A stretch of 64,000 nucleotides of DNA, taken from Streptacidiphilus albus JL83 (GTDB lineage Bacteria > Actinomycetota > Actinomycetes > Streptomycetales > Streptomycetaceae). This document shows positions 1-64,000 of this stretch, one piece after another. The notes below the pieces were generated by a model. It saw only the letters and a list, made by a program, of their open reading frames with translations, had not been told where the DNA came from and made no database searches. The DNA lies in assembly GCF_000744705.1 (NCBI RefSeq), contig NZ_JQML01000001.1, positions 5,342,017 through 5,406,016 of the forward strand. Direction: 5' to 3'. The position numbers and the translations under genes were made by a program. Every line of letters starts with the position of its first letter. Position 1 is the first letter of the stretch.

Positions 1-476
1 CGGTGGTCAGGGTGATGACCAACACGCCGGTGCTGGTGGACGAGGCGATGAGCGTGATCTCGGCCGGCTCCCACGCCGGTGAGGCGCACCTGCTGCGCAC
101 CGAGGAGATCTTCAAGCCGGTCGGCCGGACCCTGCGCGTCCCCGAGTCCCAGCAGGACGCGGCGACGGCGCTGTCCGGTTCGGGCCCGGCCTACTTCTAC
201 TTCCTGGTCGAGGCGATGACGGACGCCGGCATCCTGCTCGGCCTGCCGCGCTCGGTCGCCGCCGACATGATCGTCCAGGCGGCGGTCGGCGCCTCGGTCA
301 TGCTCCGCGACTCGGGCGAGCACCCGGTCAAGCTCCGGGAGGCGGTCACCTCCCCGGCGGGGACGACCATCGCCGCCATCCGCGAACTGGAGAACCACGG
401 CGTCCGCGCCGCGCTGCTGTCCGCGCTGGAGGCCGCCCGCAACCGCTCCCAGGAGCTGGCCTCCGGCAGCAGGTGA
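1..476 (+). CDS. proC: Pyrroline-5-carboxylate reductase, C-terminal part
   Basis: This enzyme makes the last step of proline synthesis, NAD(P)H-dependent reduction of pyrroline-5-carboxylate in the cytoplasm. Only the last 157 or so residues of a family of about 270 are present; the reading frame is open to the left edge, so the N-terminal Rossmann domain is outside the window. The start of the visible part (RVMTNTPVLVDEAM) matches the end of the cofactor domain (usually RxMPNTP). The family signature of the C-terminal helical dimer domain follows: SGSGPAYFYFLVEAM, then LRExVTSPAGTT. The next gene starts 42 bp downstream on the same strand. Confidence 0.95.
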   Translation, partial: VVRVMTNTPVLVDEAMSVISAGSHAGEAHLLRTEEIFKPVGRTLRVPESQQDAATALSGSGPAYFYFLVEAMTDAGILLGLPRSVAADMIVQAAVGASVMLRDSGEHPVKLREAVTSPAGTTIAAIRELENHGVRAALLSALEAARNRSQELASGSR

Positions 477-518
477 GCGGCCCGGCCGGGGTCGGAGCGT
501 TCCGACTAGGGTGACCGG

Positions 519-1169
519 ATGCGCTACGACTTGGTGATCTTCGACAACGACGGTGTGCTCGTGGACAGCGAGCCCCTGGCCAACCGGGTGCTCGCCGATC
601 ACCTCACCGAGCTGGGCTTCCCCACCACGCTGGAGGACTCCTACCGGGACTTCATGGGCGCGGCCGCGCACACCGTCCACGACGTGGTGGCGGCCCGCTT
701 CGACGGGGCGGTGCTGCCGGACGGCTTCGACCAGGACTTCCACGCCCGGGTCTTCGCCGTGTTCCAGGAGCACCTCACCGCGGTCCCGGGCGCGGCCGAG
801 CTGCTGAAGCGGGTCCAGGAGTCCGGCGTCCGCTACTGCGTGGCCTCCTCGGCGCACCACGCGTGGATCCGGACCGCGCTGACCAGGACCGGCCTCTCCG
901 GCTTCTTCGCCGAGGAGCAGCTGTTCAGCGCGCAGGACGTCGGTCGCGGCAAGCCCGCGCCCGACCTCTTCCTGCACGCCGCCCGGACCATGGGCGTCCC
1001 GCCCGAGCGCTGTGTGGTGCTGGAGGACAGCCCCTTCGGCGTCGAGGCCGCCCGCGCCGCCGGCATGGACGTCTACGGCTACACCGCGCTCACCCCCCGC
1101 GCCCGCCTGGCCGCCGCGTCCGGCCTCTACGCCGACCCGGCCGAGGTCCCGGCCCTGCTCGGCCTCTAG
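519..1169 (+). CDS. HAD superfamily phosphatase (beta-phosphoglucomutase/CbbY type)
   Basis: A 216-residue haloacid dehalogenase-fold hydrolase. Motif I is FDNDGVLVDSE near the N-terminus, with the nucleophile and acid aspartates; Asn replaces the usual Phe between them. Motif II is VASSAHH. Motif III/IV is GKPAPDLF followed by VVLEDSPFGVEAARAAGM, the usual C-terminal form of the CbbY/phosphoglucomutase-like branch. The cap domain lies between motifs I and II. It is predicted to dephosphorylate a small sugar phosphate or related metabolite; the substrate cannot be told. It follows proC on the same strand and ends just before the convergent M23 gene. Confidence 0.88.
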   Translation: MRYDLVIFDNDGVLVDSEPLANRVLADHLTELGFPTTLEDSYRDFMGAAAHTVHDVVAARFDGAVLPDGFDQDFHARVFAVFQEHLTAVPGAAELLKRVQESGVRYCVASSAHHAWIRTALTRTGLSGFFAEEQLFSAQDVGRGKPAPDLFLHAARTMGVPPERCVVLEDSPFGVEAARAAGMDVYGYTALTPRARLAAASGLYADPAEVPALLGL

Positions 1170-1197
1170 CGCCGGCTCCGGCGCGCGGCGCGGCCGC

Positions 1198-2868
1198 TCA
1201 GTCCGGGACGGTGAAGCGGCGGCCGCGCAGCGGGGTGCCGCGGAGTTCGGCGATCCGGAAGGGGAGGCCGGTGCCGCCGCCGGGGGTCGGCCGGGAGGTG
1301 CGGGTCTCGGCGCGGAGGTGGAGGGCCGGCTCGGTGCCGTTGCCGGAGTTGCCGACGGCGGCGACCGGGGTGCCGGCGGTGAGGTGCTGGCCCCGGCGGA
1401 CGGCGATGCTGTCCTTCCGCAGTCCGGAGAGCACCACCAGGGCGCGTCCGGTGTCGATGGCGACGTGGTTGCCCTCGGGGTGGCCGGCGTCCCGGCGGTA
1501 GGGGTCGTGGTCGGGCAGGCCGTCGACGGCGGTGACCACCACGCCGTCGCAGGGGCTGAGCACCGGGTGGCCGTGGATCGCGTAGCGCTCGTTGGCGGCC
1601 GGGGCGAGCCCCAGGGCCCGGCGGCCGCGCCACTGCGGGCCCTCGCCGAGCTGGACCAGGTCGACGGCGTGGCGGTGCGCGCGGCTGCCGCCGGCCAGCA
1701 GCGACTCCTCGGCGTAGCGGTTGACGGCCGGGCCGCCGCCCTCGCTCAGGGCGAAGCAGCCGCCGCGCAGCGGCGAGTCGAGGACCAGCGGGTGGGCGCT
1801 GGGCGAGGGGCGCAGCGGCAGCGAGCGGCGGTAGGTCCACCCGGCCAGGCCGTTCACCGCCGCGAACAGGAAGAGCTCGGGCAGGCCGGGGCGGCTCCAC
1901 GGCAGGCCGGGGCCGAGCAGCGGCAGCGCCCGCAGGGCGGCCAGCACGGCGGCGGCGATCGGGAGCAGCGGCAGCACCCGGAACCACGGCGGCACCGTGT
2001 GGGCGGGGGCGGTGCGCAGCACGTACCAGGAGAAGGCGGGGGCCTGGAGCAGCAGCAGGGTCCAGCCGGTGGCGGTGTCGGTGAGGTAAGGGATCGTCAG
2101 TTCGAGGAGTGTCGCGACGGCGTAGCCGAGGACCGTGCGCTGGAGGACGGCCGCCGCCGGGGCGAGCGACAGCGGGGGCGCGGCCGGGCGGGGCGCGGCC
2201 GACGGGGCGTCAGGGCCGTTGCCCCGGTCGCCGGGTGCGCCGTCCTCGGGGCCGCCCCGGGCCGGGACGAGCGGATCCGCCGCCGCCCCCGACACCGGCT
2301 CCGCCCCCGACACCGCGTCCGCCCCGACACCGGCTCCGCCCCCGACACCGCGTCCGCCCCCGACACCGGCTCCGCCCCGACACCGGCTCCGCCCCCGACA
2401 CCGGCTCCGCCGCCGGGGCCGCGTCCGCGCCGCGTCGTCGCCGGCCGGGGTGGGGGGGGACCACGCCGGGCGCGGGGCGCTGCCGGCCGCCAGCAGCGCG
2501 CCGGGGCCGGTGACCAGGCTGGTGAGCCGACCCTCCGGGTCCGTCGTCGCCCAGACCAGCTCCGAGCCGTGGGTGAACTGCAGCTGGTACAGCTCCCGGC
2601 GGCGGCGTACCTGGCGCAGCGCGCCGTGCCGCTCGTGCACCGCGTCCACCGTCTCCCGCAGCCGCTCCAGCGGGACCCGGGTCAGCAGCTCGGGGGCGAA
2701 CCGGTCACCGGTGAGCCGCTCCGGGCCGAACACGGCGGTGAGGGCCTGGGCCGCGGGTCCGTGGGGGCGCGCTGCGGCGGAGGGGAGCGAGGAGGCGTTC
2801 GCGCGTACCCATGGGGACCCTTCTCTGACGGTCGGTGGACGGCGGACATGGTGTGTCCGGCTCCTCAC
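1198..2868 (-). CDS. Membrane-anchored M23 (LytM-like) peptidase-family protein with repeat linker
   Basis: The C-terminal 140 or so residues form an M23/LytM-type domain, with GNHVAIDTG and later VAAVGNSGNGTEPALHL. In active members the last motif is usually EPHLHF, so one metal-binding His of the HxH pair looks to be Ala here, and hydrolase activity is uncertain. Before it are three or four hydrophobic segments (VLQRTVLGYAVATLLELTI and following), so the domain is membrane-anchored. The N-terminal 130 residues form a soluble domain (ALTAVFGPERL and on). The two are joined by a low-complexity linker encoded by an 18-bp minisatellite. The start is unsure: I chose the GTG at 2868, but ribosome-site support is poor, and the frame stays open further upstream into the divergent MFS gene. 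Confidence 0.6.
   Translation of the reverse strand: MRSRTHHVRRPPTVREGSPWVRANASSLPSAAARPHGPAAQALTAVFGPERLTGDRFAPELLTRVPLERLRETVDAVHERHGALRQVRRRRELYQLQFTHGSELVWATTDPEGRLTSLVTGPGALLAAGSAPRPAWSPPTPAGDDAARTRPRRRSRCRGRSRCRGGAGVGGGRGVGGGAGVGADAVSGAEPVSGAAADPLVPARGGPEDGAPGDRGNGPDAPSAAPRPAAPPLSLAPAAAVLQRTVLGYAVATLLELTIPYLTDTATGWTLLLLQAPAFSWYVLRTAPAHTVPPWFRVLPLLPIAAAVLAALRALPLLGPGLPWSRPGLPELFLFAAVNGLAGWTYRRSLPLRPSPSAHPLVLDSPLRGGCFALSEGGGPAVNRYAEESLLAGGSRAHRHAVDLVQLGEGPQWRGRRALGLAPAANERYAIHGHPVLSPCDGVVVTAVDGLPDHDPYRRDAGHPEGNHVAIDTGRALVVLSGLRKDSIAVRRGQHLTAGTPVAAVGNSGNGTEPALHLRAETRTSRPTPGGGTGLPFRIAELRGTPLRGRRFTVPD
2288..2411. repeat. Seven-unit 18-bp minisatellite inside the M23 gene
   Basis: The unit is cccgacaccggctccgcc or its variant with cgcgtc. 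Units 1, 2, 4, 5 and 7 are 18 bp, but units 3 and 6 are 17 bp (one C missing). The minus-strand frame therefore reads three different peptides through the array (GADAVS/GAEPVS, then GAGVGG, then RCRGRS). A run of eight G lies close by at 2452-2459. Confidence 0.9.
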
Positions 2869-3010
2869 GTTAGGTAGTGGGCCGGGTGGCGGGCGGCAGC
2901 GACGTGGGTTGCGGCTTGCGATCTTTTGACCGGGGGCCTTCCGGTGTGCCGAAGGAGTACGTACGCTCACGCCAACTTGTTCGGGTACCGGTGGGTAAGG
3001 ACGTGCACGG

Positions 3011-4243
3011 ATGACAGGCGAGTCGACGGCCACTGCCGGGGACGGGGCGGCGGAGGTCACCCCGAGGCTGCGGCAGGCGCGGACCGCGCTGCTGGTCAGC
3101 TATCTCGTCCAGGGCGCGGTCTTCGCGCTGCTGGTGACCCGGATCCCGGAGATCCAGACCCAGTACGGGATCAGCAACTCCATGCTGCCGGTGTTCCTGG
3201 CGGCGGTGCCGATCCTGGCCGGGGTCGGTTCGATCTCGATGGAGTGGGTGGTCAAGCGGACCTCGCCGCGCGCGGTGCTGCGGATCGTCCAGCCGCTGGT
3301 CTGTCTGACCCTGCTCGGCGTCGGCCTGGGCAACCAGCTCGCCGAGGCCGCCATCGCGCTCGGCGCCTTCGGGCTGATGGTCGGCGGGCTCGACGCCAGC
3401 GAGGCGATGTCGGCGGTGGCGCTGCAGCACCGCTACGGCCGCAGCATCGTCCAGGGCTTCTACGCCGCCTTCAGCCTCGGCGGCATCCTCGGCGCGGTGA
3501 TCGCCTGGGCCGGCAGCCACTGGCACATCGGCCAGGCCGCGCTCTTCGGCACGACGGCCGCGGTGGCGATCCCGATCGCGGTGGTCGCCAGCGTCTGGTA
3601 CGCCGGTCCGCAGGAGCTCGGCCGGGCGGTCCAGGAGGCCGCGGCCGCGGCCGCGCGGTCGATCCCGTGGAAGCCGCTGCTGCCGCTCTGCCTGGCCATG
3701 GCCGTGGCCTACATCGCCGACTCGACGGTCTCCAACTGGAGCGCCAAGTACATGCAGGAGCTGATGCACAGCTCCGGTGAGATGCAGCCGGTCCCCTACG
3801 CCGCCTACATGGTGGTCGCACTGCTGGGCCGGATGCTCGGCGACGGCCGGGTGCAGCGCTGGGGCAGCGCCCGGACGGTCCGGCTGGGCGCCGTCGTCTG
3901 CGCGCTGGGCTTCCTGCTGGTGGCCGTCGCGCCCGAGGAGTGGACGGCGGTGGTGGCCTTCGCCGTGGTCGGCCTGGGGGTGAGCGTGGTGGTGCCGCAG
4001 GTATTCGCGGCCGGCGGCCGGCTCTTCCCCGGGGACGCGGACGCCGCCGTGGCCCGGCTCAACATCTTCAACTACGTGGGCTTCCTGGTCGGATCGCCGC
4101 TGGTCGGCGCGGTGGCCGGGGGCAGCGGCTACCGGATCGCGATGCTGGTGCCGATGGTGCTGGTGCTGGCGATCCTCTGGGTCGGCCGGGCCTTCGGGGC
4201 CGTTGCGCCGCACCCGGTGGCAGTCGATACCGTGGCGGTATGA
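3011..4243 (+). CDS. Major facilitator superfamily transporter
   Basis: A 410-residue integral membrane protein with about twelve hydrophobic segments, starting with LLVSYLVQGAVFALLVTRIPEI and ending with IAMLVPMVLVLAILWVGRAF. The layout, with a first-helix RIPEIQ motif and a GGLDASEAM segment, resembles the YbjJ/fucose-permease-like branch; the substrate is unknown. It is divergent from the M23 gene. The stop overlaps the acuC start as ATGA, so transporter and deacetylase are probably translationally coupled. Confidence 0.85.
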   Translation: MTGESTATAGDGAAEVTPRLRQARTALLVSYLVQGAVFALLVTRIPEIQTQYGISNSMLPVFLAAVPILAGVGSISMEWVVKRTSPRAVLRIVQPLVCLTLLGVGLGNQLAEAAIALGAFGLMVGGLDASEAMSAVALQHRYGRSIVQGFYAAFSLGGILGAVIAWAGSHWHIGQAALFGTTAAVAIPIAVVASVWYAGPQELGRAVQEAAAAAARSIPWKPLLPLCLAMAVAYIADSTVSNWSAKYMQELMHSSGEMQPVPYAAYMVVALLGRMLGDGRVQRWGSARTVRLGAVVCALGFLLVAVAPEEWTAVVAFAVVGLGVSVVVPQVFAAGGRLFPGDADAAVARLNIFNYVGFLVGSPLVGAVAGGSGYRIAMLVPMVLVLAILWVGRAFGAVAPHPVAVDTVAV

Positions 4244-5403
4244 CGTCGCTGCAGCTGTTCTGGGACGAGGCGGAGACCCGCTACGACTTCGGCCGGGGCC
4301 ACCCGATGGACCCGGTCCGACTGTCGCTCACCATGGCGCTGGTCCGGGCCTTCGGTCTGGACCGGCTGCCCGGGGTCACCGTGACCGCAGCCCCGGCGGC
4401 GGGCGACTCCACGCTGGCGCTGGTGCACGAGCCCGGCTATGTGGCGGCGGTGCGCAAGGCCGCCGAGACCGGTGAGCCCGACCCCGGGCGCGGCCTGGGC
4501 ACCGAGGACAACCCGGCCTTCCCGGCCATGCACGAGGCCTCCGCGCTGATCGCCGGGCAGTCGGTGGCGGCCGCGCAGGCGGTCTGGCACGGCAGCCGCG
4601 CGGTGAACTTCGCCGGCGGCCTGCACCACGCCATGCCCGGCGCCGCCTCCGGTTTCTGCGTCTACAACGACGCCGCCCTCGCCGTCGCCCGGCTGCTGGA
4701 GCTGGGCGCGGAACGGGTCGCCTACGTGGACGTCGACGTCCACCACGGGGACGGGGTGGAGGCGGTGTTCCGGGACGATCCCCGGGTGCTCACCATCTCC
4801 CTGCACGAGCACCCGCGCACCCTGTTCCCGCAGACCGGCTGGCCCACCGACGTCGGCGGCCCCGGGGCCGAGGGCAGCGCCGCCAATGTCGCGCTCCCGG
4901 CCGGGACCGGCGACGCCGGCTGGCTGCGGGCCTTCCACGCCGTCGTCCCGCAACTGCTGGCGGCCTTCCGGCCGCAGGTGCTGGTGAGCCAGCACGGCGC
5001 CGACACCCACATCGAGGACCCGCTGGCCCACCTCGCGGTCAGCCTGGACGCCCAGCGCGCGGTGGCCGCGTCGATCGCGGAGCTCGCCGAGCGGCACGCC
5101 GGGGGCCGCTGGCTGGCCCTGGGCGGGGGCGGCTACGCCGTCGCCGACGTGGTCCCGCGGACCTGGACCCACCTGGTCGCCATCGCGGCCGGCCGGCCGA
5201 TCGCGCCGGAGACGGCCACCCCGGAGGACTGGCGGGCCGAGGTGTTCCGCCGCACCGGTCAGCGCGCCCCGGAGCGGATGACCGACGGCATGAGCGGGTC
5301 CTGGAAGGACTTCGAGGACGGCTACGACCCGGCCGACCGGCTCGACCAGGCCGTCCTGGCGACCCGGCGGGCGGTCTTCCCGCACCACGGGCTGCTGGTC
5401 TGA
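4240..5403 (+). CDS. acuC: AcuC-like histone-deacetylase-family hydrolase
   Basis: A 387-residue zinc deacetylase of the AcuC/HDAC family, cytoplasmic; in bacteria AcuC deacetylates acetyl-CoA synthetase. Active-site features are visible: the paired histidines GGLHHA (about 129-130), the zinc-binding DVDVHHGDG (Asp166, His168), the second zinc Asp in QHGADTH, and the closing LGGGGYAV. The ATG is chosen because it overlaps the upstream MFS stop by four bases. The length is normal for AcuC. Confidence 0.9.
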   Translation: MTSLQLFWDEAETRYDFGRGHPMDPVRLSLTMALVRAFGLDRLPGVTVTAAPAAGDSTLALVHEPGYVAAVRKAAETGEPDPGRGLGTEDNPAFPAMHEASALIAGQSVAAAQAVWHGSRAVNFAGGLHHAMPGAASGFCVYNDAALAVARLLELGAERVAYVDVDVHHGDGVEAVFRDDPRVLTISLHEHPRTLFPQTGWPTDVGGPGAEGSAANVALPAGTGDAGWLRAFHAVVPQLLAAFRPQVLVSQHGADTHIEDPLAHLAVSLDAQRAVAASIAELAERHAGGRWLALGGGGYAVADVVPRTWTHLVAIAAGRPIAPETATPEDWRAEVFRRTGQRAPERMTDGMSGSWKDFEDGYDPADRLDQAVLATRRAVFPHHGLLV

Positions 5404-5483
5404 GCCCGGGGCTGTCCCGGTCCGCCCGTTCGGAAACGCGCGAATTCCGGCCAGCCCGCCGGGCCGGCTGTCACACTGGCCGC

Positions 5484-6335
5484 GTGATCGAAGGAGCCGA
5501 GCTCTACGGCCATCTGATGGACAGTCGGATCGCCGGGCAGGTGGCCACCCCGCGCGAGCACAATCTGCGGAACTACGCCCGCTTCGCCCGCCGCGACCCC
5601 GACCTGCTGCTCGGCCTCGATCCGGCGGGGAGCTGGACCGAGGCCGAGGTGCTCGCCCTGCTGGCCCGGCGCTGCGGGGTCTCGCCCGACCCGGCCCGTC
5701 GTCAGGGGCAGGACACCATCGACCCGGAACTGACGATCAGGGCGCTGGACGCCATGGCGGCGGTGCTCCGGGAGACCGCGGCGGCCCGCGGCCGGGTGCT
5801 GCTCGGCACCGGCCACCCGAGCCGGCTGCTCCTCTTCTACCGGCAGCTCGCCGCCGGACTGCGCGCCGCCGGCTGCGCCCTGCTCACGCCGGCGCGCGGG
5901 CAGCGCTTCGCGATGCACGCGCCGGAGGGCGCGCGCCCTGCCCGGCTCGACTACGTGGACGACGTAGGACTTGTGCGGGTGTATGAAGGGAACCCCCCGA
6001 TCGGAGCCCCCGGCTCCGCGGCCCCCGACGCGGTCGGGTCGGCCACCCCGGTCCACACCCATTCGCCGCAGCCCGTCCGGATCGCCCTGGCCGCCCTGGC
6101 CGAGAGCGGCCACAACCGTCCTGACCTGCTCATCGGCGACCACGGCTGGGCCTGCGGGGCCGGCCGACTGGGCGTCAGATCGGTCGGCCTGGCCGACTCC
6201 AACGACCCCGCGGTCTTCGTCGCGGAGGCCGAGGGGGAGGTCGCGGTGACGGTTCCGCTCGACGACGGTGTGCGACCGGACTGCTACGGACTGCTGAGCG
6301 CCTACGTACTGCAACAGGCTGGTATGTCTCAGTAG
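5484..6335 (+). CDS. Predicted phosphatase-family protein of the conserved Streptomyces core
   Basis: A 283-residue soluble protein starting at GTG. It has no signal peptide. A central stretch (RVLLGTGHPSRLLLFYRQLA) and a late stretch (LLIGDHGWACGAG, VGLADSNDP, VAVTVPLDDGV) mark a family found next to the BldC-like regulator gene in streptomycetes and usually annotated as phosphatase. I could not confirm catalytic residues, so the name is tentative. It lies 80 bp after acuC and 126 bp before the HTH gene, on the same strand. Confidence 0.6.
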   Translation: MIEGAELYGHLMDSRIAGQVATPREHNLRNYARFARRDPDLLLGLDPAGSWTEAEVLALLARRCGVSPDPARRQGQDTIDPELTIRALDAMAAVLRETAAARGRVLLGTGHPSRLLLFYRQLAAGLRAAGCALLTPARGQRFAMHAPEGARPARLDYVDDVGLVRVYEGNPPIGAPGSAAPDAVGSATPVHTHSPQPVRIALAALAESGHNRPDLLIGDHGWACGAGRLGVRSVGLADSNDPAVFVAEAEGEVAVTVPLDDGVRPDCYGLLSAYVLQQAGMSQ

Positions 6336-6460
6336 TGATTGGCCACTTCTCCCTCTTCCCACTGGTATCACCCATAACTACTCTGGGGATACGCGTGTGT
6401 TGGCTGGAGTCACCGGAGGGGAAGCCGGTGCCCGTCACACGGATAAGGGTCGGTGTTGTC

Positions 6461-6670
6461 ATGGCGTCTGGAGAGCGGCCTCTGAACGAGGTCAACTTCC
6501 TCACCGTGGCGGAAGTCGCCTCGGTGATGCGAGTGTCGAAGATGACCGTGTACCGCCTGGTGCACAGCAGTGAGCTGCCCGCGATCCGCGTGGGCCGCTC
6601 CTTCCGGGTACCGGAACAGGCGGTCCACGACTATCTCCGCGAGTCCTACGTGGGGCGGGAGACCGCGTAG
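6461..6670 (+). CDS. BldC/excisionase-like small HTH DNA-binding protein
   Basis: A 69-residue protein that is almost entirely one winged helix-turn-helix of the MerR/excisionase type: LTVAEVASVMRVSKMTVYRL, then VGRSFRVPEQAVHDYL. It is closely similar to the BldC-type regulators of actinobacteria and probably binds direct repeats cooperatively. The ATG at 6461 was chosen because the family begins right before (ER)PLNEV; upstream in-frame starts would add unconserved residues. An aaggg sequence lies about 11 bases ahead. Confidence 0.85.
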   Translation: MASGERPLNEVNFLTVAEVASVMRVSKMTVYRLVHSSELPAIRVGRSFRVPEQAVHDYLRESYVGRETA

Positions 6671-6700
6671 GCGAAGACAGGAGCAGAGCGACGGACCATG

Positions 6701-6734
6701 CGGTCCGGCCGGGGAAACCACCCCGGCCGGACCG
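6701..6734 (+). terminator. Hairpin terminator after the BldC-like gene
   Basis: A perfect 14-bp stem (cggtccggccgggg and its complement) with a six-base loop, 30 bp after the stop codon. There is no strong T-run, as usual in streptomycetes. Confidence 0.75.
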
Positions 6735-6872
6735 TGCTCAGCAGGGCATCGCGAGCGGCTCCGGGGGCGGATTACTCCCTGAGCCCAGGTTTCGGTACGC
6801 TGGTGGCTTACGTCAGTCGTTTGGACTCTGACTCCCGCTCCTGCGGGTTTGTCCAGTGAGTGAGGGTTGTCA

Positions 6873-6971
6873 GTGGGTTCCGTAATCAAGAAGCGTCGCA
6901 AGCGTATGGCCAAGAAGAAGCATCGGAAGCTTCTCAAGCGCACACGCGTTCAGCGTCGCAACAAGAAGTAG
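6873..6971 (+). CDS. Mini ribosomal protein bS22 (AURKAIP1/COX24 domain)
   Basis: A 32-residue, extremely basic protein beginning [19 protein letters not shown], starting at GTG. It matches the short actinobacterial protein first seen bound to the mycobacterial 30S subunit (bS22). It is a free-standing gene with its own upstream region and a strong terminator behind it. It is too short for most gene finders. Confidence 0.88.
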
Positions 6972-7006
6972 GACCTGACGTCGTCCCAGGACGGCGCCGA
7001 GGTCTT

Positions 7007-7055
7007 CCGCCGCCCGTACCGACCCCTGTGTCGGTGCGGGCGGCGGTCTTTTCTG
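7007..7055 (+). terminator. Strong terminator after bS22
   Basis: A 17-bp stem with one mismatch (ccgccgcccgtaccgac against gtcggtgcgggcggcgg), a six-base loop, followed directly by a T-rich stretch (tcttttctg), which is unusual here and points to efficient termination of a highly expressed gene. Confidence 0.85.
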
Positions 7056-7133
7056 TGCTCTTTTTGTCCCGCTTCGGACACAGACACCCCCTGATGACAC
7101 GGTCGGGCAACACCGACGCGATACCGTGCACCA

Positions 7134-7151
7134 AGAGGTCCGGGGACCTCT
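7134..7151. promoter_or_regulatory. 18-bp perfect inverted repeat upstream of the epimerase gene
   Basis: The sequence agaggtcc-gg-ggacctct lies 28 bp before the epimerase start codon. It could be an operator or a leader hairpin close to the ribosome-binding site. Confidence 0.35.
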
Positions 7152-7178
7152 GCGCCGGCGGCGGGAAGGGACTGTCCG

Positions 7179-8249
7179 ATGGGAAAGGTCGTACTCGTCA
7201 CTGGGGTTGCCCGGCATCTGGGCAGCCGCTTCGTCCAGACGATCCGCAGGCAGCCGGGTGTCGACCTGGTGGTCGGCGTCGACGTGCAGCCCTCCGTGCA
7301 CGACCTCGTCGGCGGGATCGACGACGGCCGACTGGCCGGCTACACCTTCGTCCACGCAGACATCCGGCGGCCCGTGGTGGCCCGGATACTCGCCGAGCAC
7401 GAGGTCGACACCGTGGTGCACCTCAATGTGAGCACCACCATGCTGGGCTCCACCAGCCGCTCCACGGTCAAGGAGACCAACGTCATCGGCACCATGCAGC
7501 TGCTGGCGGCGGTGCAGAAGTCGCCCACCGTGCAACGGCTGGTGGTGAAGTCGACGACCAGCGTGTACGGGTCCGCGCCCCGCGACCCGGCCGTGTTCAA
7601 CGAGCAGATGCAGCCCAAGATGCTGCCGAGCGGCGGCTTCGCCAAGGACGCGGTGGAGGTCGAGGGCTATGTCCGGGGCTTCGGCCGGCGCCGCCCCGAT
7701 GTCGCGGTCTGCGTGCTGCGCTTCGCCAACATCGTCGGCCCCGATGCCGACACGCCGCTGAACGAGTACTTCTCGCTGCCGGTCCTGCCGACCGTGCTCG
7801 GCTACGACCCCCGGCTGCAGTTCGTCCACGAGGACGACGCGGTCGAGGTGTTGCGGCTCGCCGCGGTCGAGCCCCGGCGCTCGACCACCAACAGCGGTAC
7901 CTTCAATGTCGCGGGGGAGGGCGTGCTGCTGCTCTCCCAGGCCGCGCGGCGGCTCGGACGGCCCACTGTGCCGATGCTGCTGCCGGCGGTCAGCTGGGTG
8001 GCCGGACTGGCCCGGCAGACCAGGGTGCTGGACTTCTCCCCGGAGCAGATGCGGATGCTCACCCACGGCCGGGTGGTCGACACCCGGCACCTGCGCGAGA
8101 ACTTCGGTTACACGCCCGGCTACAGCACCGAGGCGGCCCTGGCCGACCTGGCCCGCTCCACCGGTGCGGGACTGCTGCCGCCGGAGCAGGTGGCCCGCTG
8201 GACGTCCCGGGTGGCAGAACTGCTGCCGACCGACAGAGGAGGCAAGTGA
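7179..8249 (+). CDS. NAD-dependent epimerase/dehydratase-family protein
   Basis: A 356-residue extended short-chain dehydrogenase-fold protein. The N-terminal nucleotide-binding strand is VVLVTGVARHLGSRF, a variant of GxxGxxG. LNVSTTM, KSTTSVYGSAPRDP and RFANIVGPDADTPL follow as in sugar-nucleotide epimerases. The usual YxxxK catalytic pair is not clear: the matching place reads GGFAKDAVEVEGY. It may act on a lipid-linked or nucleotide sugar, or be a binding protein. It overlaps the next gene by one base (TGATG), so it is co-translated with the acyltransferase. Confidence 0.75.
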   Translation: MGKVVLVTGVARHLGSRFVQTIRRQPGVDLVVGVDVQPSVHDLVGGIDDGRLAGYTFVHADIRRPVVARILAEHEVDTVVHLNVSTTMLGSTSRSTVKETNVIGTMQLLAAVQKSPTVQRLVVKSTTSVYGSAPRDPAVFNEQMQPKMLPSGGFAKDAVEVEGYVRGFGRRRPDVAVCVLRFANIVGPDADTPLNEYFSLPVLPTVLGYDPRLQFVHEDDAVEVLRLAAVEPRRSTTNSGTFNVAGEGVLLLSQAARRLGRPTVPMLLPAVSWVAGLARQTRVLDFSPEQMRMLTHGRVVDTRHLRENFGYTPGYSTEAALADLARSTGAGLLPPEQVARWTSRVAELLPTDRGGK

Positions 8250-9376
8250 TGACTTCGGCGAGGGAACACGCGGTGACGGAGGCCAAGGTCATCCCCATCG
8301 GGACGAAGCGGGCGGGCGGCGGCCGGGCCGCGCGCGGCGCAGCGGCGCCGGCGCCGCTGCCGGTGCCCGACCCGGAGCCGCGGTCCGGGCCCGCCGGTGA
8401 GCCCGCCGACGAGCCCGCCGCCGACGAGCCCGCCGCCGACGAGCCCGCCGCCGGCGGCCTCGCCGACAGCGTCGCGGCCGCCGTCGGCGGCGTGCTCTCC
8501 GGGCCGCTGGGCGGCCTCGCGGACCGGTTCCTCGGCAAGGGCTGGGAGGACCGGGCCGCCGGCGGCCTGGACTTCCTGCGCCGCCGGCTGACCGGCGAGT
8601 ACGAGATCGACGAGTTCGGCTTCGACGCCGAGCTCACCGACAAGGTGCTGCTCAACGCCGTCCGTCCGATCGCCGAGAAGTACTTCCGACTGGACGTCCG
8701 GGGCGCGGAGCACCTGCCGGTCGAGGGCGGGGCGCTGGTCGTCGCCAACCACTCCGGGGTGCTGCCCTGGGACGCGCTGATGACCCAGGTCGCCATCCAC
8801 GACCACACGCCGAGCCAACGGCACCTGCGGATGCTCGCGGCCGACCTGGTCTTCGTGCTGCCCGGCGTCAACGAACTGGCCCGCAAGGCCGGGCACACCC
8901 TCGCCTGCAACGAGGACGCCCAGCGGCTGCTGGAGCTGGGCGAGATCGTCGGGGTGTGGCCGGAGGGCTTCAAGGGCATCGGCAAGCCCTTCTCCGAGCG
9001 CTACAAGCTCCAGCGCTTCGGCCGGGGGGGCTTCGTCTCCTCGGCGCTCAAGGCCGGGGTGCCGATCATCCCCTGCGCCATCATGGGCGCGGAGGAGACC
9101 TATCCGATGATCGGCAACGCCCGGACCCTGGCCCGGCTGCTGGGCCTGCCGTACGTCCCGCTGACGCCGACCTTCCCTTGGCTCGGACCGCTGGGCATGG
9201 TGCCGCTGCCGACCAAGTGGACCATCCAGTTCGGCGAGCCGATCCCCACGGACAGCTACCCGCCGGAGGCGGCCGAGGACCCGATGCTGCTGTTCAACCT
9301 GACCGACCAGGTCCGGGAGACGGTCCAGCACAGCCTCTACCGGCTGCTGGTCCAGCGCCGCTCGGTCTTCTTCTGA
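8249..9376 (+). CDS. Lysophospholipid acyltransferase-family protein
   Basis: A 375-residue protein with a long, Ala/Pro-rich N-terminal extension (an EPAADEPAADEP repeat) and a C-terminal PlsC-type domain. The acyltransferase block I is NHSGVLPWDALM (NHx4D) and the phosphate-binding block is PEGFKGIGKPFSERY, followed by PIIPCAIMGAEE. It probably acylates a glycerophospholipid or related lipid at the inner membrane face. The ribosome site AGGAGG is 6 bases before the ATG. It forms a two-gene unit with the epimerase and ends at a shared bidirectional terminator. Confidence 0.82.
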   Translation: MTSAREHAVTEAKVIPIGTKRAGGGRAARGAAAPAPLPVPDPEPRSGPAGEPADEPAADEPAADEPAAGGLADSVAAAVGGVLSGPLGGLADRFLGKGWEDRAAGGLDFLRRRLTGEYEIDEFGFDAELTDKVLLNAVRPIAEKYFRLDVRGAEHLPVEGGALVVANHSGVLPWDALMTQVAIHDHTPSQRHLRMLAADLVFVLPGVNELARKAGHTLACNEDAQRLLELGEIVGVWPEGFKGIGKPFSERYKLQRFGRGGFVSSALKAGVPIIPCAIMGAEETYPMIGNARTLARLLGLPYVPLTPTFPWLGPLGMVPLPTKWTIQFGEPIPTDSYPPEAAEDPMLLFNLTDQVRETVQHSLYRLLVQRRSVFF

Positions 9377-9391
9377 GGGTTGGGCCCCGTC

Positions 9392-9434
9392 CGCCCAGGG
9401 GCCCGGCAGCCGATGGCTGCCGGGCCCCTGGGCG
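9392..9434. terminator. Bidirectional terminator between the acyltransferase and rsbN
   Basis: A perfect 20-bp stem (cgcccaggggcccggcagcc and its complement) with a 3-base loop, placed between two convergent genes, so it can serve both. Confidence 0.88.
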
Positions 9435-9448
9435 CTGTCGACGCACCG

Positions 9449-10675
9449 TCAGCCGGTGGCTCCGGTGCCGGTCCCGTCGCCGGAGAGGCCGAGGCCGAGG
9501 GCCGGCAGCAGGCCGGGCAGCAGCGGCGGCATGGTGACCCCGCTGCCGGGGGCCGGTGCGGCCGAGGGGCTGCTGTCGTCCGGGCTGCCCGGCGTCGAGG
9601 GGGAGCTCGACGGGGCGGCGCCGCTGCCGAGGACCCCGGTCAGCCCGTTGACCAGGCTGCCGCCGGAACCGCCGGTGCTGCTCGGGGTGGAGACCGGCGC
9701 GCTGCCGCCCATGGTCCCGGTCCCGGAGGTGGTCGCCCCGCTCGGGGCGGCGGCCTGGCCGGAGCGGGAGCCGCTGCCGGCCCCGCCGACCACGGACGAG
9801 GACGAGCCGGTGCCGGGGGCGGACAGCGATCCGCTGCCGCTGGTGGTGGTCCCGCCGAGGTGCAGCGGGGCCAGCTCTTCGCTTATTCCGGAGAGCAGTT
9901 GCTGCACCCGTCCGGCCTCGGGGTCGGCCTGGCTGGGGAGATGCGGGGCCAGCGCGTCCAACTGCCGCTGCTGGGAGCTGGCGAAGCCGGCCAGGCTCTG
10001 CATCGGGGCCAGCGAGTGGCTCTGCTGGTAGATCGCCTGCAGCAGGTTCCGGCCCTGGGTGCCCTCGGCGTTCATGTCGCTGAGCGCCTTGGTGACCTCG
10101 GCGATGACGTGCGGGCTCAGCTCGTGGTCGCTGCCCTCGTGGCGGTCGACCAGCTGCTGCGCCTCGGTCATCCGCTGCGAGGCCTCGCTCAGCAGCAGCC
10201 GGCCGCGCTCGGCGTCCGAACCGGCGAAGTCCAGCCGCCAGTTCTCCAGGCCGCGCTTCACCCCGTACAGCGGATCGCCGGGAATGGCCGAGGAACTGGC
10301 CGCGGCGACGCCGCCGAAGGCACTCACCACCACGCCGGCGGCCAGGCCGCTGACGGCCAGCCGACGGCCCCAGCGGGTGCTGGGCCGGAAGCGGCCGGCG
10401 GCCGCGCCCGCCCGGTGGACGCCGCGGGCCCGCTGCGGGGGCACCGCCGTACTGCCGCCGCCCGCGTAGGCGCGTTCGAACTCGGCCATCAGCTGGGCGC
10501 GCTGGACGGTGCGCACCTCGGGTGCGAGCCCGGGGATGTTCTGGGAACCCAGGGTGTCCAGGGCATCCACTGCGGCCAGAAGTTCCGTGAACTGCTGGGC
10601 GGCAGTGCTGGGACGGTCCTCCACCGCATCGGCGAAGGCTTTCGCCCTGCGGTGTTCAAGCACGTTGGCTGTCAT
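9449..10675 (-). CDS. rsbN: RsbN-like anti-sigma factor for BldN
   Basis: A 408-residue single-pass membrane protein with a cytoplasmic N-terminal anti-sigma domain (AFADAVEDRP to about residue 70), one hydrophobic segment at about 106-126 (LAVSGLAAGVVVSAFGG), a DUF5667-like outer domain (PGDPLYGVKRGLE onward) and a long Gly/Ser/Pro/Thr-rich tail. In Streptomyces RsbN holds the ECF sigma factor BldN inactive until the onset of aerial growth. The gene is directly downstream of bldN on the same strand with a 201-bp gap that carries a BldN-type promoter. The start at 10675 has a GAGGAG ribosome site 8 bases ahead. Confidence 0.88.
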   Translation of the reverse strand: MTANVLEHRRAKAFADAVEDRPSTAAQQFTELLAAVDALDTLGSQNIPGLAPEVRTVQRAQLMAEFERAYAGGGSTAVPPQRARGVHRAGAAAGRFRPSTRWGRRLAVSGLAAGVVVSAFGGVAAASSSAIPGDPLYGVKRGLENWRLDFAGSDAERGRLLLSEASQRMTEAQQLVDRHEGSDHELSPHVIAEVTKALSDMNAEGTQGRNLLQAIYQQSHSLAPMQSLAGFASSQQRQLDALAPHLPSQADPEAGRVQQLLSGISEELAPLHLGGTTTSGSGSLSAPGTGSSSSVVGGAGSGSRSGQAAAPSGATTSGTGTMGGSAPVSTPSSTGGSGGSLVNGLTGVLGSGAAPSSSPSTPGSPDDSSPSAAPAPGSGVTMPPLLPGLLPALGLGLSGDGTGTGATG

Positions 10676-10790
10676 GGGCAGCACCTCCTCTCGTCGTTGT
10701 CGACAACTCGGCCGACCGGACGGTTGCGCAGTCGTGCCTCGGACCACCCCAAAGGGTGACGCACGGCCCCGGAAGGGCCTTGCACACTGT

Positions 10791-10819
10791 GCAACGAGCG
10801 GCGGGGACGCTCGGTTACG
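10791..10819 (-). promoter_or_regulatory. BldN-type promoter of rsbN
   Basis: On the minus strand the sequence reads CGTAAC, a 17-base spacer, then CGTTGC. The published bldM promoter recognised by BldN is CGTAAC-N16-CGTTGA, so the -35 is exact and the -10 has one mismatch. It sits about 110 bases before the rsbN start and would make BldN drive its own inhibitor. Confidence 0.7.
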
Positions 10820-10876
10820 CAGCCTCGATCGTGCGGGTGACGGGTGTGCGGGTGACGGGGCATCGGCGGATTCGTA

Positions 10877-11698
10877 CTACCGGGCGTCGCTCGGGAGCAG
10901 CCGGGCCAGCGTCCGTACGGCCCGGTACTGGAGGGTCTTGATGGCGCCCTCGTTCTTGCCCATGATCCGCGCGGTCTCCGCCACCGAGAGCCCGTGCAGG
11001 AACCGCAGGGTGACGCACTCCTGCTGCTGCGGATTGAGCCGGTGCACGGCGTCCAGCAGCGCGGCGTTGGAGAGCGACTCCAGCACGGAGTCCTCCGGGC
11101 TGCGCTCGCACTCGTTGGAGTCGAGCATCTCGCCGGTGGTGACCTCCAGCCGGAAGCGGCTGGACTTGAAGTGGTCGGCGACCAGGTTCCGGGCGATGGT
11201 CACCAGCCAGGCCCCGAAGTCGCGGCCCTGCCAGGTGAAGGTGCCGATCCGGCGCAGCGCCCGGAGGAAGGTCTCGCTGGTGAGGTCCTCGGCCGTGGCC
11301 CGGCTGCCGACGCGGTAGTAGATGTACCGGTAGACCGTGTCGGCGTAGTGGTCGTAGAGGCGGCCGAAGGAGTCGCTGTCGCCCTGCTGGGCCTGCTCCA
11401 CCAGCCGCATCACCGGGTTGTCGGCGGAGTCCTGCGGCTCCTCGCGGTCCCAGGAGGGGTTGCGCGGGCGGGAGGAGGCGGGGGTGGAGGTGCGGGTGCG
11501 CTGGGCGACCGGCGTCCGCGGCGGCTGGGGGTAGGGCGTGCCGACGCCGCCGCCGGCCACGGCGAGCACGGCGGGGGCGAGGGCGCCGGGGGGGAACAAC
11601 TGCTCGCGCAGGAGAGTGCGCAGCAGGTCCAGCCCGCCTGCGGCGGCGCCGTGGGCGAGGGAGGGTGCAGGCGCGTCGTTCCGGACGTGTGGGTACAC
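10877..11698 (-). CDS. bldN: ECF RNA polymerase sigma factor BldN
   Basis: A 273-residue extracytoplasmic-function sigma factor. Region 2 contains DSFGRLYDHYADTVYRYIYY and region 4 contains LNPQQQECVTLRFLHGLS and MGKNEGAIKTLQYRAVRTL. It is essentially identical in these parts to BldN of S. coelicolor, which directs bldM, chaplin and rodlin transcription during aerial development. An N-terminal extension of about 90 residues precedes region 2; in BldN this is a pro-sequence that is removed. The GTG start (VYPHV) was chosen because known BldN begins MYPHV. The extension has diverged strongly and is Ala/Pro/Gly-rich. Confidence 0.94.
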   Translation of the reverse strand: MYPHVRNDAPAPSLAHGAAAGGLDLLRTLLREQLFPPGALAPAVLAVAGGGVGTPYPQPPRTPVAQRTRTSTPASSRPRNPSWDREEPQDSADNPVMRLVEQAQQGDSDSFGRLYDHYADTVYRYIYYRVGSRATAEDLTSETFLRALRRIGTFTWQGRDFGAWLVTIARNLVADHFKSSRFRLEVTTGEMLDSNECERSPEDSVLESLSNAALLDAVHRLNPQQQECVTLRFLHGLSVAETARIMGKNEGAIKTLQYRAVRTLARLLPSDAR

Positions 11699-12093
11699 GG
11701 GACTCCCAGAGGCAGAGCTGTTTACGTGCAGTGCGGGACCGCTCACCCAACGTGGGACACATGGGTACCGGCGTGCGTCTGACGAGAATAACGCTTCGTG
11801 CAGCAACGGCTACACCCTGTCGCTGAATTGGCCGCTCTAGTCACATCTGTTACGAGTTGATAGCACTATGTGACCGAATCTGCCCGACCGCTTCTGACGA
11901 CCTCTGCCACTGGTTGATCAAGTACCGATGCAGGCCGATCGATCCGGCGCGGTTTCCCCGACATGTCCCCCGACAACCCCGAGATTTCCGGCATGGCGGA
12001 GTGATCAGAAGCGATCAGTTCGGAAAGGCGCACAGAGAGTGCGCAAGCCGGGTCCCCGGGGCCGAGCGAACCGGAGCGAACGGGGCGAACGCC
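11699..12093. other. Long intergenic region upstream of bldN
   Basis: About 395 bp without a supported gene. The part next to bldN is less GC-rich (around 11785-11900) and contains imperfect inverted motifs such as gtcacatctgttac. It probably holds the bldN promoter and binding sites for developmental regulators, but I found no motif good enough to name. Confidence 0.5.
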
Positions 12094-13053
12094 TCAGCGG
12101 TGGCGCCGGTTGCGGTAGATCGCCATCGCGGCCACCGTGCCGCCGGCCGCCGCCCCCAGGCCCGCGGCGGCGGGGATGCCCACCCGGGCCGCCTTGCGAC
12201 CGGTCCGGAAGTCCCTTATCCGCCAGCCCTGCTCCCGGGCGTGGCGGCGCAGCCCGGCGTCCGGGTTGATCACGTAGGGGTAGCCGACCAGTGACAGCAG
12301 CGGGATGTCGTTGGAGGAGTCGCTGTAGGCCGCGCAGCGCGCCAGGTCCAGCTGCTCGCGGGCGGCCAGCGCCCGCACCGCCTCGGCCTTGGCCGGTCCG
12401 TGCAGCGGCTCGCCGACCAGCCGTCCGGTGTAGACGCCGCCGACGGCCTCCGCCACCGTGCCCAGCGCGCCGGTCATCCCCAGCCGGGAGGCGATCACCC
12501 TGGCCGCCTCCTGCGGGGCGGCGGTCACCAGCCAGACCCGCTGGCCGGCCTCCAGGTGCATCTTCACCAGCGCCCGGGTGCCCGGCCAGATCTTCTCGGC
12601 CATGTACTCGTCGAAGACCTCCTCGCAGATCCGCTCCAGATCCGCGACCCGGTGGCCCTGGACGATCGACAGGGCGCTCTCCTTGGCGTCCGCCATGTGC
12701 CCGGCGTGCTCGGCGCCGTTCAGCCGGAAGTAGGTCTGCTGCCAGGCGAAGCGCAGCAGTTCGCGGGAGCTGAAGAACTTGCGCTTGTAGAGCCCCCGGC
12801 CCAGGTAGAAGATCGCGGCGCCCTGGACGATGGTGTTGTCGCAGTCGAAGAAGGCGGCGGCCCGGGGGTCGCCCGCCACGCCCGCCACGTCCTCCGCGGT
12901 CGCGGCCGCGGGCTCGGCGGCGGGCTCTGCGGTGGGCTCTGCGGTGGTCTTCGCGGCGCCGAGGGTGGCCTCGGCGGCAGCCTCGCCCGCGAGCACGGCA
13001 GAGGAACGCTTCTCCTTCGGGAGCTTTCGCAGCGTGGCCATGGTGTCGAGCAT
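12094..13053 (-). CDS. HAD-IB family (SerB-like) phosphatase with C-terminal membrane helix
   Basis: A 319-residue protein. After an Ala/Glu/Pro-rich N-terminal stretch comes the HAD motif I FFDCDNTI, then VWLVTAAPQ (motif II), a Lys in GPAKAEAVRAL, and AYSDSSNDIPLLSLVG (motif III/IV), the pattern of HAD subfamily IB. The C-terminus has one hydrophobic segment and a basic end (AIYRNRRHR), suggesting membrane attachment. Relatives are often fused to or located near lysophosphatidic acyltransferases, which fits the acyltransferase 3 kb away. The ATG at 12041+1000, i.e. position 13041, is an alternative start. Confidence 0.85.
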   Translation of the reverse strand: MLDTMATLRKLPKEKRSSAVLAGEAAAEATLGAAKTTAEPTAEPAAEPAAATAEDVAGVAGDPRAAAFFDCDNTIVQGAAIFYLGRGLYKRKFFSSRELLRFAWQQTYFRLNGAEHAGHMADAKESALSIVQGHRVADLERICEEVFDEYMAEKIWPGTRALVKMHLEAGQRVWLVTAAPQEAARVIASRLGMTGALGTVAEAVGGVYTGRLVGEPLHGPAKAEAVRALAAREQLDLARCAAYSDSSNDIPLLSLVGYPYVINPDAGLRRHAREQGWRIRDFRTGRKAARVGIPAAAGLGAAAGGTVAAMAIYRNRRHR

Positions 13054-13122
13054 AGCCAGCGGAGCCGTTTCACTCCGTATCGCGGATGTGGAAGGGGCGT
13101 TAACGGGGCGCAGAATGTGCGG

Positions 13123-13404
13123 GTGACTTCTCTGCTGCGCCGAGGCGCCTCCCGCAAGGGCCCGTCCGACCATGTGATCACCCTGATCGGCAAGCCCGAC
13201 TGCCATCTCTGCGAGGACGCCCGCGCGGTGGTGGCCGGACTGGCCGAGGAGCTGGGGTTCTCCTGGGAGGAACTGGACATCCTCCAGGACGAGGAGCTCT
13301 ACCGGAAGTACTGGGAGCAGATCCCGGTCACGCTGGTCGACGGCAGGCAGCACGACTTCTGGCGGGTGGACCCGCAGCGGCTGCGGAAGGCACTGGGCGC
13401 CTGA
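13123..13404 (+). CDS. Glutaredoxin-like thiol-disulfide protein
   Basis: A 93-residue thioredoxin-fold protein of the short glutaredoxin/DUF836 type. The redox motif is GKPDCHLCEDA, followed by IPVTLVDGRQ with the usual cis-proline. The GTG start at 13123 is a choice; GTG at 13117 is also in frame. It is divergent from the HAD-IB gene and lies just before rex, as in other streptomycetes, fitting a redox theme. Confidence 0.87.
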   Translation: MTSLLRRGASRKGPSDHVITLIGKPDCHLCEDARAVVAGLAEELGFSWEELDILQDEELYRKYWEQIPVTLVDGRQHDFWRVDPQRLRKALGA

Positions 13405-13602
13405 CCGGCCCCGGCCGGGCATGGCGGGTTCACCGCCGGTTCACCGTCTTATGAGATGGGACGTTCGTACGTTTACCATCAAGAGGTTTTGTGCCGGGGG
13501 GCCGACCTTGGAGGAGTGACAGCGTGCCCACCGGCTCACACCGGCACTCCGGTGCACCGTGCGTGATGCGCGTCACTCCTCGGGGACAAAACGGACACTA
13601 TC

Positions 13603-13622
13603 TTTGTGCACACGTTCACAAA
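13603..13622. promoter_or_regulatory. Rex operator (ROP) upstream of rex-hem operon
   Basis: The 20-bp imperfect palindrome TTTGTGCACACGTTCACAAA lies 45 bp before the rex start codon. It matches the Rex site TTGTGNNNNNNNNCACAA. Rex is known to repress its own operon when NADH is low relative to NAD+, so this site predicts redox control of haem synthesis. Confidence 0.88.
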
Positions 13623-13667
13623 CGCATAGCCTGGCGGTCGCAGCCCAGCTTCACCCACAGGAGCACC

Positions 13668-14534
13668 GTGGCAACTGGACGTTCCACCCCATCCAACCCG
13701 CCCGCGGGCCGGGCGCCTTCGGGCCGCTCGCGCGGTCGGGGCATTCCCGACGCCACGGTCGCGCGGCTCCCGCTCTACCTCCGGGCGCTGACCGCGCTCT
13801 CCGAGCGTTCCGTTCCCACGGTCTCATCCGAGGAACTGGCCACTGCCGCCGGGGTCAACTCGGCGAAGCTCCGCAAGGACTTCTCCTACCTGGGCTCCTA
13901 CGGCACCCGGGGCGTCGGCTACGACGTCGAGTACCTCGTCTACCAGATCTCCCGCGAGCTGGGCCTGACCCAGGACTGGCCGGTCGTCATCGTCGGCATC
14001 GGAAACCTGGGCCACGCCCTCGCCAACTACGGCGGCTTCGCCTCGCGCGGGTTCCGGGTCGCCGCCCTGCTGGACGCCGACCCGGCGCTGGCCGGGCGCA
14101 CCGCCGCCGGCCTGCCGGTCCGGCACATGGACCAGCTGGAGGAGATCATCCGGGCGGAGCACGTCTCCATCGGAGTGATCACCACGCCCCCGGGCGCGGC
14201 CCAGCAGGTCTGCGACCGACTGGTCGCGGCCGGGGTCACCAGCATCCTCAACTTCGCACCGACGGTGCTCTCGGTGCCGGACGGGGTGGACGTCCGCAAG
14301 GTCGACCTCTCCATCGAACTGCAGATCCTGGCCTTCCACGAGCAGCGGAAGTCCGGCGAGGTCCCGTTCGCGGACGAGCCCCCGGCCGCGGTCTCGCGCC
14401 CCGGCAGCGGGGCGAAGGCGGTGGCCGCCGCGGCGGCGCGGGCCGTGACCCGGGCCCGCGGCAAGGCCGTGACCGGTCCCGGCCGCGGTGACGACGGCGA
14501 CGACGGCGACCTCTCGGCGGTGATCCCGGCGTGA
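13668..14534 (+). CDS. rex: Redox-sensing transcriptional repressor Rex
   Basis: A 288-residue homodimeric repressor that releases DNA when NADH binds. The N-terminal winged helix contains VPTVSSEELATAAGVNSAKL and LRKDFSYLGSYGTRGVGY. The Rossmann domain has VVIVGIGNLGHALANY (GxGxxG at about 110-115), and the C-terminus has the domain-swapped helix (LSIELQILAFHEQRK). A disordered Ala/Arg/Asp-rich tail follows. The GTG at 13668 (VATGR) was chosen because Rex of S. coelicolor begins MATGR and GGAG lies 4 bases ahead. It is the first gene of the hem operon. Confidence 0.95.
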   Translation: MATGRSTPSNPPAGRAPSGRSRGRGIPDATVARLPLYLRALTALSERSVPTVSSEELATAAGVNSAKLRKDFSYLGSYGTRGVGYDVEYLVYQISRELGLTQDWPVVIVGIGNLGHALANYGGFASRGFRVAALLDADPALAGRTAAGLPVRHMDQLEEIIRAEHVSIGVITTPPGAAQQVCDRLVAAGVTSILNFAPTVLSVPDGVDVRKVDLSIELQILAFHEQRKSGEVPFADEPPAAVSRPGSGAKAVAAAAARAVTRARGKAVTGPGRGDDGDDGDLSAVIPA

Positions 14535-14556
14535 ATCCGGAAAGAGAGGCAGAAGC

Positions 14557-15912
14557 ATGAGTCTGCTGGTACTCGGCCTCAGTCACCGCACCGCGCCGGT
14601 CGGGCTGCTGGAGCGGGCGGCACTCACCGGTGACGCACCGGTGCAGTTGCTCCACGCCGCCGCCGCAGCCGGTCCCGTGGGTGAGGCGGCCCTGGTCAAC
14701 ACCTGCAACCGGATCGAGCTCTACACCGACGTGGACAAGTTCCACGCCGGTGTCGACGAGCTGTCCGCGCTGTTCGCCGAGCACACCGGCATCGGCCTGG
14801 AGGAGCTCACCGCGCACCTGTACGTCCACTACGAGGACCGCGCCGTGCACCACCTGTTCTCGGTGGCGTGCGGCCTCGACTCGATGGTGGTCGGCGAGGG
14901 GCAGATCCTCGGCCAGCTCCGGGACGCGCTGTCGCTCGCGCAGGAGCAGAGCACGGCCGCCCGCAGCCTCAACGAGCTGTTCCAGCAGGCGCTGCGGGTC
15001 GGCAAGCGGGCGCACACCGAGACCGGGATCGACCGGGCCGGCCAGTCGCTGGTCACCTTCGGCCTGGAGCGGATCGCCGACGCGGCCGGCCCGATCGCCG
15101 GCAAGCGGGCGCTGGTCGTCGGCGCCGGCTCGATGAGCTCGCTGGCGGCGGCGACCCTGGCCCGTGCCGGGGTGGCCGAACTGGTCATCGCCAATCGGAC
15201 GGCGGCGCGGGCCGAACGGCTGGCGGCGACGCTGGCCGAGTACGGCGCGCGGGCCATCCCCTTCGCCGGTGTCGCCGAGGCGCTGGCCGGGGCCGACGTG
15301 GTGATCTCGTGTACCGGGGCGGCCGGGATCGTCCTCACCGCCCGGGACATCGCCGCCGCCGCAGCCGCGCGCGCGGGGGAGATCCCGCTCGCCCTGCTCG
15401 ACCTGGCGATGCCCCGGGACGTCGACCCCGGCGTCCAGGCCCTGGACGGGGTCCACCTGGTGGACCTGGAGTACCTGGCCGAGGCCGCCGCCCGCGCCGA
15501 CGGCGCGGCCGGGGCTTTGGACGTCGACGCGGTTCGCCGTATCGTCGCCCAGGAAGTGGAGTCCTTCGGCGCCGCACAGCGCGCCGCGGCGATCACTCCG
15601 ACCGTGGTCGCCCTGCGCGCCATGGCCTCCGGTGTGGTCAGCTCCGAACTGGAACGCCTCGACGGCCGTCTGCCCGGCCTCGAAGCCCGCGTCCGCGCCG
15701 AACTGGCGCAGACCGTCAACCGGGTCGTCGACAAGCTGCTGCACTCGCCCACGGTGCGGGTCAAGCAGCTGGCCGGGGAGCCGGGGGGCGCCTCCTACGC
15801 GGAGGCCCTGCGGGAGCTGTTCGATCTCGACCCCGCCGCGGTCCAGGCCGTCGCGGGGGCACCGGCGCGCGTTCCGGCGCAGGTGCCGACCCTGGGGGGT
15901 GGCCTGGGATGA
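14557..15912 (+). CDS. hemA: Glutamyl-tRNA reductase
   Basis: First enzyme of C5 tetrapyrrole synthesis: it reduces glutamyl-tRNA to glutamate-1-semialdehyde. It has 451 residues, with the catalytic Cys at position 50 in LVNTCNRIELY, the GEGQILGQLR motif, the Rossmann segment ALVVGAGSMSSLAA, and the C-terminal dimerisation helices. It lies 22 bp after rex, and its stop codon overlaps a possible early start of hemC (15909). Confidence 0.96.
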   Translation: MSLLVLGLSHRTAPVGLLERAALTGDAPVQLLHAAAAAGPVGEAALVNTCNRIELYTDVDKFHAGVDELSALFAEHTGIGLEELTAHLYVHYEDRAVHHLFSVACGLDSMVVGEGQILGQLRDALSLAQEQSTAARSLNELFQQALRVGKRAHTETGIDRAGQSLVTFGLERIADAAGPIAGKRALVVGAGSMSSLAAATLARAGVAELVIANRTAARAERLAATLAEYGARAIPFAGVAEALAGADVVISCTGAAGIVLTARDIAAAAAARAGEIPLALLDLAMPRDVDPGVQALDGVHLVDLEYLAEAAARADGAAGALDVDAVRRIVAQEVESFGAAQRAAAITPTVVALRAMASGVVSSELERLDGRLPGLEARVRAELAQTVNRVVDKLLHSPTVRVKQLAGEPGGASYAEALRELFDLDPAAVQAVAGAPARVPAQVPTLGGGLG

Positions 15913-16025
15913 CCCCGTCCCTGCCGCACATCGTCCAGCCGCGCAGCGGCCGGCCCAGCAGCGGCCCGCAGAGCAGCGCCGGGACGAAAAGCGTCCATAC
16001 CGAGCACGACCGGGATGATCATGTC

Positions 16026-17051
16026 ATGAGTGGCCAACTCAGCAACACCCCCCGCCCCGCCGGGGCCGCCCTGCGGCTCGGCACCCGCCGCAGCGCCCTC
16101 GCCATGGCGCAGTCCGGCATGGTCGCCGAGGCGGTCGCCGCCGCCACCGGCCGCCCGGTGGAGCTGGTGGAGATCACCACCTACGGCGACACCTCGCGCG
16201 AGCACCTGGCGCAGATCGGCGGCACGGGGGTGTTCGTCTCCGCGCTGCGGGACGCGCTGCTCGACGGCTCCGTCGACTTCGCCGTGCACTCGCTGAAGGA
16301 CCTGCCGACGGCCGAGCCCGACGGGCTGCGGCTGGCCGCGGTGCCGCTGCGGGAGGACCCGCGGGACGCCCTGGTCGCCCGGGACGGGCTGGGTCTGGAG
16401 GAACTGGTCGAGAAGTGCGCGCACGGCGACCGCCCGGCCCGGATAGGCACCGGCTCCCCGCGCCGCGCGGCGCAGTTGAACGCCTGGGCGGCAGCCCGGG
16501 GGGTGGACCTGGAGACGGTCGCGATCCGCGGCAACGTCGACACCCGGATCGGCTTCGTCCGCTCCAGCGAACTGGACGCCGTCGTGCTGGCGGCGGCCGG
16601 GCTCAGCCGGCTGGGCCGGCTGGCCGAGGCCACCGAGATCATCGCGGACACGGTGATGCTGCCCGCGCCCGGACAGGGCGCGCTGGCCATCGAGTGCCGC
16701 GCCGCCGACGCGGAGCTGGTCTCCGCGCTGGCCGTCCTCGACGACGCCCCCACCCGGGCCGCCGTCACCGCCGAGCGTGTGCTGCTGGCCGCGCTCGAAG
16801 CGGGTTGTTCCGCCCCCGTCGGGGCCCTGGCCGTCGTGCGACGTGGCGCGGCCGGCCAGGAGGCCGAGGAGCTGCACCTGCGTGCGCTCGTCGGCACCGT
16901 CGACGGTGCGTCCGTCGTGCAGTTGTCCACCACCGGCGCCTTCGCGCCCGGGGCGGCGTCCGAACCGGGAGCGGCGGCCCTCGGCCGCGAGCTCGCGGAA
17001 CGGATGCTGGCCGCGGGTGCGGCCGGTCTGATGGGGGAGCGAGTCAAGTGA
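16026..17051 (+). CDS. hemC: Porphobilinogen deaminase (hydroxymethylbilane synthase)
   Basis: It joins four porphobilinogen units into hydroxymethylbilane. Family features are LRLGTRRSALAMAQSG, TTYGDTSREHL, FAVHSLKDLPT, the RIGTGSPRRAAQL anion-binding loop and the dipyrromethane-cofactor Cys in EAGCSAPVGA. From ATG 16026 it has 341 residues, close to the family length. The frame is open back to an ATG at 15909 that overlaps the hemA stop; that start would add a 39-residue unconserved tail but would allow translational coupling, so it cannot be ruled out. Confidence 0.94.
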   Translation: MSGQLSNTPRPAGAALRLGTRRSALAMAQSGMVAEAVAAATGRPVELVEITTYGDTSREHLAQIGGTGVFVSALRDALLDGSVDFAVHSLKDLPTAEPDGLRLAAVPLREDPRDALVARDGLGLEELVEKCAHGDRPARIGTGSPRRAAQLNAWAAARGVDLETVAIRGNVDTRIGFVRSSELDAVVLAAAGLSRLGRLAEATEIIADTVMLPAPGQGALAIECRAADAELVSALAVLDDAPTRAAVTAERVLLAALEAGCSAPVGALAVVRRGAAGQEAEELHLRALVGTVDGASVVQLSTTGAFAPGAASEPGAAALGRELAERMLAAGAAGLMGERVK

Positions 17052-18715
17052 GCCCCACTCATGACATCCATGGAGCGGTCCGCCGCTCGGCCGGCCAGGT
17101 CACCTTCCTGGGTGCGGGGCCGGGCGACCCCGGCCTGCTGACGCTGCGCGCGGTGGAGGTGCTGGCCTCGGCGGACGTGCTGCTGGCCGACCCGCTCACG
17201 GCCGATGCCGTCCGCGTCCACTGCCCCCCGGGCGTGGAGCTGCACAGCGCGGACCCGACCGCCTCCGGCGACCCGGACGCCCTGGTCTTCGGCGGCAGCG
17301 CGGTCTCCCGGCTGTTCCCGGCCGTCCAGGCGGGCAAGCACGTGGTCCGCACCGTCGACGGCGACCCCGGGCTCGACGGCCGGGCCGCCGAGGAGATGCT
17401 GGTCTGCGCGCAGGCCGGGATCGCCTTCCAGGTGGTGCCGGGCATCGCCCAGACCGTAGGCATCCCGGCCTACGCCGGGGTGCCGCTGCGCAGCGGCACC
17501 GGCACCGACGTCCGCTTCGTGGACGCCCGGCAGCCGCTGACCGACGGCAACTGGGGCAACCTCGGCGGCTGCGACGCCACCCTGGTGGTCCGCACCCTGC
17601 TGGGGGCGCTGCCCACGGCCGCGCAGACCCTGGTCGCGCACGGGCGCAAGCCGGACACCCCGGTCTCGGTGACCCTGGAGGGCACCACCACCCGGCAGCG
17701 CACCTACACCGCGACCCTGGGCACGCTGGCGGCCGAGCTGAAGGCGGCCCGGGTGCTGCCCTCGCCGGTCTCGGCCCCGGTCGACCCGGCCAGCAGCGTG
17801 ATAGCCGTCGTCGGGCCGCAGGTGGCCCAGCGCACCGCACTCTCCTGGTTCGAGACCAAGCCGCTGTTCGGCTGGAACGTGCTGGTGCCGCGCACCAAGG
17901 ACCAGGCCGGGGCGCTCTCCGAGCAGCTCCGCTCCTACGGTGCGGTGCCCTCCGAGGTGCCGACCATCGCGGTCGAGCCGCCGCGCACCCCGCAGCAGAT
18001 GGAGCGGGCCATCAAGGGCCTGGTCACCGGACGCTACGAGTGGATCGCCTTCACCTCGGTGAACGCGGTGAAGGCGGTCCGCGAGAAGTTCGAGGAGTAC
18101 GGCCTCGACGCCCGGGCCTTCGCCGGGATCAAGGTCGCGGCGGTCGGCGAGACCACCTCGCAGGCCCTGGTCGACTTCGGCGTCAAGCCGGACCTGGTGC
18201 CCAGCGGCGAGCAGTCGGCGGCCGGGCTGCTGGAGGACTGGCCGCTCTACGACCCGGTCTTCGACCCGATCGACCGGGTGCTGCTGCCGCGCGCCGACAT
18301 CGCCACCGAGACCCTGGTCGCCGGCCTGGTCGAACTGGGCTGGGAGGTCGACGACGTGACGGCCTACCGGACCGTCCGCGCCTCGCCGCCGCCGGCCGAG
18401 ACCCGGGAGGCGATCAAGGGCGGCGGCTTCGACGCGGTGATCTTCACCTCCTCCTCGACCGTCCGCAACCTGGTCGGCATCGCCGGCAAGCCGCACAACG
18501 TCACCGTGATCGCCTGTATCGGTCCGGCGACGGCCAAGACCGCGGAGGAGCACGGGCTGCGGGTGGACGTGCTCGCCCCGGCCCCGTCCGCCGCCGCCCT
18601 CGCCGAGGCCCTGGCAGACTTCGGAGCGGCCCGCCGTGACGCAGCCACGCAGGCGGGCGAACAGGTGTACCGCCCGAGCGAGCGCCGCCCGGGCTCCCGC
18701 AGGAAGGCCCGCTGA
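17048..18715 (+). CDS. hemD: Fused uroporphyrinogen-III methyltransferase-like / uroporphyrinogen-III synthase
   Basis: A 555-residue two-domain protein. Residues 1-255 are a CobA/SUMT-like tetrapyrrole methylase with VTFLGAGPGDPGLLTLRAVE, but the usual VxRLKGGDPxxFGRG reads VVRTVDGDPGLDGRAAEE, so methylation may be weak or lost. Residues from about 270 are the HemD cyclase domain (WNVLVPRTKDQAGALSEQLR, IAFTSVNAVKAV, FTSSSTVRNLVG, IGPATAKTAEEHG), which closes hydroxymethylbilane to uroporphyrinogen III. The GTG start overlaps the hemC stop by four bases. Confidence 0.93.
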   Translation: MSPTHDIHGAVRRSAGQVTFLGAGPGDPGLLTLRAVEVLASADVLLADPLTADAVRVHCPPGVELHSADPTASGDPDALVFGGSAVSRLFPAVQAGKHVVRTVDGDPGLDGRAAEEMLVCAQAGIAFQVVPGIAQTVGIPAYAGVPLRSGTGTDVRFVDARQPLTDGNWGNLGGCDATLVVRTLLGALPTAAQTLVAHGRKPDTPVSVTLEGTTTRQRTYTATLGTLAAELKAARVLPSPVSAPVDPASSVIAVVGPQVAQRTALSWFETKPLFGWNVLVPRTKDQAGALSEQLRSYGAVPSEVPTIAVEPPRTPQQMERAIKGLVTGRYEWIAFTSVNAVKAVREKFEEYGLDARAFAGIKVAAVGETTSQALVDFGVKPDLVPSGEQSAAGLLEDWPLYDPVFDPIDRVLLPRADIATETLVAGLVELGWEVDDVTAYRTVRASPPPAETREAIKGGGFDAVIFTSSSTVRNLVGIAGKPHNVTVIACIGPATAKTAEEHGLRVDVLAPAPSAAALAEALADFGAARRDAATQAGEQVYRPSERRPGSRRKAR

Positions 18716-18721
18716 TCTCTC

Positions 18722-19720
18722 ATGTCCTATGACCTGCCCATCGAGACGCCGGTCGTCCGTCCGCGCCGGCTCCGGTCCACCCCGGCGGTCCGTCGGCTGG
18801 TGGCCGAGACCCGGCTGCACCCGGCCGAGCTGATCCTGCCGGTGTTCGCCCGCGAGGGCATCGCCGAGCCCATGCCGATCGGCTCCATGCCGGGCGTGTT
18901 CCAGCACACCCGGGACTCGCTCCGGAAGGCCGCGGTCGAGGCCGCGGAGGCCGGGATCGGCGGGCTGATGCTCTTCGGCGTCCCACTGGTGCAGGACGCG
19001 ACCGGCTCCGAGGGCACCAATCCGGACGGCATCCTCCAGCAGGCGATCCGCGACGTCGTCGCCGAGGTCGGCGACCAGCTCGTGGTGATGTCCGACCTCT
19101 GCCTGGACGAGTACACCGACCACGGCCACTGCGGGGTGCTGGCCGCGGACGGCTCGGTCGACAACGACGCGACGCTGCTCCGCTACGCCGAGATGGCCGT
19201 GGTCCAGGCCGAGGCCGGGGTCCACATGGTCGGCCCGTCCGGGATGATGGACGGTCAGATCGCGGTCGTCCGCCAGGCCCTGGACGCCGCCGGTTACCAG
19301 GACGTCTCGGTGCTGGCCTACACGGCCAAGTACGCCTCGGCCTTCTACGGCCCCTTCCGGGAGGCCGTCGGCTCCTCGCTCAAGGGTGACCGCAAGGCCT
19401 ACCAGCAGGACCCGGCCAACGCCCGGGAGTCGCTGCGCGAGCTGGAGCTGGATCTGGCCGAGGGCGCGGACCTGGTGATGGTGAAACCGGGCATGACCTA
19501 TCTGGACGTGCTGCGCCGGGTCGCCGACATCAGCCCGGTGCCGGTGGTGTCCTACCAGGTGTCCGGCGAGTACTCGATGGTCGAGGCGGCGGCGGCCAAC
19601 GGCTGGATCGACCGCGAGCGGATGATCCTGGAGACGCTGACCTCGATCCGCCGGGCCGGGGCCAACCAGGTGCTGACCTACTGGGCGGTCGAGGCGGCCC
19701 GGATGTTGGCGAACGGCTGA
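18722..19720 (+). CDS. hemB: Delta-aminolevulinic acid dehydratase (porphobilinogen synthase)
   Basis: It condenses two 5-aminolevulinate molecules into porphobilinogen. It has 332 residues. The Schiff-base lysines are Lys203 (AYTAKYAS) and Lys255 (VMVKPGMTY). The metal site reads [17 protein letters not shown], with Cys127, Asp129 and Cys137. The three-Cys zinc type has Cys at the middle position, so this is an Asp-containing variant that may not depend on catalytic zinc. It is the last gene of the rex-hem operon, 6 bp after hemD, and is followed by a terminator. Confidence 0.96.
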
Positions 19721-19757
19721 GTCCGGCGAACGGCTGAGCGCGGCGGAGGACAACGGA

Positions 19758-19793
19758 ACGGCGGGCCGGGGAGCATGCTCCCCGGCCCGCCGT
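19758..19793. terminator. Terminator after hemB
   Basis: A 36-bp perfect palindrome centred on gcatgc (arms acggcgggccggggagc and complement). It lies 38 bp after the hemB stop and can end transcription from both the hem operon and the convergent rodlin genes. Confidence 0.82.
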
Positions 19794-19890
19794 CATTGAT
19801 CCTGGAGGGTCGTTCGATCGGGTGATCGTCTGGTCAACGGCCGCCGGGCGGCCGGTCGTGCCGTGGTGATTCGGCGCTGGTGAGGCGGAA

Positions 19891-20229
19891 TCAGCCGATC
19901 AGGTGGGACAGCGCGCCGTCGCCCGCACCCTGGGTGGTGTGGCCGACGTTGCAGGTCTGGTGCAGCTGCTGGTCGGCGATCGGCAGGTCCGCCTGGACCG
20001 GGATGAGGCCGACCTGGACGTGGTGGACCTCGGGCAGGCAGATGTTCGGGTTGTCCAGGGTGTGGAAGTTGGGGCTGTTGTCGCCCCAGGTGCCGGTGAC
20101 GTTGGTGCCGCCGGGGCCCTGGAGGGAGCTGGTCGAGCCGTCGGAGTTGCCGATGGCGGCGGCCGGGGCGGCGAGCAGGGCGACAGCACCGGCAGCCATG
20201 CCGACGGCGGAGAGAGCCTTCTTGATCAT
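19891..20229 (-). CDS. Rodlin, copy 1
   Basis: A 112-residue exported protein. The signal peptide MIKKALSAVGMAAGAVALLA ends at an AxA site (PAAA/IGN). The mature part has rodlin features: IGNSDGS, GDNSPNF, ICLPEVHHVQVGLIPVQADLP, LHQTC, and the closing DGALSHLIG. Rodlins form the rodlet layer on aerial hyphae and spores together with chaplins. Two cysteines (ICLP and HQTC) are conserved in all three copies. It is the last of a three-gene tandem array on the minus strand. Confidence 0.86.
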   Translation of the reverse strand: MIKKALSAVGMAAGAVALLAAPAAAIGNSDGSTSSLQGPGGTNVTGTWGDNSPNFHTLDNPNICLPEVHHVQVGLIPVQADLPIADQQLHQTCNVGHTTQGAGDGALSHLIG

Positions 20230-20290
20230 TTTCTTCTACCTTTTCGGGGGTTGATCCGTGGGAGGTGGTGCGTGACGGGCTGAGGGGACG

Positions 20291-20632
20291 TCAGCCGATC
20301 AGGTGGGAGCCGACGCCGTCGCCGGCACCCTGCGTGGCCTGGCCGTTCTGGCAGGTCTGGTGCAGCTGCTGGTCGGCGATCGGCAGGTCGGCCTGGAGCG
20401 GGGGGATCACTCCGACCTGCACGTGGTGCACCTCGGGCAGGCACACGTTGGCGTTCTCCAGCGTGTGGTAGCCGGGGCTGTGGTGGCCGTGGGTCCCGGT
20501 CACGTCAGTGCCGCCTGCGCCCTGGAGCGAATGCGTCGAGCCGTCGGAGTTGCCGATGGCGGCGGCCGGCGAGACCACCATGGCCGCAGCGGCCACGGTG
20601 AGGCCGACAACGGAGAGGGCCTGCTTCAACAT
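20291..20632 (-). CDS. Rodlin, copy 2 (divergent)
   Basis: A 113-residue exported protein with signal peptide (MLKQALSVVGLTVAAAAMVV) and the rodlin pattern. Copies 1 and 3 share WGDNSPNFH and LDNPNICLP, while this copy reads HGHHSPGYHTLENANVCLP and has an extra Pro-Leu in GVIPPLQADL. It is flanked by the two other rodlin genes with gaps of 61 and 32 bp, so the three could share a transcript from the promoter in front of copy 3. Its C-terminus is VGSHLIG. Confidence 0.84.
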   Translation of the reverse strand: MLKQALSVVGLTVAAAAMVVSPAAAIGNSDGSTHSLQGAGGTDVTGTHGHHSPGYHTLENANVCLPEVHHVQVGVIPPLQADLPIADQQLHQTCQNGQATQGAGDGVGSHLIG

Positions 20633-20664
20633 GGAAGGGGTGCTCTTTCGTGCGTGGGGGTCGG

Positions 20665-21003
20665 TCAGCCGATGAGGTGCGAGAGCGGCGCGTCGCCGGC
20701 GCCCTGGGTGGCCTGGCCGACGTTGCAGGTCTGGTGCGACTGCTGGTCGGCGATCGGCAGGTCCGCCTGGACCGGGATGAGGCCGACCTGGACGTGGTGG
20801 ACCTCGGGCAGGCAGATGTTCGGGTTGTCCAGGAAGTGGAAGTTGGGGCTGTTGTCGCCCCAGGTCCCGGTCACGTTGGTGCCGCCCGCGCCCTGGCCGG
20901 ACAGGGTGGACCCGTCGCTGTCGCCGATGGCGGAGGCCGGCGCGGCGGTCGCGGCGAAAGCCGCAGCGGCGATTCCGACGGTGGCAAGGGCCTTCTTGAT
21001 CAT
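20665..21003 (-). CDS. Rodlin, copy 3 (promoter-proximal)
   Basis: A 112-residue exported protein. The signal peptide MIKKALATVGIAAAAFAATA ends at PASA/IGD. The mature part carries WGDNSPNFHFLDNPNICLP, VGLIPVQADLPIADQQ, HQTCNVGQ and LSHLIG. It is nearly the same as copy 1 in its second half, suggesting a recent duplication or gene conversion. It is the first gene of the array; a BldN-type promoter motif lies about 180 bases upstream. Confidence 0.86.
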   Translation of the reverse strand: MIKKALATVGIAAAAFAATAAPASAIGDSDGSTLSGQGAGGTNVTGTWGDNSPNFHFLDNPNICLPEVHHVQVGLIPVQADLPIADQQSHQTCNVGQATQGAGDAPLSHLIG

Positions 21004-21184
21004 TGCAGATCCATTTCTGGGAGTGGGTGTTCTCGAACGTCCGGATCGTTCCGTTGAACGAATCCCATGAACTCTGGGGGCGCATCCACCGGGAAGGCCT
21101 CCGTCCTCCGGAACGGCACCGCGCAGGCGGCCTGCCGAACCTCTGGACCCAAGTCCTGCCGCACGGGCGGCGGTTGCAGTCTGA

Positions 21185-21212
21185 TCAACGAAGGCACTGA
21201 GCAGGGGCAACG
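21185..21212 (-). promoter_or_regulatory. BldN-type promoter candidate for the rodlin array
   Basis: On the minus strand: CGTTGC, 16 bases, CGTTGA. The -10 matches the BldN motif exactly and the -35 keeps the CGTnnC form seen before the chaplins. The predicted leader to rodlin copy 3 is about 175 bases. Confidence 0.55.
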
Positions 21213-21417
21213 GCTATTAACTCGAATAGGTCAGTCGACAGCACGTGAGGATGAATCACGCCCGGATGCCGTAGTTGATTCGAGTGACAAGGCCGCACTT
21301 CAGGGCGAGTGAATCGTTCAGGCAAGATGCTCCTGGTTCGAACTACCAGCGAGCGTTTCAGCCGGAGCCCGGTTTCCGTACGCGCGAGCCGGTCCACGAA
21401 CGGATGGGAAACCCTTG

Positions 21418-22071
21418 ATGAGTGTCACTGCGCGGGCCGCCGCGATCGCCGTCGCCGCGTGCGCCTCGGTCGGCCTGGCGGCAGGGGTGAGCGCCGCGAC
21501 TCCGCTCACCCCGGCCCAGTTGGAGGCCGCCCAGCAGGCGGCGTCGCTGAAGCAGGTCCCGTTCGACCTGCCGCTGGACGGGGCCGTCGGCGCGCTCACC
21601 GGGCAGACCACCAGCACCTCCGCGGTCAGCGGCACGCTCCCGGCCGCGCCGGTGCTGCCGCCGTCGGCGACCGCGCCGCAGGACCACCAACTGCTGCCCG
21701 ACCCGCTGGTCCCCGCGCTCAACACCACCCGGGGCACCCCGGGGCTGGCCGTGGCGACCCCGGTGGCCGGGGCGCAGCAGGGTGGTTCCGGCGCGCTGGG
21801 CGTCGCGCTGCCGAGCGCCCCGCTGCGGGCCACCGGAGCGGCGGCCTCGCTCGGGCACCCGCTGTCCTACGGCTCCGCCGACGGCCGGGACGGGACCGGC
21901 CCGGCGCTCGACCTGAGCCGGCTCGACCCCTCGGTCACCGAGCCCCAGGTGCAGTCGAGCCCCGGTGGCTCGGCCGGTCTCACGCCGGACGCGAACACCC
22001 CCTCGCTGCTCCAGCGGGCCGACACCCTGGTGGCCCCGGTCGGCACCACGATGGACGACCTGAACCAGTAG
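21418..22071 (+). CDS. Secreted protein of unknown function next to rodlins/chaplins
   Basis: A 217-residue protein with a signal peptide (ARAAAIAVAACASVGLAAGV, cleavage after VSA/A). The mature part is rich in Ala, Pro, Ser, Thr and Leu, low in charge, and has no cysteine. It contains DLPLDGAVGALTG, LLPDPLVPALN and VAPVGTTMDDLN at the end. I do not recognise a named family. The ATG at 21418 is preceded by ggga; a TTG directly before it is also in frame. The place between rodlins and chaplins suggests a cell-surface role in aerial hyphae, but this is inference. Confidence 0.75.
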   Translation: MSVTARAAAIAVAACASVGLAAGVSAATPLTPAQLEAAQQAASLKQVPFDLPLDGAVGALTGQTTSTSAVSGTLPAAPVLPPSATAPQDHQLLPDPLVPALNTTRGTPGLAVATPVAGAQQGGSGALGVALPSAPLRATGAAASLGHPLSYGSADGRDGTGPALDLSRLDPSVTEPQVQSSPGGSAGLTPDANTPSLLQRADTLVAPVGTTMDDLNQ

Positions 22072-22090
22072 CACCGCCCGGCACGGCGAC

Positions 22091-22122
22091 GCCCCGCACG
22101 ACGGACCTCCGTGGTGCGGGGC
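22091..22122. terminator. Terminator between convergent secreted-protein genes
   Basis: Inverted repeat gccccgcac / gtgcggggc extended by acgga/tccgt with one mismatch. It lies between the stops at 22071 (+) and 22158 (-). Confidence 0.7.
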
Positions 22123-22157
22123 TCAGCCGCGGCCGGGAGCGGCCGGCCGAGGGGCGG

Positions 22158-22544
22158 TCAGCTGCCCGGCAGGGCGTGGGTCAGGCTGCCGACCAGCGGC
22201 ACGCTGTCCAGCCCGCCGCCCGCGCTCAGCGGACTGGTGACCGCGGTCGTGGAGACCGGGCGGTCGCCGGGGCCGTCCGGGGCCAGGGCGACCCCGTTCG
22301 ACAGCGGGTCGGCCGAGGACGCGGCCATCGGGTCGAGCCGGAGGGTCTTCAACGGGTGCGCGCTGTTGCCGACGGCGCCGGTCAGCCCGGACAGGCCGGC
22401 CGCGACATCGGTCTGCTGGAGCGAGGTGGTCGGCGGCTGCAGCGGCAGCGACTGCTCCGCCGCCCAGCCCGCGGACGCGGCCGGGAACGCGCCCACGAAC
22501 AGCAGCGCACCGGTGGCGCAGGTCGTGGTCAGCACACGGAACAT
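22158..22544 (-). CDS. Small secreted protein of unknown function
   Basis: A 128-residue exported protein. The signal peptide MFRVLTTTCATGALLFVGAF is cleaved near ASA/GWA. The mature part has LSGLTGAVGNSAHPLKTLRLDP, then a Ser/Thr/Pro-rich stretch and VPLVGSLTHALPGS at the C-terminus. It has no mature cysteine and no known domain that I recognise. The composition resembles the secreted protein encoded convergently at 21418-22071. A strong ribosome site (aaggag) lies ahead of the ATG. Confidence 0.72.
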   Translation of the reverse strand: MFRVLTTTCATGALLFVGAFPAASAGWAAEQSLPLQPPTTSLQQTDVAAGLSGLTGAVGNSAHPLKTLRLDPMAASSADPLSNGVALAPDGPGDRPVSTTAVTSPLSAGGGLDSVPLVGSLTHALPGS

Positions 22545-22635
22545 GGATGACTCCTTGGGGGGCGGAGGCTGGATGCGGTGCTGCCCCTCGGAACGGCTGT
22601 TCCGAGGGGCAGCACCGCGCGGTGTCCGAGCGGGC

Positions 22636-22887
22636 TCAGCAGCCCGGCTGCACGTTGGCGCAGCCGTTGCCGAAGGCCGGGTTCAGCGCACCGACGACGT
22701 TGACGGTGTCGCCGCAGAGGTTGACCGGGATGTGCACCGGGACCTGGATCAGGTTGCCGGAGAGCACGCCGGGGGAGTTGTGGGCGGCACCTGCGGCGCT
22801 CGCGTCGGCGGAGGCGACACCGGCGCCGGCCATCAGCGCACCGAGGGCGGCAACCGAGACGGCCGCAGCGACCTTGAACTTCTGCAT
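22636..22887 (-). CDS. Short chaplin, copy 1 (extra C-terminal Cys)
   Basis: An 83-residue chaplin. Signal peptide up to ASA/DAS, then one chaplin domain: NSPGVLSGNLIQVPVHIPV, NLCGDTVNVVGALNPAFGN and GCAN. Chaplins are secreted amyloid-forming surfactants that make hyphae hydrophobic. This copy ends in VQPGC, so it has three cysteines rather than the usual two that form the intramolecular disulfide. It lies 41 bp after chaplin copy 2 and may be read from the same transcript, although a small hairpin with a T-tail lies between them. Confidence 0.92.
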   Translation of the reverse strand: MQKFKVAAAVSVAALGALMAGAGVASADASAAGAAHNSPGVLSGNLIQVPVHIPVNLCGDTVNVVGALNPAFGNGCANVQPGC

Positions 22888-22928
22888 GGGAATTCTCCTT
22901 GGAGGAACGAAAGAGCCGAACTGTTGGC

Positions 22929-23171
22929 TCAGCTGTTGTTGGCGCAGTGGTTGCCGAACGCCGGGTTCAGCGCACCGATGACGCTGACGGTGTCACCGCA
23001 GATGTTGACCGGGATGTGGATCGGGACCTGAATGACGTTGCCGGACAGGAACCCGGGGGAACCGGTGGCGGCACCGGCAGCGGTGGAGTCGGCGGCCGCG
23101 GTGCCCGCACCGGCCAGGGCGAGGCCGGCCGCGACGGCAGTAAGGGCCAGACCGGTCTTCACGTTGCGCAT
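22929..23171 (-). CDS. Short chaplin, copy 2
   Basis: An 80-residue chaplin with signal peptide (MRNVKTGLALTAVAAGLALA) and one domain: SPGFLSGNVIQVPIHIPV, NICGDTVSVIGALNPAFGN, HCANNS. Two cysteines are present. The ATG at 23171 was chosen because the signal peptide starts there; the frame is open further upstream. A BldN-like promoter candidate lies about 50 bases upstream. Confidence 0.92.
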   Translation of the reverse strand: MRNVKTGLALTAVAAGLALAGAGTAAADSTAAGAATGSPGFLSGNVIQVPIHIPVNICGDTVSVIGALNPAFGNHCANNS

Positions 23172-23219
23172 GGTTGCTATCTCCATCTCCTGTCGATCCC
23201 CAGTGGACCCGACACTGGA

Positions 23220-23248
23220 CGAACGACGGATGCCCGCCGACGGACACG
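23220..23248 (-). promoter_or_regulatory. Weak BldN-type promoter candidate for chaplin copy 2
   Basis: On the minus strand: CGTGTC, 17 bases, CGTTCG. The -35 has the CGTnnC form but the -10 differs from CGTTGA at two positions, so support is weak. Confidence 0.35.
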
Positions 23249-23319
23249 CCCGGAAAGCAAGGACCACCCGTGCAGCGGACAGGGATTCGGAGAGGTGGAG
23301 CGGGCTCGCACATGCGTCA

Positions 23320-23360
23320 GGGCTGCGCCCGGCACCGAACGGACGGTGCGGGCGCAGCCC
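23320..23360 (-). terminator. Terminator after chaplin copy 3
   Basis: A stem of about 17 bp with a one-base bulge (gggctgcgcccggcaccg against cggtgcgggcgcagccc), 18 bp after the stop codon of the chaplin at 23378. Confidence 0.75.
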
Positions 23361-23377
23361 TTCGGTCAGCCGCAGTC

Positions 23378-23620
23378 TCAGCCGTTGTTGACGCAGTGGT
23401 TGCCGAAGGCCGGGTTCAGCAGGCCGATGACGTCGACGCTGTCACCGCAGACGTTGACCGGCACGTGCACCGGGACCTGGATCAGGTTGCCGGAGAGGAC
23501 GCCGGGGGAGTTGTTGGCAGCGCCCGCCGCGTCGCTGGAGGCCATCGCCGCGCCGGCGCCGCCGACGAGGATCCCGGCGGTCACGGTGACCAGGAGCGCA
23601 CTGCGCTTGATGTTCTGCAT
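23378..23620 (-). CDS. Short chaplin, copy 3
   Basis: An 80-residue chaplin. Signal peptide (MQNIKRSALLVTVTAGILVG) is cleaved near AMA/SSD. The domain reads NNSPGVLSGNLIQVPVHVPV, NVCGDSVDVIGLLNPAFGN, HCVNNG. It is divergent from chaplin copy 4 and the two share a 208-bp promoter region with one BldN-type motif on each strand. Confidence 0.93.
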   Translation of the reverse strand: MQNIKRSALLVTVTAGILVGGAGAAMASSDAAGAANNSPGVLSGNLIQVPVHVPVNVCGDSVDVIGLLNPAFGNHCVNNG

Positions 23621-23670
23621 GTCATTTCCCTATCGAACTTGTCGAGGTGAAGCGGGGTCTTCAGTCCAGC

Positions 23671-23698
23671 TCAACGAGCGGGCGGCGGGGAGGAAACG
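23671..23698 (-). promoter_or_regulatory. BldN-type promoter of chaplin copy 3
   Basis: On the minus strand: CGTTTC, 16 bases, CGTTGA, about 50 bases before the start codon. The -10 is an exact match to the BldN-dependent bldM promoter. Confidence 0.7.
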
Positions 23699-23743
23699 GC
23701 GGTGCCCGGCGGACCGCGCATCCGGGTGAATCCGGGCCGGAGC

Positions 23744-23771
23744 CGTATCCGAGCAGTTGGCGCGGCGTTGA
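23744..23771 (+). promoter_or_regulatory. BldN-type promoter of chaplin copy 4
   Basis: On the plus strand: CGTATC, 16 bases, CGTTGA, about 57 bases before the start codon. It mirrors the promoter of the divergent chaplin copy 3. Confidence 0.72.
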
Positions 23772-23828
23772 CCCCAGCGACCGTTCCGGCGACCCGTCGC
23801 CGTACCGAAGGACCAGGGAGAAACCATC

Positions 23829-24071
23829 ATGAACAACGCTCTCAAGGGCGCCGCCGTGACCATCGCCGCCGCCGGGGCGCTTGTCGCCGGAGCGGGTGGG
23901 GCCTTCGCCAGCTCCAGCGCGGCCGGCGCGGCGAACAACTCCCCCGGCGTGGGCTCGGGCAACGCCGTTCAGGTCCCGGTGCACGTGCCGGTCAACGTCT
24001 GCGGTGACAGCGTCAACGTCATCGGCCTGCTGAACCCGGCCTTCGGCAACGGCTGCGCCAACAACGGCTGA
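23829..24071 (+). CDS. Short chaplin, copy 4
   Basis: An 80-residue chaplin. The signal peptide (MNNALKGAAVTIAAAGALVA) ends at AFA/SSS. The domain reads NNSPGVGSGNAVQVPVHVPV, NVCGDSVNVIGLLNPAFGN, GCANNG. Two cysteines, no sortase motif. It is the only chaplin here on the plus strand. Confidence 0.93.
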   Translation: MNNALKGAAVTIAAAGALVAGAGGAFASSSAAGAANNSPGVGSGNAVQVPVHVPVNVCGDSVNVIGLLNPAFGNGCANNG

Positions 24072-24095
24072 TCCAGCCCCGCGCCGGAAGCCCGG

Positions 24096-24136
24096 GCCCT
24101 CCCTGACCGCCCTCGTCCGAGGCGGTCGGGGAGGGC
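24096..24136. terminator. Terminator between chaplin copies 4 and 5
   Basis: A 16-bp stem with one mismatch (gccctccctgaccgcc against ggcggtcggggagggc) and a 9-base loop, between convergent chaplin genes. Confidence 0.78.
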
Positions 24137-24248
24137 TTCGCCGTTCCGGTGGCGGCACAACGGGGGAGGGTTCGGGAACGGCGGGGGCCGGCCCCGTCCC
24201 GGAGGACAGGACCGGCCCGTGTGCGCCCGGTTCAGGGGTGACCGCAGG

Positions 24249-24605
24249 TCAGCAGCAGTCGTCGCCGCGGCCGTAGTGGTCGTCGCCCTCGTGGTGGAAC
24301 CAGCCCTCGTGGTTCCAGCCCAGGTTGTGGTGCCAGCCCTCGTGGCTCGGTCCGTTGCCCTGCACCTCGCCGTTGGAGCAGGTGTTGCCGAAGGCCGGGT
24401 TCAGCGCGCCGACGACGTCGACGCTGTTGCCACAGACGTTGATCGGGATGCTGATCGGGATCTGGACCACGTTGCCGGACAGGACGCCAGGCGAGTTGCT
24501 GGCCTCACCGATGGCGTTCGCGTCGGCCGAGGCCACGCCGGCTCCGCCGAGCATCATTCCGCCGACCAGCATGGCCACCGCGGCTGCCTTACGCATTCTG
24601 CTCAT
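24249..24605 (-). CDS. Chaplin with a His/Gly-rich C-terminal extension (copy 5)
   Basis: A 118-residue exported protein. After the signal peptide (up to ASA/DAN) comes a full chaplin domain: SNSPGVLSGNVVQIPISIPI, NVCGNSVDVVGALNPAFGN, TCSNG. Then a tail of about 40 residues follows that ordinary short chaplins lack. It is rich in His, Gly, Trp and Asp (EGWHHNLGWNHEGWFHHEGD) and ends GDDCC. The tail could bind metal or cross-link through the terminal Cys pair. The ribosome site ggag lies just before the ATG at 24605. No BldN-type motif was found upstream. Confidence 0.9.
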   Translation of the reverse strand: MSRMRKAAAVAMLVGGMMLGGAGVASADANAIGEASNSPGVLSGNVVQIPISIPINVCGNSVDVVGALNPAFGNTCSNGEVQGNGPSHEGWHHNLGWNHEGWFHHEGDDHYGRGDDCC

Positions 24606-24812
24606 GTCACTCCACTTTCGGTGTCGTCGTGCGCGGTCCCGGCCGGGGTGAGCCGGGCACCCGCGCTCTCCCCTGCAGTACAGCCACTCTTCGCGGCGAA
24701 TGTGCCGGACACGACGTGACACTTCCCCGGTTCACCCACTCGGTGGAACCGCCGCCGGACGAGCCGCGGGGGCGCTGTCGGGGACCTCGGGAACGCTCCG
24801 CATAATGCAGAC

Positions 24813-25412
24813 ATGCGATTCCCCGCGAGCACCCCTCAGCCCCGCAGCGCCGTGTCCGACCAGCCCGGTGGCCGGCCGCCGGGCCGAGCGGGCGGCGGGC
24901 GCCGGGTCCTGTGCGCGGCCGCTGCGGCGGCTGTGGTCGCGGTGCTGGCCTCGGGCTGTTCCAGCGGCAGCAACGGTGGCAACGTCCAGCGGGTGTCGCC
25001 GGGGGTGGCCCAGTCCAGCGAGAGCACCAGTGCCGACGGCACCTCGTGGAGCATGCGGGCCCGCAACGTCGATCTGACGATCACCGACGCGGCGGTGCAC
25101 CTGGGGGCGGCCGGGACGGCCCGGCTGGAGTTCACCGTGGACAACAAGGGGCCGGTCACCGAGCATCTGGGGATGGTCTCGGTGCCCGGCCTCGGTCAGG
25201 CGAACCTGGTGGGCAGCACCGGTCCGGTGAACGCCCTGTCCACAGCGGGAATCATGATCGACTCGGAGAGCAGCGCGACCTTCGGCACCGCGGCGCCGGC
25301 GGTCGCGCTGCCGTCGGCCAAGGGTCTGACGGCTGGGGGCACCACCCCGGTCCTGCTGGAGTTCGGCATCGCCGGACTGGTGCACCTCACCGTGCCGGTC
25401 CTGGCCGGCTGA
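24813..25412 (+). CDS. Secreted lipoprotein of unknown function
   Basis: A 199-residue protein with a hydrophobic signal segment (LCAAAAAAVVAVLASGC) ending in a lipobox LASGC, so it is probably lipid-anchored outside the membrane. The mature domain has RNVDLTITDAAVHLGAAG and ARLEFTVDNKGPVTEHLGMVSVPGLG, a beta-rich layout that recalls DUF461/PCu(A)C-like copper-handling proteins. The metal-binding Met/His pattern is not convincing, so the function stays open. The ATG at 24813 gives a 30-residue Arg/Pro-rich leader; a GTG further in is possible. Confidence 0.75.
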   Translation: MRFPASTPQPRSAVSDQPGGRPPGRAGGGRRVLCAAAAAAVVAVLASGCSSGSNGGNVQRVSPGVAQSSESTSADGTSWSMRARNVDLTITDAAVHLGAAGTARLEFTVDNKGPVTEHLGMVSVPGLGQANLVGSTGPVNALSTAGIMIDSESSATFGTAAPAVALPSAKGLTAGGTTPVLLEFGIAGLVHLTVPVLAG

Positions 25413-25433
25413 CCCTCGGTCCCGCGGTGACTG

Positions 25434-27521
25434 CTAGTTCACGGCCAGGTCGTCCGCGAAGACGTTGCCCTGCGAGTACCAGCCGTGGACGTACACCGTG
25501 ACGGTGCCGGAGGCGCCGGTGGTGAACGTCACCGTCAGCTTGGTCCAACTGCTGGAGCTCGCCCAGGTGCTGGCGGTCGCGCCACCGCTGACGCCGAGGT
25601 AGGCGTAGCTGCCCTGGACCCAGCCGGTCAGCGTGTAGCTGTGGTTGGGGGTGAGCGTCAGGGTCTGGTCGCACTCGCCGGTCTGCGAGGCGGTCGGCGT
25701 GACCTGCAGCGCGTGGCTGCCGGAGTGGACCGGGGTGGTCACCACGGCGTCACCCGCCTGGCAGGTCCACGGGCTGAGGCTGCCGGTCTCGAAGCCGCCG
25801 TTGACCAGCGAGCCCGAGCCGGTGGAGGTCGCGGTGACGGTCAGGTTGTAGGTGATGGCGTGGGTGCCGGAGGCGGCGGTGCCGGTGATGGTGATCGGGT
25901 AGGTCCCGGCCGCCGTGGTGCTCGCCGCGCTCAGGGTCAGCGTGGAGCTGCTGCCGGAGGTGACCGAGGCCGGGCTGAAGCTCGCGGTCACGCCGGTGGG
26001 CAGGCCGCTCGCGGTGAGCGCGACCGACTCGGCGCTGCCGGAGGCGACGGCCGTGCTGACGGTGCTGGTGGCGGCGGTGCCCGCGGTGACCGAGGCCGAT
26101 GACGGGCTGTCCGCCAGCGAGAAGTCGTTGCCGCCGGTGGAGGCCGCGGTGACGGTCAGGTTGTAGGTGGCGGTGTGGGTGCCGGAGGCGGCGGTGCCGG
26201 TGATGGTGATCGGGTAGGTCCCGGCCGCCGTGGTGCTCGCCGCGCTCAGGGTCAGCGTGGAGCTGCTGCCGGAGGTGACCGAGGCCGGGCTGAAGCTCGC
26301 GGTCACGCCGGTGGGCAGGCCGCTCGCGGTGAGCGCGACCGACTCGGCGCTGCCGGAGGCGACGGCCGTGCTGATGGTGCTGGTGGTGCTGGAGCCCGCG
26401 GCGACCGAGGCCGATGACGGGCTGTCCGACAACGAGAAGTCGTTGCTCGGCGGGGTGGACCCGCTGCTGGTGAACGGCTCCATGGCGTGGCTGAAGTCCC
26501 AGGTGTTCTGGGTGATGCCGGAGCAGGTGTCCGAGCCGGCCGTGCCGACGGTGCAGCTGTCGTTGTCGCGCTCCAGTGCCCAGAAGGCCAGCTCGGCCAG
26601 GCCCTTGCCGGTGGCCCAGGAGGTGACGTTGGCGGCGTCCGCGACCGTGGTGGTCTCGGCCGTGCCGTAGTCGTCGACGCCGGGCATCAGGGTGATCCCG
26701 ATCATGCCCCAGAGCTGCGCCGGGGTCTTGGACGGGTAGAGCGACGCGAGCTGGCTGTAGAGGCCGGTCGCGGCGTTCTCGGCGTCGGTGCCCATCTCGT
26801 GGGTCGCGCCGTCGTAGTAGTCGAAGGTCATGATGTTGACCACGGAGATCACGGCGTTGTTGGCGACCGCGTTCTTCAGCACGGCCAGCCCGCTGGAGGC
26901 CAGGCCGCTGGTGGTGGTCGGCAGGGTGTACTGGAACTGCACGGTGCGCCCGTTGGCCGCTGCCCACGCCTCGACCTGGGCGATCGCCTGGTTGCGGCGG
27001 GTGATGCCGGCCGTGTTGGTGAGCGAGTTGTCCTCGGTGTCGAGGTCGATCCGGGTCGCGTTGTAGGTCGTGATCACGTTCTCGTACACGGCCGCGATCG
27101 AGGCGACGCTGGTGCAGCTGTCGGCGATCTCGGTACCGGTGTCGTCGGCGGTGTAGCCGCCGAAGGAGGGGATGACGTTCCCGCCCTTGGCCTGGATGGC
27201 GGCGATCGAGCTGCCGAAGGTCGCGGAGGTCAGCGGCTGGCTGGTGTCCCCGTTCCAGTAGGCGGTGCACGAGCCCTTGGTGGCGGCCTGGATGAACGCC
27301 ATCGTCTCGTAGTTGGCGCCGGACTCGGTGGAGATCGTCGCGGGGTCGTCCCCGCTGTAGGCCTCGAAGTAGGGGGCGAACACCCGTGTGGGGAGAGGTG
27401 TCGCCGTGGCCGCGTGCGCTGTTCCGGCGCCGAACGCCACCAGCCCCGCCGAGGCGGTGACGGTGGCGAGCAGACCGGTGAACAGGGTACGCAGCGGGTG
27501 GTTGGTTCCTGGGCGTCTCAT
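25434..27521 (-). CDS. Secreted GH18 chitinase-like glycoside hydrolase with two Ig-like repeats and a C-terminal binding module
   Basis: A 695-residue exported enzyme. Signal peptide to AHA/ATA. The GH18 barrel (about 45-340) shows VIPSFGGYTA (SxGG) and RIDLDTED with the DxDxE catalytic set (Asp159, Asp161, Glu163). The motif is DLDTED rather than the common DxxDIDWE, so it belongs to a divergent bacterial GH18 branch. Two near-identical 105-residue beta-sandwich repeats follow (NDFSLSDSPSSASV and NDFSLADSPSSASV), then a CBM4/9-like module (NGGFETGSLSPWTC). Two DasR-type sites upstream suggest control by N-acetylglucosamine signalling. Confidence 0.88.
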   Translation of the reverse strand: MRRPGTNHPLRTLFTGLLATVTASAGLVAFGAGTAHAATATPLPTRVFAPYFEAYSGDDPATISTESGANYETMAFIQAATKGSCTAYWNGDTSQPLTSATFGSSIAAIQAKGGNVIPSFGGYTADDTGTEIADSCTSVASIAAVYENVITTYNATRIDLDTEDNSLTNTAGITRRNQAIAQVEAWAAANGRTVQFQYTLPTTTSGLASSGLAVLKNAVANNAVISVVNIMTFDYYDGATHEMGTDAENAATGLYSQLASLYPSKTPAQLWGMIGITLMPGVDDYGTAETTTVADAANVTSWATGKGLAELAFWALERDNDSCTVGTAGSDTCSGITQNTWDFSHAMEPFTSSGSTPPSNDFSLSDSPSSASVAAGSSTTSTISTAVASGSAESVALTASGLPTGVTASFSPASVTSGSSSTLTLSAASTTAAGTYPITITGTAASGTHTATYNLTVTAASTGGNDFSLADSPSSASVTAGTAATSTVSTAVASGSAESVALTASGLPTGVTASFSPASVTSGSSSTLTLSAASTTAAGTYPITITGTAASGTHAITYNLTVTATSTGSGSLVNGGFETGSLSPWTCQAGDAVVTTPVHSGSHALQVTPTASQTGECDQTLTLTPNHSYTLTGWVQGSYAYLGVSGGATASTWASSSSWTKLTVTFTTGASGTVTVYVHGWYSQGNVFADDLAVN
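25834..26463. repeat. 315-bp tandem duplication within the GH18 gene
   Basis: Two adjacent copies of 315 bp (25834-26148 and 26149-26463), each coding 105 residues. A long central stretch is the same in both at DNA level, including synonymous positions; differences cluster at the ends. This points to recent duplication or gene conversion. Confidence 0.85.
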
Positions 27522-27552
27522 GCGGGGCTCCCGTGGGGGTGGGTGCTGGGCA

Positions 27553-27568
27553 ATTGGTAGAGACCACT
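27553..27568. promoter_or_regulatory. DasR-responsive element candidate 1
   Basis: ATTGGTAGAGACCACT matches the dre consensus ACTGGTCTAGACCACT at 13 of 16 positions. It lies 31 bp upstream of the GH18 start codon. Confidence 0.6.
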
Positions 27569-27586
27569 GGCTGGACTCCGACAATG

Positions 27587-27602
27587 TTTGGACTAGACCA
27601 CT
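27587..27602. promoter_or_regulatory. DasR-responsive element candidate 2
   Basis: TTTGGACTAGACCACT matches the dre consensus at 13 of 16 positions and keeps the core CTAGACCACT. It is 34 bp upstream of candidate 1, in the same orientation; paired direct repeats of this type are typical of Streptomyces chitinase promoters. Confidence 0.7.
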
Positions 27603-27895
27603 CAACTGTCAAGAGTCCTAACAGTTTTCGAGTGCAACGAAAGGACTCGGGCCGCATCCTCGATCGGACCCCTGCGTGAGGGTCGAGTAAGAGATCGACA
27701 TGGGGTCCGCCGGCGGCTCGGGGGCGGGGGCGGCCGGTCGGAAGTTCGGCAATTCCCAGAGAACTGCCAGGTTTCCCCCCGATGAATGCAGAGTGAAACG
27801 GTCTAGGGTGAGCGCTTGGAAGCCGGGGGGTAAGAGTTGGGTAACCGCCCGTTCCTGGCGCGGACGGCACCCGGCATGAGCAAGTGGAGACCACC

Positions 27896-29419
27896 ATGGT
27901 GCAGCAGAGGCCGACCCGGGGACGCGTCACAGCCGTCGTCCTCGGCGGAGGCACCGGCGAACGCATGGGGATGAACATGCCCAAGCAGCTGCTGAAGGTC
28001 TCCGGCCGACCGATCCTGGAGCACACCGTCGCGGCGCTCGCCGCCTCACCGGAGATCGACGACCTGCTGCTGATGATGGCGCCCGGCCACCTGGCCGCCG
28101 CCGAGCAGATCGCCGCCCGTGCCGGAGGCGGGAAGGTGCTGGCCGTGCTGCCCGGCGGGGCCACCCGCAACGAGACCACCGAGCGCGCCATCGCCTGGAT
28201 CACCGCCGAGGACGAGGCCCTGGCCGGCCCCGCCGCGCCGGCCGCGGAACGGCTGGTGCTGTTCCACGACGCCGTCCGTCCGCTGGTGCCGCCGCGGGTC
28301 ATCGCCGACTGCGTGGCCGCGCTCGGCCGCTACCAGGCGGTGGACGTCGCCATCCCCTCCGCCGACACCGTGGTGGTCACCCGCACCCACGGCGACGAGG
28401 GCGAGTTCATCACCGAGGTGCCCGACCGCTCCCGGCTCCGCCGCGGCCAGACCCCGCAGGGCTTCCGGTTGTCGACCATCCGCCGGGCCTACCGGGCGGC
28501 CGCGCTCGACCCCGCCTTCCAGGCCACCGACGACTGCTCGGTCGTCCTCAAGTACCTGCCCGACGTGCCGATCCACGTGGTGCTCGGGGACGAGCAGAAC
28601 ATGAAGGTGACCCAGCCGCTGGACGCCTACCTGGTGGACAAGCTCTTCCAGCTCGGCTCGCAGCAGCCGCCGCCCGCGCTGGCCGAGGAGGACTACCGGG
28701 CCGCCCTGGGCGGCAAGGTGGTCGTGGTCTTCGGCGGCTCCTACGGCATAGGCGCGGAGCTGGCGCGGCTCGCGGAGCACTACGGCGCCCGGGTCTTCCC
28801 GCTCGGCCGCTCCACCACCGGCACCGATGTCACCGACCCGGAGCAGGTCGTCAAGGTGCTCGCGGACGTCGCGGCCCTGGCCGGCGGCGTCGACCACGTG
28901 GTCAACTGCGCCGGCGCGCTGCACATCGGCCGGCTGGCCGACTGCGACGACGCCACCATGTACGAGTCGCTGGCCGTCAACTACCTGGCGCCGCTGCGGA
29001 TCGCCCGTGCCGCCTACCCGCACCTGCGGCGCAGCGGGGGCCAGCTGCTCTGCTACACCTCCAGCAGCTACACCCGGGGCCGGGCCGACTACAGCCTCTA
29101 CTCCTCGGCCAAGGCGGCGGTGGTGAACCTCACCCAGGCCCTCGCCGACGAGTGGGGACCGGACGGGATCCGGGTCAACTGCATCAACCCGGAGCGCACC
29201 CGGACGCCGATGCGCCGCCGGGCCTTCGGCGAGGAGCCGGCCGACACCCTGCTCTGCCCGGAGCTGGTCGCCCGCACCTCGCTGGACGTGCTGGTGTCCC
29301 GGCTCACCGGCCAGGTGGTGGACATCCGGGTCGACAACCCCTCGGCCGCGCCCACCGTTCCGGCGCCACCCGCGGCCGCGTGCCGCGACGCGGCCGGGCG
29401 GCGGGTGTCGACCCGATGA
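27896..29419 (+). CDS. Bifunctional IspD/TarI-like cytidylyltransferase and short-chain reductase
   Basis: A 507-residue fusion. The N-terminal half is an IspD/TarI-type cytidylyltransferase: AVVLGGGTGERMGMNMPKQL, PGGATRNETT, VLFHDAVRPLV, RGQTPQGFRLS. The C-terminal half (from about 265) is a short-chain dehydrogenase with VFGGSYGIGAELA, NCAGA, and the catalytic YSLYSSAK. This order is known for enzymes making CDP-ribitol or another CDP-polyol for teichoic acid or capsule. It overlaps the TagF-like gene by four bases (ATGA). The ATG at 27896 has ggag 6 bases ahead. Confidence 0.87.
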   Translation: MVQQRPTRGRVTAVVLGGGTGERMGMNMPKQLLKVSGRPILEHTVAALAASPEIDDLLLMMAPGHLAAAEQIAARAGGGKVLAVLPGGATRNETTERAIAWITAEDEALAGPAAPAAERLVLFHDAVRPLVPPRVIADCVAALGRYQAVDVAIPSADTVVVTRTHGDEGEFITEVPDRSRLRRGQTPQGFRLSTIRRAYRAAALDPAFQATDDCSVVLKYLPDVPIHVVLGDEQNMKVTQPLDAYLVDKLFQLGSQQPPPALAEEDYRAALGGKVVVVFGGSYGIGAELARLAEHYGARVFPLGRSTTGTDVTDPEQVVKVLADVAALAGGVDHVVNCAGALHIGRLADCDDATMYESLAVNYLAPLRIARAAYPHLRRSGGQLLCYTSSSYTRGRADYSLYSSAKAAVVNLTQALADEWGPDGIRVNCINPERTRTPMRRRAFGEEPADTLLCPELVARTSLDVLVSRLTGQVVDIRVDNPSAAPTVPAPPAAACRDAAGRRVSTR

Positions 29420-31482
29420 GCGCGGCGCGCACCCTCCGGTCCCTCCGCGCCCGGCTCCGGAAGCCGCTCGTGGGCTGGACCGACGCCGGCCTGCTGGTCG
29501 GCCTGCTGCTGCTGGCGGTCGCCGTCGGGACGGCGCAGCCCTGGCTGTTCCTGCTCGGCTGGGCGCTCGCCACCGTCGCCGACTGGACCGCCTCCGACTG
29601 GGACCGGCCCAGCTCCGGCACCTGGCTGATGCGCACCCTGCGGGCCAACTACGGCGGCTGGGAGACCCGGGCGGCCGTCCGCGAACTGCTGCTGCTGGCC
29701 CTGCTGGCACGCACCGGACAGCCCGGGCTCACGGTCGCGGTGGTGGTCTTCGTGCTGCTGCGGCTGGAGCGGCTGCCCGCCGGACGGCTGATCGCCCGGA
29801 CCCTCCGGACCCGGAACCAGCCGCTGCTGACCCGGAACATCGATCTGACGGACTGGCGGATCAGCGACAGCCCGCGGGTCCACCTGCGCGCCGCCGCCAC
29901 CCAGAGCTACCTGGTCTGCGCCGCCTTCGGGGCTGCCGGAGCCGCGCTCGCGGCCGGCACCGGGGCCGGCTGGTGCCGCTGGGCGGGCTACGGGCTGACG
30001 CTGCTCGGCGGCCTGGTCTGGATCGCCGTGGTCCGCTCGGCCTGGCGCGCCAACCGCGCCACGGTGAGCCCGGAGCGCGCCTTCGAGCTGCTCCAGCGCT
30101 GGGTGCGCGACTACCGGCCGCAGACCGTGCTGCACATCTCCGGGGTCAAGGGCTCCGGCTACCAGTGCGACATGTGGTTCGAGGCCCTCGAAGCCCTGGA
30201 CGGTCCGGTGCTGCTGGTGGTTCGCGAGCGGTACCTGCTCGACGAACTCGACGCCACCGCGCTGCCGATGCTCTGCGTCCCGGACGGCGGCGACCTGATG
30301 CGGCTGGACCTGGCCGGCGTCCGGGTGGTGCTCTACACCGGGAACGTCGGCACCAACATCGGCCTGCTCCGGCTGCCGACGGCCAAGCAGGTCTTCGTCG
30401 GCCACGGCGACAGCGACAAGAGCGCCTCGGTCAACCCGTACAGCAAGGTCTACGACGAGATCTGGACGGCCGGGCAGGCCGGGGCCGACCGCTACCTCCG
30501 GGCGCAGGTCGGGGTGCGGGCCGAGGACGTGGTCGGGGTCGGCCGCCCGCAGCTGGACACGGTCTCCACCCGGGTGCCCGAGGGCCCGGTGACCACCGTG
30601 CTCTACGCCCCGACCTGGGAGGGCTGGTACGAGGAGCCGGGCTGCACCTCGCTCGCCGAGGCCGGTGGGGCGCTGGTCCGGGAACTGCTCGCGGCCCCCG
30701 GCCGGGTGCGGGTGCTCTACCGGCCGCATCCACTCACCGGCAGGCGGCTGCCCCGGATGACCGCGGCCGACAACGCGGTCCGGGAGCTGCTGGCCCGCGC
30801 CAACACCGGCCGCGACCAGGCCCCGCCGACGGCGGCGCAGTCCGCCGCCCGGGTCGAACTGGCCGAGGTGCGGCGGGAGCTGGCGGCACTGGCGGCCCGG
30901 GGCGGACGTCCCGGCGCGGACGTCCTGGAGTGCGCCCGCGACGGCATCACCACGCCGGAGACGGTGCGGCGGATCGCCGAGCTCCGGCGGCGGGAGGCCG
31001 AGCTCTACTGGGCCTCCGCCCCGGCGACCGAGCACCGGGTGGTCGCCCCCGGCGACATCGCCCTCTACCCCTGCTTCAACGAGAGCCACGCCCTGGTCTC
31101 GGACATCTCCAGCGTGGTCTCCGACTTCGTCGCCAGCGGCAAGCCCTATGCCATCACCGACGTGGTCGGCCTCGGCGAGGCCGAGTTCCGGCGGCGCAAC
31201 ACCGCCGCCCGCGCCGCACAGATCCTGGACGTCCGGGGCGGCGGCATCGCCGAACTGCTGGCGGTCCTGCGCGGCGAGGCTCCCGACGAGCTGGCCGAGC
31301 AGCGCCGGGAGCTCCGGACCTATCTGCTGGGACCGGCGGAGCCCGCCTCGCAGCTGCGGTTCAACGCCGCCGTGGTCCGGCTGGCGGCGGAGGCGGAGGA
31401 GCGGAACCGGCTCCGGCTGGCGGAGCAGGAGGGCACCGCTCCGGCCCGGTCGGCGCTGGTCGGCAGCGCCGCGCACGGATAG
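29416..31482 (+). CDS. TagF/TarL-like CDP-glycerol(ribitol) glycerophosphotransferase
   Basis: A 688-residue protein. The N-terminal 210 residues have several hydrophobic segments (LLVGLLLLAVAVGTAQPWLF and others). The C-terminal part is a Glyphos_transf domain with GVKGSGYQCDMWFEAL, FVGHGDSDKSASVNPYSKVY, VLYAPTWEGW, RPHPLTG and SDISSVVSDFVASGKPYA. It probably polymerises glycerol- or ribitol-phosphate from a CDP-activated donor made by the upstream enzyme into a wall polymer at the membrane. A helical insert of about 90 residues (ARVELAEVRRELAAL) interrupts the domain before the SDISS motif. Confidence 0.87.
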   Translation: MSAARTLRSLRARLRKPLVGWTDAGLLVGLLLLAVAVGTAQPWLFLLGWALATVADWTASDWDRPSSGTWLMRTLRANYGGWETRAAVRELLLLALLARTGQPGLTVAVVVFVLLRLERLPAGRLIARTLRTRNQPLLTRNIDLTDWRISDSPRVHLRAAATQSYLVCAAFGAAGAALAAGTGAGWCRWAGYGLTLLGGLVWIAVVRSAWRANRATVSPERAFELLQRWVRDYRPQTVLHISGVKGSGYQCDMWFEALEALDGPVLLVVRERYLLDELDATALPMLCVPDGGDLMRLDLAGVRVVLYTGNVGTNIGLLRLPTAKQVFVGHGDSDKSASVNPYSKVYDEIWTAGQAGADRYLRAQVGVRAEDVVGVGRPQLDTVSTRVPEGPVTTVLYAPTWEGWYEEPGCTSLAEAGGALVRELLAAPGRVRVLYRPHPLTGRRLPRMTAADNAVRELLARANTGRDQAPPTAAQSAARVELAEVRRELAALAARGGRPGADVLECARDGITTPETVRRIAELRRREAELYWASAPATEHRVVAPGDIALYPCFNESHALVSDISSVVSDFVASGKPYAITDVVGLGEAEFRRRNTAARAAQILDVRGGGIAELLAVLRGEAPDELAEQRRELRTYLLGPAEPASQLRFNAAVVRLAAEAEERNRLRLAEQEGTAPARSALVGSAAHG

Positions 31483-31500
31483 GCGACCGGCGCCGGCCGC

Positions 31501-32187
31501 TCAGACGGTCGGCGCCGACCGCCGCATCAGCCAGTCCCAGAAGTTCCGGCGCGGCCCCCGGACGATCACGTTCCCGCTGCGGACATTGCCGGCCGCCTGC
31601 ACCAGCAGCCGGACCGGAGTGCCGGGTTGGGGGTGGACGCGCTGGCGGACGTTGCCGCTGCGCACCTCGATGCCGTCGACCTCCACCGCCACCCCGGGCG
31701 GCACGACCAGCAGCAGGTTGCCGGAACGGACCGACAGTGCCAGCTCCAGCACCGGATGGGTGATCACGGCCTGGGTGAAGTCGAGCAGCACATTGCCGCT
31801 GCGGGTCTCCACCTCCAGCCGGCGCGGCACGGTCCAGGGGCCGACCCGCTGGAGGTTGCCGCTGCCGGTCTGCAGCCGGACCAGTTCCTTGGCCGGGACG
31901 GCCGGCCCGACCGGGGCCTTCGCGAGGGTCGGGGCGGTCGGCAGATCGCGCACCAGCGGGGCCAGTTCGCCGTAGGTCCGGGCCTCCAGCGCGGCCTCCA
32001 GCCGCTCGTCCAGCTCCTCGGCGGTGAGCCGTCCGTCGCCTGCGGCGACCCGCAGCAGCTCGACGATCTCGTCACGGTCCTCGTGGGAGGCGCGCAGGTC
32101 GGCGCGGTCACCCGTCGCGAGGGCGCTGGTCGCGGGCCGGACGGCCGGAGCACCCGGGGCGCGCTGGGGATCGGGGTATCGAGACAT
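31501..32187 (-). CDS. DUF1707 (SHOCT-like) domain protein
   Basis: A 228-residue soluble protein. The DUF1707 domain lies at about 27-80: DLRASHEDRDEIVELLRVAAGDGRL, EELDERLEAALEARTYGEL, LVRDLP. The second half is an adhesin-like beta repeat region with four RSGN/GSGN turns (LQTGSGNLQRV, VETRSGNVLL, SVRSGNLLLVV, VRSGNV), resembling DUF4097-type sheets. The function is unknown. It is convergent with the TagF-like gene (gap 18 bp). Confidence 0.82.
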   Translation of the reverse strand: MSRYPDPQRAPGAPAVRPATSALATGDRADLRASHEDRDEIVELLRVAAGDGRLTAEELDERLEAALEARTYGELAPLVRDLPTAPTLAKAPVGPAVPAKELVRLQTGSGNLQRVGPWTVPRRLEVETRSGNVLLDFTQAVITHPVLELALSVRSGNLLLVVPPGVAVEVDGIEVRSGNVRQRVHPQPGTPVRLLVQAAGNVRSGNVIVRGPRRNFWDWLMRRSAPTV

Positions 32188-32290
32188 ATCGCGAATTCTA
32201 ACCGCAGTCCGGCCGCGATACGAGGGGCAGACGGCACTCCGCCGCGACCGGCTGCACGGCCGGTCGCGGCGGAGCTGCTCACCCGACTGC

Positions 32291-33079
32291 CTACAGGCTG
32301 TTCCAGGTGATGGAGAAGGCACCGCCGGAGAGCGAGGAGATGGTCGCCTCGGTGACGCCGGAGTCGGAGACCATGTTGATCCCGGTGGGGTTGGTGGAGC
32401 TCAGCGTGGCGCCGTTGACCGTCGACTTGCTGAAGTTCACCGTGCCGAAGTCGTCGAGCGGCAGCACGCCGCCGCTGTACGGGGCCTCGGCGATCACCTC
32501 GGCGGAGGAACGGGACAGGCCGCTCTCCTTCTTGGTGGTCTTCTTGCTCCAGCCCTCGGTGGAGTCGGTGAGGGTGAGGGTGTAGGTGTTGGAGGCGTAG
32601 CTGACGGTCTCGGTGATCACGTCACCGGGCTCGACCACGTTGTTGTAGGTGACCGGGTAGGCCGGGTACATCTCGTACCAGGCCGAGTACTCGGCCTGGC
32701 CGCCGGAGCAGTCGGCCTCGGTACCGGTCTGCTCGACGGAGTCGGAGCTGTAGCCGTCGAGCCCGACCCAGAAGCTGGAGTAGCCGTCGCCCTTGGAGCA
32801 GTTGACCGCGGGCTGGGTGAAGGTCGTCGACACGCTGGTGTAGGTCGAGCCGGTCGCGGCGTAGCCGGACCAGTTGTCGCTGGTGGTCGTCGCGTGCTTG
32901 ACGCCGCCGCCGTGGCTGACGAAGAACGGGGTGGCACCGCTCGCGCCGCTGACGTGGTGCATGGGGGCCTGCACCAGCGGGGCGGCGACGGCGGCGGGCA
33001 CGGCAGTGCCCGCAGCCATGGGGATGGCGGTGATCGCCGTGATGGCGGCGAGCCGGAGGGAACGGCGGAACGGGGACAT
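32291..33079 (-). CDS. Secreted G1-family glutamic endopeptidase (eqolisin-like), short form
   Basis: A 262-residue exported protein with a signal peptide ending near AVA/APL. The G1 fold is shown by NWSGYAATGSTYTSVSTTFTQP, FWVGLDGYSSDSVEQTGT with the predicted catalytic Gln117, YSAWYEMYP, and SSAEVIAEAP with the predicted catalytic Glu194. Cys94 and Cys124 may form a disulfide. G1 enzymes act at acidic pH outside the cell. It is a paralogue of the longer enzyme at 37600-38859. A perfect 16-bp palindrome lies about 100 bp upstream. Confidence 0.87.
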   Translation of the reverse strand: MSPFRRSLRLAAITAITAIPMAAGTAVPAAVAAPLVQAPMHHVSGASGATPFFVSHGGGVKHATTTSDNWSGYAATGSTYTSVSTTFTQPAVNCSKGDGYSSFWVGLDGYSSDSVEQTGTEADCSGGQAEYSAWYEMYPAYPVTYNNVVEPGDVITETVSYASNTYTLTLTDSTEGWSKKTTKKESGLSRSSAEVIAEAPYSGGVLPLDDFGTVNFSKSTVNGATLSSTNPTGINMVSDSGVTEATISSLSGGAFSITWNSL

Positions 33080-33175
33080 GAGTCTCCTCTTGGGCCAGTC
33101 CGTGGGTGTCCGGGGGCGCGGGCAGGCGGCCTCGCCGACCTCGTGAGCCGGTTCGCCGCAGTGCCAGCGGTCGAG

Positions 33176-33191
33176 CAGGTAGCGCTACCTG
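33176..33191. promoter_or_regulatory. Perfect 16-bp palindrome upstream of G1 peptidase
   Basis: CAGGTAGCGCTACCTG lies 97 bp before the start codon of the G1 peptidase gene (minus strand). It is placed as an operator would be; the binding protein is unknown. Confidence 0.45.
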
Positions 33192-33413
33192 ACACGGGAA
33201 GATATGAGGTGGACATGGCAAGCAACAAGAGGGTGGCGGGAACACGTCAGGGAGTTGACTGTGATTCATCCGTCGGCTGCTGTGCGATTGAATTCAAGCC
33301 TCCGCGCCCACCTGCTAATTCCCGCGCGGCCAGGGCCCGTTCACCACTGGCGCGCTGCTGTGCGGCGGTCCCGCCGGGGCGCAGCCCCGCCACCCCGGGT
33401 GGGGGTGGTTGAC
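33192..33413. other. Intergenic stretch between G1 peptidase and SnoaL-like gene
   Basis: No supported gene. It is the upstream side of the G1 gene and the downstream side of the SnoaL-like gene; a Pro/Arg-coding frame reads through but looks like a GC shadow. Confidence 0.4.
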
Positions 33414-33857
33414 TCAGGGGAAGACGACGGTCTTGGCGTGGAGGGTGTCGAAGTACTCGCGAACCTCGGTGATCAGGCCGTCCCGGACGGTGAAGATCGC
33501 CAGGCAGTGCTGGTCGTACTGGCCGCCGGCGCGGGCGACGGCCCGGGTGTTCCACTCGGCGAGCACCCGGTCGCCCTCCGAGAGCAGCCCGTCGAAGCTG
33601 AACTCCAGTGTCTCCGGGTGCAAGTGGGAGATCATCCGGGGGATGAACACCTCCAGGATCTCGTCCGCCCCGGTCCAGGTCCCGGAGATCGGCAGCTCGC
33701 CGACCATCTTCCAGGTCACGTCGGGGGCGAAGAAGGGACGCAGGGCGCCGAGGTCGCCGGAGGTCAGCGTCCGCATGTAGGCGAGGACGACCGCGCGGCT
33801 GGCGTCGGTGAGTTCGGCGGTGGCGGCGTTGGCGGTGGCGGTGGCGGTGGCGTTCAC
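33414..33857 (-). CDS. SnoaL-like/NTF2-fold protein
   Basis: A 147-residue single-domain protein of the SnoaL-like polyketide cyclase/ketosteroid isomerase fold: YMRTLTSGDLGALRPFFAPDVTW, then VREYFDTLHAKTVVFP at the end. The N-terminus is a short Ala/Thr repeat (ATATANAATAEL). The substrate is unknown. It is divergent from the LysR-type gene at 34003, which probably regulates it. Confidence 0.82.
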   Translation of the reverse strand: MNATATATANAATAELTDASRAVVLAYMRTLTSGDLGALRPFFAPDVTWKMVGELPISGTWTGADEILEVFIPRMISHLHPETLEFSFDGLLSEGDRVLAEWNTRAVARAGGQYDQHCLAIFTVRDGLITEVREYFDTLHAKTVVFP

Positions 33858-34002
33858 GGTGCATCTCCCTGGTGTGACCGGCGGGTTGTTCCCGACAGCT
33901 GAAGCCTAGGAAGCCGGACCGGGTCGTGGGAAAGTCCGGCTGTTCATCGCTTCAGAGCGGATCGGCATCGGCACAGCTCAGCGCGGTCGTATGCTGGCCG
34001 GC

Positions 34003-34908
34003 ATGGCAGAACTCAGGCGGCTCCGGTACTTCCTGGCCGTGGCCGAGGAACTGAACTTCACCCGCGCCGCCGAGCGGCTGCACATCGCCCAGCCCGCACT
34101 GAGCCGTCAGGTCAAGGAACTGGAGCGGGAGCTGGGGGTCAAGCTGCTCGACCGCACCACCCACGCGGTCGGGCTGACCGAGGCCGGGCTGGTGCTGCAG
34201 CAGCGCGGGACGGCGCTCTGCGCCGAGGAGGACCGGATGCTGCGCGAGGTGCGCGGCTTCGCCCAGGGCGCGCAGGGGACGCTGACCCTCGGCTTCAGCG
34301 CCAGCATCGGCTACGAGACCGCGCCCGCCCTGCTGGCGGCCCTGGTCGAGCGGCACCCCGGGATCGCGGTCGGCACCCGGCTGCTGCCGACCGCCGAGAT
34401 CCTGGCCGGCGTCGCCGACGGGACCCTCGACGCGGGCCTGGTCCGGTGTCCGCCGCCCACCCCGGCCCTGGAACAGACCCTGGTGCGGTTGGAGGCGCAG
34501 GGGGTGCTGATGGCCAAGGACCACGCGCTGGCCGGCGCCGCCTCGGTGGAGGTGACCGCACTGGCCGGGCAGACCGTGCTGATCCACCCGCGCGAGCAGA
34601 ACCCCGGCCACTACGACGCGGTCACCGCAGTCCTGGCCGGGGCCGGGGTCGAACCCCGGCTGCTGCTGCGGCAGATCTCCTTCGACGCCGCGAACACCCC
34701 CGTCTCCGACGGCTCGGCGGTCTCCGTCGTCGGCGAGTCGGCGGCCGTGAGCCTGCCCGGCGGACTGGTCTGGCGTCCGCTCTCACCGGCCGCGACCGTC
34801 GAGATCCACCTGCTGACCAGGGGCGGCCCGCGCCGGAACGCCGTCGGCCAGCTGCTGCGCACCGCCACCGACACCGCCCGCGCGGCCGGCTGGCTGACCG
34901 CGGGCTGA
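34003..34908 (+). CDS. LysR-type transcriptional regulator
   Basis: A 301-residue regulator. The N-terminal HTH is [39 protein letters not shown]; the rest is a periplasmic-binding-like effector domain ([27 protein letters not shown]). ATG 34003 (MAELRRL) fits the family start. The 145-bp divergent spacer to the SnoaL-like gene would hold a LysR site; no single T-N11-A motif stood out. Confidence 0.9.
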
Positions 34909-35005
34909 GCGACAGCCGGCCGGCCGCGATGGCCGTGGCCGGCGGCCGTCCCGGCATCCGGGACGGCCGGTGACGCCCCGGGCGCGGGCTCGCTAGGGTC
35001 GCGGC

Positions 35006-35644
35006 ATGGACTACACCACGCCCCGGTGGGCGAGTTCGGCCCTGCTGGTGATCGACGTCCAGCAGGACTTCCTGGACGAAGGACCGGTGCCGATCCCCGG
35101 CACCACCGCCGTGCTGCCCCGACTCGCGGAGCTGGTCGCGGCCTATCGGGCGGCGGGACGGCCGATCGTCCACATCGTCCGGCTCTATGTGCCGGGCGGC
35201 AGCGACGCCGACCCGCCGCGCCGGGCCTCGGTCGAGGCCGGAGCGCGGATCGTCGCCCCGGGCACCCCCGGCAGCCGACTGGCGCCCGCCGTCCTCGGCG
35301 ACCGCGACGCCGAGCTGGACGCGGAGGCCCTGCTGGCCGGAGATCCGCAGCGGCTCGGCGAGGCGGAGGTGGTGCTCTACAAGCCGCGCTGGGGTGCCTT
35401 CCACCGCACCGGACTGGAGCAGCTGCTGCGCGAGCAGGGCGTCGACACGGTGGTGGTGGCCGGCTGCAACCTGCCCAACTGCCCCCGGGCGACCCTGTTC
35501 GAGGCCAGCTCCCGCGACTTCCGCACGGTGCTGGTCACCGACGCGGTGTCGATGACCACCCCGGAGCGCCTCGCCGACCTGGCCGGAATCGGCGTCCACC
35601 TGGCCACCACGGCCGAGGTCGTCGACGCCGGACGGCGGGGCTGA
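35006..35644 (+). CDS. Isochorismatase-like cysteine hydrolase
   Basis: A 212-residue cytoplasmic hydrolase. The catalytic triad is visible: Asp17 in LLVIDVQQDF, Lys126 in LYKPRWGAF, and Cys159 in AGCNLPNCPRATLFEAS. Family members hydrolyse isochorismate, nicotinamide or N-carbamoyl compounds; the substrate is not clear. It is on the same strand as LysR with a 97-bp gap. Confidence 0.88.
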   Translation: MDYTTPRWASSALLVIDVQQDFLDEGPVPIPGTTAVLPRLAELVAAYRAAGRPIVHIVRLYVPGGSDADPPRRASVEAGARIVAPGTPGSRLAPAVLGDRDAELDAEALLAGDPQRLGEAEVVLYKPRWGAFHRTGLEQLLREQGVDTVVVAGCNLPNCPRATLFEASSRDFRTVLVTDAVSMTTPERLADLAGIGVHLATTAEVVDAGRRG

Positions 35645-35673
35645 GTTGCCGGCGCGGAGCCACCCGCTCGACC

Positions 35674-35745
35674 GCGCCTCGCACACGCTGCACACTGCGC
35701 CTCGCACACACTGCGCCTCGCACACACACTGCGCCTCGCACACGC
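35674..35745. repeat. Short imperfect tandem repeat (gcgcctcgcacac)
   Basis: The motif gcgcctcgcacac starts at 35674, 35697, 35713 and 35731, separated by variable cac/ctg-containing bases. The region between 35644 and 35986 has no convincing gene; an open frame of 76 codons runs through it but has no recognisable domain. Confidence 0.75.
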
Positions 35746-35985
35746 TGCGCCTGATCGACGAAGTCGACCCGGCCGTCCGGGCGTTCGTCGCTGGGCCGGG
35801 GCCGACGAACCAACTGCTCGGCCGGGGAGCCGAACTGGCCGTGGCGTTGGATGCGATTGCGCCCAACGGGTGCTGACGGATCGATTCGGCATCCACGTTC
35901 GAGTGACTGCACGCATCCGCGAGCGGGAGCGGGGGAACCAGGACGAGACGTCGCTGTCCCCCCTCTCCGTACAAGGAACTCCCGC

Positions 35986-36342
35986 ATGCGTCTCCGCAAC
36001 TCCGTCGCCGCCGCCGTCGGCGCGCTCGTACTCGTCCTGGCCCTGCCGACCTCCGCCCAGGCGGCCGACGGCCGGTTCACCTACATCTCGCACGACGGGG
36101 GCTGGTCGCAGGGGCGTTACCTCTCCGACCCGCCGAGCGGAGTGTGCATCACCCTCCCCGGGGCCGAGGACCCGGTGGGCCGGCCGGCCGACAGCCCGCG
36201 CAACGACACGGACGCCTGGGCCAGGGTCTTCACCGGGACCGGCTGCGACGGGGACTACTTCGACCTCCGGCCCTCCGGCGGCCGCGCCTCCGACCGGCTG
36301 AAGCTGCGCTCGGTCGTCTTCTCCTGGCCTGACCTGGACTGA
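35986..36342 (+). CDS. Small secreted protein
   Basis: A 118-residue exported protein with a clear signal peptide (MRLRNSVAAAVGALVLVLAL, cleavage AQA/ADG). The mature part reads GRFTYISHDGGWSQGRYLSDP, GVCITLPGAEDP, and has two cysteines (VCIT and TGCDG) likely to pair. It ends RSVVFSWPDLD. I recognise it as a type of small streptomycete secreted protein of unknown role. aagga lies 8 bases before the ATG. Confidence 0.8.
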   Translation: MRLRNSVAAAVGALVLVLALPTSAQAADGRFTYISHDGGWSQGRYLSDPPSGVCITLPGAEDPVGRPADSPRNDTDAWARVFTGTGCDGDYFDLRPSGGRASDRLKLRSVVFSWPDLD

Positions 36343-36368
36343 CCTGGACTCACCTGACCTGACCTGAT
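36327..36368. repeat. Short direct repeats of ctgacctgga
   Basis: The sequence runs gcctgacctggactgacctggactcacctgacc and on, four to five copies of gacctg(gact), covering the last codons and stop of the secreted protein gene. Confidence 0.7.
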
Positions 36369-36386
36369 CCGATCTGCCGTCCGGGC

Positions 36387-36421
36387 GAGCGCTGCCGACC
36401 GTTGTCCCATCGGCAGCGCTC
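36387..36421. terminator. Terminator between convergent genes
   Basis: A perfect 12-bp stem (gagcgctgccga and complement) with an 11-base loop, between the stop codons at 36342 (+) and 36439 (-). Confidence 0.8.
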
Positions 36422-36438
36422 AACCGTGTCCGGCTGCG

Positions 36439-37404
36439 TCACAGCCAGCCGCGTCGGGCCGCCTGGATGCCGGCCTGGAACCGGGTCTGCGCGTCGAGCA
36501 CGGTCAGGATGTGCCCCACCCGTCGGGTGACCGTCCGCTGGGTGATCCCCAGCGCCCGGACGATCGACGAGTCCTTCATCCCGCTGGCCAGCATCGCCAG
36601 CAGCTCGCGGTCGCGCTGGTCCAGCAGTTCGCCGGAGGCGACGGTCGCGCCCAGCGGGGTCGCCCGTTCCCACAACAGGTCGAAGCAGGTGGCCAGCGCG
36701 GTCAGCAGCGGCGAGGCGCGGACGAAGATGGCGGCGGTCGGCGGGTTGGGCCCCGGATCCATCGGGATCATCGCGCTGTGCCGGTCCGCGATCAGCATCT
36801 TCAGCTTGACCGAGGGCAGGGTCCTGGCCTCCTCGCCGGCGGCGATGCAGGCCATGGTGAAGGCCATCCGCTGCTTGTCGTCCAGTCCGGAGGAGTCGTA
36901 GATGACCCGGCAGGAGACACCCCGGCGCAGCAGTTGGAACTCGATCGGGTTGGCGATCGGGCTGTCGAAGTAGGGCGGGCAGTCCACCACCCGCATCTCC
37001 CGCTGCGCGCCCAGTTGCATCTGCTCCACCCGGTGCCGCATCTGCGCCTGGCCCTCGACCAGTTCCACCAGGTCGCCGCTGTCGCCGGGGCGCGCGCCCG
37101 GCAGCGCCGCGGCCAGAGCGGTGACCCGGGTCCGCAGTTGTTCCAGCTGTTGGCGACGGGCCTCGGCGAGGGCCTCGACCGCTACCTGCGGCGGGGCCGC
37201 GGTGTAGCGGGCCGGGGAGCCGGCCAGCCGGGTGACCAGCCCGGATTCCACCAGCCGCCGCAGGCAGGGACGCATCCGCGCCGGTGTCATACCGACCGAT
37301 TCGGCGAGCTGGGCCGTGGTGCAGCGCGGGGTGGACAGGACATGCACGTACAGGGTGCTCTCGGCGGCGCCGAGACCAACGGGCTCCAGCAGGATGTCCG
37401 GCAT
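36439..37404 (-). CDS. TrmB-like/LuxR-type two-HTH transcriptional regulator
   Basis: A 321-residue regulator. The N-terminal winged helix (LGAAESTLYVHVLSTPRCTTAQLAESVGM, residues about 10-60) is TrmB-like. The C-terminal end has a LuxR-type HTH: LDQRDRELLAMLASGMKDSS, IVRALGITQRTVTRRVGHIL. Such proteins are common in Streptomyces and often control neighbouring secreted or specialised genes. The ATG at 37404 was chosen because the conserved domain begins right after it. It is divergent from the second G1 peptidase, a candidate target. Confidence 0.84.
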   Translation of the reverse strand: MPDILLEPVGLGAAESTLYVHVLSTPRCTTAQLAESVGMTPARMRPCLRRLVESGLVTRLAGSPARYTAAPPQVAVEALAEARRQQLEQLRTRVTALAAALPGARPGDSGDLVELVEGQAQMRHRVEQMQLGAQREMRVVDCPPYFDSPIANPIEFQLLRRGVSCRVIYDSSGLDDKQRMAFTMACIAAGEEARTLPSVKLKMLIADRHSAMIPMDPGPNPPTAAIFVRASPLLTALATCFDLLWERATPLGATVASGELLDQRDRELLAMLASGMKDSSIVRALGITQRTVTRRVGHILTVLDAQTRFQAGIQAARRGWL

Positions 37405-37599
37405 GCCGTCCACTTTAGTGAGTGTGCGCAACACCGCCGGGGCGTTGGCGAGTTGTAGCCAATGTCCACCTTTCGGCATTGTGGCCCTTCAACACCGCCC
37501 CTACCTTCCTGACCACTGTCCGTCAATTCGGCGGCCGGGGGCCTGTGCGGAGGCGATCCCGGATTCTGCAGCCGTCCTGCACAGTTGAGGAGTCCCACC

Positions 37600-38859
37600 G
37601 TGCGCTCAGCCCGAATACTGCCTGTGGTCGCGATGACCCTGGGCCTCATGGGGGCCGCGATCGGCACCGCCCAGGCCGCCCCGGCCGCGGCCGCCGAGCA
37701 TGTGGTCAGCCATCCGCGTACCGACGCGGTCACCGTGCCGGCCCAGATCGTCTCGCACTTCTCCCACCTGCTCAACGCCCGGCGCCAGGCCCTCGCCGCC
37801 ACCCAGACCAGCACCAACTGGTCCGGCTACGCGGCCACCGGCAGTACGTACACCACGGTGACCTCCAGCTGGACCGAGCCCTCGGTCTCCTGCACCGCGG
37901 ACGGCATCGTCGCCTTCTGGATAGGACTGGACGGCTGGGGCAGCACCAGCGTCGAGCAGGACGGCACCGGCGTCGACTGTTCCAGCGGCTCGCCGCAGGC
38001 CTTCGCCTGGTGGGAGACCTACCCGGCCAACTCGATCCAGGAGTACAACAAGCCGGTGGCCGCGGGCGACCGGCTGACCTCGACCGTGACCTCCGAGAGC
38101 GGCGGCCGGTACGACATGGTGCTGACCGACTCCACCGAGGGTTGGACCGAGAACAACGTGGTGGCCGGACCCTCGGGTGCCGCCAACGCCAGCGCCGAGG
38201 TCATCGCCGAGGCGGTCAGCTCCAACAGCGGCGTCACCCCGCTGCCGAACTTCGGCACCGTGCAGTTCACCGGGTCCACCATCGACAGCGGTTCGCTGCA
38301 GGCATCCGGGGCCCAGCCGATCGACATGACTGGCAGCGGCGGCGCCGTCATCGCCTCGACCAGTACGGCCGACAGCTCCGGGGACTTCAACGTCAGCTAC
38401 GGCAGCGGTACCTCCAGCGGCAACACCGTCACCGTCAACTCGCCCGGGAGCCAGTCCTCGGCCCTCGGCGCCCAGGCCGACCTCCAGGTCAGCGGCACGG
38501 ACTCGGGCGGCGCGGCGCTCACCTACAGCGCCACCGGGCTGCCGCCGAAGACGAGCATCAGCTCCTCCGGACTGATCACCGGGACGCTCAACACTGCCGG
38601 CAGCTACAACGTCACGGTGACCGCCACCGACTCCACCGGCGCGACCGGCAGTGCCTCGTTCACCTGGACCGTGGGCGGCAGCACCCCGCCGCCGCCCGGT
38701 TGCGGCGGACTCTCCGCCTGGAGCGCCACCAGCTCCTACGTGCCCGGCGACCAGGTCTCCTACAACGGCGACAAGTGGAACTCGACCTGGTACTCGACCG
38801 GCGCGGTGCCCGGCGCGGCCGGCTCCTGGGCCGTCTGGCAGGAGGTCGGCGCCTGCTGA
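37600..38859 (+). CDS. Secreted G1-family glutamic endopeptidase with putative-Ig and chitin-binding modules
   Basis: A 419-residue exported protein. Signal peptide to AQA/APA. The G1 domain has NWSGYAATGSTYTTVTSSWTEP, FWIGLDGWGSTSVEQDGTG (catalytic Gln120), and ASAEVIAEAV (catalytic Glu200). Then comes a cadherin-like/He_PIG module (YSATGLPPKTSISSSGLITG) and a C-terminal CBM5/12-type chitin-binding module (WSATSSYVPGDQVSYNGDKW). The start GTG 37600 has GAGGAG ahead. It shares the core with the short G1 enzyme at 32291-33079. Confidence 0.88.
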   Translation: MRSARILPVVAMTLGLMGAAIGTAQAAPAAAAEHVVSHPRTDAVTVPAQIVSHFSHLLNARRQALAATQTSTNWSGYAATGSTYTTVTSSWTEPSVSCTADGIVAFWIGLDGWGSTSVEQDGTGVDCSSGSPQAFAWWETYPANSIQEYNKPVAAGDRLTSTVTSESGGRYDMVLTDSTEGWTENNVVAGPSGAANASAEVIAEAVSSNSGVTPLPNFGTVQFTGSTIDSGSLQASGAQPIDMTGSGGAVIASTSTADSSGDFNVSYGSGTSSGNTVTVNSPGSQSSALGAQADLQVSGTDSGGAALTYSATGLPPKTSISSSGLITGTLNTAGSYNVTVTATDSTGATGSASFTWTVGGSTPPPPGCGGLSAWSATSSYVPGDQVSYNGDKWNSTWYSTGAVPGAAGSWAVWQEVGAC

Positions 38860-38880
38860 CCGGCTGATCCGAACCCACCC

Positions 38881-38910
38881 GCCCGCGCCGGCTCAGCCCC
38901 CGGCGCGGGC
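38881..38910. terminator. Terminator between convergent G1 peptidase and MFS genes
   Basis: An 11-bp perfect stem (gcccgcgccgg and complement) with an 8-base loop. Confidence 0.75.
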
Positions 38911-38912
38911 CC

Positions 38913-40355
38913 TCACGTGGTCGGCCGTGCCTCGGGCCGTGCCTCCAACCGTCCATCCGGCTGCTGTCCATCCGGCTGCCCCTCGGGCCGCGCCGGGCGG
39001 GGCGGGAGCAGCGCGGTCGACGGCAGCCCGAGCGCGGCGAGCACGGCCAGGACGAGCAGCGCACGGCCCATGGCCGGGGCGCCGGGCGACGCGGCGTGGG
39101 CGGAGGCGGCGACGGCGATGCCAAGGGTGGGACCGATGTTCATCGCGGTCTGCTTCAACCCGCCGACCACCCCGGCGTATCCGGCCGGGGCGTCACCGAT
39201 GACGGTCCCGGTGGCGGTGACCATCACGAACGCGAATCCCGCGCCGAGCGCGGCGAAACTCGCCCCGGCCGCCGCCAACGTGTCGGCCGGACCCAGCCGC
39301 GACATCCCGGCTATGCCGAGGACGACGAGGACCGAGCCGACGACCGCGTTCCGGCGCGGTCCGTACCGGCTCAGCGCGGCACCGGCGACCGGTGCGCCGA
39401 GGACCATGAACACGGTCAGCGGCAGCACCCGCAGGCCGCAGTCGAGCGGGTCGAGGCGCAGCACGTTCTGGAGGTAGAACGTGGCCGTGAACAGTGCGCC
39501 GTACATGCCGGCGCCGGTGAACAGCAGGATCGCCATCGACGCGGTCACCGGTGCGGAGCGGGTCACGGCACGGGGCACGATCGGGTCGGCGGCACGGCGC
39601 TCGTGCCGAACGAGTACGGCGGTCAGGCCCGTGGTGGCGAACAGTCCGAGCAGCGTCCGCGGGTCGGCCCAGCCGTGGGCGGGTATCCCGGCCAGGGTGT
39701 CGACCAGCACCGCGAGCGCGGCGGCGAGCAGGGCCGCGCCGCCGAGGTCGAGCCGTCGGCCGCCGGTGCCGTCGGTGCTGCCCCCGCGCTCCGCCTCCGG
39801 CGGTCGGACCGCGAGGGTGAGTGCGGCGATCAGCACGGCGACCGGCGTGTTGAGCCAGAACACCGAGCGCCAGCCCAGGTGTGCCACCAGCACGCCGCCG
39901 AGCAGCGGGCCGACCCCGGCCGCCACCCCGATCGCACTGGTGCGCACGGCGACCACCCGGCCGAGCCGGTCCGCCGGGGCGGCCAGCCGCAGCAGGGCGA
40001 GGGTGGCCGGCTGGAGCAGCGCGCCGAACCCGCCCTGGACGGCGCGCAGACCGATGGCCCAGCCGACCGACGGGGCGAGCGCGATGCCGGCCGAAGCGGC
40101 CCCGAAGCCGAGGACGCCGACGAACAGCAGCCGCTGGTGCCCGTAACGGTCCCCGAGACGGCCGGAGACGACCAGCAGCGCCGCCACCGCGACCAGGTAG
40201 CCGGTGCTGGTCCACTGGACCTGGGCCACGCCGGCGCCGAGGTCCCGCCCCAGGCTGGGCTGCGCCACCAGCAGCACGGTGCCGTCCATGGCGACCAGCA
40301 TCGCGCCGACCACGCTGACCACCAGCGCGAGCCGGCGGCGCACGGACGCGGTCAC
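38913..40355 (-). CDS. DHA2-type MFS multidrug transporter
   Basis: A 480-residue transporter with about 14 hydrophobic segments. Motif A is GRLGDRYGHQRLLF and the antiporter motif C region includes GPLLGGVLVAHLGWRSVFWL. The first helix has MDGTVLLVAQPSLGRDL, as in DHA2 drug:H+ antiporters. The GTG start overlaps the TetR stop by four bases (GTGA), so both are translated together. The C-terminus is a Pro/Arg/Glu-rich tail. Confidence 0.87.
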   Translation of the reverse strand: MTASVRRRLALVVSVVGAMLVAMDGTVLLVAQPSLGRDLGAGVAQVQWTSTGYLVAVAALLVVSGRLGDRYGHQRLLFVGVLGFGAASAGIALAPSVGWAIGLRAVQGGFGALLQPATLALLRLAAPADRLGRVVAVRTSAIGVAAGVGPLLGGVLVAHLGWRSVFWLNTPVAVLIAALTLAVRPPEAERGGSTDGTGGRRLDLGGAALLAAALAVLVDTLAGIPAHGWADPRTLLGLFATTGLTAVLVRHERRAADPIVPRAVTRSAPVTASMAILLFTGAGMYGALFTATFYLQNVLRLDPLDCGLRVLPLTVFMVLGAPVAGAALSRYGPRRNAVVGSVLVVLGIAGMSRLGPADTLAAAGASFAALGAGFAFVMVTATGTVIGDAPAGYAGVVGGLKQTAMNIGPTLGIAVAASAHAASPGAPAMGRALLVLAVLAALGLPSTALLPPRPARPEGQPDGQQPDGRLEARPEARPTT

Positions 40356-41011
40356 CCGGGCACCGGCCCCAGGTGGGCCTCCAGCACCGCCGCCAGCAGC
40401 CGATCGAGCGACTCCTCGCCGTCGACGCCGCCGCCGACGTCGACGCTGCCCCCGGCCGTCGCGCCCGTGATCAGCTGCAGGCTGCCCCACGCCCAGAGTT
40501 GGGCCAGTCCGTGCAGGTTCGCCCAGAGGGCGGCGGCGGTCACCGCAGCCGACGCCGGGTCGTCCTGCCCGGTCCGGCAACGGGCGACGAGCGCGACCAC
40601 GCCTTCGAACAGCGGGACCGACGACTCCCGCAACTGCCGTTCGCCCGAGGCGTGCCGGTCGCTGTCGAGCAGATCGTGACGGAACATCAGCTCGAACATT
40701 CCACGGCACTCCAGCGCGTACCCGAGGTACGCCCGGGCGACGGCCCGCACCTGGGCCCGGGGTGACGCCGTACCGGCGATCGCCTGCTGGAAGCGGGCCC
40801 CGAGGTCCGCGAAGCCCCGCTGGGCGATGGCCGAAAGCAGGGCGTGGTGCGTCGGGAAGTACCGGCGCGGCGCCCCGTGCGAGACCCCCGCCCGGCGGGC
40901 GATCTCCCGCAGCCCCACCGAGGCAGAACCCTCGGCCAGCACCAGTTCCACCCCGGCATCGATCAGCCGCTCCCGGAGCGAACCCACGTCGTTCATGGAC
41001 GCTGTAGTCAT
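40352..41011 (-). CDS. TetR-family repressor (efflux operon)
   Basis: A 219-residue regulator. The HTH is LIDAGVELVLAEGSASVGLREIARRAGVSHGA split over about residues 15-45, followed by RRYFPTHHALLSAI; the C-terminal ligand domain is TetR_C-like. The start codon (ATG 41011) lies inside the first arm of a doubled palindrome, so binding would block its own transcription or translation. It is co-translated with the MFS gene downstream. Confidence 0.88.
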   Translation of the reverse strand: MTTASMNDVGSLRERLIDAGVELVLAEGSASVGLREIARRAGVSHGAPRRYFPTHHALLSAIAQRGFADLGARFQQAIAGTASPRAQVRAVARAYLGYALECRGMFELMFRHDLLDSDRHASGERQLRESSVPLFEGVVALVARCRTGQDDPASAAVTAAALWANLHGLAQLWAWGSLQLITGATAGGSVDVGGGVDGEESLDRLLAAVLEAHLGPVPG

Positions 41012-41046
41012 AGACACTGTCTACCAGTCTCGGTAGACAGTGTCTA
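41011..41046. promoter_or_regulatory. Doubled palindromic TetR operator
   Basis: A perfect 15-bp inverted repeat (tagacactgtctacc ... ggtagacagtgtcta) with a 6-base spacer. Each arm also contains the 13-bp palindrome TAGACACTGTCTA or its complement. It covers the TetR start and the stop codon of the upstream LysR gene. Confidence 0.8.
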
Positions 41047-42021
41047 CGGCTGCTCGGCCTGCGGGCCGAAGGTCGTGGACCTGGCCGGCGGTCGACCGAG
41101 AGCGTCCGCCACGTCGCACAGGGCGCCGACCACCGCGCTGACGACGGGCTCCGGCCCGGCCGCCCCGGTCCGTTGGAACACCGACACCGCCCGGTGGCCG
41201 ACCCCGGGCAGCGCCGCGACGGCGACCCGCCCCGGCGGGACGTCGGCAAGTGCCAGCCACGGGACGACGGCCGCGCCGAGCCCTGCCTCGACCAGGGCGA
41301 GCACGGCCGGGAACTCCATGCAGACGTGGTCGCGGCGAAGGGTCAGCGCGTGCTCGGCGGCGAGCCGGTCCAACGCCTGCCCGCAGGCCGACCCCGGCGG
41401 CGCGGCGATCCACGGCAGCTGCGCCAGGTCGGCCATGTTCCGCACCCGGGCGACCCAGCCCGGCGGCACCACGATGCGGTACTCGTCCTCCAGGACGGTC
41501 CGCACCGCGATCCCCGCGGTCCGGGTGCCCTCGGCGCCCGGAGCCACCCAGGCCGCCGTCATCGCCGCGTCCTGCTCGGTGATGACGGCGTCGACCGCTC
41601 CGGTCCGCAGCTCGCGAAGCGCCGCCGGGCCCTCGGTGTCGACCACCCGCAGCGCTATGTCCGGGTGGTCGGTGGCGAGTCGGGCGATGGCGGGGACCAC
41701 CAGGTGCCGCACGGCGGTCGGGAACGCGGCGACCACGACCCGGCCCGCGGTGCGTCCGGCGAGCGCGGCCAGTTCCCGGCGCGCCTCGGCGAGCTCGCCC
41801 TCGATCCGCTCCGCGCGGTGCGCGAGCAGCCGTCCCGCCGCGGTGAGTTCGACGCGGCGATGGGTCCGGTCGAGGAGCCGGACCCCGGTCTCGCGTTCCA
41901 GCTGGGCGATCTGCTGCGAGACCGCCGAAGGGGTGAGGTGGAGCAACTTCGCCGCCTCCATCACGCCGCCGCGCACGGCCACCGCGTGCAGCACCCGCAG
42001 CCTGCGCGGGTCGATGTCCAT
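41044..42021 (-). CDS. LysR-type transcriptional regulator
   Basis: A 325-residue regulator. HTH: LRVLHAVAVRGGVMEAAKLL, HLTPSAVSQQIAQLERETG. The effector domain has VVVAAFPTAVRHLVVPAIARL and ends in VGALCDVADALGRP. It is divergent from the cyclase gene at 42109 (gap 87 bp), its likely target. Downstream the TetR operator begins inside its stop codon, so read-through into the efflux unit may be blocked by TetR. Confidence 0.89.
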   Translation of the reverse strand: MDIDPRRLRVLHAVAVRGGVMEAAKLLHLTPSAVSQQIAQLERETGVRLLDRTHRRVELTAAGRLLAHRAERIEGELAEARRELAALAGRTAGRVVVAAFPTAVRHLVVPAIARLATDHPDIALRVVDTEGPAALRELRTGAVDAVITEQDAAMTAAWVAPGAEGTRTAGIAVRTVLEDEYRIVVPPGWVARVRNMADLAQLPWIAAPPGSACGQALDRLAAEHALTLRRDHVCMEFPAVLALVEAGLGAAVVPWLALADVPPGRVAVAALPGVGHRAVSVFQRTGAAGPEPVVSAVVGALCDVADALGRPPARSTTFGPQAEQP

Positions 42022-42108
42022 CCGTGAGGCCTCCGATTCACCCGGACTGTCGCGTTGCTTAAGAAACAATCGATTGAACTTCAGTCTGCCTTCATCAATG
42101 GTGGACGC

Positions 42109-43194
42109 ATGACATCCCGCAGCAACTCGTCCTCCGGACCGGTCCCCGACGCCCGGGTGCAGTTCGACGCGCAGGTCACCTTCCGCAACGGCGGCGGACT
42201 CCAGGTGCAGGGCTTCCGCCTGGACCTGGACCCGGCCCCGGGCTCGACCCCGGGCTCGACCCCGGACCCGGGCCACCAGGAGGTCGACGAGGCGGCCCTG
42301 GCCGCCCGCTTCGTGAGCGAGTTGGGCCTGCTGATGGTGGACACGGTGGCCTTGGACCGGGTCACCGTGATCAACGAACAGCACAAGGGCAGCGGCAGGG
42401 GGCGGCGGGCGCGCGGCTCGGCGGAGGGCGGCGTTCCCACCGCTCGGCGGCTGGTCGAGCTGAGCCACCGGATCCACGACGGCATGGTCACCTACCCGGG
42501 CCTGCCCGGCCCCCGGCTGAGCGACCACCTCTCCCGCGAGGCCTCGCACGGCCACTACGCGGAGGGCACCGAGTTCCAGATCGGCCACATCAGCATGGTC
42601 GCCAACACCGGCACCTACCTGGACACCCCGTTCCACCGCTTCGAGGACGGGGCCGACCTCTCCGGCATCGGGCTGGAGCGCCTGGCCGACCTGGACGGCG
42701 TCGTGGTCCGGGTCGGCCGCACGGGCGTGGACCCCGCCGATCCCGCTCGCGCGATCGGACCGCTGGTGCTCGCCCCCTACCAGGTCACCGGCCGCGCCGT
42801 GCTGGTCCACACCGGCTGGGACCGGCACTGGGGCACGGAGCAGTACGGCAGCGGACACCCGTACCTGACCCGGGCGGCGGCCGAATGGCTGGTGGCCCAG
42901 CGGCCGGCGCTGGTCGGCATCGACTCCCTCAACATCGACGACACCGCCGACGGCACGCGCCCCGCGCACACCCTCCTGCTGGAGGCCGGCATCCCCGTCG
43001 TCGAGCACCTGCGCGGCCTGGAGCAGCTCCCGGCCGAGGGCTTCCGCTTCCACGCCGCGCCTCCGCGCATCGCCGGCCTGGGCACCTTCCCGGTCCGCGC
43101 CTTCGCGGTGACCGACGCTGCGTCCGCGCCCGTGCCCGCGCCCGCGCCCGCGCCCGCGTCCGAGCCCGAGCCCGGTACGGACGACGTCCGATGA
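42109..43194 (+). CDS. Cyclase/kynurenine-formamidase-family hydrolase with extra N-terminal domain
   Basis: A 361-residue protein. From about residue 110 it is a cyclase-family metal hydrolase: VELSHRIHDGMVTYPGLPGP, ISMVANTGTYLDTPFHRF (metal motif; consensus HxGTHxDxPxH), LVHTGWDRHWG, LVGIDSLNIDD and a late VVEHLRGLEQL. The N-terminal 100 residues (VQFDAQVTFRNGGGLQVQGF, then VSELGLLMVDTVALDRVTVI) are not part of the usual enzyme and look like a small beta/alpha domain. The C-terminus is an Ala-Pro repeat. It overlaps the next gene by four bases. Confidence 0.82.
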   Translation: MTSRSNSSSGPVPDARVQFDAQVTFRNGGGLQVQGFRLDLDPAPGSTPGSTPDPGHQEVDEAALAARFVSELGLLMVDTVALDRVTVINEQHKGSGRGRRARGSAEGGVPTARRLVELSHRIHDGMVTYPGLPGPRLSDHLSREASHGHYAEGTEFQIGHISMVANTGTYLDTPFHRFEDGADLSGIGLERLADLDGVVVRVGRTGVDPADPARAIGPLVLAPYQVTGRAVLVHTGWDRHWGTEQYGSGHPYLTRAAAEWLVAQRPALVGIDSLNIDDTADGTRPAHTLLLEAGIPVVEHLRGLEQLPAEGFRFHAAPPRIAGLGTFPVRAFAVTDAASAPVPAPAPAPASEPEPGTDDVR

Positions 43195-43505
43195 GCCTGG
43201 CGGTCGCCCTGGCCGGCTGGGCTGCGGCGGGCGCACTGCTCGCGGCCTACGCGCTGGTCTCGATCGGCCGCCTGTCCGGCGCCGGACGCCCGTTCCAGGC
43301 GCTCAACCTGCTCGGGGCGGCGGGCCTGATGCTCAACTCCGCCGAGCACCGGGCCTGGCCGTCAGTGGCGCTCAACGGGATCTGGATCCTCATCGGCCTG
43401 GCCACCCTGACCGGCCTGGCGTCCGCCCGACGCAGGAACACCACCGCGATGGCGTCGCTGCGGGGGGAAGGGCAGGGGGACGGTTCGGCGCGCCTGCGGA
43501 GCTAG
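43191..43505 (+). CDS. Small membrane protein, CBU_0592-like
   Basis: A 104-residue protein with three hydrophobic segments (LAGWAAAGALLAAYALVSIG, ALNLLGAAGLMLNS, ALNGIWILIGLATLTGL). The NLLGAAGLMLNS ... NGIWILIG pattern fits the CBU_0592 family of unknown function. It is translationally coupled to the cyclase gene (ATGA). Confidence 0.75.
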   Translation: MSLAVALAGWAAAGALLAAYALVSIGRLSGAGRPFQALNLLGAAGLMLNSAEHRAWPSVALNGIWILIGLATLTGLASARRRNTTAMASLRGEGQGDGSARLRS

Positions 43506-43527
43506 GGCGCGCAGCAGGCGAGCAGCG

Positions 43528-43690
43528 GTGCAGAGACGGGCAGGCCCGGGCGTCCGCCCCGGCTGTCGCGGGCGGCGGCTGGCCAGGGAGCTCTCCAGCA
43601 CTGCCATGTCCCTGGACCACCACGTCCGCGACAAGGACGAGTTGCTGCTGCTGCTGCTGGAGGAGCACGCCCGGCGCACTCCCCGCCCCG
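43528..43690 (+). pseudogene. Remnant of a TetR-family regulator
   Basis: The plus-strand frame reads GRRLARELSSTAMSLDHHV and then RDKDELLLLLLEEHARR, the second half of a TetR HTH (family form: STAMSLYHHVRDKDELL). The start, most of the first helices and the whole ligand domain are missing, and the frame goes on into unrelated sequence. It is probably a decayed gene end. Confidence 0.55.
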
Positions 43691-43836
43691 AACTGCCCGT
43701 GGCACCCTCCAGCAGGCAGGCGTCCGACGACGCAGCCGCGCCGCCCGGAGCGGTCGGTCACCCGGACGGCGCGTCACATCACAGCAGGGCAGGGCATATC
43801 CGTACCGCCCGTGTCCTTCGCCCCCGGCGGCCGGCC

Positions 43837-45306
43837 CTAGTCGCGGCGCGGCTCGCGGCGCGGCTCGCGAGGCAGGAGCAGGACCGCGAACACGGCCAGC
43901 AGCATGATGCCGGCATTGGAGAGGAACGCGACCTGGTAGCCGTGGACCGCGGCGGCGACCGGGTCGGCGGTCCGGTCCGAGCGCGCGGCGAAGTCGGCGA
44001 TCGAGGTGAGCGCGGCGAGGCCGAGCGCACCGCCGATCTGACGTGAGGTGGTCATCAGTCCCGAGGCCACCCCGGCGTTCTTCGGGTCCACCCCGGCGGT
44101 CGCGGCGACGGTCACCGCCAGCAGCATGGAGCTGATGCCGAGGCCGGTGACCAGGGTCGGGCCGAGGACGTGCGGCAGGTAGGCGGAGTGCGTCGGTACG
44201 TAGGACATCCAGACCAGGCCGCCCGCCGCGATCAGGCCGCCGCCGGCGAGCAGTGGGTGCGGGCCGAGCCGGGAGAGCAGCGGGCGCGACAGCAGGGTCC
44301 CGACCACCAGCACGATCGTCATCGGCACCAGCGCCAGGCCGGACCGCAGCGCGCTGTAGCCGATGCACTGCTGCAGGTAGAGCGTGATCATCACGAGCGC
44401 GGCGGTCATGGTCGCGCCGAGGCAGAAGGTGATCGCGTTGCCGACGCCCAGCCGCCGGGAGCGGAAGAAGGACGGCGGCACCAGGGGACTGGCGCTGCCG
44501 GTCTCGACCAGGGCGAACAGGGCGAGCAGCACCGGAGCCGCGACGAGCGGTCCGAGCACCTGCGCCGAGCTCCAGCCGTCGATCGGCGCGCGGGTGAAGC
44601 CGAAGGTCAGGATGGCGGCGCCGAGTGTGGCCAGCAGGGCGCCGGGCAGGTCCAGCCGGCGTCCCCGCTCGGCATGCCGGGCGGTTCCGGGCAGGACCGG
44701 GCCGGAGGCGGCGAACAGCGCCGCGCCGATCGGCACGTTCACGAACAGCACCCAGCGCCAGTCGAGTTCGGCGGTGAGGACCCCGCCCAGGACGACGCCG
44801 ACCGCGGCGGCCGCCCCGCCGGCCAGGCTCCACAACGCCAGGGCCTTGGTCCGCCGACCGCCCTCGGCGTGGGTGGTGGAGATCAGGCTGAGGCTGGACG
44901 GGGCCAGGGCGGCGGCGCCCACGCCCTGGACCGCGCGGGCGGCGATCAGCAGCGCCCCGCCGGAGGCCAGGCCCCCGGCCAGGCTGGCCAGGGTGAAGAC
45001 GACCAGGCCGATGCGGAAGATCCGGCGGTGCCCGACCAGGTCGCCGACCCGGGCGGCGAACAGCAGCAGTCCGCCGAGTACGACCAGGTAGCTGTCGACC
45101 ACCCACTGCTGCTGCTCGGCGGAGAGCCTCAGGCTCTCGCGCATGGCCGGAAGGGCCACGGTCACGATGGTCGAATCGAGAACGATCATGAACTGGGCCA
45201 TGCAGGAGATGGCGACGATCGCGCCGAGGCGCAGCGCCCGGGCGGGCGGGGGAGCGGGATCGGGGGCGGTGACGGTGGTGCCGGGGACATCCCGGTTCTT
45301 GCGCAT
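43837..45306 (-). CDS. DHA2/EmrB-type MFS multidrug transporter
   Basis: A 489-residue transporter with about 14 membrane segments. FMIVLDSTIVTVALPAMRES is the classic first-helix motif, then ARVGDLVGHRRIFRIG (motif A), and VLGGVLTAELDWRWVLFVNV (motif C region). The C-terminus is a short Arg-rich repeat. The start ATG 45306 has ggagg ahead. It is divergent from a TetR gene with two palindromic operators between them, so it is very likely the repressor's target. Confidence 0.9.
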   Translation of the reverse strand: MRKNRDVPGTTVTAPDPAPPPARALRLGAIVAISCMAQFMIVLDSTIVTVALPAMRESLRLSAEQQQWVVDSYLVVLGGLLLFAARVGDLVGHRRIFRIGLVVFTLASLAGGLASGGALLIAARAVQGVGAAALAPSSLSLISTTHAEGGRRTKALALWSLAGGAAAAVGVVLGGVLTAELDWRWVLFVNVPIGAALFAASGPVLPGTARHAERGRRLDLPGALLATLGAAILTFGFTRAPIDGWSSAQVLGPLVAAPVLLALFALVETGSASPLVPPSFFRSRRLGVGNAITFCLGATMTAALVMITLYLQQCIGYSALRSGLALVPMTIVLVVGTLLSRPLLSRLGPHPLLAGGGLIAAGGLVWMSYVPTHSAYLPHVLGPTLVTGLGISSMLLAVTVAATAGVDPKNAGVASGLMTTSRQIGGALGLAALTSIADFAARSDRTADPVAAAVHGYQVAFLSNAGIMLLAVFAVLLLPREPRREPRRD

Positions 45307-45324
45307 GGTGGCCCTCCCCAAAAC

Positions 45325-45356
45325 GTGAACGACGTTCACAAGTGAACGGCGTTCAC
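45325..45356. promoter_or_regulatory. Twin palindromic TetR operators
   Basis: GTGAACGACGTTCAC (45325-45339) and GTGAACGGCGTTCAC (45342-45356) are two copies of one 15-bp palindrome, 17 bp centre to centre. They fill the divergent promoter between the MFS and TetR genes. Confidence 0.9.
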
Positions 45357-45417
45357 GTTAATGTTAGGATGGGGGCCTGTCAACCGAACTGGGCGGGCGA
45401 GAAGGAGCGGGTGCCGG

Positions 45418-46065
45418 ATGGTGTTGCGGCGGGCTGACGTCCTGGCGGGCGCGTTGGATCTGCTGGATGCGGAAGGGCTGGACGGGCTGACCATGCGCAA
45501 GCTCGGCGCGGCCCTGAATGTCCAGGGCGGAGCGCTCTACCGGCACTTCCCGAGCAAGGAGGCGCTGCTCGACGCCATGGCCGAGCAGCTGGTGGCGGGC
45601 GTCGGCGCGCCGCTGTCGCCGGATCTGTCGTGGTCCGAACAGTGCCGTGAACTGGCCGAGCGGATGCGCGCCGCCCTGTTGAGCCGCCGCGACGGCGCGC
45701 GCGTGGTGGCCGGGACCTATGTGTCCGCCCCGAACTCGATGACCGCGGGCGCGCGGGCGATCGAGGCCCTCTGTGCCGTGGGCTTCCCGCCGGACCAGGC
45801 CGGCTGGATCACCTTCGCCTGCTTCTACTACGTGCTCGGCCACACCATCGAGGAACAGGGCCAGGCCCGGCTCGACCCGGAAGACGACTGGCCCACCCGC
45901 CTGGCCGGCGCCGAACCCACGCTGGCAGAGCCGGTGGCCTCGGCGATGCGCGCCCTCGTGACGGCGGACCCGGCCGAGCGGTTCCGCTTCGGTCTGAACA
46001 TCTTCCTCGCGGGCGTGGTCCAGCAGTTGGCGGAGCTCGAAGCCTGCCGGACGGCGCAGGCGTAG
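45418..46065 (+). CDS. TetR-family repressor with TetR_C-type ligand domain
   Basis: A 215-residue regulator. HTH: RRADVLAGALDLLDAEGLDG, LTMRKLGAALNVQGGALYRH, FPSKEALLDAM. The C-terminal domain fits the tetracycline-repressor-type ligand domain (FACFYYVLGHTIEEQGQA, FRFGLNIFLAGV). It likely controls itself and the divergent MFS pump. The ATG at 45418 follows aaggag by about 10 bases; an upstream in-frame ATG at 45361 also exists. Confidence 0.9.
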   Translation: MVLRRADVLAGALDLLDAEGLDGLTMRKLGAALNVQGGALYRHFPSKEALLDAMAEQLVAGVGAPLSPDLSWSEQCRELAERMRAALLSRRDGARVVAGTYVSAPNSMTAGARAIEALCAVGFPPDQAGWITFACFYYVLGHTIEEQGQARLDPEDDWPTRLAGAEPTLAEPVASAMRALVTADPAERFRFGLNIFLAGVVQQLAELEACRTAQA

Positions 46066-46166
46066 CGCCGACCCGACCCGCCGGTGCGGCGGCCCGGCGG
46101 TGCCTTGACGCTCGGCGCAGAGAGTCATGCACTGGAAGGAGCACGAGAAAGAAAGGCGGGCACCTG

Positions 46167-46934
46167 ATGAGCACCATGCAGAGAACGCCGATGTTCGACG
46201 TCGAAGCGTTGCGTCGCGGAATCGAGGAGCGCGACGCTTCCACCATGCGCGGCCTGTACACGGACAACGCACAGCTGACCGTCGTGGACCAACGCGACCA
46301 GCCGAGCCACCCGCACGAGATCGCCGGAACCACCGCGATCGGCGAGTTCCTCGACGAGCTGTGCGGCCGGGACATGGAGCACCACCTGGAGCAGGTCGTC
46401 GTCTCCGCCGACGGCAGCCATGCGGCGTACCTGGAGCGATGCCGCTACCCGGACGGCACGAGGGTGCTGTCCACCTCGATGCTGGACCTGCGTGACGGAC
46501 GGATCACCGCGCAGACCAGCCTGCAGGCATGGGACGAGGAACCCGGTGCCGGGGAGGCGGCGGCAGCGCCGGCGGCCAGTACGGTCGAGCACCTGGACTT
46601 CGGCCGACCGGACGAGGTCCGTACCTTCCCGCACGGCCGGGCGGAGATCCTGAACCTGGGCGGCGGGGCGGTCGGCCGCCTGGTGCTCGAACCGGGCTGG
46701 CGCTGGTCCCAGGACGTGAAGCCGCTGGCGGGCACCGAGTGGTGCGAGGCGCCGCACTTCCAGTACCACGTGTCCGGAAGAATCCGCGTCCACATGGCCG
46801 ACGGGACCGAGTTCGACGTGCAGCCCGGCGATGTGACCGTGCTGCCCTCGGGCCACGACGCCTGGGTGATCGGCGACGAGCAGGCCGTGGCCGTGGACTG
46901 GCAGGGTGCGGTCCACTACGGCGAGAAGGCCTGA
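46167..46934 (+). CDS. SnoaL-like domain fused to a cupin domain
   Basis: A 255-residue two-domain protein. Residues 1-125 form an NTF2/SnoaL-like fold (FDVEALRRGIEERDASTMRG, LYTDNAQLTVVDQRDQP, STSMLDLRDGRITAQTS). Residues from about 140 form a cupin: RLVLEPGWRWSQDVKPLAG, FQYHVSGRIRVHMADGTEFD, VQPGDVTVLPSGHDAWVIGD. Each part often occurs alone; the fusion may bind and protect or isomerise a small molecule. No partner gene is close. Confidence 0.8.
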   Translation: MSTMQRTPMFDVEALRRGIEERDASTMRGLYTDNAQLTVVDQRDQPSHPHEIAGTTAIGEFLDELCGRDMEHHLEQVVVSADGSHAAYLERCRYPDGTRVLSTSMLDLRDGRITAQTSLQAWDEEPGAGEAAAAPAASTVEHLDFGRPDEVRTFPHGRAEILNLGGGAVGRLVLEPGWRWSQDVKPLAGTEWCEAPHFQYHVSGRIRVHMADGTEFDVQPGDVTVLPSGHDAWVIGDEQAVAVDWQGAVHYGEKA

Positions 46935-47271
46935 GCGGCCCTTGGACGACGGGCAGTTGATCTTCACCTCGACACCGGGGGCGAGAGTTCCCGTGCGTTC
47001 GGCGCCGACAGATCAGCGGCATCGTCGAGATCTTCAGCGGTGTCGGCCACGTCGTGGGGGGCCGAGTTCAGCGTCTCCCGAACCTGACCGACGCCTACGG
47101 CGGGAGCCGACGACCAGGCCGTGTGGACAACTCCTTGAGAACTCCTCTGCGGTAGGGCGCGCAGAGATCCTCCCACTGCCTGGCCGGCTTCCCCCCATCG
47201 GGCGACCACGGGCGACGACGCCTGCGAGGGGACAGCAGGGTCAGGCCCGGGCGAAGGCCGGCGGATGTACT
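46935..47271. other. Intergenic stretch, no supported gene
   Basis: About 337 bp. A 103-codon open frame on the minus strand (46964-47275) has no recognisable domain and a composition unlike a folded protein, so I do not call it. Confidence 0.45.
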
Positions 47272-47310
47272 GCAAGGGCCGCCACCCGGGTCACGGGTGG
47301 CGGCCCTTGC
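47272..47310. terminator. Terminator after the large secreted protein gene
   Basis: A perfect 17-bp stem (gcaagggccgccacccg and complement) with a 5-base loop, 20 bp after the stop codon at 47330 (minus strand). Confidence 0.85.
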
Positions 47311-47329
47311 TGGACGTACCGACGGCTGG

Positions 47330-48775
47330 TCAGTTCAGGCTGAGGAAAGCCGAATCGTCGCGCGGGTCGGTGTCGTACGGAGGACGCCGGTTGCCGATGC
47401 CCTCGCCCCACTGGATCTTGACGGATCCCTTGGCTCCGGCAATCACCGTGTTGACCCGGACGGTCAGGGTGAAGGTGTTGACCTCGCCCTTGACGAAGTA
47501 GGCGCCGGCCGAGCAGAGGTACGGACCGTGGGCGGTCACGGTCGGGTCGAAGCTACGGGACGGCTGGCAGTTGGCAGAGGAGCCGATGATGGTGGTGCCG
47601 GGTGGCGGTGTAACCAGGACGCCGGGGCTGCCCTCGCCGCCACTGTGGTCGTAGAGCGTCGCCGGGCCGTGGTCCACCAGGGAGAAGGTGAACTTGACCG
47701 TCTGCCCCTTCGCGGCCTTGGCCGTCCCCCCGGTCACGCCGAAGTCGTCCGTGTTGCGGGCCGAGATTGAGGCGACCTGGTAGTTGGCGCTGTCACCGTC
47801 GGCGGCCAGCAGCATGGCCGTGCCGGCCGGTGCGGTGGAAGGAACGCCTGCGGCCAGCACCTTGAGGCCGAGCTTGGCCCCGGTGCCCTGCTTCCAGGTG
47901 TGGCCGGGCAGGAGCCAGTAGTTGTCAGCGGTGTAGCCGAGCGGCTCCACCATGCTGTCGAGGTAGGTGTACAACGCCGTCTGGTCGACGTGCAGCCCGA
48001 CCGGGACCGCCAGTTCGGCCGTCTCGCCCACCTTCACCCAGCTGCTGATGGAGCAGATGGCGAGGTCGGTCAGATGCGGATACGCAGTGCCGGTGCCGTA
48101 GCGGCAGTTGGAGTAGTGCGTCGTGAAGTCCAGTCCGGCCGAGGGCATCAGGACGACCTGGACTCCGGCCGAGGGCCGAGTGCCGGCGTTGGTGAACTTG
48201 ATCGGCTCGGACAGGTTGGATCCGATGGCGACGTTGGTGTGGTTCACCATCGCGCCGAGGTCGAACTCCGGTCCACCGACGGTCACCGTCCCGCTTGAGC
48301 CGACGATGCGCACGCCGGCCGTGGCCCGGCCGCTGATCGTGTAGCTGCCGCTGGCGCCCTGCGGCGCGCCCTTGAGCGCGCTGAGGGTGATCTCACCCGA
48401 GGTGCCTATGCCGCCGCCGATCTGGGTCGGCTGGACTCCCTGGTCGCAGGTGGCGATCAGGCCCTTTGTGACGCAGCCGTCGCCGAAGGTCACATTGGCG
48501 ACCTTCGCCAGCCCTCGCGCGTCGATGGTCAGCGTGACGTCGGTGTCGTTCGGCAGCTTGGTGACATTGGAGTTGAGCGTGATGTTGGGCTGCGCCGTCA
48601 GCGCCGCACCCTTGGCCGGTGCCGGGGTCAGCGCGGTCGGGGTGGGCGCCTGGACGGTGAGCACGGGCTGAACGGGGGCCGCTGTGGCGGTGCCGATCCC
48701 GGTCAGCATGGCCGCGGTGCTGGTGATCGCGGCGACGGCGACGCCGAGCGTCCGCCGTGCTGGGTTATGTCCCAC
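47330..48775 (-). CDS. Large secreted beta-rich protein of unknown function
   Basis: A 481-residue exported protein. The signal peptide starts VGHNPARRTLGVAVAAITST and is cleaved near ATA/APV. The mature part is beta-rich, with CARDB/DUF11-like repeats (VTLTIDARGLAKVANVTFGD, SGEITLSALKGAPQG, PIKFTNAGTRPSAGVQVVLM, VKFTFSLVDHGPATLYDH). Four cysteines sit in spaced pairs. The GTG at 48775 was chosen because gaagga lies 6 bases ahead; a GTG at 48793 is also in frame. It may be a surface or matrix protein. It is the last intact gene before the accessory island. Confidence 0.78.
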   Translation of the reverse strand: MGHNPARRTLGVAVAAITSTAAMLTGIGTATAAPVQPVLTVQAPTPTALTPAPAKGAALTAQPNITLNSNVTKLPNDTDVTLTIDARGLAKVANVTFGDGCVTKGLIATCDQGVQPTQIGGGIGTSGEITLSALKGAPQGASGSYTISGRATAGVRIVGSSGTVTVGGPEFDLGAMVNHTNVAIGSNLSEPIKFTNAGTRPSAGVQVVLMPSAGLDFTTHYSNCRYGTGTAYPHLTDLAICSISSWVKVGETAELAVPVGLHVDQTALYTYLDSMVEPLGYTADNYWLLPGHTWKQGTGAKLGLKVLAAGVPSTAPAGTAMLLAADGDSANYQVASISARNTDDFGVTGGTAKAAKGQTVKFTFSLVDHGPATLYDHSGGEGSPGVLVTPPPGTTIIGSSANCQPSRSFDPTVTAHGPYLCSAGAYFVKGEVNTFTLTVRVNTVIAGAKGSVKIQWGEGIGNRRPPYDTDPRDDSAFLSLN

Positions 48776-48953
48776 TGAATGTCCTTCGGTCACAGGGATA
48801 GCACCGTGAACTCTAAGGACGTGTGCTGACATCCCCGTCATCATTTGGCCGGGACCTATCGGACAGACACCACCAGGGCCTTGCAAACGGCACGCTGCTC
48901 TCAGTCGACTCTTAACTTCAAGGGGACTTGGGCGGACGGCCGCGCCGCACGCG

Positions 48954-49310
48954 CTAGCCTCCCGGCTGAGGTGTCAACGCCTGGTGGAGGGCCGAGCTCG
49001 GCCCGAAGATGATCGCGGACATCATCATCGGCACATAGCTCTCGATCGGCACCTTGTCGGCGACGCCGAGGACGGAGACGCCCCAGCCCCATTGGAAGAC
49101 CGCCACCACCACGCCGTAGGAGGCGCCGATCGAGAGCAGGTTGAGCACGGCCGCCTTGACCGCGACGAGCATGCCGCGGAACACCGTGAGGATGATCAGG
49201 AAGGCCAGCCCGACCACCACCGCGATGATCAGCGGCAGCCGGGCACGGATGATGTCGGTGAAGTCGAACTGGGCGGCGGTGACGCCGGTCAGGTAGGACC
49301 GACTCGGCGC
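48954..49310 (-). pseudogene. Fragment of an MMPL/RND-type transporter
   Basis: The minus-strand frame reads YLTGVTAAQFDFTDIIRARL, LPLIIAVVVGLAFLIILTVF, RGMLVAVKAAVLNLLSIGAS, YGVVVAVFQWGWG, VPIESYVPMMM, the start of the second MMPL membrane bundle. After SAIIFG the family continues LSMDYEVFL, but here it breaks into GPSSALHQALTPQPGG and a stop. There is no start codon at the other end. It is an internal piece of about 115 residues from a protein of about 700. Confidence 0.75.
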
Positions 49311-49377
49311 GACGGGCCATGAACCAGGAGCACGTAGAGAGAAGAAGCGCAGAGCCGCCTAGGTAGCAAACTCGCGG

Positions 49378-49583
49378 GTCAGGGCCACATCAGGCAGTAG
49401 AGCTGGTGGCCGGCGTCGTGCAGCCGGTTGGCGAAGTCCTGCCACTCGTGCAGCTATTCGCGCGGGGAATGCGCTGATCTGCGACGATGCCGTGAACCCG
49501 CCGCCGGCCAGCGAGAATCGCCTTTCATGGCTTTCGCTGATCGGCGGCACTTTTCACGCCCAAGTGCCCTGAAAGTGCCCTGT
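49378..49583. repeat. Dispersed repeat, copy A
   Basis: The core (gggccacatcaggcagtaga to tcctgccactcgtgcagc, then tattcgcgcgg) is shared with copies B, C and D. On the minus strand the core codes for LHEWQDFANRLHDAGHQLYC then LMWP and stop. The right-hand part (gcgctgatctgcg ... ggcacttttc ... ending in the doublet gtgccctgaaagtgccct at 49564-49581) is shared with copy D. Confidence 0.85.
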
Positions 49584-49636
49584 GCGGTCAGGCGTTTCGC
49601 CGACGTGGCCGCCTAGGCTGACGCCATCCCAGCTAC

Positions 49637-49655
49637 CGTATTACGGCGTGATACG
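49637..49655. promoter_or_regulatory. Putative VapB operator, pair 1
   Basis: Inverted repeat CGTAT ... ATACG around tacggcgtg, 9 bp before the antitoxin start. The same ctaccgtA/TTACGnCGTnATAC sequence lies before antitoxin 2, so both pairs may respond to the same or cross-binding antitoxins. Confidence 0.55.
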
Positions 49656-49663
49656 ATTTGCCC

Positions 49664-49984
49664 ATGGCGAAGACGAGGATCTCCATCAGCCTGGATCCCG
49701 ATCAGGCCGAACGCATCAGGCTGGCCGCGGAGGAAGGTGGTCAGGACGTATCCGCCTTCGTGGTTGCCGCCGCACTCACTGAAGCCGTCCGCCGGGAGCG
49801 CATCGCCGCGTCCTTCGCGGATATCGACGCAGCCATTGCTGCCGCTGAGGCCGAGGCGGAGTCCTTGGACTGGCCGCCTGCGAGCGATGCACCCGCAGAC
49901 GAGGAGTCCGTTCGGATCAGGGAGCAGGTTGCGGCAGCCCGAACTCGGGCGGCAGCTATCCGTGCCCGTCGGAACGCGGCATGA
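49664..49984 (+). CDS. vapB: VapB-like antitoxin, pair 1
   Basis: A 106-residue protein starting MAKTRISISLDPDQAERIRL, an RHH-type DNA-binding end found in type II antitoxins, followed by an acidic/Ala-rich helical tail (FADIDAAIAAAEAEAESLDW) that would wrap the toxin. It overlaps the PIN-domain gene by four bases (ATGA). The N-terminal MAKTRISISLD is the same in antitoxin 2. Confidence 0.82.
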   Translation: MAKTRISISLDPDQAERIRLAAEEGGQDVSAFVVAAALTEAVRRERIAASFADIDAAIAAAEAEAESLDWPPASDAPADEESVRIREQVAAARTRAAAIRARRNAA

Positions 49985-50430
49985 ATTGGGGCTGCCCGAC
50001 GCGTCCTGACGCTGATTCGCTCGGTGACGTGGTGTACGACGCGGGGATGCTCATCGCGCTCGCCGACCCGCGTGATCGGCGAGCGCGAGTGCTTCACGCG
50101 GAGTACTGCCTGACTGGGCGTCCGGTCGTTCCTGCCCCGGTGGTCGCTCAGGCGTGGCGGGGAGGGGCTCGCACCGCCTACCTGGCGCGGGCCCTCAAGG
50201 ACTGTGCGGTGGTGTGCTGCTACACCGAGGCGGAGTGGCGCAGGGTGGGCGAACTGATCGGCCGGGCGGATCTGAACCCGAAGAAGAAGCCGGATCCTGT
50301 GGACGGCTTGGTCGCCCTCACGGCCGTGGAGATCGATGCGACGATCGTCGCGACGTCGGACGGGGACGACATCCAGGCGTATCTGGACCAGATCCACGGC
50401 AGCCAGGCAATCACGGTTCTCGGCGTCTGA
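49981..50430 (+). CDS. vapC: VapC-like PIN-domain toxin, pair 1
   Basis: A 149-residue predicted Mg2+-dependent ribonuclease. PIN-domain acidic residues are Asp20 in VVYDAGMLIALAD, the central Asp in KPDPVDGLVALTAVE, and the late ATSDGDDIQAYL. The 16-residue N-terminal addition before VVYDAG is longer than usual. It is co-translated with antitoxin 1. Confidence 0.82.
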   Translation: MNWGCPTRPDADSLGDVVYDAGMLIALADPRDRRARVLHAEYCLTGRPVVPAPVVAQAWRGGARTAYLARALKDCAVVCCYTEAEWRRVGELIGRADLNPKKKPDPVDGLVALTAVEIDATIVATSDGDDIQAYLDQIHGSQAITVLGV

Positions 50431-50482
50431 CCCGGTCGCGTCTTCATGGGCCGAACCGGAAGTGATATGAAGTTCCGGCAGA

Positions 50483-50650
50483 GTGCCCTCAAGGTGCCCT
50501 GGGGAGATCTGGCAGGATCCTGGCCGGCTCCGGATCTCACTCACCCAGGACGGCTAACCCGCAGCTCAGGGCCACATCAGGCAGTACAGCTGGTGCCCCG
50601 CGTCGTGGAGCCGGTTGGCGAAGTCCTGCCACTCGTGCAGCAAATGATCA
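50483..50650. repeat. Dispersed repeat, copy B
   Basis: It has the left-hand part (doublet gtgccctcaaggtgccct at 50483-50500, then ggggagatctggcagg) shared with copy D and the full core (cagggccacatcaggcagta onward). The core codes the same 24-residue peptide as copies A and D with synonymous changes. It stops at the point where A, C and D continue with tattcgcgcgg. Confidence 0.85.
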
Positions 50651-50874
50651 CCCCAGGTCGCTGACCTGGGGTGATCCGCTCAAACGCCCGCTGACCTGGG
50701 ATTTCAGTGTTCAGCACCTTGCACCGTTCATGGTCGTTTTCCGCCCCTATGTGCACGCGATGTGCACGCGCTAATTCGCCGCGACGAGGTGCTCCGCAGT
50801 AGATCGAACCCTGATCGCGCGAGAGCGATACCGTGGAGCGAGTCGAGACTGCCTGGGACAAAGGAGGTGACCCT

Positions 50875-51450
50875 ATGAGCATCACAGCTGATCATCGCCC
50901 GCAGATGAGCGTCGAGGAGTTCGAGGAGATCGCGGCCCATACGCCCGAGACCGTCACCTTGGAGTTCATCAACGGGAAGATCGGAGTAAAGGCAGTGCCT
51001 GACGGTGACCACGGGGCGATCATCATGTGGCTGCTGCGGCGGTGCATGCAGAGCCGTCCAGAGCTGGACCTGCACATCGAGCAGGGCCTGCGTGTGGATG
51101 CCTACCGGTCCGGCCACGCCCGCCCGGACGGTGTCCTGGCTCCGATCGCCCACTTCGCCGGGCAGGGCGAATGGGCTGACCCGCAGGGTGCGCTGATGGC
51201 GGTCGAGGTCACGTCCTACGATCCCGACACGGACCGACGTGACCGAGTCGAGAAGCCGGCGGCCTATGCCGAGGCAGGCATCCCGGTGTACCTGCTGATC
51301 GACCGGGACAGCTGCGAGACGGTGGTGCACACCGAGCCCGAGGGTGGGAAATACCGCAGCATCCGATCCGATGCGTTCGGGGCGAACGTCGTGATCCCCG
51401 GCCTGGGGATCACTCTGGAGACCGAGATCCTCAAGCAGTACGTTCGCTGA
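50875..51450 (+). CDS. Uma2-family (DUF820) PD-(D/E)XK nuclease-like protein
   Basis: A 191-residue protein. MSVEEFEEIAAHTPETVTLEF, then RPDGVLAPI, LMAVEVTSYDPDTDRRDRVE, KPAAYAEAGIPVYLLIDRDS give the Asp ... Glu-x-Val ... Lys arrangement of Uma2 restriction-fold enzymes. The role of Uma2 proteins is not settled; they are frequent in streptomycetes and cyanobacteria. The ribosome site aaggaggtga is a perfect anti-SD match 4 bases before the ATG. It lies alone between repeat copies B and C. Confidence 0.88.
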   Translation: MSITADHRPQMSVEEFEEIAAHTPETVTLEFINGKIGVKAVPDGDHGAIIMWLLRRCMQSRPELDLHIEQGLRVDAYRSGHARPDGVLAPIAHFAGQGEWADPQGALMAVEVTSYDPDTDRRDRVEKPAAYAEAGIPVYLLIDRDSCETVVHTEPEGGKYRSIRSDAFGANVVIPGLGITLETEILKQYVR

Positions 51451-51460
51451 CCTCCGCCCG

Positions 51461-51590
51461 GCTCAGAGCCACGAGGCAGGAGAGCTGGCGGTCGGGGTCG
51501 TGGAGGCGGGTGGCGAAGTCCTGCCATTCGTCGAGCTATTCGCGCGGTCGCGGCGCTGACTGCGACGATGTGGCGAAAGTGCCCTGCCGG
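51461..51590. repeat. Dispersed repeat, copy C (divergent)
   Basis: It keeps the core in weaker form (gctcagagccacgaggcagg ... ggtggcgaagtcctgccatt) and the junction gctattcgcgcgg, then ggcgctgactgcgacgatg and gaaagtgccctg. Its coded peptide is degraded (WQDFATRLHDPDRQLSCL, no stop). Confidence 0.75.
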
Positions 51591-51608
51591 GAACGTGCGG
51601 GATGGTCG

Positions 51609-52094
51609 TCAGACGGCGACGAGGCGGACGTCCTGTGCGTTCAGCGCTGCCAGGTAGGCGCTGATGTCGTCTGGGTCGCTGGTGAAGACGACTGCGCTGC
51701 CGTGGCGGACTGCTGTGATGGCGACCAGGGCGTCCACCACGTCAGGCCGCTTCCTCGGCGGCAGATCCGCAGCGCCCAGGGCTCCGCCGATTCGGTGCCA
51801 CTCGGCCAGGTCCAGGGCCGTGCTGCAGTGCAGGCATACGGGTTGTCCGGCGGCCGTCGGGCGCAGTGCACCGGGTGAGCTGCGCGCGTGCGGGATGGTG
51901 CAGTCCCGTAGGGCGGTTGCCAGTGCGTGGACGGTACTTGGGGCGGGACGCCAGACCTGCCCCAGGACTGGCCCCGGCACGATGGCGCGGTGCAGGGTCG
52001 CCTTCAGTCCTTCGTGCAGGCGGACAGCCTTGGCCTTGCGATCGGCGAGCGCGATCAGCATTCCGGTGTCGTAGATCGGGACGCGGGCGTTCAC
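51609..52094 (-). CDS. vapC: VapC-like PIN-domain toxin, pair 2
   Basis: A 161-residue PIN protein: IYDTGMLIALADRKAKAVRL (first Asp), PDVVDALVAITAVRHGSAV (central Asp) and FTSDPDDISAYLAALNA (late Asp). The middle contains an unusual insert with two cysteines (QPVCLHCSTALDLAEWHRIG) absent in toxin 1. It overlaps its antitoxin gene by four bases. Confidence 0.82.
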   Translation of the reverse strand: MNARVPIYDTGMLIALADRKAKAVRLHEGLKATLHRAIVPGPVLGQVWRPAPSTVHALATALRDCTIPHARSSPGALRPTAAGQPVCLHCSTALDLAEWHRIGGALGAADLPPRKRPDVVDALVAITAVRHGSAVVFTSDPDDISAYLAALNAQDVRLVAV

Positions 52095-52435
52095 GCCGCG
52101 TGGTCAGGGCGCTGCTGCCGCCCTTGCGATCGTGCGGGTCGGTCGGAGCCGTAGACGAGTTCCATGGCCTCGTCGACCTCGCGTCGCTCTTGCTCGGTGA
52201 GGTCGTCCTCAGCAACGTCGGGCAGGGCCGGCAGTTCTGATGCTTCGGCTTCTGCTGCGGCGATGACCGCGTCGATGGAGGCAAACTGTGCCTCCAGCTC
52301 ATCGGTCTCGGCCATCTGCCGGGTCGCAGCGTTGACGAGGTAGGCCGAGACGTCCATCCCGGCACGGTCGGCGTGCGCTCTGATCCGCTCGGCATGCTCT
52401 GCATCGAGGCTGATGCTGATCCTGGTCTTCGCCAT
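52091..52435 (-). CDS. vapB: VapB-like antitoxin, pair 2
   Basis: A 114-residue protein starting MAKTRISISLDAEHAERIRA, followed by VSAYLVNAATRQMAETDELE and an acidic helical region (DLTEQERREVDEAMELVYGS). The first 11 residues and the general design match antitoxin 1, so the pairs are paralogous or horizontally related. A near-palindromic site lies 10 bp upstream. Confidence 0.82.
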   Translation of the reverse strand: MAKTRISISLDAEHAERIRAHADRAGMDVSAYLVNAATRQMAETDELEAQFASIDAVIAAAEAEASELPALPDVAEDDLTEQERREVDEAMELVYGSDRPARSQGRQQRPDHAA

Positions 52436-52444
52436 AGCTTCAGT

Positions 52445-52460
52445 GTATGACGCGTATTAC
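52445..52460. promoter_or_regulatory. Putative VapB operator, pair 2
   Basis: gtatgacgcgtattac (imperfect inverted repeat) directly upstream of antitoxin 2; its complement aligns with the site before antitoxin 1. Confidence 0.5.
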
Positions 52461-52526
52461 GGTAGGCCAAGCCGCTACTGCCCAGGCGCCGGGCAGTAGG
52501 GGTCGTGGTTGCCGAAGCTCTGGCGG

Positions 52527-52815
52527 CGTGCCCTCAAAGTGCCTTGGGGGACATCTGACAGGCCCCTTCGCCGACTCCGAATATGGCCCGAAGAGGCGGT
52601 AAACCCGCAGGTCACGGCCACATCAGGCAGTACAGCTGGTGCCCCGCGTCGTGCAGGCGGTTGGCGAAGTCCTGCCACTCGTGGAGCTATTCGCGCGGCC
52701 ATGGCGCTGACCTGCGAAAACGTGCCAAAAGTGCCTCTGAGCTGCGAAAACTACCTTTCGTGGTTTTCGCTGTTCGGAGGCACTTTTCAGCGCCATGTGC
52801 CCTGAAAGTGCCCTC
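52527..52815. repeat. Dispersed repeat, copy D (most complete)
   Basis: It carries both side parts and the core: left doublet gtgccctcaaagtgcctt (52528-52545), core from ggtcacggccacatcaggca at 52611, junction gctattcgcgcgg, and right doublet gtgccctgaaagtgccct (52797-52814). It ends 20 bp before the S1-domain gene stop. About 6 of 89 core bases differ from copy A. Confidence 0.85.
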
Positions 52816-52834
52816 GTGGCGCCCTGCTGGCGGC

Positions 52835-53653
52835 TCAGCCCGCCGGTCCCTCCGGGGCTGCGGCGAGCCTCACTCGATGGCGGGGCAAGTCGACCTCCGC
52901 GACCCGGACCGTGATCAGTTCGCCCTCTGTGACGAGCTGCTCCGGGGAGTCGACAGGCCCGTCCGCCAGTTCCGAGACGTGGAGGAACCCCTCAACGCCG
53001 GGAGCGAGGTGCACGAAGACCCCGAAGGGGATGATCTTCGTGATTGGACCTCTGATGACCTTGCCGGCCTGCTTGGCGAAGCGAACGAGCGGATTCTCCT
53101 CCAGAGCCTTCAGCGAGATCGCAACCTGGCCCGAGCGCGTCTCGGAAATGAGCACCTCTGCGGTGATCCGCTGCCCGACCTGCACGACCTCGGAGGGATG
53201 GCTGATTCGCACCCACGACAGCTCCGGCACACGGATGAACCCGGTGCAGGTGCCCTCCGGCTCGCCGTCCAGGTGGACGAACACGCCGAAGTTATGAACC
53301 GCTGACACCGTCCCGGTCACGACCTGCCCGCGCTGGTTCGCCATGAGAAAGGCCCGGAGGGCCGGGTTCTCACAGGCCTTGGCAGAGAAGAGCAGCCGCC
53401 CGCTGCCCAAGCGTCCGATCTCCTCGGCTTCGATCTCCTGGCCCACGCTGAGGATCTCCGAGGATGCGGCGCGTCGCATGGACACCTCGTCCCCCGGGAT
53501 CCGCCCGGTCCGGGCGTCCGGTTCGGTGGCGTCCACGACGCTCACAAGCACATCCGATCCGTCGAAGCCGATCACCCTCACCTTCCTCACCGGACCAGGG
53601 CCGAGCCGGTTGGCCAAGGAACGGAGGCGGGGATCGGAGGCGGAATCGGACAT
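52835..53653 (-). CDS. S1 RNA-binding domain protein
   Basis: A 272-residue protein with two clear S1 (OB-fold) repeats: GQVVTGTVSAVHNFGVFVHL and GKVIRGPITKIIPFGVFVHL with APGVEGFLHVSELAD. The N-terminal 100 residues (LGPGPVRKVRVIGFDGSDVL) may be a third, degenerate OB fold. Similar small S1 proteins occur in streptomycetes and may bind RNA or ribosomes. The ATG at 53653 was chosen because the sequence before it looks like another frame. It is divergent from the gene at 53754. Confidence 0.83.
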   Translation of the reverse strand: MSDSASDPRLRSLANRLGPGPVRKVRVIGFDGSDVLVSVVDATEPDARTGRIPGDEVSMRRAASSEILSVGQEIEAEEIGRLGSGRLLFSAKACENPALRAFLMANQRGQVVTGTVSAVHNFGVFVHLDGEPEGTCTGFIRVPELSWVRISHPSEVVQVGQRITAEVLISETRSGQVAISLKALEENPLVRFAKQAGKVIRGPITKIIPFGVFVHLAPGVEGFLHVSELADGPVDSPEQLVTEGELITVRVAEVDLPRHRVRLAAAPEGPAG

Positions 53654-53753
53654 GAGCAGGAGCCTAACGAGACCGCACCATCCCGGTGAAGCCTTCAACG
53701 CAACCGCCACCAACCTGGCATGATCCGGGCTCGGGACGAGTGTGGGAGCAAGC

Positions 53754-54113
53754 ATGGACGAACGGCTGGACCCGGTGCAGATCATCGCCCGACCGATCCG
53801 AGGGATGGAGCAGGATCGAGCCCAGGTCTTCGGCCTATGGATGCACTGCGCGCGCAAGGCAGGCTGGCAGGTCGAGCCGGTCGATGCACCCGTCGATTCG
53901 GCTAGCGGCGAGTGCGGCGTCGTCGATGTCGAGGGTCTCCGCTATCTGATTCGCGTGGGGCTGCGCGGTCGTGGCCGGGCGGTCACGGCTCCTGATGCCC
54001 ATGTGGGCGCGTTCGTTGCGAACGCCGTCCTGGAGGGTCGTGGGCTTGTCTCGTACCCGGTCTTCTCCCTGACCGTCTGGGCTGAGCCCGTCCTGGGCTC
54101 GGACGAAAGGTGA
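53754..54113 (+). CDS. Small protein of unknown function
   Basis: A 119-residue soluble protein: MDERLDPVQIIARPIRGMEQ, VFGLWMHCARKAGWQVEPVD, SYPVFSLTVWAEPVLGSDER. I recognise no family. ggag lies 7 bases before the ATG. An alternative GTG start is 12 bp upstream. Codon use at third positions is less GC-biased than the core genes, in keeping with the accessory island. Confidence 0.6.
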   Translation: MDERLDPVQIIARPIRGMEQDRAQVFGLWMHCARKAGWQVEPVDAPVDSASGECGVVDVEGLRYLIRVGLRGRGRAVTAPDAHVGAFVANAVLEGRGLVSYPVFSLTVWAEPVLGSDER

Positions 54114-54237
54114 ATCGGTGAGTTCGCGCTCGACGCGGTTCGACTCGGTCGCCGTCGACTCGGTCGCCGTCGACTCGATTGTCGGTGGCTGTGAGTAGGG
54201 TCCACCCGAAAGCGTTGCTCTCGTCGTGGGAGGGATA

Positions 54238-55005
54238 TTGGGCGCCAAGACTGGTCTGCTCGTGTACGCCGACGGGGACGTGCCTGTCCGACTGAAGGGG
54301 GTTGGCACCGCTGACCTGGAGCAGACGAGCGCCATGATGCTCCGCCTCTACCCCGGCTGGACCGTCGAACCGGCTGCTGCGGCCTCGAATCTGTGGGAGG
54401 GGGTCTACCCGCCGGACGGTCGAGCGTATGCAGCGAGCTGGCCGGGCGTGGAACTGCTCTGCGATCGACGGGTTATGGTCGATCGTCCGTCTCAACTCCC
54501 GGATGAGCTGGTCGCTGCGAGCGCGGGCCGACGGATGGTTATGCACGCCATGCACAGCGTGGTCGACTGGCTGGCGTTCGGCGTATGGGAGGACGGACGC
54601 CTCATTCGCTCGCTGAGCCTGTCCCCTGACAGTGGGATCGTCGAGGACATCGGCGAGCCGCTGCCCTTCGAAGCGCCCTTCTGGGCCGGGGAACGCCCAG
54701 CGGACGTTGTTTCCTGGCCCGACGCGGAAGAAGACGAGGAGCCCTACCCCCTGCCCTTCCATCCCCTGGCGATGGGGGAGGACGCGCTGCGCGCACTGTG
54801 CGGGTTCATCCTGGAGGGCCGCCCGGAGCCCGACGACGTGGACGCGGACGCCATCGGCCTCCATGGCTTCGTTGTACGGGACCCCGGGGCCCCGGATCCC
54901 GCCGTGAAGGAGGCTGCACTCAGAGCTGCGGTGGCGGCCATGGGACCGCCGCGCACCTACAGGTTCGGCCCCGATGGCAAGCTGATCAACGACGATGCCT
55001 CGTAG
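54238..55005 (+). CDS. DUF6928-like protein
   Basis: A 255-residue protein. The beginning (GAKTGLLVYADGDVPVRLKG) and the later VVDWLAFGVWEDGRLIRSLS, LPFEAPFWAGERP fit a family of streptomycete proteins of unknown function (DUF6928). The TTG at 54238 was chosen because the family normally begins MGAKT and a gggagg site lies just ahead; GTG at 54226 is the alternative. No catalytic motif is evident. Confidence 0.75.
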   Translation: MGAKTGLLVYADGDVPVRLKGVGTADLEQTSAMMLRLYPGWTVEPAAAASNLWEGVYPPDGRAYAASWPGVELLCDRRVMVDRPSQLPDELVAASAGRRMVMHAMHSVVDWLAFGVWEDGRLIRSLSLSPDSGIVEDIGEPLPFEAPFWAGERPADVVSWPDAEEDEEPYPLPFHPLAMGEDALRALCGFILEGRPEPDDVDADAIGLHGFVVRDPGAPDPAVKEAALRAAVAAMGPPRTYRFGPDGKLINDDAS

Positions 55006-55067
55006 TGAAGGGATCTGGCTGTTCTGGTGAGAACAGGCGTGGGCGTGTCCTGAACCGGACTGTGACG

Positions 55068-55310
55068 ATGGGGAGTTCAGGTGATCCGGGTGCAGCCCAG
55101 TCAGCAGATGCGCGATCTCGGCTGGTCCAGTACGGTGCCGAGATCCTGGACCGGCCCGCCCGACCGTTGAACCTTCCTGCTGAGCGGGCGGAGGCTGAAG
55201 CAGCGTCGATCGTCCGTTCACTTCGCTCGACCCGATTCGGGCCAGGGGCAGTTGGTGCCGGCGGCCCGCGGGCTGGCGGAGAGAGCCGACCACTTCCGAC
55301 TAGAGGCTGA
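55068..55310 (+). pseudogene. Possible N-terminal remnant of a peptide deformylase-like gene
   Basis: The frame reads LVQYGAEILDRPARPLNLPA, ERAEAEAASIVRSL, which resembles the start of deformylase-like proteins (VQYGDPVLRRPARP). The metal-binding GxGxAAPQ, EGCLS and HExDH motifs are absent, and the frame becomes Pro/Gly-rich after about 50 residues. The match is by eye only. Confidence 0.4.
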
Positions 55311-55313
55311 CAG

Positions 55314-55353
55314 CTGAACCAAAATCGCAAGTTTGATGTAGATAACTGAACCA
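55314..55353. promoter_or_regulatory. Direct repeats in an AT-richer promoter region
   Basis: CTGAACCA occurs at 55314-55321 and 55346-55353, three helical turns apart, on either side of an AT-rich stretch containing agtttgatgtagataact. It is upstream of the gene pair at 55405-57355 and could be the target of its XRE-domain protein. Confidence 0.4.
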
Positions 55354-55404
55354 CTGGGTGTATGGTGCTGGGGTTGGCGAAAGCTCTCACTCCAGGAGTG
55401 CTGC

Positions 55405-56196
55405 GTGAGTGATTCCATCCCTGCCTGGGCGCAGGACGACTTCGGCGAGCACGCGGCTGAGGTGCGCAATGCGGTGCTGTCGGCGCTGCGGACCACCGGT
55501 AAGACGATGCTGGAAGTGAAGGCGGTCGCCAACTCGCGGCGGAACTTCGCACCGGCTGGGGCTCGGATGACGAATCAGTTCGAGCGGCTCACGCAGCATC
55601 TAGAGGCGCTGGATCTCCCAGAAACCGAACTCGTCAAGACCGGCACGTGGTACGAGCTGGCGCTGGTAATGAATCGGCTGTTTTACCCGGTCTGGATCGA
55701 AGGGGTGGACCGGGAGCCGGGCGACCAGTGGCCGAAGAAGTCGTTGTCTGGCGTGGTGAGGGAGCTGTTCGCCGTTACAGACTCTGGCCGGCCGCGCTGG
55801 GTCGAGGACCCGCTCCTAGGACTGGACGTTCCAGAGCTCGTTGTGCGTCGTTCCCTGGCTGAGTTGGCTGGCCGCGATCCTCGACCCCGTCTCGTGCTCG
55901 TCATGTACGAGACCGACCACGGCGGCCTCCATCGAGCCTGGTGGGGGCAGGCGGAACTGGTGGATGAGAGCGGTGCCCTGCGATGGCTCGCCGAGCCTGA
56001 GCTGCTGTCTTCGGATGGCACGGCTACGCTGGCCTCCGTTCCCCAGCAGCGAGACGAAGATCGTTTCGATGCCGGAGCGCCGCCCGAGGTACCGATGGCC
56101 GAGCGAAGCGCTCACGAGCGTGGTCTGGACATCACCCCTCAGACCGAGAAGCCCGAGCCAACGGAAGACGACGCGACCGCAAGTGAAGAGGACTGA
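55405..56196 (+). CDS. Unknown protein paired with XRE-ImmA/IrrE
   Basis: A 263-residue soluble protein: IPAWAQDDFGEHAAEVRNAV, FERLTQHLEALDLPETELVK, WYELALVMNRLFYPVWIEGV, RLVLVMYETDHGGLHRAWWG. The C-terminus is acidic and disordered (PEPTEDDATASEED). I recognise no family. It overlaps the start of the XRE-metalloprotease gene by 14 bp, so they act together, perhaps as the substrate or partner of the protease. Confidence 0.65.
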   Translation: MSDSIPAWAQDDFGEHAAEVRNAVLSALRTTGKTMLEVKAVANSRRNFAPAGARMTNQFERLTQHLEALDLPETELVKTGTWYELALVMNRLFYPVWIEGVDREPGDQWPKKSLSGVVRELFAVTDSGRPRWVEDPLLGLDVPELVVRRSLAELAGRDPRPRLVLVMYETDHGGLHRAWWGQAELVDESGALRWLAEPELLSSDGTATLASVPQQRDEDRFDAGAPPEVPMAERSAHERGLDITPQTEKPEPTEDDATASEED

Positions 56197-57355
56197 GCAG
56201 CCCACCATCCCCAACCTTGGCCTCGTCAACGACGTATCGCCGAGGGCAGTCTGGGATGCCTTCCATCCGCCCAGGCTCACTCAGGCACGCCATCTGGCGG
56301 GCATGACCAAGAAGGAAGTCGCTACTCGTATCGGTGTCTCTCCGGCAGCTGTGGGTCAGTATGAGACGGGAAGCAGCAAGCCCCGTCCGGAGCTGTTGCC
56401 CCGCCTTGCCGACGTGTTGGAAGTTCCGGTTGAGTTCTTCTTGGCTGGGCGTCCGATGGGCAAGCTCGACACCTCAATGGCGCACTTTCGGGCCCTTCGT
56501 TCGACGAGCAGTGCACAGCGGGACCGTGCTCTTGGCTTCGCCGCGCAGGTCTGGGAACTGACCCACGCTCTGGAAAAGCGCATTCAGCTACCGTGGGTCG
56601 ACCTCCCAGGATTTGCTGGTGGCGAGGTCCATCCTGGAGTGGACCTGCCAGCGGAACCGGTTGCGGCTGCACGTGAACTGCGCCGACGCTGGAGCCTTGG
56701 GAAGGGGCCCGTCCGTCACCTTGTGCGTCAGATGGAGGCTCACGGAATCGTTTTGGTCGCGCCGTCGGACGCGGATCCGAGCGCTGCCAAGGTAGATGCC
56801 TTCGCCAGCGCCGGACTGCCCCGACCTCTCGTGATCCTGACAGCTAATCGTGCGGACGATGTGTACCGTCATCGCTTCAGCGCCGCGCACGAGCTCGGTC
56901 ACTTGGTGCTGCACTCGGCCTCAACCGGAGATGCTGCCCAGGAGCATGAAGCAAACGCGTTTGCTGCGGCCTTCCTCACGCCCGCGGAGTACATCAAACC
57001 GCTCCTTCCGAGTCGGATGAATCTCGCGCACCTTGCCGACTTGTCTCGCGCATGGGGTGTCTCGGTCAAATCCCTCATCTACCGTTGCCGCGAGCTCGGC
57101 TTGACGTCGGAGGCCAGCGCGAGCCGGGCTTACCAACGGCTCGCGGCTCTTTCCAGGCAGCCAGGCTTCGCTCCTGAGCCTGTCGCTGGTTTTCCGGGGG
57201 AGCAGCCTGTGATGCTCAGCCAAGCGTTCGAGCTTGCTCGTCGAGAATCGGGCCTTACCGTCCAGGAGCTAGCCAGGGAACTGGCGTGGAAGCCTGAGAG
57301 GGTGCGTGTTCTTCTCGGAGTGGCTGACACACGTCCCGTTCTGCGTCTCGTGTGA
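56183..57355 (+). CDS. XRE-family regulator with ImmA/IrrE-type metallopeptidase domain
   Basis: A 390-residue protein. The XRE HTH (about 31-85) is RLTQARHLAGMTKKEVATRI, GVSPAAVGQYETGSSKPRPE. The protease motif is HRFSAAHELGHLVLH with His236, Glu237 and His240, followed by EHEANAFAAAFLTPAEYIKP. A second short helical region near the C-terminus (LARRESGLTVQELARELAWK) looks like another HTH. Proteins of this design (ImmA, IrrE, PezT-linked) cleave a repressor after stress or control phage and mobile elements. GTG start at 56183; other starts upstream belong to the overlapping gene. Confidence 0.86.
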   Translation: MKRTEQPTIPNLGLVNDVSPRAVWDAFHPPRLTQARHLAGMTKKEVATRIGVSPAAVGQYETGSSKPRPELLPRLADVLEVPVEFFLAGRPMGKLDTSMAHFRALRSTSSAQRDRALGFAAQVWELTHALEKRIQLPWVDLPGFAGGEVHPGVDLPAEPVAAARELRRRWSLGKGPVRHLVRQMEAHGIVLVAPSDADPSAAKVDAFASAGLPRPLVILTANRADDVYRHRFSAAHELGHLVLHSASTGDAAQEHEANAFAAAFLTPAEYIKPLLPSRMNLAHLADLSRAWGVSVKSLIYRCRELGLTSEASASRAYQRLAALSRQPGFAPEPVAGFPGEQPVMLSQAFELARRESGLTVQELARELAWKPERVRVLLGVADTRPVLRLV

Positions 57356-57516
57356 AAGTCTCCCCATTCGTATGGATGCGGATGAGAAATGGGTGGGTCG
57401 CGCAATTTACGCGTAGTGCTGGTTCCCGCAGTGATTTGAATCCATCACGTCGAGGGGGCGCGTGATCGGGTTCTCCTTGACCGAATGGTCATCGAATGTG
57501 TCTTCGGTCCCCAGTT

Positions 57517-58311
57517 CTAGATGGCCTGTTCATCGGGAAGCGAAGTCAGGTACATGGGATCGATCTCATGACTACCTTGGATCATGTGAAGGTCGGTGAA
57601 CTGAGTCGCAGTTCCTCCTGCCACGATCGATACAATGTTGGGCCAGATGCAGTTGCTCATGTAGTTAGACAGTGCCAGGAATTCTTCGCCGCCAGGGGTA
57701 TCGCGGCCCAGGATTCGTGGGCGTAGGATGGATCCCTTGTGGTACTCGCCATTGCGGTACTTGTCGTCGTGTCTACGCACGACGCTCTCGTACGGCGCAA
57801 GGAATCGCCACTTAGGTTGTTCTGCGACCCATGTGAAGAACTTCGCCTTGTAGGAACGCTTGCCGGACGGCTCCAGGTCGGTGCCCGTCTCCAGGAAGTA
57901 AACTGCTCGCATCAGCTTCTCCCAGGCGATCCGTGAGCGCCCGATAAGCGACTGGTCGACTGCCATCAGCTTCAGCGTTTGTCGGGGAGAAGCCGAATGC
58001 AGCGAGGAGTGGTGCTGAGGAGCGTAGTAGTGTTCGTTGGCGATACCGAGGTCAAACTTGATATAGTGCAGTTGTAGGCGCACCTCGGTGAAGCGGTTGG
58101 CCAGCACCTCCAGTCTGTCTGACGGGTACAAGCCAGAACCTATGTAGGCGTCAACAAACTCAACCGCGCCAAAGCCTTCGCTGCGTTGCAGCGTCGCGTA
58201 GACCAATTCTGCGGCCTCTCCGTAGTTCGCGCTGTACTCCTTCGCTGCAGCGTCAAAGAAGTCATCTATTTGCGCGGCCAGTGCACGGGCGGCATCCAAG
58301 TCTTCATCCAT
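57517..58311 (-). CDS. Unknown protein with HEPN-like features
   Basis: A 264-residue helical protein with lower GC than its surroundings. LANRFTEVRLQLHYIKFDLG, SRIAWEKLMRAVYFLETG and KFFTWVAEQPKWRFL look like long helices; KYRNGEYHKG contains an R-x4-H motif (about 186-191), the catalytic signature of HEPN ribonucleases. It resembles Cthe_2314-like HEPN proteins in general form, but this is inference. The ATG at 58311 was chosen; a GTG at 58332 is also in frame. It is convergent with the XRE-ImmA gene. Confidence 0.6.
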   Translation of the reverse strand: MDEDLDAARALAAQIDDFFDAAAKEYSANYGEAAELVYATLQRSEGFGAVEFVDAYIGSGLYPSDRLEVLANRFTEVRLQLHYIKFDLGIANEHYYAPQHHSSLHSASPRQTLKLMAVDQSLIGRSRIAWEKLMRAVYFLETGTDLEPSGKRSYKAKFFTWVAEQPKWRFLAPYESVVRRHDDKYRNGEYHKGSILRPRILGRDTPGGEEFLALSNYMSNCIWPNIVSIVAGGTATQFTDLHMIQGSHEIDPMYLTSLPDEQAI

Positions 58312-58478
58312 GCTCGCAAATACTAGCGGCACAGCAGCGCATGGGCAGCCCGGTTCGGATATTCGCGGCGGCCTGCTGAGCTGGTCGCAGAAGCGGACTG
58401 TCGTCCGGCAGGCATTGCCTATGCATTGCGACTGAGTAAGCTACACCGTGCCTACATACAACGCTTAGGCTTACGACC

Positions 58479-58802
58479 ATGGCTGACTACCTAGCAGTTC
58501 TCACGACGACTGACTCCGCTGACTCGGCTGCCGCACTTGCTCGTTCGGCGGTGACCGCCCGGCTGGCTGCGTGCGCCCAGGTCGACGGGCCGATCACTTC
58601 GACGTACTGGTGGCAGGGCGAGGTGGAGACCGCGCAGGAGTGGCGGGTGCTCTACAAGACCACAGCTGAGCGGTACCCGGCGTTGGAGGCCCACATCAAG
58701 GCCGAGCACTCCTACGACACCCCGGAGGTGATCGTCGGCGAGATCCCGACCGGCAGCCGCGAGTACCTCGCCTGGATAACCGAGGAGACCCAGCAGTCCT
58801 GA
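58479..58802 (+). CDS. cutA: Divalent-cation tolerance protein CutA
   Basis: A 107-residue trimeric PII-like fold protein. Typical motifs: VTARLAACAQVDGPITSTYWWQ, VLYKTTAERYPALEAHIKAEH, SYDTPEVIVGEIPTGSREYL. CutA is a small cytoplasmic protein linked to metal tolerance. The C-terminus ITEETQQS is normal. It marks a return to conserved chromosomal sequence after the accessory island. Confidence 0.93.
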   Translation: MADYLAVLTTTDSADSAAALARSAVTARLAACAQVDGPITSTYWWQGEVETAQEWRVLYKTTAERYPALEAHIKAEHSYDTPEVIVGEIPTGSREYLAWITEETQQS

Positions 58803-58860
58803 GCGGATGGACGCGGCCCGCGGTGCCGTCCGGGCAGCTGAGGCCCTGGCTCGGACGACC

Positions 58861-60117
58861 TCAACGGAGCACCGTCTGTAGCTCGTCGGCGAGGTTGCGG
58901 GCCTCGCTGCTGTCGTTGGCGGCCAGGAGTTGGTGCAGAGCGGTGAGGCGGTCGCGGCTGAGCTGGACTTCGCCGCGTTGGGCCTCGGTAGCTGCCCGGC
59001 GGGCGACTTCCGCGCCCTGGTCGATACGGCCGGCGCGGACGTACGCGGTGGCCACGTCCGCGAGGGCGACGGCGTTGGCCTTGTCCTGGCCGGTCAGGTG
59101 GCCGATGGTGCGCTCGGCGGCGTCCTGCACGTCGACGTGTCCGATACGGCCGTAGGCGTTGGCCTCCATGGAGGCGAGCCGGGCCGGGCCGAGGAACCGC
59201 ACCCACGGCTGGGCCTGGTCCGGATCGGCGTAGTCGTAGGCGGTGACCGCTCGATCGAGCGAGCGTACAGTGCTGGACCGGTCTCCGACCGCCGCGGCCT
59301 CCTCCGCTTCGCGGGCGGCGGCCCATGCGCGAGCTGCCGCGTACGCGGGGCCCTTTACGTGGGTCTGGGCGGTGGACAGCAGGCTGCGGGCCTTGGCTGA
59401 GTCGCCCCGGTGGGCGGCGGCATACGAGGCGTAGATCAGGGCGAGGGCAGTCAGTGGCGGGTGGTTGGCTTCCGCTCCGGCGTCGGCCGCGACGCGGTAG
59501 TAGCGGGAGGCTCCGGCCTCGTCGCGCATGTCCCAGGTCATCCATCCGGCCAGTGCGGCGGTCTCCCCGGCCGCGACCAGCAGGGCCTGGCGATGCTTCC
59601 CCGCCTGGGGCAGGACGCTGATGATCGTGTCGAGATGTGCGTAGACCCTTGGTCGCATCAAGCGTGCGGGGATGCCGTGTTCGGCGAGGTAGAGCTGTTC
59701 GGTGGTGCGGGTCAGGGATCGGGCGGTGCGAGTGTCCACGGGAGCACCGGCGATGGCGGCGGCGAGGCGACCCCAGGGCTCGGTCACGGCGCCGGCCGCT
59801 ATGGCGGTCGCGCCCAGGAAGGTCCGTCGGTACACGGTCTCGAACTCCTCATCCACGGGGGTAGCTGCCAGGCGGCGCTTCTGCCGGGCAGCGACGACCG
59901 CCCGCCGCAGATGCTCCTGCGGTACCCCGAACGACCGAGCGGTGTGGCTCTGCCAGAACGGGGACAGCAGTCGTTCCTCGCGCTCCCAGCGGGAAACCGT
60001 GTGACGATCCACGGGTAACCCGGACTTCTCGGACAGGTCGGCGGCCTGTTCCGACTGGGAGCGTCCGGACTCCTCGCGCAGAGCACGCAGCAGCGGTCCG
60101 ATCGTCTCAATGCCCAT
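58861..60117 (-). CDS. XRE-family regulator with TPR-like C-terminal region
   Basis: A 418-residue regulator. N-terminal XRE HTH: IGPLLRALREESGRSQSEQA and TVSRWEREERLLSPFW. The remaining 330 residues are helical TPR-like repeats (AALAGWMTWDMRDEAGASRY, ALALIYASYAAAHRGDSAKA, LADVATAYVRAGRIDQGAEV). This type of protein is common in streptomycetes next to RiPP gene clusters. ATG 60117 was taken; an ATG at 60132 is an alternative. It is divergent from the small genes that precede the lanthipeptide precursor and is a candidate regulator of them. Confidence 0.84.
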   Translation of the reverse strand: MGIETIGPLLRALREESGRSQSEQAADLSEKSGLPVDRHTVSRWEREERLLSPFWQSHTARSFGVPQEHLRRAVVAARQKRRLAATPVDEEFETVYRRTFLGATAIAAGAVTEPWGRLAAAIAGAPVDTRTARSLTRTTEQLYLAEHGIPARLMRPRVYAHLDTIISVLPQAGKHRQALLVAAGETAALAGWMTWDMRDEAGASRYYRVAADAGAEANHPPLTALALIYASYAAAHRGDSAKARSLLSTAQTHVKGPAYAAARAWAAAREAEEAAAVGDRSSTVRSLDRAVTAYDYADPDQAQPWVRFLGPARLASMEANAYGRIGHVDVQDAAERTIGHLTGQDKANAVALADVATAYVRAGRIDQGAEVARRAATEAQRGEVQLSRDRLTALHQLLAANDSSEARNLADELQTVLR

Positions 60118-60290
60118 GATGCGCGCCCCCATGGCCCGATGCGGAAGTGGATCAGATTTCTGGACCACAGAAGTGGCCCACAGTCAGGAACGGCCCCCTA
60201 CGGGGTTCCTCCTGAGTTTGTACACCCGCAGTTGACTGAGCATCAGCCCGTTCGCGGTTCATCGCTCGCAATCTGCCAGGAGTCGATCGC

Positions 60291-60599
60291 ATGTCCTACC
60301 CCGTACTTCCCCCAGGAGCTGGGTCCGCACCCGCCGATACAGCGGCAGTCACGGACTCGCGCCCGGCCGGAACCCAGGGACAGGACGTGACGAAGGCACC
60401 GACCGGGCCGCAGATCGGCGACCTCGTCAAGGACAACGACGGCCACGAGTTGGTCGTCACGGACGTCCACAGCGGCCAGCTGATCGTACGACCGCTCCAC
60501 AGCAACCGCGAGCTGCCGGCCGACTCTCCGGAAGCCCTGACGGTTGTGGCCAGACGGGGTCAGTGGGGCGGTCGACCAGGCGAGGAGTGGGCCCGGTGA
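60291..60599 (+). CDS. Small protein of lanthipeptide locus, unknown function
   Basis: A 102-residue protein. The N-terminal 40 residues are Pro/Ala/Thr-rich and disordered; the rest (IGDLVKDNDGHELVVTDVHS, GQLIVRPLHSNRELP) looks like a small beta barrel. aggag lies 7 bases before the ATG. It overlaps the next small gene (GTGA) and precedes the precursor gene by about 320 bp. Confidence 0.65.
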   Translation: MSYPVLPPGAGSAPADTAAVTDSRPAGTQGQDVTKAPTGPQIGDLVKDNDGHELVVTDVHSGQLIVRPLHSNRELPADSPEALTVVARRGQWGGRPGEEWAR

Positions 60600-60778
60600 G
60601 CGGGCGTCACGCCGGACCCGACCCGGTGACGATCGCGTTAGGCACCGTCTGGGCCGGTGCCAGCGCCGTGCTTCTGACCCTCCTCGCGATCCTGGCCCAC
60701 GAGCCGTGCTCATGCTCTCCCGGGGCATCCGCATCCGCTCCGGTGTCGGCACCGGACCTGTCACCGCCGGGCACCTGA
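60596..60778 (+). CDS. Small single-pass membrane protein
   Basis: A 60-residue protein with one hydrophobic segment (VTIALGTVWAGASAVLLTLL) and a short Cys/Ser/Pro-rich end (PCSCSPGASASAP). The GTG start overlaps the stop of the gene before. It could be a genuine small gene of the cluster; support is position and coupling only. Confidence 0.45.
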   Translation: MSGRHAGPDPVTIALGTVWAGASAVLLTLLAILAHEPCSCSPGASASAPVSAPDLSPPGT

Positions 60779-60915
60779 GACCCGGCCCTGCCCGCGCACC
60801 CCTGAGCCGTGCGGGCGGGGTCGGCACCAACCTCCGTCCGGTGATCCGGGCGGACGGCGGCGGTCTTGCTGGGGCAGGGCCGCCGCACCATCCCCAACCA
60901 GTAGGAGGATCCGAA

Positions 60916-61089
60916 ATGGCACCAACTGCACTGAGCATCCTGGACCGCGCCCCCGTGGTGGACAGCGACCCGCTCGACCTGGACGTGTCCGTGATCACCG
61001 AGGTCGGCGCGGACCGGATCCCGGTGGCCTGCGGCACCTCTGACGGGTGCGACCCGTCCTGTGCCAGCTCCTGCACCAGCGCCGTCTGA
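60916..61089 (+). CDS. FxLD-type lanthipeptide precursor
   Basis: A 57-residue precursor peptide. The leader has SDPLDLDVSVITEV (about 17-30), matching the FxLD recognition motif, with Pro in place of the usual Phe. The likely core is the last 20 or so residues, with four cysteines (39, 45, 49, 53) and several Ser/Thr for dehydration: VACGTSDGCDPSC then ASSCTSAV. Ser/Thr on both sides of the Cys residues allow up to four thioether rings. A strong ribosome site (ggagg) is 7 bases ahead of the ATG. It lies 81 bp before the LanB-type dehydratase. Confidence 0.87.
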   Translation: MAPTALSILDRAPVVDSDPLDLDVSVITEVGADRIPVACGTSDGCDPSCASSCTSAV

Positions 61090-61170
61090 CCTGCTGTCCA
61101 GCCCGCTCGACGTGGGGCCGGGATCTCCCTCGGCCCCACCCCACCCCTCTCAGGTACGGCGGAGGAACCG

Positions 61171-64000
61171 ATGAGCGTCCCCGGCAAGCCGCTCTACCAG
61201 CACACCGGTACCGCACTGCTGCGGGCAGCCACGGTGCCGCTGACCCGTGGCACCGACTGGTGGCCGGACCCGGCCGACACTGCGGACTGCCGCCGCTGGC
61301 TTGGGCAGGTCTGGTCCCGGCCGGAAGTTGCCGACGCGATCCGTGATGCCAGCCCCGGACTGGCCGGGCGGGTCGACGCGATCCGCGCCGACCGCCCGGT
61401 CACGGACAAGCAGATCCTGCGCGCGACCGAGTCCACCGCCCGCTACCTGCTGCGGTCCACCGGCCGCCCAACGCCGTTCGGCCTGTTCGCAGGAGTGGCC
61501 CAAGCGAGGCTGGGGCCGACCGCCACAGTACGGTTCGGCACCGGCCATCGGCCGGTCGCCCGGGTCGATACCGAGTGGCTGGCCAGCGTTGTCGATCGTC
61601 TGGAAGCCGTCCCCGAACTGCTCGAGCGCTTGGACTTGGTGTTCAACAACCTCGCCGCTCAGCGTGGTGGCCGACTCCAGGTACCCCATGGCGGACCGAA
61701 CCGCGTCAGCGTCCGCTACACCAGCGCGATCCGAGTGCTGCGGGACGCCGCCGCCAGTGCGGCCCCGTTCGCGGATCTGGCGGACAAGCTCACCGAGACC
61801 GTGCCCGGCGCCGACCGGTCCCGCGTCACCGCGGTGCTCGCCGAGCTTGTCCGGCAGGGCTTCCTGATCACCTGCCTGCGGGCCCCGCTCACGGTCACCG
61901 ACCCCCTGTGCCACCTGCTCGACCGGCTTCGCGAGGCCGGAGCGGACACCGTGCCGGCCGTGGTGCCGGTCCTGCGGGAACTTGAGGCCGTCCGCGACGA
62001 CCTCGCCCAGCACAACAGCCAGGGCGGTCCAGTTCAGGGGCGCGCGGAGATCGTCGGACGCCTGCGAGACCTGTCCTCGGCCGGACGCACCGCGCTGGCA
62101 GTGGATCTGCTGCTGGACTGCGATGTCCAGGTGCCCCGCGAGGTGGCCCGTGAGCTGGAGCGGGCCGCCGACGTCCTGCTGAGACTGACCCGCCAGCCGA
62201 CCGGCGAGGCGGTGTGGCGCGAGTACCGTGCCGCGTTCTGGGAGCACTACGGCATCGGCACCCTGGTCCCCCTGACCGAGTTCCTGGACCCGGCCGCCGG
62301 ACTCGGCTTCCCCGCGCAGTACCCCGGCAGCACAATGACCCCGCCGGTGGCCGCACCCACGGCACGCGATCAACGGCTGCTGGCCCTGGCCTGGCAGGCG
62401 ATGGCCGACGGCAGCGGCGAGATCCTGCTGACCGACCGGATCATCGACGAGTTGACCGACGGCGCACGTCTCGACGAGCACCGCATCCCGCCGCACGTGG
62501 AGATCGCGGCCCGGATCCAAGCCGGAAGCACGACCGCGTTGGAGCGTGGGGACTTCACCGTGACCGTCACCCCGGCTCGCGCCGCTGGAACCCTCACCTC
62601 ACGGTTCACCCCCGTCGCCACCGGCACCGGCCTGGCCGACATCTACCGGGGCCTGCCTGCCTCGACAGCCGGGGCCCTTGTCGCCCAGTTGTCGTTCCCG
62701 CCGCTCTACCCGCACACCGAGAACATCTGTCGCATCCCCGCCTATCTGCCCCACGTCATCGCCCTGGGCGAGCACCGCCACCCGAACGATGCGGCCACTG
62801 TCATCCCGCTGGATGACCTCGCGCTCACTGCTACCCGCGACCGCCTGCACCTGGTCAGCATTTCGCGCCGCCGGGTGGTCGAGCCGCAGGTGTTCCATGC
62901 CATGGCGTTGGAGAAGCAACCGCCCCCCTTGGCCAGGTTCCTGGCTCACCTCCCGCGCGCCTTCGCCGCCATCTGGACTGGCTTCGACTGGGGCCCGCAC
63001 GCCGTCCACCTGCCCCGCCTGCCTCGGGTCCGCTACCGCCGCACCATCATCTCCCCGGCCCGCTGGACCCTTGCCGTCGGTGCCCTGACCGGTACCGGCA
63101 TCATGGACCTGGAGCAGTGGCGCAAGCGCTGGGGCTGCCCGCGTACAGTCGAACTTCGAGACCAGGAGCGGACGTTACGGCTGACCCTGACCGAGCCGGT
63201 CCACGTGGCGATACTGCACACGCACCTCAAGCGTTACGGGACCGCCGTCTTGACCGAGGCCATCGGCGCCGACGAGCTGGGCTGGTTGGAGGGGCACGTC
63301 CACGAAGTCGCCGTTCCTCTGGTCGCCGCCCGTCCCCCTGCCCCCTCGCCGCTGGCCGGATCGCTGCCGACGACCACGAACAGCAGCCGCGGCCCCCTGC
63401 CCGGCTCACCGGCGAGCCGGTGGCTGAACGCGAAGCTTCGCACCCACCCCGAGCGCTACGACGAGATCCTGACCGAGCACCTGCCCCGGCTCCTGGCCAG
63501 CCTGCTTGGCGACCCTCAATTCTGGTTCGTCCGCTACCGCAGTCCGCACGAGAGTGACCATCTGCGGATGCGCTTCCGCACCCAGAGCCCGGACCAGTTC
63601 GGGCAGTTCGCCGATGTGATCGGCCGGTGGGCGGAAGGACTGAGGCACGACGGCCTCGCCTCCGGGCTGGCCTTCGACGTCTACGCGCCCGAGACCGGCC
63701 GCTACGGGTACGGTGCGGCCATGGAAGCGGCCGAGGCGGTGTTCTGCGCCGACTCGCAGGCGGTCACTGCCTCGCTCCGGCTCCTGCCGGCCCCTGCCGT
63801 CGACCCGAGGTCGCTGGTCGTCGCGGGCATGGTCGACATCGCCCGCGGCTTCCTCGGATCAGACGACGCCATGACGTGGCTGGCATCCCGGCCCGCGCCC
63901 ACTGCCCCCGCTGCCGATCGGGTTATGGCCAACCGCTCGGTCCAGTTGGCTCTGCACGGCTCGGGCCCGTGGCCAGGCGAGATCGAGCGGGTCCGGCAGT
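61171..64000 (+). CDS. lanB: Class I lanthipeptide dehydratase (LanB), partial at the window edge
   Basis: The frame is open from ATG 61171 to the right edge (943 codons so far). The N-terminal glutamylation domain has SVPGKPLYQHTGTALLRAAT, RSTGRPTPFGLFAGVA and SARWTLAVGAL-like C-terminal parts. The elimination domain, SpaB_C/thiopeptide type, begins with WLNAKLRTHPERYDEILTEH and FWFVRYRSPHESDHLRMRFR. It uses glutamyl-tRNA to dehydrate Ser/Thr in the precursor. ggagg lies 5 bases before the ATG. The cyclase (LanC) and further genes are expected past the window. Confidence 0.9.
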   Translation, partial: MSVPGKPLYQHTGTALLRAATVPLTRGTDWWPDPADTADCRRWLGQVWSRPEVADAIRDASPGLAGRVDAIRADRPVTDKQILRATESTARYLLRSTGRPTPFGLFAGVAQARLGPTATVRFGTGHRPVARVDTEWLASVVDRLEAVPELLERLDLVFNNLAAQRGGRLQVPHGGPNRVSVRYTSAIRVLRDAAASAAPFADLADKLTETVPGADRSRVTAVLAELVRQGFLITCLRAPLTVTDPLCHLLDRLREAGADTVPAVVPVLRELEAVRDDLAQHNSQGGPVQGRAEIVGRLRDLSSAGRTALAVDLLLDCDVQVPREVARELERAADVLLRLTRQPTGEAVWREYRAAFWEHYGIGTLVPLTEFLDPAAGLGFPAQYPGSTMTPPVAAPTARDQRLLALAWQAMADGSGEILLTDRIIDELTDGARLDEHRIPPHVEIAARIQAGSTTALERGDFTVTVTPARAAGTLTSRFTPVATGTGLADIYRGLPASTAGALVAQLSFPPLYPHTENICRIPAYLPHVIALGEHRHPNDAATVIPLDDLALTATRDRLHLVSISRRRVVEPQVFHAMALEKQPPPLARFLAHLPRAFAAIWTGFDWGPHAVHLPRLPRVRYRRTIISPARWTLAVGALTGTGIMDLEQWRKRWGCPRTVELRDQERTLRLTLTEPVHVAILHTHLKRYGTAVLTEAIGADELGWLEGHVHEVAVPLVAARPPAPSPLAGSLPTTTNSSRGPLPGSPASRWLNAKLRTHPERYDEILTEHLPRLLASLLGDPQFWFVRYRSPHESDHLRMRFRTQSPDQFGQFADVIGRWAEGLRHDGLASGLAFDVYAPETGRYGYGAAMEAAEAVFCADSQAVTASLRLLPAPAVDPRSLVVAGMVDIARGFLGSDDAMTWLASRPAPTAPAADRVMANRSVQLALHGSGPWPGEIERVRQ

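Follow-up and report, generated by a model that had tools for sequence, protein, structure and literature searches.

Repeats around small toxin–antitoxin and Uma2 modules in Streptacidiphilus albus as probable integration scars at a gene 3' end beside hemL

Two VapBC-like toxin–antitoxin pairs and a Uma2-family gene lie between four copies of a repeat, A to D, in the 64,000-nucleotide stretch of the Streptacidiphilus albus JL83 genome analysed here (the window). Copies A to D are very probably attL- or attR-type sites left by repeated tyrosine-integrase integrations at the 3' end of a gene adjacent to hemL, with the small units between them as CIME-like islets. We read the copies in this way because their core is the gene end that integrating elements use, and because paired GTGCCCT sites flank it in attP geometry. 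As the repeats would be copies of a docking-site gene end, the modules between them would be stacked insertions without an integrase.

The repeat core and its flanking arms

A repeat search of the window placed the four copies in register from 49361, 50548, 51443 and 52594, with 65–87% identity to the reference repeat over 124 nt. This bears out the four dispersed repeats with a common core described in an earlier note on this DNA; the shared core measures 78 bp. Gene calls and Pfam matches confirm the order given there, A–VapBC1–B–Uma2–C–VapBC2–D. Searching the source genome with the core recovered the four array copies and a fifth, about 25 kb to the right and beyond the window. An intact gene of 208 amino acids, divergent from hemL, ends in this fifth copy, and the core is the last 78 bases (24 codons and the stop) of this gene. 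Minus-strand translation of cores A, B and D gives the protein end LHEWQDFANRLHDAGHQLYCLMWP followed by the stop, and that of core C a degenerate form. The 78-bp block, from the stop codon to ...CACTCGTGCAGC, is common to 49 aligned copies except for a few degenerate ones, and past it a copy continues into the rest of the gene or into one of a small set of conserved element ends. The 208-aa gene matched no Pfam or NCBIfam family, and its 3' end is present in 228 of 249 Streptomycetaceae genomes. The earlier note had counted repeats found at this locus only against its own reading. Within the source genome they are indeed confined to the array and the intact gene, as a single attB site predicts, but other genera carry them too, at the orthologous locus.

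Table 1. Features of the array and its surroundings (positions in the window; window-equivalent where they lie to its right)
Feature	Position	Strand	Remark
Core A	49377..49454	-	24 codons + stop from the 3' end of the 208-aa gene beside hemL, displaced
gtgccct doublet, right arm of A	49564..49581	+	109 nt past core A; proposed arm-type integrase site
VapB1-like ribbon-helix-helix antitoxin	49664..49984	+	PF01402, 9e-5
VapC1-like PIN toxin	49981..50430	+	no direct Pfam match; 48% identity with VapC2; conserved acidic residues
gtgccct doublet, left arm of B	50483..50500	+	81 nt ahead of core B; one base off consensus
Core B	50564..50641	-	gene 3' end
Right end of B	50642..50769	+	128 nt; holds palindrome 50646-50676 and variant doublet GTGCACGCGATGTGCAC
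Variant doublet GTGCACGCGATGTGCAC, right of B	50751..50767	+	+109 spacing kept
Uma2-family protein, putative restriction-endonuclease-like	50875..51450	+	PF05685, 6e-19; PADLOC PDC-S03
Core C	about 51459..51536	-	degenerate gene 3' end
VapC2-like PIN toxin	51609..52094	-	PF01850, 5e-4, below gathering score
VapB2-like ribbon-helix-helix antitoxin	52091..52435	-	PF01402, 0.001, below cut-off
gtgccct doublet, left arm of D	52528..52545	+	82 nt ahead of core D; one base off
Core D	52610..52687	-	gene 3' end; arms on both sides
Imperfect inverted repeat, inside right arm of D	52727..52787	+	from the repeat search
gtgccct doublet, right arm of D	52797..52814	+	109 nt past core D
Transposase-like genes	window-equivalent 68.9-71.3 kb		

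The doublets of gtgccct that had been assigned to the outer edges of A, B and D do occur to the right of A, to the left of B and on both sides of D, but those left of B and D deviate from the consensus by one base, the right side of B carries the variant, and core C has a single gtgccct (51579-51585) and no doublet. The exact motif GTGCCCTNAAAGTGCCCT has two matches in the 9.9-Mb source genome, both in the array, and three of the four matches to GTGCCCT-N4-GTGCCCT in this genome lie there as well. Across 14 whole genomes of the genus, 12 of 21 exact matches to this pattern fall at the array locus, and the 505 kb of genome regions examined contain 23 doublets, against 0.1 expected from pair-shuffles. 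Scanning genome contigs for the pattern also gave many unrelated matches outside Streptacidiphilus. Fifteen of 18 copies, drawn from several genera, keep a distance of exactly 109 nt between core and right doublet, although their DNA is just 71–89% identical. The left doublet lies 92–94 nt from the core in integrase-bearing elements and 81–82 nt from it in islets B and D, which is one helical turn closer. We infer that the doublets are arm-type integrase-binding sites. By analogy with lambda (PMC4111918), a core with paired sites on both flanks has the layout of a tyrosine-integrase attP. Core A with its right arm can be classified as an attL-type site and core D as an attP-like tandem junction, the presence of both arms at D being what such a junction leads one to expect.

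The right end of B is 95% identical in the relative G011 and 91% identical in G012; this similarity stops just past the doublet, and the cargo beyond it differs. The left end of the Uma2 unit has no recognised gtgccct arm and carries the variant instead. A search of 395 genomes for this element end did not find an integrase-bearing element with the variant GTGCAC arms. Core C begins 8–9 bp past the Uma2 stop codon, as it does in G011, G012 and G013. A further motif, GCTGACCTG, sits 18 nt past the core.

Integrase-bearing elements at the same gene

In five relatives a tyrosine integrase (PF00589, above the cut-off) adjoins the intact gene. G007, G009 and G013 belong to Streptacidiphilus, and G212 and G033 to other genera. 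A second core lies 20–29 kb from the intact gene in G007, G009, G013 and G212. Filled and empty sites could be compared for two elements: G212 carries a 29.1-kb insert exactly at the core relative to G098, and G007 a 22.7-kb insert exactly at the core relative to G001 and G006. The joined flanks of both align with the empty sites over about 1.2 kb, with homology stopping at the end of the core on the attL side and starting at the start of the core on the attR side. Two further pairs (G146/G046 and G009/G003) are uninformative, as their left flanks are not homologous. Insertion is thus site-specific, into the gene 3' end, and leaves the protein intact. Judged from these genomes, a family of 20–29-kb integrative (mobilizable) elements in the Streptomycetaceae uses this gene end as its attachment site.

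The full elements carry, besides the tyrosine integrase, an excisionase-like HTH protein. A MobA/VirD2 relaxase (PF03432) scores above the cut-off in G212 (1.3e-7) and just below it in G013 (6.5e-5); the element of G009 has no Pfam relaxase match. No FtsK/TraB-type translocase was recognised among the called genes of G007, G009, G013 and G212, part of which were scanned with HMMs. A phage origin was considered and rejected, as phages and plasmids hold only distant (<60%) relatives of the integrase.

The earlier note had described the locus as free of transposase and integrase. This holds inside 49.4–52.8 kb, but in relatives an integrase adjoins the intact gene, and the source strain keeps a remnant of one about 15 kb to the right of the array, just outside the window (window-equivalent 67736-68341). 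The remnant is a truncated relative, 74% identical over residues 232–439. As the source genome contains no full-length close relative of the integrase (the nearest long match is 37%), the array may now be stranded in this strain. Between D and the intact gene lie 24.7 kb with the truncated integrase, the transposase-like genes and a lantibiotic dehydratase, so that the likely occupant here is a degraded full element. We also rejected a transposon as the origin of the array, since no transposase lies between the repeats and the transposase-like genes are found only at window-equivalent 68.9–71.3 kb.

The three modules and their order in relatives

The VapBC1 islet spans 1,109 bp between cores A and B, and is bounded by the right arm of A and the left arm of B, as the attL and attR of a single unit. 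The Uma2 unit (817 bp) extends from the right end of B to C, and the VapBC2 islet (1,073 bp) from C to D. The attL and attR bounds that mark a CIME are thus complete for VapBC1, and incomplete for VapBC2, where C is degenerate, and for Uma2, where the arm is a variant. None of the islets carries integrase or transfer genes of its own, and they lie in tandem at a gene that full elements also use (G007, G009, G013 and G212). In both VapBC pairs the antitoxin and toxin genes overlap by 4 nt. The AlphaFold model of VapC2 has a pLDDT of 38 from a shallow alignment, and PDB sequence searches gave nothing useful. Homologues of VapBC1 are also found away from att sites, in G140, G339, G149 and G173, showing that this toxin–antitoxin family extends beyond the islets.

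Purifying selection acts on the module genes, which are maintained rather than decaying: dN/dS is 0.06–0.14 for VapB1, 0.07–0.16 for VapC1, 0.06–0.11 for Uma2 and 0.12–0.15 for VapC2 (close orthologues), compared with 0.06–0.18 for hemL. Among close relatives, dS is mostly 0.2–0.5 for the islet genes and 0.40–0.54 for hemL. As these ranges lie near each other, vertical inheritance over a long period may apply to most islets. Between the source strain (G000) and G004, VapBC1 DNA is 91% identical and hemL 85.6%, which hints at exchange but falls short of proof.

The order of the modules differs between strains. G011 has a 285-aa gene, Uma2, VapBC1, a 171-aa gene, VapBC2, a long stretch and the intact gene. 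In G012, Uma2 is followed by VapBC1, a 798-aa gene and VapBC2, which directly abuts the intact gene, and in G013 a VapBC1-like pair is followed by other genes, VapC2 (without VapB2), Uma2, a full integrase element and the intact gene. The Uma2 unit and its core are thus followed by VapBC2 in the source strain, by VapBC1 in G011 and G012 and by the full element in G013, and VapBC1 and its core by Uma2, the 171-aa gene or the 798-aa gene, depending on the strain. As the neighbours past these cores differ, the gene order is not fixed, and the joints fall at the core. A single fixed order in all relatives, which the earlier note had named as evidence against itself, is therefore not what is seen, and its proposal to look for different modules between repeat copies in other genomes was borne out. 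In other genera, islets without an integrase occupy the same site with other cargo, such as an ATPase and a large RHS-like protein in G102. No genome examined shows a ~1-kb islet excised or cleanly missing from an otherwise identical array. To the left of A lies a truncated MMPL-like fragment, for which reason the outermost empty site of the source strain was not recovered.

Origin of the array and its relation to known systems

The following model would account for the array. A tyrosine-integrase element would integrate at the 3' end of the conserved hemL-adjacent gene, and each insert would supply a replacement 3' end that restores the gene, the old end being pushed to the far side of the insert. 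Repeated integration would then produce a row of 78-bp gene ends with one insert between each pair, and the paired GTGCCCT sites that element ends carry on both flanks of the core would be bound by the integrase. VapBC1, Uma2 and VapBC2 would be inserts without an integrase between such sites, retained for their cargo and reshuffled among strains at the shared core, through homologous recombination or through an integrase supplied by a full element resident alongside. The sequences point to an origin of A to D by such tandem integration (accretion), and suggest that the small islets may be movable in trans by an integrase. A doubtful extension of this model is that they form a working cassette-like array at the 3' end of a housekeeping-linked gene, driven by a phage-type tyrosine integrase that takes out ~1-kb modules by their minimal attP ends, exchanges them and puts them back in trans.

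We see about an even chance that the islets are inert relics of full elements that integrated in tandem and had their insides deleted, the repeats now being shuffled by RecA recombination only. The degeneration of core C, the truncated integrase as the only one in the source strain, the loss of VapB2 in G013 and the near-chromosomal dS of the islet genes all agree with such decay. It sits less easily with the purifying selection on the module genes, with the retention of both doublets of the VapBC1 islet in the source strain, and with the occurrence of this same islet, with both ends, beside different neighbours in G000, G011 and G012. A tentative explanation, possible though short of an even chance, is that the islets are non-autonomous units for which the integrase of a co-resident element provides excision and insertion in trans, making up a working cassette-like array at the 3' end of a protein gene. 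The VapBC1 islet, with a core and doublet at both ends and a conserved right spacing of 109 nt, the differences in order between strains and the higher identity of VapBC1 than of hemL in G004 argue for movement of this kind. Against it, neither a circle nor a clean gain or loss was seen in the genomes compared, and the Uma2 unit has an arm of other sequence whose cognate integrase was not found in 395 genomes.

It is very improbable that a site-specific integrase never took part and that ordinary duplication or RecA-type recombination alone spread the copies as fragments of the gene end. Core identities of 65–90% could also stem from old duplications, but the exact empty sites, the integrase adjoining the intact gene and the arm spacing fixed across several genera speak against this. 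We give next to no credence to a (super)integron with the modules as gene cassettes at attC sites. Small modules laid out between repeats recall one, and the integrase of the relatives matches the integron-integrase model TIGR02249 weakly (46 bits, cut-off 265), a match explained by the tyrosine-recombinase domain that they have in common. However, this score is far under the IntI cut-off, the site consists of 78 bp of coding 3' end flanked by arms, attC-type sites and IntI are absent, and the full units are 20–29-kb elements, with a relaxase in G212. On this score and site anatomy we rejected the integron reading. What stands of the earlier comparison with a cassette array is the layout of small single-function modules between recombination-site copies. 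Likewise, the modules do appear to have been gathered by recombination at the repeats, given that the joints lie there and that relatives have other modules in another order, but a new cassette principle is not supported, the sites being att sites made from a protein-gene end with arm sites, and not attC-like.

Accretion as favoured here has precedents. CIMEs have lost integration and transfer genes but kept attL and attR, and arise along an accretion route (PMC5704250). As with ICESt1 and the CIMEs of Streptococcus, integrase-less units bounded by attL and attR are stacked at a target-gene 3' end beside or after an integrase-bearing element. However, those CIMEs are decayed ICEs or IMEs (PMC5704250), whereas the array units are 0.8–1.1 kb long, hold a single toxin–antitoxin or Uma2 module and are under purifying selection. 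The nearest documented case in the same bacterial family is PAISt of Streptomyces turgidiscabies, in which copies of the bacA 3' end (attL, attI and attR) likewise split an island into modules that excise separately by means of a tyrosine integrase; PAISt relatives keep C-terminal integrase remnants lacking one catalytic residue (PMC4057263). PAISt differs in its target, bacA, its 8-bp palindromic att site and its modules of 105 and 569 kb, and its excision has been demonstrated, whereas the array is known from sequence. The ssrA islands of Dehalococcoides also form long tandem rows, each bounded by a copy of the target 3' end and only some with an integration module, but their target is a tmRNA gene, their recombinases are Ccr-like serine enzymes and their direct repeat is about 20 bp (PMC3146451). 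The full elements resemble actinobacterial IMEs and AICEs in their tyrosine integrase, excisionase-like HTH protein and, in G212, MobA/VirD2 relaxase (PMC5704250, PMC3218068). Unlike these elements, which insert at a protein-gene 3' end beside hemL, AICEs with a tyrosine integrase mostly use tRNA genes. The array is thus of a known kind (CIME accretion, PAISt, ICESt1) on an unusually small scale, and differs in its ~1-kb single-module units. A literature search, with subscription literature outside its scope, found no paper describing this target or these units.

Our analysis identified an integration hotspot and its element family across several genera of Streptomycetaceae, and puts names to the attB, the integrase and the probable arm sites of the system. 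A repeat array that seemed free of any integrase can now be tested as an instance of minimal islets that depend on one. Should the islets move in trans, toxin–antitoxin modules would need no integron to travel, and would do so as near-minimal elements.

Variant right ends of the array elements

The GTGCACGCGATGTGCAC doublet at the right end of repeat B, one of the four copies of the core in the array, keeps the same 109-nt spacing. Further copies of this variant end were found in G011, G012, G013 and G008, other Streptacidiphilus genomes, and it is present in 5 of the 395 genomes searched; no cognate integrase was recognised in the five carriers. This suggests that the variant end belongs to a sister element having different arm specificity. 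The GCTGACCTG motif, located 18 nt past the core, is conserved in most right ends, in those of the repeat D type and the repeat B type alike, and it is possibly an additional protein-binding site.

Copies beyond the array

One B-type copy in G008 lies elsewhere on the chromosome, on a contig (C240) that has a YchF-like GTPase gene and does not contain the hemL-adjacent gene; it can be read as a secondary-site insertion or a rearrangement. The attachment site beside hemL also holds two more islets without integrase in a different genus (G102, region L125), one of which encodes a polymorphic-toxin-like RHS-repeat protein of 1347 aa and a small neighbour.

Left flank and probable island cargo

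Features in and around the array
Feature	Position	Details
B-type attachment-site copy	L109 (G008:C240), about 5917-6053	
Variant element end	window 50642-50769	palindrome GATCACCCCAGGTCGCTGACCTGGGGTGATC and GTGCACGCGATGTGCAC doublet
GCTGACCTG motif, examples	window 50660-50668 and 52706-52714	
MMPL-type transporter gene-like fragment	window 48954-49310	truncated ~65 nt left of core A
HTH_3 and IrrE-like peptidase (ImmA/IrrE) protein	window 55841-57355	between repeat D and intact gene
Lantibiotic dehydratase and two downstream genes	window 61171-64000, on to window-equivalent 66638	PF04738, PF14028 (dehydratase)

On its left side, the array borders DNA that has itself been rearranged. Proteins that combine HTH_3 with an ImmA/IrrE-like peptidase are frequently regulators of mobile elements. 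Also in the interval that separates repeat D from the intact hemL-adjacent gene, the lantibiotic dehydratase gene is followed by two genes, one resembling a partner protein for biosynthesis and the other a methyltransferase, and this group is probably a lanthipeptide/thiopeptide-type cluster carried as island cargo.

Follow-up and report, generated by a model that had tools for sequence, protein, structure and literature searches.

Judging from its sequence, the right end of a 64,000-nt window from Streptacidiphilus albus JL83 (NZ_JQML01000001.1, positions 5,342,017–5,406,016) very probably encodes an FxLD-type class I lanthipeptide together with a PIMT-like methyltransferase that tailors it, i.e., a "lanthimiditide" cluster. 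A precursor, a LanB dehydratase, a LanC-like cyclase and a methyltransferase follow one another in this order, each assigned to its protein family and carrying conserved motifs. The original prediction of an FxLD-type cluster cut by the window edge was borne out, as the precursor passes the family model and the remaining genes lie past the edge, where they were read from the same contig (locus L005). The exact peptide is, from its sequence, apparently new, and the machinery is standard for a recognised actinobacterial family. Thus, the expectation of an undescribed product holds insofar as no identical core was present in the sequence collections searched; it does not extend to the family, which is large and described in the available parts of the literature (PMC7268733, PMC10787088, PMC13001092), with close plasmid relatives already annotated as FxLD. 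The cluster adds one peptide to this large group.

The precursor (57 aa; 60916–61089, + strand), which has a GGAGG ribosome-binding site, scored 33.3 bits against TIGR04363 (LD_lanti_pre), above the cut-off of 30, and the match is therefore better than chance. In a second profile search it scored 34.3 bits, among the weakest matches of the family. Residues 20–23 (60973–60984, +) form an LDLD variant of the FxLD leader recognition motif: the precursor reads D-P-L-D-L-D-V where relatives read D-P-F-D-L-D-V. Leu thus stands for Phe; the Pro originally taken for the replacement is the preceding residue, and is found in many relatives too. Comparison of 78 distinct precursors gave Phe at this position in 70 (60 FxLD and 10 FxxLD), Leu in 3, Trp in 3 and Tyr in 2. 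The precursor has what this position calls for, an aromatic or hydrophobic residue followed by x-L-D, literal Phe being common and not obligatory.

The core region (residues 38–57, ACGTSDGCDPSCASSCTSAV; 61027–61086, +) contains a TxDGC motif, T41-S-D43-G-C45, of the kind described for LanSA-modified lanthipeptides (PMC10787088), and Asp43 is the predicted isoAsp/aspartimide site. The Asp of [T/A/S]xD(G/N/T/D)C is present in all 78 distinct precursors. Four Cys residues, as in this core, are not unusual: with 3 of the 78 precursors that read into long ORFs left out, 34/75 have four and 38/75 have three. The core differs from most relatives in its Asp-Pro (CDPSC), where these have CGST or CGSS. 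A sequence search of the PDB with the precursor or with a relative's core gave no match.

LanB (1007 aa; 61171–64000, + strand, continuing to 64194) starts after the precursor, as had been predicted, and runs off the window. It is full-length, with both the glutamylation domain (PF04738, 641.7 bits) and the elimination domain (PF14028, 152.2 bits) of class I dehydratases, scores 188.7 bits against TIGR03891, and matches NisB and the structure 5ehk, which we take to be MibB. A scan of genome contigs with LanB returned one relative (34%). The LanC-like cyclase (382 aa; 64191–65339, L005 6208–7356) was identified by PF05147 (128 bits) and by alignment to NisC, with which it shares WCYG and CHG stretches, presumably the holders of the zinc ligands. 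The FxLD-system methyltransferase (406 aa; 65418–66638, L005 7435–8655) has its PCMT domain at residues 14–224, leaving a long C-terminal extension, a feature of RiPP PAMTs (PMC10787088). Near the precursor in 76 loci, a LanB homologue occurs in 71, a LanC-like gene in 71 and a methyltransferase in 73. The PIMT domain of the cluster's methyltransferase resembles repair PIMTs, which would fit a housekeeping-type repair enzyme adjoining the cluster by accident; we regard this as extremely improbable given its score of 435.1 bits against the FxLD-system model TIGR04364 (cut-off 320, passed in 0 of 14 named control genomes), its retention in 73/76 FxLD loci, and its place as the best conserved gene between paralogous clusters (81%).

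Both LanC and methyltransferase genes were thus found to the right, where they had been expected along with transport genes; the recovered flank contained no transport gene or exporter, and no protease was found in it. Leader removal and export are not accounted for by genes in the cluster. An ABC ATPase pattern occurred at just 2/85 FxLD loci, so the exporter gap is family-wide.

By analogy with relatives, we propose a likely route to the product. The LDLD leader would be bound by LanB, which would dehydrate core Ser/Thr residues. The LanC-like enzyme would then close thioether rings on the four Cys residues, one ring probably joining Thr41 and Cys45 around S-D-G, and the methyltransferase would methylate the ring residue Asp43; the resulting aspartimide would open chiefly to isoaspartate. 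The tryptic core I35–V57 has a calculated mass of 2129.837 Da when unmodified, 2057.795 Da after four dehydrations, and 2039.784 Da once aspartimide formation removes another water. This scheme is reminiscent of OlvA and OlvBCSA from Streptomyces olivaceus NRRL B-3009, which, in the available parts of their descriptions, likewise combine a class I LanB and LanC with a PIMT-type LanSA; OlvSA turns a conserved core Asp of the ring region into isoAsp via an aspartimide (PMC13001092, PMC7268733), and we infer the same fate for Asp43. The likeness is drawn from these descriptions; our own cluster has Leu in its leader motif, and in its core Asp-Pro follows the ring Cys. The actinobacterial class I families I 1–4 of Walker et al. 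2020, as far as the text available describes them, have a conserved core Asp and a co-encoded PF01135 O-methyltransferase, as here (PMC7268733). The same gene order, annotated as FxLD lantipeptide, dehydratase, LanC and fxlM, is found in public plasmid records of the Streptomyces strains NBC_01175 and NBC_01174 (NZ_CP108603.1, NZ_CP108606.1), where LanB is ~59% identical to ours and the core is ACGTGDGCAASCASSCASAV. These clusters differ in having Phe in the leader motif and other upstream small genes (a DUF6415 protein and others), and in being plasmid-borne.

The genome holds four FxLD clusters, including the one in the window, and two of them are paralogues with different cores. The paralogous cluster L006 (G000:C1, 4.008–4.014 Mb) has all six genes in common with ours, both small upstream genes included, and shares the LDLD motif, with 71% identity in LanB and 81% in the methyltransferase. 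It differs in its core, GCDTSDGCGSTCASACNSAV, and the 5.5 kb upstream of it contain no XRE-TPR gene. Comparison of the two clusters gave dN and dS, respectively, of 0.20 and 0.30 for the precursor, 0.20 and 0.59 for LanB, 0.25 and 0.59 for LanC, and 0.11 and 0.58 for the methyltransferase. Since dN is lower than dS in every gene, purifying selection has acted since the paralogues split. This, together with the intactness of all cluster genes, argues against a decaying or silent copy that no longer yields a product, a reading that would draw on the weak leader motif with Leu for Phe, the low model score of the precursor, and integrase- and transposase-type genes 1–5 kb downstream of the methyltransferase. 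LxLD is, moreover, reported as a tolerated variant of the leader motif (PMC12710340), and we judge decay improbable. Separately, the low dS of the precursor (0.30 vs ~0.6) was considered as a sign of synonymous-site constraint, but no consistent excess appeared over 55 subfamily pairs and the idea was dropped.

Two small genes precede the precursor. The first probably starts at GTG 60387 (70 aa; 60387–60599, +), where homology with the paralogue begins, rather than at ATG 60291 as first proposed; it is 52% identical to its L006 counterpart (dN 0.39 < dS 0.70), and a search of Pfam and NCBIfam gave no match above a curated cut-off. The second (60 aa; 60596–60778, +) has a hydrophobic middle segment and an EPCSCS stretch, and is 64% identical to its counterpart (dN 0.25 < dS 0.72), with differences mostly at codon position 3. 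Because its start overlaps the stop of the first gene (GTGA), the two are probably translationally coupled, as originally proposed. A general role of these genes in FxLD systems was considered and rejected: among 197 genomes of the order, strong matches occur in the strain's own genome only, in both paralogous clusters, and the other FxLD loci examined have no homologue. In the same search, 10 other genomes gave weak matches (33–41% identity, E 3.6e-6 or worse), counted irrespective of FxLD neighbourhood.

The predicted XRE-TPR regulator before the cluster was confirmed as a divergent gene (58861–60168, − strand) of the NsdA-like family (NF053720, NsdA_fam_reg, 167 bits, cut-off 75). Its longest ORF spans 435 aa; reading of this ORF places the start probably at 60117 (418 aa). 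By analogy, it would regulate the cluster. XRE-TPR genes were found within 5.5 kb upstream of 55/85 FxLD loci, a set that includes L140, L142–L149 and near-duplicates, and arbitrary control sequence totalling 400 kb had no full-length one, a comparison biased toward association because the HMM had been trained on FxLD-locus sequences. An independent NCBI model placed such genes near at least 10 of 29 FxLD clusters against 0.44 expected, counting the matches listed plus the window's own gene, whose cluster had prompted the test, within 6.5 kb as measured to the near edge. A literature search found, in the parts of publications available, none tying XRE-TPR proteins to FxLD clusters.

These associations raise the question of whether the peptide acts in signalling and not as an antibiotic, with the adjacent XRE-TPR protein reading either the mature product or a piece of the leader and controlling the cluster. 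Such a role concerns function only and is compatible with the chemistry proposed above. The AlphaFold model of the regulator (mean pLDDT 89.3) is consistent with it, as its predicted TPR domain aligns to the peptide receptors Rap, AimR and NprR (Z 16.8–19.9), which belong to what we take to be the RRNPP type; such receptors (Rap, PlcR, NprR, AimR) have a C-terminal TPR superhelix and, in the members that bind DNA, an HTH at the N terminus. However, unrelated TPR chains score up to Z 20.3, the best structural match is a eukaryotic TPR chain, and PlcR came at rank 39 in Foldseek; a PDB sequence search with the regulator alone gave no match. Conservation also favors a signal: in the 11-locus subfamily to which this core belongs, mean pairwise identity is 0.73 for the core vs 0.47 for the leader. 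In diversifying bacteriocins the core is expected to be less constrained than the leader, the reverse of what is seen here, and the greater constraint on the core therefore hints at one conserved target. A fixed receptor–ligand pair is made less likely by the finding that divergence among the regulators does not follow that among the LanBs (Mantel rho 0.07, p 0.086, 47 loci), the regulators being ~25% identical where LanBs are ~60% identical. XRE-TPR genes are, moreover, plentiful in these genomes (8–33 each), and the sister cluster L006 lacks one upstream. On balance, a signalling role for this peptide is unlikely. We also give little credence to the broader proposal that FxLD lanthipeptides are self-signals, with repeatedly recruited XRE-TPR proteins of RRNPP-like fold sensing a leader fragment or the Asp/isoAsp/aspartimide core and switching the cluster or development; if true, it would provide a function for a very large RiPP group and link RRNPP-style sensing to actinobacterial lanthipeptides.

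Whatever their ligand, recurrent XRE-TPR regulators offer a handle on what aspartimidylated lanthipeptides do, a role that a 2026 review, in its available part, calls the bigger challenge (PMC13001092). With four FxLD clusters, two of them paralogues with unlike cores, the strain is a convenient test bed.

Between the precursor and LanB lies a hairpin with an 11-bp stem (61112–61139, +), a feature supported by family-level enrichment: 52/87 FxLD loci exceed the 99th percentile of random windows, vs ~9.5% of 557 control windows after other stops. Taken alone, the hairpin here is not exceptional (z only −1.29), and its score of 15.5 equals, and does not exceed, the 99th percentile, so this locus lies outside the 52. 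It is probably an attenuator or a processing site, which would let the precursor transcript exceed the enzyme transcript.

The cluster at the right edge of the window is a new addition to an already known lanthipeptide type. Its precursor (60916-61089, + strand; MAPTALSILDRAPVVDSDPLDLDVSVITEVGADRIPVACGTSDGCDPSCASSCTSAV) scored 33.3 bits with the NCBI FxLD lanthipeptide model (cut-off 30), supporting the original prediction of an FxLD-type cluster cut by the window edge. A single contig of 9.9 Mb holds the window at 5,342,017-5,406,016, and its continuation (L005; window position = L005 position + 57,983) showed that LanB (+ strand, 1007 aa) ends at 64194 and has both its N-terminal PF04738 and C-terminal PF14028 domains. 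A LanC-like gene (+ strand; PF05147, 382 aa) starts with GTG at 64191, inside the end of LanB, and is followed after 78 bases by a methyltransferase gene (+ strand, 406 aa; 'methyltransferase, FxLD system', 435 bits). The first reading proposed looking for both to the right of the window, and for transport genes as well; the downstream flank that was recovered showed no exporter and no gene for a leader protease. The first reading of the cluster stands apart from one misread motif: the Phe of FxLD, said to be replaced by Pro, is in fact replaced by Leu (DPL-D-LD versus DPF-D-LD or similar in relatives), with Pro as the preceding residue. Located 3' of the methyltransferase are two transposase genes (DDE, IS4-type) and a gene of the tyrosine-recombinase type (together L005 9567-13302, window-equivalent 67550-71285); mobile DNA may have brought the cluster in.

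Searching 150 relatives yielded 79 precursor matches at 76 loci in 51 of them, giving 78 distinct precursors. The first FxLD position is Phe in 70, Leu in three, Trp in three and Tyr in two; the Leu variants are the window precursor, its paralogue (L006) and that of another locus, L094. FxLD-to-LxLD variation is described in PMC12710340. Every precursor (78/78) has the Asp that belongs to the ring motif T-x-D-(G/N/T/D)-C, in one case as A-S-D-G-G-C. Locus L066 has a tandem array of three FxLD precursors in a stretch of about 600 bases, and the ring motif of one of them is changed to ASDGGC. At L109 (around 9849-9944), a frame resembling a precursor is interrupted by an in-frame TAG; no LanB, LanC or methyltransferase was found near it, and it is probably a remnant.

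Across the 76 loci, precursors neighbor a LanB homologue (71/76), a LanC-like gene (71/76) and a methyltransferase (73/76). According to PMC13001092, where the name 'lanthimiditides' is proposed, OlvA undergoes dehydration, cyclisation and then methylation by OlvSA, with 70-80% isoAsp. PMC10787088 gives the TxDGC motif and a C-terminal extension for methyltransferases of this kind, and the window cluster has both. From these two features we infer that LanB would dehydrate the precursor, the LanC-like protein would close rings, probably including Thr41-Cys45, and the methyltransferase would convert Asp43 to isoAsp.

A precursor search of 394 family genomes found matches in 32. The closest matches, together with the paralogue L006, the other-family locus L102 and the plasmid locus L140, form a subfamily of 11 precursors including that of the window. 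D18, C39, D43, G44, C45, C49, A50, S51, C53, S55 and V57 are invariant (n = 11), and positions 41 and 48 are Ser/Thr in every member. Mean pairwise identity is 0.73 in the core versus 0.47 in the leader (two near-identical rows excluded). Many FxLD peptides outside the subfamily also have a Cys ahead of the TxDxC motif (31/78). Two plasmid records share the gene order of the window cluster, and their existing annotation already names an FxLD lantipeptide and fxlM. LanB homologues occur in 9/14 genomes of the genus, all at ≤ 42% identity outside the strain's own genome.

That genome contains four FxLD precursors, four LanB genes and six methyltransferases exceeding the TIGR04364 cut-off. The paralogous cluster L006 is 52% (small gene 1), 64% (small gene 2), 66% (precursor), 71% (LanB), 67% (LanC) and 81% (methyltransferase) identical to the window cluster, with dN < dS in all genes compared. 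Because L006 carries their homologues under dN < dS, the two small genes predicted upstream of the precursor (60387-60599 and 60596-60778, + strand) are probably real and travel with this cluster pair; no homologues were found at the other FxLD loci examined. In the third FxLD cluster (L007), two FxLD-type methyltransferases (6951-8267 and 12624-15137) flank LanB and LanC, one per side. Apparent ABC-transporter genes adjoin another methyltransferase (L170 8909-10147, G000:C1, 7.0119-7.0131 Mb) that passes the FxLD-system cut-off with 462.7 bits. No FxLD precursor was seen at this locus, which is possibly another aspartimide RiPP locus.

A stem-loop (61112-61139, + strand) lies 3' of the precursor stop. 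Hairpin scores exceeded the 99th percentile of random windows after 52/87 family precursors versus 9.5% of 557 other stops; the window hairpin falls exactly at that percentile, its fold energy alone being unremarkable (z -1.29). Comparable hairpins in other lanthipeptide operons keep the precursor transcript more abundant than the enzyme transcript, a probable role here too.

Divergent from the cluster is an XRE-TPR regulator gene of the NsdA-like family (58861-60168, - strand; 167 bits). XRE-TPR genes lie ≤ 5.5 kb upstream in 55/85 FxLD loci, and 400 kb of arbitrary control sequence from the same genome set contained no full-length XRE-TPR gene and one 110-aa partial match. With NCBI's own model, an XRE-TPR gene was found within 6.5 kb of at least 10/29 clusters (14 genomes; 0.44 expected). 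In a good predicted structure (pLDDT 89.3), the regulator's TPR part resembles the peptide receptors Rap, AimR and NprR (over about 260-285 residues, with Z 16.8-19.9 and rmsd 4.2-5.0), although repeat proteins score high in general and the top match is a eukaryotic TPR protein (Z 20.3). Two results speak against the regulator being a fixed receptor with the peptide as its ligand: regulator similarity does not follow LanB similarity (47 loci; Mantel rho 0.07, p 0.086), and at loci where LanBs are about 60% identical, the regulators are only about 25% identical. We read the XRE-TPR class as repeatedly recruited next to FxLD clusters. Adjoining the regulator's outer side is a gene for a CutA-like divalent-cation tolerance protein (58479-58802, + strand), whose 85.6 bits fall short of the curated cut-off (120), and a gene at 55841-57355 (+ strand) resembles an HTH and ImmA/IrrE-type metallopeptidase regulator, as judged by eye from its translation.
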